This document shows positions 1-13,365 of a stretch of DNA of 13,365 bases, piece by piece. The notes under the pieces were generated by a model. It was not told where the DNA came from, did not search any database, and was given only the letters and a program-made list of their open reading frames with translations. Made by a program: the position numbers and the translations under genes. Within the stretch, counting starts at the first letter, position 1, and every line of letters starts with the position of its first letter. Origin of the DNA: Thermomucor indicae-seudaticae (taxonomy: Eukaryota; Mucoromycota; Mucoromycetes; Mucorales; Lichtheimiaceae); assembly GCA_000787465.1 (NCBI GenBank), contig JSYX01000774.1, positions 1 through 13,365 on the forward strand. Reading direction: 5' to 3'.

Positions 1-2
1 TA

Positions 3-413
3 CATCCGTTCGTCCTCCCAAGGGGTGCTGTGGCACATATGGACAGTAAGCTTTCAAAGACCTTGATGAAGGCTGCTAAAGGACAAGGCAACATTTCCAT
101 CTGTAAAATCAATGAATACATGACCTCACAAGTCTGTCCGAAGTGTATATCATCAGAAGAAAACCCTGAAGCAGTGATAACCGAGAATTTGCGCAGAGAA
201 GTCCGCAGACGATGGTTTGGTGAAGAAGATAGCTTAGATGACCAGAGGAGACTCAAGGTGATTCGGATCAAACATTGCCCTCGATGCGGTACGATCTACC
301 ATAGGGACACTATGGCTGCGCATAACATGGCGATTGCAGCGAAATCCTTAATCGTCCACGGAAAAAGGCCACTCTGCTTTATCAAGCCTTCAAGGAGGCT
401 GTCCCAGGCATGA
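3..413 (+). CDS. Fanzor (eukaryotic TnpB-like nuclease), C-terminal part
   Basis: The frame is open from the left edge of the window to a TGA stop, so this is the 3' end of a longer gene. It shows a split zinc ribbon, with CPKC after the motif INEYMTSQV and CPRC about 65 residues later. The ribbon is followed directly by HRDTMAAHNMA. This arrangement is the C-terminal zinc ribbon plus RuvC-III region of TnpB/Fanzor RNA-guided nucleases, and the Asp in HRD is the expected third RuvC catalytic residue. RuvC-I, RuvC-II and the N-terminal domains lie outside the window, so activity cannot be judged. Eukaryotic context makes Fanzor the right name rather than bacterial TnpB. A second, broken Fanzor-like gene follows in the same direction from about 1493. 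Confidence 0.85.
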   Translation, partial: HPFVLPRGAVAHMDSKLSKTLMKAAKGQGNISICKINEYMTSQVCPKCISSEENPEAVITENLRREVRRRWFGEEDSLDDQRRLKVIRIKHCPRCGTIYHRDTMAAHNMAIAAKSLIVHGKRPLCFIKPSRRLSQA

Positions 414-621
414 CTATAAATTGCCCGTTTTTTTATTCCACGTTAAACCCGGCGACGACCCCGGTGGCTGCCCGTTTCAGGGCGTACAGGCTTCGGCTTG
501 GCAAGTACAATGAAGCAAATATTTTACTCCAGCAAGATGCTAACTTAAGAATGTTTTACGCTGGTGGAAATACTTTTTGCGGCTGGCTACATCCTCTTTT
601 GCTAATGTAAGTGTACGCTAT
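414..621 (+). other. Fanzor 3' tract, possible guide-RNA region
   Basis: This tract follows the Fanzor stop codon directly. It begins with a T-run, then a GC-rich part (about 445-500) with short self-complementary pieces such as GCCC/GGGC and CCGG/CCGG. In TnpB and Fanzor systems the guide RNA is commonly encoded at the 3' end of the nuclease gene, so this is where one would be expected. A GTAAGT donor-like site at 607 and a short open frame (430-606) leave open that part of it is an exon of the next gene. The structure is not convincing enough by eye to call an RNA. Confidence 0.25.
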
Positions 622-623
622 TA

Positions 624-1490
624 TGGTGCAACCAAGCTTAAACCGAGTCATATTTTAGTCGGTTTTCAAAAATTAATAACTTCGTCATAACTGCATGTTA
701 CTAAAGACTGTCTGCAGAATCGATAGATATCGCAAAGATAAATCGACTGTGCAGACACATTTTCAATATCTCTTTTCTGTGCTGAGATATTTGCCTTAAA
801 AGTAGGGTTCCGAACAGAGCTCTGGTCTCTGGTTTCGCTCTGCTCTGCTCTGGTTTTTCGGGACCCTACTTAAAAGGTTACTAAGTGAGGACGAAATTCA
901 AACAGTCGGACATTAAAATTGAAGACGTATCATCCAATGCAAATGCGTAATGTCATTGACTCCGACTTAATGTTCCACATACAGAAACGCTGAGTGAAGG
1001 AATCGAAAGCCCAGGGAAGAAGAGCAACTAATACGCAATTACCAAAATTTTGCGTAAGAGACTTACTAATAATCAAACGATGCCCAATGAAGAGTGATAA
1101 ATAGCGTTCAAACTAAATAAAGCAAAATTAATAATTTGTCAAAGCTTAGCTGCTCCACCGTACGATTGCCTCCATCTACAAAACGGGCCGCCAGAGACCA
1201 ATGCGACCACCCATTCATAGCTCTCAAAGAGTGGCTACCAGAATCTCTAGATTCTGCCGCGTTGGCGTAGATAAGACAGTTTGAAAGGAAGGCATTTCGT
1301 TACACAGACGCGTACGCGAAGTTCTACAGTGGCCTGGACGCAATGGCGGAAGTCAAGCGCTACAAACCTCATAAAGGGGTTGCGGTCAAGGATTGAAAAT
1401 AAACGGAGATTGAAAAGCCTGTTATCGGGATTTGAAATTGGGAAATTGAAACATTTTCGATTTTGACTCGGTTTAAGCTCGGTTGCACCA
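624..1490. mobile_element. Tc1/mariner-like non-autonomous element (867 bp)
   Basis: The ends are inverted repeats. The left end reads TGGTGCAACCAAGCTTAAAC from 624, and the right end is its reverse complement with one mismatch over about 27 bases (left 624-650, right 1464-1490). Each end is bordered by TA (622-623 and 1491-1492), the target duplication typical of the Tc1/mariner group. No transposase-like frame lies inside, so the element would need a transposase from elsewhere. A 66-bp hAT-like element is nested at 803-868. Beyond these repeats I see nothing else in the roughly 870 bp. The right end abuts the Fanzor-like open frame that starts at 1493. Confidence 0.75.
803..868. mobile_element. 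66-bp hAT-like mini-MITE
   Basis: The element starts TAGGGTTCCGAA and ends with the near-complement TTCGGGACCCTA (11 of 12 bases pair). It is flanked by the perfect 8-bp duplication CTTAAAAG at 795-802 and 869-876. An 8-bp duplication with TAGGG ends is typical of hAT elements. The interior is a GCTCT/CTGGT-rich run. It sits inside the mariner-like element, so it inserted later. Its tip differs by one base in 12 from the larger MITE at 2441. Confidence 0.8.
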
Positions 1491-2440
1491 TACGAGACTT
1501 CCGACTGGCAAGTCTAAAGCAAAGCATCCTACCTGGCATAATCTATTCTTGACGCAGCAGCTGCCGGAGCTTGCAAGCCCGGCTGGTCTTTCATATACAG
1601 TAACCGACAAAATACATCAACTTGCGACAAACATACAAAACATCTGGCGCGGACGAATTTTCGGTCGATCGTTGGACCGCCTTATACTCATTCATCTAAG
1701 GACCCACTTAGCGCCCAAGCGAGAAGCAAAATACAAGGAATTTGTCGAGTGCAAATCAATGGAAGCGTCCGAAAGGAAGGAGAACAGATCACCAGCCAAT
1801 CGGCGTAGGGGGACGCGACAACTCCTGCGAAGAGAATCCCGTTACTTGCAAAAGTGCAATCAAAAAGTCGACGCGGCAACATCGGAAGAGGAAAAGGACA
1901 AATGCAAGGACAGAGCAGAGCAATGCAGGGACCGTCGGGCAGCCATGTACTCTACCCAGTCAGAAAGCCGGCCAGCGCCACCGAAGCCTATGAAGCTCCA
2001 GTACCAGTGTATAGACCAGCAGAAGACATCTGCCACAGCCGAAAATGCCGTGCCCATGCTAATCGATAACGGGCTTTGCAACGAGGACATAATCGAGGTA
2101 TTAGAGAATGCGGAAGACGAGGATGATGATGTTACGGTAGACGGTCCGAGCAGCCAGCTTGAAGTACAGGAAGAAGAAAGGGAAGTTTCCGCGCGACGAA
2201 TACGAGTCCTGAAACGGACCGCCAAAACACATTTAATCAATGGCACTGAGCTCAACAAGTTAAAAACGTCGATAAAAGAAAGTTATAAGGGATCAGACGC
2301 TTCAAGCAAGCGCGAAGTCGATACTGTAAACAAGCTTTGTTCGGTTTTGCGACCGTACATACGACCAGAGGACGTTCAGCCGTCTACCATAGCTCATTTA
2401 CCTCTTGTTCTGATCAGCAACATAGTGCAACAGGTGGCAG

Positions 2441-2707
2441 TAGGGCTCCGAATGGGCCGGGCCGGGACAAGCTGGGCTGGGCCAAGGTAAACTGGGCTGG
2501 GCCGAATCTGGGCCCAACCTCAGCCGAGGCCCGGATAAAGAGCCATCACGTAGCAATCACTTAGCAGAAAAGACGTTGTGGACTATGCAAATTAAACGAC
2601 TTCTCAAGAATCTACAGTGCGTCTTAGGGCTCCTAACTGGGCTGGGCGGCCCAGTTAGCCCAGATAGTTTGCTGGATCTGGGCCGCCCAGCCCAGTTAGG
2701 AGCCCTA
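2441..2707. mobile_element. 267-bp hAT-like MITE inside the Fanzor-like frame
   Basis: The ends are TAGGGCTCC and GGAGCCCTA, and the perfect 8-bp duplication GGTGGCAG flanks them (2433-2440 and 2708-2715). The interior is rich in GGGCTGGGCC-type repeats. The right third is a 30-bp perfect inverted repeat (2625-2654 against 2678-2707) with a 23-base loop, so it should fold into a strong hairpin. No coding capacity is visible. The insertion plus duplication is 275 bp and shifts the frame. Removing the element and one duplication joins the two sides in frame. Confidence 0.85.
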
Positions 2708-3721
2708 GGTGGCAGGTCATGGAGAATTTGCCATGGAGATTTGCCCGACTATCAGTCCTGCAAGCATACATTCGCTTGCAATCACAGCTCCCGTACTCTA
2801 CGAAAATATGAATTCAGTAGTAGGCGGTCCGAGGCATGAACTTTATGATTACACGACTCAGCCTATATCCTCGACAGTCTGGGTGTTACGCGATAAGGCT
2901 GCGACTCTTGGTTCCGTTTTTGATTTTGCAAAAGCGGAATCCATCTGCGACAGTTATGGCCTGGAATTCGACGATCGGATCGTGGTACAACCAGACGGCG
3001 CAGTTTGTATACAAGGGAAGCTGAAAAAATCTGTAAGGCCAGCGGTTTCATACAGTGACTTGAGAAAGAAACGAACCGGCAGTGCAAGCGCACGTAGCGA
3101 AACAAAGACGTCGTCTCCTTCGTCTCAAGTCGAAATCGTTGACCGGGACATCAAAGAGATCGAGAAAAATCTTAAGACCGAAAACGCCAGCCTTCGCCAA
3201 CTGACCGCGAAGATCCACGGGCTCAAACAGATTCGACCTTCGTTGTCAGTTCAAGAGAAGACTATATTGACGAAAAATCTAAAAGTGTTCAAATCGAGAC
3301 GAGCGATCAAGCAGACAGGGATCACCAAAATCAAGCTACGTCTTAAGTCACTGCGAAACCAGCGACACTCGTTGTTAAAGGCAGGTCTATCAGGATTATC
3401 AAAGGCTTCGTGCTTACTTATGGTTTATGTTCTATAGCAAAGTACGACGAAGCCTGAGAATGCACAAGCTGGAAAAAGACTCAGATATGGAGCACCCAGT
3501 CTCGAAAACTCGGCATGTGAAGATGATGCAAAACACCTCGATATACAGCAGTTCGTAGAAGACGTAGACGCTAAAGAAGGACAGGTGATGTTCGGTGGCA
3601 CTGATTATGGGCTCGTAACGATGTCCACAACTGTCGCACTAGCCAAGCAACAGTGTCTTGACAAATCAGTTTATACAACAGATACAGCTGTCTTGCCGAC
3701 CAGGTAGCTGGCAATCAAATG

Positions 3722-3863
3722 GAGCAATCTGTTAATGACATGGATGTAACCGAAAGCGAGCAAGTTGCCAACGGCATGGATGTAACCCAAAGAGAGCAAG
3801 TTGCTAACGACGTGGACGCAACCGAAAGCGAGCAAGTGGTTAAAGGTACGGACATAACCCAAT
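3722..3863 (+). repeat. 36-bp coding minisatellite, about 3.8 copies
   Basis: Full units start at 3740, 3776 and 3812, with partial units on both sides. Each 36-bp unit encodes a 12-residue repeat of the form MDVTESEQVANG, with a few substitutions. It lies in the Fanzor-like pseudogene between the GGTDYGL segment and the basic segment, where a flexible acidic linker would be tolerated. The last unit runs into an in-frame TAA and then a CAA/CAG-rich stretch. Confidence 0.8.
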
Positions 3864-4197
3864 AACAACAACAGCAGCAACAAACCCAAAGTGAACAAGC
3901 CGTCGTCCAGACGGATGAAGCGTCGCGATTAAAATGTCTGCGGATTACAGCTGGTGAGATCAACCAGAAAGGGCTTGTACGAAAATATCAGAAGAAACGT
4001 GAGCGAAGAAAGGTATCTAAAAGTGATACTGTAAGTTATTGTATACAGAGTAATATTTTTAAATGGGATATCTTGTTGCAGAATTTGGACAAAGGGGTTG
4101 TGGAGGGCGAGTCGGAACTCGCAGAAAATACGTTTGATATAGTTGTTTGAAAATTCAATCACGACAAGAACGGTTTTTGACCGAAGCCCAAACTTAG

Positions 4198-4205
4198 GAA
4201 TTTCT
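4198..4205. repeat. Target-site duplication, left copy (GAATTTCT)
   Basis: These eight bases directly abut the CACCTG end of the left inverted repeat. The same eight bases abut the right end. Perfect identity suggests a fairly recent insertion. Confidence 0.93.
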
Positions 4206-4369
4206 CACCTGTGTCTACCGAAAATTAGCGGAATACAAGCCGCGTTTTTCCCAAAAAATTCATGGATTATGTTCCAAAGCCTCTGCGCCCAAATTCCCCA
4301 AATCCCTCAAATTCCTCAAGTCTGCTGACTTCGGATCGCTCCTTCAATCCGTGGCAGCGAGGAAGGCTG
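4206..4369 (+). repeat. Left terminal inverted repeat (164 bp)
   Basis: It pairs with 13000-13141 in reverse orientation. Positions 4206-4220 match 13127-13141 exactly. Positions 4243-4369 match 13000-13126 with two mismatches (4269 and 4271). Positions 4221-4242 (22 bp) exist only on this side and lie between short CCG repeats. Confidence 0.95.
4290..4316 (+). repeat. Three tandem 9-bp units in the left TIR
   Basis: The units are CAAATTCCC, CAAATCCCT and CAAATTCCT, head to tail. The same array is present in the right repeat (13053-13079, reverse orientation). Regular short repeats near transposon ends are often transposase-binding sites; that role is inferred here. Confidence 0.7.
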
Positions 4370-5356
4370 ATGCCTGTTAGGTCGTTGCGATGCATCTCCA
4401 TGCAGCACATACAGTATATGCTAAGGATTAGCTTTATCCAAGCTATCTAAAATAAAAGATAGAGAATAGTGTATAAAGCAGGTTAGTTCTGTCGACCGAG
4501 TTGAAATATTGAAGATAAAGAGCCTTAATCTCGCAATCTTTCATCTCCCATGAAGATAGTCTTGGATGAGTGTTTTATGTACCAGTCAATAAATGCGATT
4601 TGGATTGCTTGTAGCAATACTCTCCAACTTCGTGCAATTTGACTTAGAAATTCAACAGTCGCGAGAATAGCAGCTTGTTTCGACACACAACAACCAAGAA
4701 TGTCCAAGGTTACGATTCGTCTAATAGCAATACCAACAGTCAAAGCATTGCCGACTTAAACGATAGTGTCAGGCTCTTGAGTTTATGCTTCCTTTTCCTT
4801 TTCTTTTGCTCCTCAGAAAGTTACAAGCTATTATCGGCGGAGCAGTAGGACTGCAGAGCGGTTACTGGGTAGATAGACTATTGTGTTTAAGCGTACTTCA
4901 ACGACATGAATCAGGGATCTCGGGTTGGATGAAGAATGTGAGTCGAGGTTACTAGGGTAAATTGATATAGGCATGTGGGGTCCAACATGACACACTCGGC
5001 AGTAATGATCATCGTAGCACTTCATATTTAGCTTTGGATCCTGGATCCATTTGGCTATCTTTGTGGATACGCTAGAGCAATCTGCACATATTCAATTCCC
5101 ATAGAAAATTCATATAGAGCGTGCTATTAGTAGTTATAAGGGAATATCTTGCAGCGCCACGGGCTCAACAGACCGTTCTGTTATTGTCAACATCACAAAC
5201 AATGCAGGGCATTGTTTTCACGAGGTCTATAGCTATTTTGAGTAGGCAGGAACATTGAAGCGACGCTCGAAGAGGATATTATGTAATTGCAAAAACATAG
5301 AAGAAAGGGTATTCAATCTGTCGATCATTGCTTTCCTTTTTTCGCGCGCCACTAAA
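4370..5356 (+). other. Noncoding 5' region of the transposase gene
   Basis: About 990 bp between the left inverted repeat and the first ATG of the transposase. Short open frames occur on both strands (for example 4743-4525 on the - strand), but they lack recognisable motifs or continuation across splice sites. The stretch contains pyrimidine-rich runs around 4790-4812. It presumably holds the transposase promoter; I cannot point to a convincing TATA box. Confidence 0.5.
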
Positions 5357-8300
5357 ATGCCTGAGCATCAACAGCAGCAGCAACAACAACAGCAAAATCA
5401 ACTATCCTCAGTAGGAAGCTTTCCAACCATTTACGAGCATGTCCCAGCTCAAAAATCAAGCATCAGGGAACACGTGAGAAACAGCTCTAAACGACCCAAA
5501 GATAACGACGAAGAGCTGAACAATATGAAGGTCGAAAAAGTCGGGAAACGGTACCACCAAAAGTACCCAACAAGGGAAACGTGGTTCGCTTCGTCGTCCG
5601 GCTTGGAACGTCAGCAAGGCTTCGATGACTACGACGTAGACATGGGTAGCTGTTGGGATGACGAAGTGTTGCTGCCGCAACGGCCTGAGCAACCCAATCC
5701 AAACGCAACATACCAGGAGAAGAAGAAGCGCCTCGCAGAAACCTGGGACCGTTTGATTCCTGCTCTTGCCGATGCTTACGTCCGTGCTGTAGGCTATCAA
5801 GTGCCACGGGCTGACGAGCAGCAGCCTATCTCTCTCGACAACGGTCTAGCTTGTGCATGCGAAGCAGTTACGGAAAAGTCTATTAGCTGCTTTTTCATCA
5901 CAGGTAAAGCATTTTCACAGATGTCGGTTAAGATACGAATAACTCGTTTCGGTAACTTTACCACGTCGTAATCTGTACCAGGGATCAAAAAGGCCACAGT
6001 CAAACTGTGTAGCCAAAAAGCTCATCATGCGCAAAACCTGCTAAAGCAGCATTTGTTTCCGGGCAGCCCTAGTAACCCACAGGTTGGATTTCATCTTGAA
6101 CTCCTTCGCTTATATTCTTCGCTGCGTATGAAATGCCGAGTTGGATTCAAGGCATTTTGCGAGATCATGACTGATTTTCACTGGTCCAAAGTAAGCCATA
6201 GAATCCTTCACTTCATCTCCTCTATTCCTGCTTTGAAACTAACTAAATCGTAAAAGGATGTGGTTACTATGCCTCACAAAAGCTTTGGTGATGCGTTTAT
6301 GGCGTACTCTGCCATGCTGCAGCTTGTAGAACGGTCCATTATAACAAAATATGAACTGCAGAATTTTCCTTGGGACCGTTGCTGGGCTTGTCCAAAGGTA
6401 CGTGAAGGACGTGGTGACATCTTGTGTTATTAATTATGGCTACATCAATTTTATACTGTAGCCACATACGGAAAACGAGCCTACCATCACCTGCATGGAT
6501 GGCATTTTTCAATTGCGAAGGTCGAAGAATGCCATGGAGCCACTAAGAGATACAGAAGAAAGCAGAATGATAACTTCGGCAAAACACTATTTTATCGATG
6601 ATGCTACCGTAGAGCAATATGCCACAAAGCGAAACGATGTAAGATCTTTATACTGTTCTTTAAGGGCTTGTAACCAATACTTTGCAGTCTACCGAGAAGT
6701 GCGACAGTAACTTTAAAGCACTCGATTCCCGCAGAAACGCGTAGTTTTGGCGTAGCTTTGATGAGATGGGGATCTTTGGTAGTACTTGTGCCCGACATGG
6801 CATCCCATTGAAGTTTGTAAATATGAAACAAGGCGGAGAGAAGTATGCGCTTTTGTTTCCTGCTGCTCATCCATTGTCTATCCTCTTTTCTGTACTGACT
6901 TTTATTCTGACGATGTCTCCAGGTACTTTACTCCAGCCTAACAAAAAAAAAATGTCTCCAGGTACTGCTACCCTTTAGCCACAATTGGAGCTTTGCAGTC
7001 TATGATCGGCAATAACATGTACATTATGTACGATGTTGCCTGTAAATTTAAGACTTCCTTGATGGTATGTTAGGATATAGTCGGGATACGATAATGGTAT
7101 TGCATTGTTGAGGACATCTCTAACAAGATTCTTGCTCTTCTCGTTATGGCGATCAGGCTGAATTTCCCGAGATGAGTGACGCGAAACTAGCTGTGAGCGT
7201 CTTTCATGCATTCGCGCATGAAATGACCTGCCAAGTGGAGTACAATCCTCGTTTCATCGACGGCTTCGGCCTCACCGATGGCGAGTGGCTTGAGCGTCTC
7301 TGGTCATTCCCGTCTGGTTTTGTGAAGCTCACCAGACGGATGACACCAGAGCACCGTATGCTCACACTTTCGTTAGCCCTCGATCACTTCAAAAAAGAAA
7401 AGATCCTCAATATAGGTAAGATACTGTAATGCTAAAACAACACATATCTTAACAGGATGATGCTTTTCGATCGCCACCAGGAGAAGCGCTCCGTACACGC
7501 TACAAGAACGCGAAGGAACACAAAAAGGCGGCAGAAAAGGTTCTAGCGGAAAGCGGCCTTAGTGACACTGAGATGGCCCATAGATGGAATGATGTCCGGG
7601 CGCTTATGCTGCAGCAAACCCGGTCGATCATTGAATCCAGAAGACCAGCTTCTCTCGAAGCGGAGTATTACACAGAGCTTCGTTGCTACTACGGATTGAA
7701 GTAAGTTACTAGAGGTTTGTCTAACTGTTACTCATGCTAACCCAAATACTTCATCCTTCTTATAATTGTTTCGCGCGTAGGAAAACAATTGAAAATAATG
7801 GACCACGCTCAGACATTACTGTTATTACCGCTTTCCGCCAAAGTTCCGAGCGTCTCATAAATTACGAGCAGAGACTCGGTATCACGACCCGCCCAGCCGT
7901 TGACTCGGAAGATTTCTTACGCACTGTGAGAAGGATGGTAGAAGATGAGCTCAATCTAGCTCGTAAACAGTTGCGCGTCTCCGTAGGTACTCTACATGGC
8001 CTTTATCAAGAAGTTGATAGGCGTCCAGCAGGTACTAGACCTTCGAGATAGGCGCTCGTTGCAGCACCACTTGGACTACGTGAGCCTTTACTGAGTATAA
8101 TACGATACACTAGGCCATAAGCTTCGTACACAATCTCTGCCGCAGTCAATTAAGAAGGAAAGACAAGCGCTGGAAAGCTTGGTAAACCAATATAATGCTG
8201 CGCGCACGAAACTTTACTTTTTGCTTCAAGGTATGTCATGCTATCTTAGCTACGCCTAAAAGCTCTCTGCAAGAGGGACCTGCGATTAAAAGGAGACTAT

Positions 8301-8842
8301 ACGTAGTGTTGCAACTTCCTTTAACAAACTTGCCTCCCGTTGCATCCTTTAAGAGCGTCGTTGATATCGACAGCAGTTTCTGGACTAACGATTCAGCAGA
8401 AACGCATGGCTTTGACAAAATTATGCGCAACCACTTGCTGAAATAGCGTGTACATGAGGAGCTTTCTTTGCTTCATGTATGTCCTCTACCTCTGAATATG
8501 TAAAGCAAAGTGATACATACGTTTCCATAGAACGAAGCTATCGGAGTCGTTGAAGCCGCAAAGGCATCAACGACAGAACTCAAGGCGGCCTACCAAGCGG
8601 CGTGTAATAACGCTGCAGATCCTGTCAACCGTGGCCATGCAGCTCTGCTTTTGAAGCTATATGAGCGTACAGAGGCATAGTCGCGTGCTGTAGAAAAACA
8701 GGTCTCCTGCTGCATTAAAGAAGAAGATACCGCTGAAGAGGGTCTTGCTGCCGAAGCAGTGAATCTAGTCAGTGACGATGATTACGAGGACAGTGATTAT
8801 GAAGATATGGATGACAATGCGGAAGATGAAATAAGTAGTTAG
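5357..8842 (+). pseudogene. KDZ transposase, 12 exons, three in-frame TAG codons
   Basis: Proposed exons are 5357-5903, 5982-6190, 6257-6397, 6462-6638, 6688-6842, 6962-7064, 7157-7415, 7481-7700, 7781-8031, 8114-8230, 8274-8476 and 8531-8842. All join in phase with GT-AG introns, giving about 897 codons. The start ATG has A at -3 and opens a Gln-rich N terminus. In order come a Cys-containing pre-domain with FPGSPSNPQVGFH (about 218-235), CWACPK (about 294-299), the strand TCMDGIFQLRR (Asp about 312), FDEMGIFGSTCARHG (about 380-395), MYDVACKF (Asp about 434), HAFAHEMTCQVEYNPRF (about 461-477) and LTDGEWLERLWS (Glu about 487). Together these are the KDZ DDE-type core. The C terminus is acidic (DDDYEDSDYEDMDD). 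In-frame TAG codons occur at 6742, 8444 and 8678 (codons 377, 784 and 844), and no TAA or TGA interrupts. Intron 10 (8231-8273) is the least certain junction. This is probably a nonsense-inactivated copy. Confidence 0.88.
6913..6966 (+). repeat. 15-bp direct repeat flanking a 24-bp A-tailed insert, in intron 5
   Basis: ATGTCTCCAGGTACT occurs at 6913-6927 and again at 6952-6966. Between them is a 24-bp segment ending in nine A residues. The layout is that of a tiny retroposed fragment with target duplication. It duplicates the 3' splice site of intron 5: the second copy continues the KDZ frame (TAC TGC TAC), while the first would lead to an in-frame TAA within a few codons. Without the extra 39 bp the intron would be 80 nt, in line with its neighbours. 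Confidence 0.7.
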
Positions 8843-9881
8843 ATAAAAAAACTAGGGAGATATTCCATATTGAATAACAATGACTGCACCATAAAGCGAA
8901 ACTGTGATGTAACATAAAACCTTGCATGGCTGAATATGTCCACAACGTAATTGCTGGTGACTCCATCTTTTACGAAGCATGGAGGCTGTATCACGAGGAA
9001 TAAATGCTATCATATTCCTTGCTACAGTATGGAACTTGGAAATTGATGTTGCAGTAAACATAGGCTTCCTTACTCTAGTAAAAGATTAGTACGCAGCCAA
9101 CTTGTCGCCAGTTGTCTCGTATTTCAGAATAGTAAATGACAATGTCAAGAAAGGTTGGAAAACTTATAACTAACAGCAGTATGATATGTTGGCCTGATAT
9201 CTTCATGGATATTCAGAATGTACTCAGACTGGAACCATTTGTGGGGGCCTCTTGACAAAGTATTGCTTTTCTGATTTTCGTTTCAGAGCCATTATCAAAT
9301 GAACTATGAAAGCACAGTTACTTCTTGCTTTAACAACTACATATCTTAGAGTAACTCGCTTGTTTCCAGCGCTTGCTAAGCAATCACTGACTGTGCCAGG
9401 AACTACTGGCGCTATCACTAGCTATGCCAGTAGCTGCTAGCACTATCACTGAGTACTCCAGTAGCTACTAGAGCCAGACTGACTGTTCGAGAAAGTACTG
9501 ATGGTGTAGCCAATTGTAACAGTGGCTCTTTGACACCGATAAATAACATCAATAAAGAGTCCCTTATTAAATAACTGCATCATTGCTATGGAAGATATAA
9601 TGGTCATTTATCTGATTATCAGTATAACGGCTTATAACATACTTAGCACCGTTCTTTAAGACTGATCTGCTTAGGCATTAAGTTTTAGCAAGACGACTAA
9701 AGGTTTTACTCTGCTCATCTGTATTTGTGGTACGTGTGTATGATATGGTATAGAGAAGCGTTCCACGCAATCATAAAACAGACAACGAGATAAGTTTAGC
9801 AATGTACATGCCATAGACGAGGCCATATTTGTTTCCAGTAATCGTATAATTTATTAGCGCCAAGTGGTCCTCTTAATGTTC
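8843..9881. other. Noncoding spacer between convergent genes
   Basis: About 1 kb between the transposase stop and the end of the C2H2 gene, which converge on it. I see no convincing frame on either strand; small - strand frames at 8966-8769 and 9061-8852 carry no motif. A diverged tandem duplication of about 31 bp lies at roughly 9410-9475 (GCGCTATCACTAG and GCACTATCACTGA arms), with CTACTGG/CCAGTAG inverted copies nearby. AATAAA at 8999 could serve as a poly(A) signal for the transposase transcript. Confidence 0.5.
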
Positions 9882-10733
9882 TTAATCAGCTTCTTCATCT
9901 TCAACATATTCTTCTTCCATCTCATCCTCGTCGTCGTCTTCTTCTTCTCCTTCGCCCTTCCACAAGTTTTTCTTCAAGTTCTGCAGTCTGTCGAGGACTG
10001 AAGATGGCATCTCATCAGCCCTCAACTGTGGATCCTGGCGCAGGTATGGACAGCCAGTCCATCGCATGGCCCTGATCTTCGGGCAGTTATTTGACACACA
10101 GCGTGTCTTTGTCTTTTCCACCGCTCCCATGATTTCATTTAGAAGCTGTGCCTTGCGATCGTCAGGCAAGGCGGCATAGTCGCGGTAGGCATATGCAATT
10201 TCAGGGTCAAAAAAGGTGTCCTGGATTTCATCCGTGAAGACCGCTCCAGCTTCACGGGCAACCAGAGCAAGATAGCCGAACCGAACAGCGTTGCCGTACT
10301 CGTCCAAAAGCGGTTTCTCGTCCTCACCAATGGCGTCCGATAGTATATCCTCTACGTTCTTTAAGACCTGCTGCAATTCAATCTCTAGCTGAATTGGCTT
10401 CAGCTGGACAAGGTAATCGAACTCTACAATAGCAGAGCCAAGGCGCCTCTGCTCCTTTCGGCGCATTGCTTCTTTCGCAGCGTTTGCCTTGTAATACGCC
10501 CGCTTCTTCTCTAGGCACTGGCTTCTGGTCAATCGTCTTTTTGGCTCTGGGCGGCATTTGGCAGGCATGGGCACGCCATGTTTCGTGAAACGATGGCGCG
10601 CAAGCGTAAGCTCCGTCTTCAGCGTTTGGTGGCAGTCGGGACAGACTAAGCCGACAGAGTCCTCGACTTCTGCTTCGTTTGGCATCTGCTGTTCCTGTAC
10701 TCGAAGAGCTACTTCTCGCGCAGCGATCGGCAT
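9882..10733 (-). CDS. C2H2 zinc-finger cargo protein (283 aa)
   Basis: This is an uninterrupted frame from ATG at 10733 to TAA. A single C2H2 finger lies near the N terminus: C31, C34, H47 and H52, with spacing C-x2-C-x12-H-x4-H and the text VCPDCHQTLKTELTLARH. A basic stretch follows (about residues 62-98: PKRRLTRSQCLEKKR, then MRRKEQRR). A second small Cys group (RCVSNNC, then TGCPY) sits near residues 209-228. The C terminus is strongly acidic, with runs of Glu and Asp. This suggests a nuclear, nucleic-acid-binding protein, but I recognise no named family. It lies inside the KDZ transposon, reads in the same direction as the two upstream cargo regions, and converges on the transposase. A regulatory or ends-binding role is possible but unproven. 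The single long exon contrasts with the intron-rich neighbours. Confidence 0.72.
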   Translation of the reverse strand: MPIAAREVALRVQEQQMPNEAEVEDSVGLVCPDCHQTLKTELTLARHRFTKHGVPMPAKCRPEPKRRLTRSQCLEKKRAYYKANAAKEAMRRKEQRRLGSAIVEFDYLVQLKPIQLEIELQQVLKNVEDILSDAIGEDEKPLLDEYGNAVRFGYLALVAREAGAVFTDEIQDTFFDPEIAYAYRDYAALPDDRKAQLLNEIMGAVEKTKTRCVSNNCPKIRAMRWTGCPYLRQDPQLRADEMPSSVLDRLQNLKKNLWKGEGEEEDDDEDEMEEEYVEDEEAD

Positions 10734-10861
10734 GTCTGAGTACCATGTTTTGGTTGGGTCTCCAGGTGGCGCTGACCCATTACGACGAAAAGCAAGCCTG
10801 CCAGGGAAAGGAAGCGGTCAAGGACGTCGCGGAAGTTCTACTTTTGGCAAATATTTACTAC

Positions 10862-11655
10862 TCATAAATCAAAGCAAAGCAGGTCAGGGTCTTCAATGTC
10901 TGAGGAGAAAAAGACGTCGACAATAGCCAGACTGGAGTGGTTATTGCAAACTGGAGGACTTACTTCAGCTTAGACACCATTTTTGGCACTGCGATGTAAT
11001 ATCTATAGCGTTTACAGTCAAACATCAACTTGAGATCAGGAACTTTTGCAGTTGTTACCAGCTACTGTAGTCTTTTTTATTTGGGTTTACTGACAGGAAA
11101 AAGAGAAGCCTTCTAGAGCGATCTGGGGAACACTTTATAGCGGGATCTATTCGGAAGTATGCCGTGCCTGTTTATAGGAATGAAGCACGTGGTTTCTCAT
11201 AGGTGTAGGTGACAACACCTGCCCTTGAAGATTGTAGCAGTGAATTTGATCTGTGCCTCGTGCATACTGTCTGAGAAGGTAGTCAATCTGTGCCCATGCC
11301 AAATTAGAACTGTCAATAGGCTATCCCGCTTTTAGCCTTCTAAACATTAGACGCCAGGTTTATCATAGATCGTTGCCTTCAAGTCAGGTTTGCGCCAACC
11401 AAATGTAAAATATGAAGCGACTTAAAGGGTCTACCATGCGATCAGTAGCATCGTGCATACTCTTTCTGGAAAACGTACCTACGGCCTGTATGCCCGAAAG
11501 GCATCATCAAACGCAACAAAGCAACAGATAAATATCCCTCACGCGTATTGTGTTAGAGACATCAACATAACTATTTGCGTATAAGTACATACGCGTACAC
11601 TGACTAAGCGGAGGGCATATTGCGCTTTAATCTCGCTCAGCTTCTTGGTTATCAT
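10862..11655 (-). pseudogene. Multi-exon cargo gene of unknown function, partly resolved, possibly broken
   Basis: Several protein-like blocks lie in order on the - strand. They are 11655-11599 (start MITKKLSEIKAQYALRLVS), then a good phase-0 junction to 11485 onward (AVGTFSRKSMHDATDRMV). Next is a block around 11410-11353 (GWRKPDLKATIYDKPG), then 11320-11219 (LAWAQIDYLLRQYARGTDQ), 11167-11091, 11061-10964 (LKLMFDCKRYRYYIAVPK) and 10931-10862 (LAIVDVFFSSDIEDPDLL, stop TGA). The last junction has a GTAAGT donor. Several junctions would need introns of only 29-32 nt, and at least two do not keep phase. Either this is a decayed gene or it has unusual introns. I recognise no family. It sits between the 5-exon gene and the C2H2 gene, in the same direction. 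Confidence 0.42.
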
Positions 11656-11716
11656 TCCCGCCAGCGGGTTCCTGAAGATATATCATGAATCATGAATCAT
11701 CACCGAAAGAGAAATG

Positions 11717-12929
11717 TTATTCATCAAAGCTAGACTGTACCGTGTTATCTTCTACTCTCTCGAATTTCACTTCTCCCTTCTGCAAAGCGTCCATGAGCAG
11801 TCCCCGTTCCACGGATGTCAGGCTACTAACGGTGCGCACCGGCACCGACTTTGGCCAGCCTGTAAGCCTGACCTTCTTCTTAGGATTCTCCAAGACTATG
11901 TCCTTCCACGGTATCTTAGTCTTGGCCGCTTGCTCGGTGTTGTGTATCCCAACAGCACGCACTGAGCAAACGAATTGTGTCTGCATCAACTACTCTCAGA
12001 TAAAAAACAAAAGAAAAAGCTTACAGTAGAGCTCTCGCACTTCTTCTGTTAAATCATCGCGCGTCTGGTTATGATTCCTCTTCTTCGAGGAATCTCCATG
12101 GTTCCCGGTGACAGAAGCCCCGACGCTACCATCAGCAGCAACATCACTGCTACCATGGACCGTTGCGTCTGATAAAACATTATGTCAGTGCCTTCTACGC
12201 GTCTTTTCTGAACTTCCACTACCTCTAGGTAGAGGGTCTATTCTGCCCTCATCGACAAAGGTCCGGAAGGTGTGTGCGAGCTTCTTGCCTTCCGCGGTCT
12301 GCATGAAGTCATATGCACGACCTGAAAACTCGCTTTAGCATCCGCATGGGCGCTGTCTAACAGAGAAAGGTACCTTCCGTTCCCGAAACGGTCCAGACGT
12401 CAGGTTTCCCGTCTGGGCCAGGTTTGTACATCAGTGCCAAGCTATGGACACCGAAGTCCTCCTTAAGTCGCAGGAACGACTTCGACACGTAGTTCTTCGT
12501 CTTCACCACTTGTTTCATTGCGACTTTCGCGTCATCCGCAGCCACCACGAAGTTCGCATTGCTGCTGGCCGCAGCAAATTCCGTCATTCTGGCCTTGTCA
12601 TACGAAGCCTTCATGATCCTGTTTTTATCAGCAAGAATAGCGCCCTCGGGGACTATAAAGTAGACATTAAGAAACACCATTCCATGTGCTCGTTATTAGA
12701 ACTTACAGTCAGTTTTCCTATAATTCTCAGCGTAATGCAGGTTCCACGCGCTAGGCGCTCTAGGCGGGCCCATGACCTTCACTCCGTTGGTCATGTTGGC
12801 CTTGATCATCAGGTCTGCCACAGACATGCCGGCATCCTGCGCGAAAGACTCGTAGAATTCCTTTTGGTGCTGCATTTCAGCAAGCCAGCGTTGTTTGAGT
12901 CCTTCAGGGCGCTTTTCAAAATCACTCAT
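11717..12929 (-). CDS. Five-exon cargo protein of unknown function (329 aa)
   Basis: Exons on the - strand are 12929-12707, 12652-12374, 12321-12223, 12168-12025 and 11961-11717. All four introns (52-63 nt) have GT-AG ends and all are phase 1. The first begins GTAAGT. The joined frame has no internal stop and ends in TAA. Residues 55-72 read PPRAPSAWNLHYAENYRK, faintly like the start of an HMG-box, but the rest of that fold is not evident. A Lys/Ala-rich middle follows, then a polar linker with KKRNHNQTRDDLTEEV, and a C-terminal block (about 265-320) with IPWKDI, KKKVRLTGWPKSVPV and LTSVERGLLMDAL. It starts 70 bp inside the right inverted repeat and reads inward, as the transposase does from the left end. 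A DNA-binding helper of transposition is a guess. The consistent splicing suggests it is intact. Confidence 0.75.
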
Positions 12930-12999
12930 GGTGAGTATCAGAGGTTACGGGAGCAGTAATAAAAGAACGAGCTTTTGTCTATTTTCTATTTCGGCGCTA

Positions 13000-13141
13000 C
13001 AGCCTTCCTCGCTGCCACGGATTGAAGGAGCGATCCGAAGTCAGCAGACTTGAGGAATTTGAGGGATTTGGGGAATTTGGGCGCAGAGGCTTTGGAACGT
13101 GATCCATGAATTTTTTGGGAAAAACGCGGTAGACACAGGTG
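13000..13141 (-). repeat. Right terminal inverted repeat (142 bp)
   Basis: This is the reverse complement of 4206-4369 with two mismatches and lacks the 22 bp present at 4221-4242. The outer end reads CAGGTG, mirroring CACCTG on the left. It lies 70 bp upstream of the 5-exon gene's start codon and may contain its promoter. Confidence 0.95.
13053..13079 (-). repeat. Three tandem 9-bp units in the right TIR
   Basis: On the + strand the units read AGGAATTTG, AGGGATTTG and GGGAATTTG. They are an exact mirror of the left array at 4290-4316. Confidence 0.7.
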
Positions 13142-13149
13142 GAATTTCT
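13142..13149. repeat. Target-site duplication, right copy (GAATTTCT)
   Basis: These eight bases follow the right inverted repeat directly and are identical to 4198-4205. Confidence 0.93.
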
Positions 13150-13365
13150 GATTTTCAACACTTCCAATTTTACCATTACTTTTCTTTCTTTATCTTCAAA
13201 AAGGCCCATATCGTTTTATTTCTCAACTTCACTCAAAAGGTGAGTGCCTTGATATCATTTCTAACAACGTATAAAATAGAGGACTTATGAATATCTTTCA
13301 ATAAAGCCGTTCTATCTTCAGGAATTTTACAAGACTCAGTTCACGTTGCTTCATGCTACTACTCC
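13150..13365 (+). other. Host flank, possible continuation of the interrupted gene
   Basis: After removal of the transposon and one duplication, a frame starting at 4143 continues through 13150 to 13239 without a stop. A GTGAGT donor at 13240 and a TCTTCAG acceptor ending at 13321 then define a plausible 82-nt intron with a CTAAC branch-like site at 13261. The joined frame remains open to the window edge. The protein it would encode is Phe/Tyr-rich, and I cannot match it to a Fanzor segment with confidence. Confidence 0.3.

Follow-up and report, generated by a model that had tools for sequence, protein, structure and literature searches.

A probable KDZ-superfamily DNA transposon, now decayed, with long terminal inverted repeats and a probable second protein gene under selection in Thermomucor indicae-seudaticae

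The window analysed here is one entire contig of 13,365 bp (C640:1-13365), in which positions 4206-13141 appear to be a cut-and-paste DNA transposon of the KDZ superfamily that carries a selected second protein gene and is now decayed and probably immobile; we put the probability of this reading at about 0.88. The element is 8,936 bp long and is laid out as follows, with the basis of each feature in brackets.

4198-4205, no strand: left target site duplication GAATTTCT (sequence match)
4206-4369, plus strand: left terminal inverted repeat, 164 bp, tip CACCTGTGTCTACCG (arm alignment)
5357-8842, plus strand: KDZ transposase gene, predicted 12 exons, with KDZ and CxC1 domains (splice consensus and homology)
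5357-5903, 5982-6190, 6257-6397, 6462-6638, 6688-6842, 6962-7064, plus strand: transposase exons 1-6 (predicted)
7157-7415, 7481-7700, 7781-7982, 8146-8230, 8307-8476, 8531-8842, plus strand: transposase exons 7-12 (predicted)
6742-6744, plus strand: premature TAG in frame, after the first catalytic Asp and before the second (predicted 12-exon model)
8444-8446, plus strand: premature in-frame TAG (predicted 12-exon model)
8678-8680, plus strand: premature in-frame TAG (predicted 12-exon model)
9882-10817, minus strand: accessory gene 1, putative 311-codon frame (open frame)
11717-12929, minus strand: accessory gene 2, predicted five exons, 329 amino acids, no internal stop (splice model; recurs on contig C273)
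12929-12707, 12652-12374, 12321-12223, 12168-12025, 11961-11717, minus strand: accessory gene 2 exons (predicted)
13000-13141, minus strand: right terminal inverted repeat, 142 bp, without 22 bp near the tip (arm alignment)
13142-13149, no strand: right target site duplication GAATTTCT (sequence match)

Ends of the element, insertion site and related loci

The boundaries of the element are sharply defined. On the plus strand, GAATTTCT is found at only two sites in the whole window, 4198-4205 and 13142-13149, and a perfect 8-bp match positioned exactly at both ends would arise by chance about once in 65,000 cases (4^-8, by arithmetic). The tip CACCTGTGTCTACCG has a single site in the window at 4206 and its complement a single site at 13127, and the termini of the element read CA..TG. 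The 164-bp and 142-bp arms align with each other at 140 matching positions, and differ by 2 mismatches and a single 22-bp gap close to the tip; an ungapped stretch of 130 nt is 98% complementary, with an E-value of 2.1e-57 in the genome search, which excludes chance pairing of the arms. A relic on contig C273 retains sequence resembling the 22-bp stretch, and the gap therefore probably reflects a loss from the right arm. The combination of long inverted repeats with an 8-bp duplication, as in the Cryptococcus KDZ1 element, is thus seen in one copy with both ends. An earlier note on this DNA had proposed the perfect duplication, the exact ends, the repeats of 164 and 142 bp and the 8,936-bp length, all of which were re-derived identically.

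The site of insertion was explored by joining both flanks (722 bp) and searching them against the genome (24.77 Mb, 735 contigs), which returned four rows. Two of the four are the C640 flanks themselves. The third, C507:17502-17745, spans the flank junction without the element at 85% overall, a figure that rises to 93% for 4135-4193 and to 92% for 13157-13343; the fourth, on C591, is confined to sequence of the left flank (147 bp at 96%). Judged from these alignments, the insertion landed in a sequence that is present elsewhere in the genome too. The empty site with a single GAATTTCT that the earlier note had proposed to look for is thereby found in part: the flanks are contiguous without the element at this paralogue in the same genome, but about 20 bp are missing exactly around the target, so that the target itself is absent there and a single GAATTTCT is not shown. 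An assembly artefact, in which the two repeats or the flanks would have been wrongly joined, must be considered for a window that makes up an entire short contig of a draft and has portions of both its flanks on other contigs too. Such an error is nonetheless extremely improbable, as the arms are not identical, the duplication is perfect, C507 has both flanks joined, and the genes enclosed between the arms are those of a KDZ element.

Searches of the genome at the DNA level, which give lower bounds for copy number, reveal at least one other locus bearing the inverted repeat. The left repeat (4206-4369), which had been suggested as a query for aligning further copies, returns at least three rows, namely both arms of the element and C273:33566-33647 at 88%. 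One further place is thus found, but it is a relic whose tip is not recognisable, and for that reason the outer ends and the length of the duplication are not confirmable from it. With the whole element as the query at least ten rows are returned, including the element itself and the C273 repeat; here, C273:33753-34759 matches accessory gene 2 at 72%, and matches to the transposase extend over approximately 100 bp on C589 and C503. Short matches of 55-57 bp at 84% are also present on C722 and C85.

Matches to the KDZ domain are more widespread, with 14 rows on nine contigs. In seven of the eight other KDZ contigs (all but C290), identity to the protein of the element ranges from 26 to 64% in the pieces that align, and several of the pieces contain stops, although some of these may be introns. 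Four inverted-repeat pairs of at least 30 nt are found in three of these seven loci, and none of the pairs brackets the KDZ match; this does not imply elements without ends, since several of the KDZ matches lie near contig ends.

The transposase and the state of the copy

The identity of the transposase is clear from its domains. With the first 671 residues as the Pfam query, an X being placed at the first stop, the KDZ domain PF18758 is matched with an E-value of 4.9e-54 over profile positions 4-215 of 217, and residues 162-249 match CxC1 (PF18802, E 5.5e-10) and CxC2 (E 4.5e-07), so that a CxC cysteine cluster precedes the KDZ domain. The assignment to the KDZ transposases in the earlier note is therefore borne out. 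A search with residues 290-671 retrieved 17 of 3490 candidate proteins as relatives at an E-value of 0.001: one from Syncephalastrum racemosum, two from Rhizophagus irregularis, 13 from fishes and one from a lancelet. In the resulting alignment, the first Asp of what we take to be the catalytic D, D, E residues is found in 16 of the 16 database rows with letters at that position (the remaining one of 17 has a gap), and the second Asp and the LTDGE motif in 17 of 17. All three motifs are likewise retained in the element, although its frame is broken by stops. The Asn beside the first catalytic Asp, which is present in all 16 of the rows with letters there, is replaced by Ile.

The best match is the protein of S. 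racemosum, a Mucorales fungus, with 42% identity over 70% of the query (P0001), followed among the fungi by the R. irregularis proteins P0002 (34%) and P0003 (37%); all three have CxC1/CxC2 and KDZ domains, and their likeness to the element is one at the protein level. The spelling CARHG is common to the element and P0001, whereas the other rows have C-RHG. The fish proteins (P0004-P0013 and P0015-P0017) share the KDZ core and, where they cover them, the same motifs, at 31-39% identity; their database names are 'uncharacterized', 'hypothetical' and 'unnamed', and from host and domain we presume them to be Zisupton transposases.

The predicted transposase frame contains three premature stops, the first of which falls within the part that the KDZ profile matches (one TAG in 6682-6846). 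As all three are TAG, the genetic code of the genome was checked for TAG as an amino acid codon. Recoding of both UAA and UAG to glutamine has been reported for the aphelid Amoeboaphelidium protococcarum, according to the available part of PMC11687900. By eye, glutamine would suit the three positions here, but the idea was rejected on the Hsp70 and ABC frames of the genome. In the Hsp70 frames L027 and L030, TAA directly follows HDEL and EEVD. Less tidily, a stop is present in eight of 28 Hsp70 rows and is TAG in five of those eight, of which the one on C350 is the first codon of the match, that is, an exon edge. All 20 ABC-domain rows (19 of 86 candidates scored) are without an internal stop, and at least two ABC frames (L064 and L067) terminate with TAG at C-termini that are plausible by eye. 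It thus looks like the standard code holds and TAG is a real stop in this genome. The genome also encodes an elongation factor 3, a marker of fungi, which points to a fungal host; an exact 18S pattern gave no match in it.

On the predicted splice model, the transposase frame is accordingly broken, and a complete working copy is not supported. The description of the element as complete in the earlier note holds for its ends, but not for the transposase reading frame. Since three nonsense codons break the transposase and no other full copy was found in the genome searches, the copy is probably immobile now. Continued autonomy would require the three TAGs to be sequencing errors, to be spliced out or to be read through. 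The remainder of the frame and the model splice sites are intact, the catalytic motifs are retained and the repeat arms differ by a mere 2 mismatches and one gap, all of which would suit a copy that is still autonomous; yet three separate stops, one of them within the profile-matched stretch, together with the change of an otherwise invariant Asn and the lack of any sign of TAG as a sense codon in the Hsp70 and ABC frames, make autonomy very unlikely. Six host loci show TpA/ApT ratios of 0.48-0.73 and one further stretch 0.79, against 0.84 for the left flank and 0.89 for the element itself, a difference too weak to count as RIP-like decay.

Accessory genes on the opposite strand

Both accessory genes lie on the minus strand, opposite to the transposase, in agreement with the earlier note. 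Accessory gene 1 has zinc-finger-like matches below the Pfam cut-offs and a single relative in the genome, a broken one on C624 at 41% with two TGA codons inside.

Accessory gene 2 is the more informative of the two. Its copy on C273 adjoins the inverted repeat there, with the same order, orientation and exon layout as in the element, and as read from the alignment it has suffered a 1-nt deletion in exon 2 and an alteration of an acceptor site. Comparison of the two copies over 253 codons, leaving out those at the C273 frame break, the splice edges, unalignable stretches and the C-terminus, gives a dN of 0.173, a dS of 1.198 and a dN/dS of 0.144 (bootstrap 95% 0.088-0.216), with values by block from 0.079 to 0.403; as a dS above 1 is near saturation, the ratio is rough though far below 1. 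From this comparison, the gene is concluded to have evolved under purifying selection.

The recurrence beside the repeat at C273 and the purifying selection suggest that the gene probably encodes a second protein of the element, and that cargo, the term used in the earlier note, is probably the wrong word for it. The extra genes could instead be captured host genes, passengers without use to the element. Weaker relatives of gene 2 are found on C588, C275, C50 and C254, contigs without a listed KDZ match, for which a host gene family would also fit, and the gene 1 relative on C624 is likewise on such a contig; these contigs are short and, with C588:6200-8000 as the stretch taken from them, linkage is poorly tested by them. 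The passenger reading is rather unlikely on the evidence of gene 2, which adjoins the repeat in the same orientation in two copies 72% alike and was under selection; nothing would call for copying one host gene twice together with the ends.

No homologues of gene 2 outside the genome were retrieved at an E-value of 0.1 among 594 candidates with the splice model lacking its last exon, nor, when 8000 candidates were scored against an alignment of three rows, at an E-value of 1; it has no Pfam match at E-values up to 10 and none among PDB sequences. A likeness to the HMG-type companion proteins of basidiomycete KDZ elements would be a conjecture that nothing in the analysis supports.

Taken together, the features suggest the following history. 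The long inverted repeats would have served as recognition sites for a DDE transposase that cut the element out, a reaction expected from the transposase class, and the element would have been joined into its target with an 8-bp stagger, the repair of which would have produced the GAATTTCT duplication. Besides the transposase, the family likely brought one or more other proteins, among them that of the 11717-12929 gene, which would have been kept by selection and most likely aids transposition, for instance through binding to the ends or to the transposase. Later the copy would have decayed through the three nonsense codons. We also entertain, tentatively and as somewhat short of an even chance, that the gene 2 product is a second, selected transposition protein which a KDZ lineage of early-diverging fungi encodes for itself; it would belong to a family without recognised relatives and act with the KDZ transposase at the long inverted repeats.

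Relation to described KDZ elements

The available parts of two papers describe KDZ elements with defined ends. In Cryptococcus neoformans, KDZ1-3 are approximately 9.2-11 kb long, with inverted repeats of 139-241 bp, KDZ and CxC1 domains and duplications of 8 bp or 4-8 bp (PMC12810828). By description, KDZ2 (~9.2 kb, 139-bp repeats) is nearly equal to the present element in size and repeat length. The Cryptococcus elements have been caught making new insertions into a reporter gene (PMC12810828), whereas the copy described here is broken. Among the families of PMC12730594, Dileera Zisupton-1_PGr shares the 8-bp duplication with our element; Kyakuja termini are CA..TG like its own, but two Kyakuja families have 7-bp duplications and no inverted repeats, unlike the long repeats and 8-bp duplication found here. 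The fungal families in the available part of that paper carry a TET/JBP dioxygenase. No such domain was detected by Pfam in the transposase (E up to 1) or in the two accessory proteins (E up to 10), and nothing among the three proteins scanned places the element within the TET+ KDZ transposons.

In view of these descriptions, the remark of the earlier note that the transposase is usually all by which KDZ elements are recognised is outdated, and a KDZ element with defined ends is not new in kind (PMC12810828, PMC12730594). Set beside the published elements by their descriptions, the present one is a new family of a known KDZ kind. Little is added on the mechanism, because movement of KDZ elements with a like layout has been observed before in Cryptococcus (PMC12810828, available part). 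No paper joining KDZ, Mucoromycota and transposable elements was found in the open-licence PMC literature. For a KDZ family with its best transposase match in Mucorales, the element provides exact ends, a duplication length and a set of genes, and it suggests, as a mild novelty, that the companion gene of a KDZ transposase may be an element gene under selection rather than chance cargo.

Small elements in the left flank

The sequence preceding the KDZ transposon contains two short elements with flanking copies and a pair of inverted repeats:

622-650 and 1464-1492, 29-nt inverted repeats, 97% complementary
803-868 (795-876 with flanking copies), 66-bp element, tips TAGGGTTCC..GGGACCCTA, a copy of CTTAAAAG on each side
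2441-2707 (2433-2715 with duplications), 267-bp element, tips TAGGGCTCC..GGAGCCCTA, 8-bp duplication GGTGGCAG

A TA dinucleotide adjoins the outer end of each 29-nt repeat, and the stretch 622-1492 looks like a non-autonomous element, presumably of the Tc1/mariner type. The 267-bp element, which we take to be hAT-like, interrupts what looks like a single reading frame, the pieces of which lie at 1477-2490 and 2709-3437. The 66-bp element is likewise assumed to be hAT-like.

TnpB/Fanzor-like sequence

Two further features are located in the same flank:

3-413, + strand, TnpB/Fanzor-like protein, C-terminal end only (PF07282, E 5.9e-09)
3693-3836, imperfect 36-nt tandem repeat, within the + strand frames at 3438-4150

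The frame at 3-413 is truncated by the contig start and also matches the NCBIfam model guided_TnpB (E 7.1e-06), under the model's own cut-off. The frames at 3438-4150 (+) include a stretch which by eye alone resembles the TnpB/Fanzor RuvC motif and has no NCBIfam match. Contig C591, which matches left-flank sequence only, is 96% identical to 3895-4041.

Transposase intron and related contigs

Within an intron of the transposase model, at 6885-6961, ATGTCTCCAGGTACT, which includes the model-based intron acceptor, is present in two copies separated by a short A-rich insert. Close to a KDZ match on contig C283 lie nested imperfect inverted repeats with 41-nt arms (L038:7771-8221; 83% and 73%), a possible small mobile element. 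Finally, the insertion-site paralogue (C507:17440-17810, L074:1-371) lacks approximately 20 bp centred on the target; this gap may be either a scar left by excision or an independent deletion.
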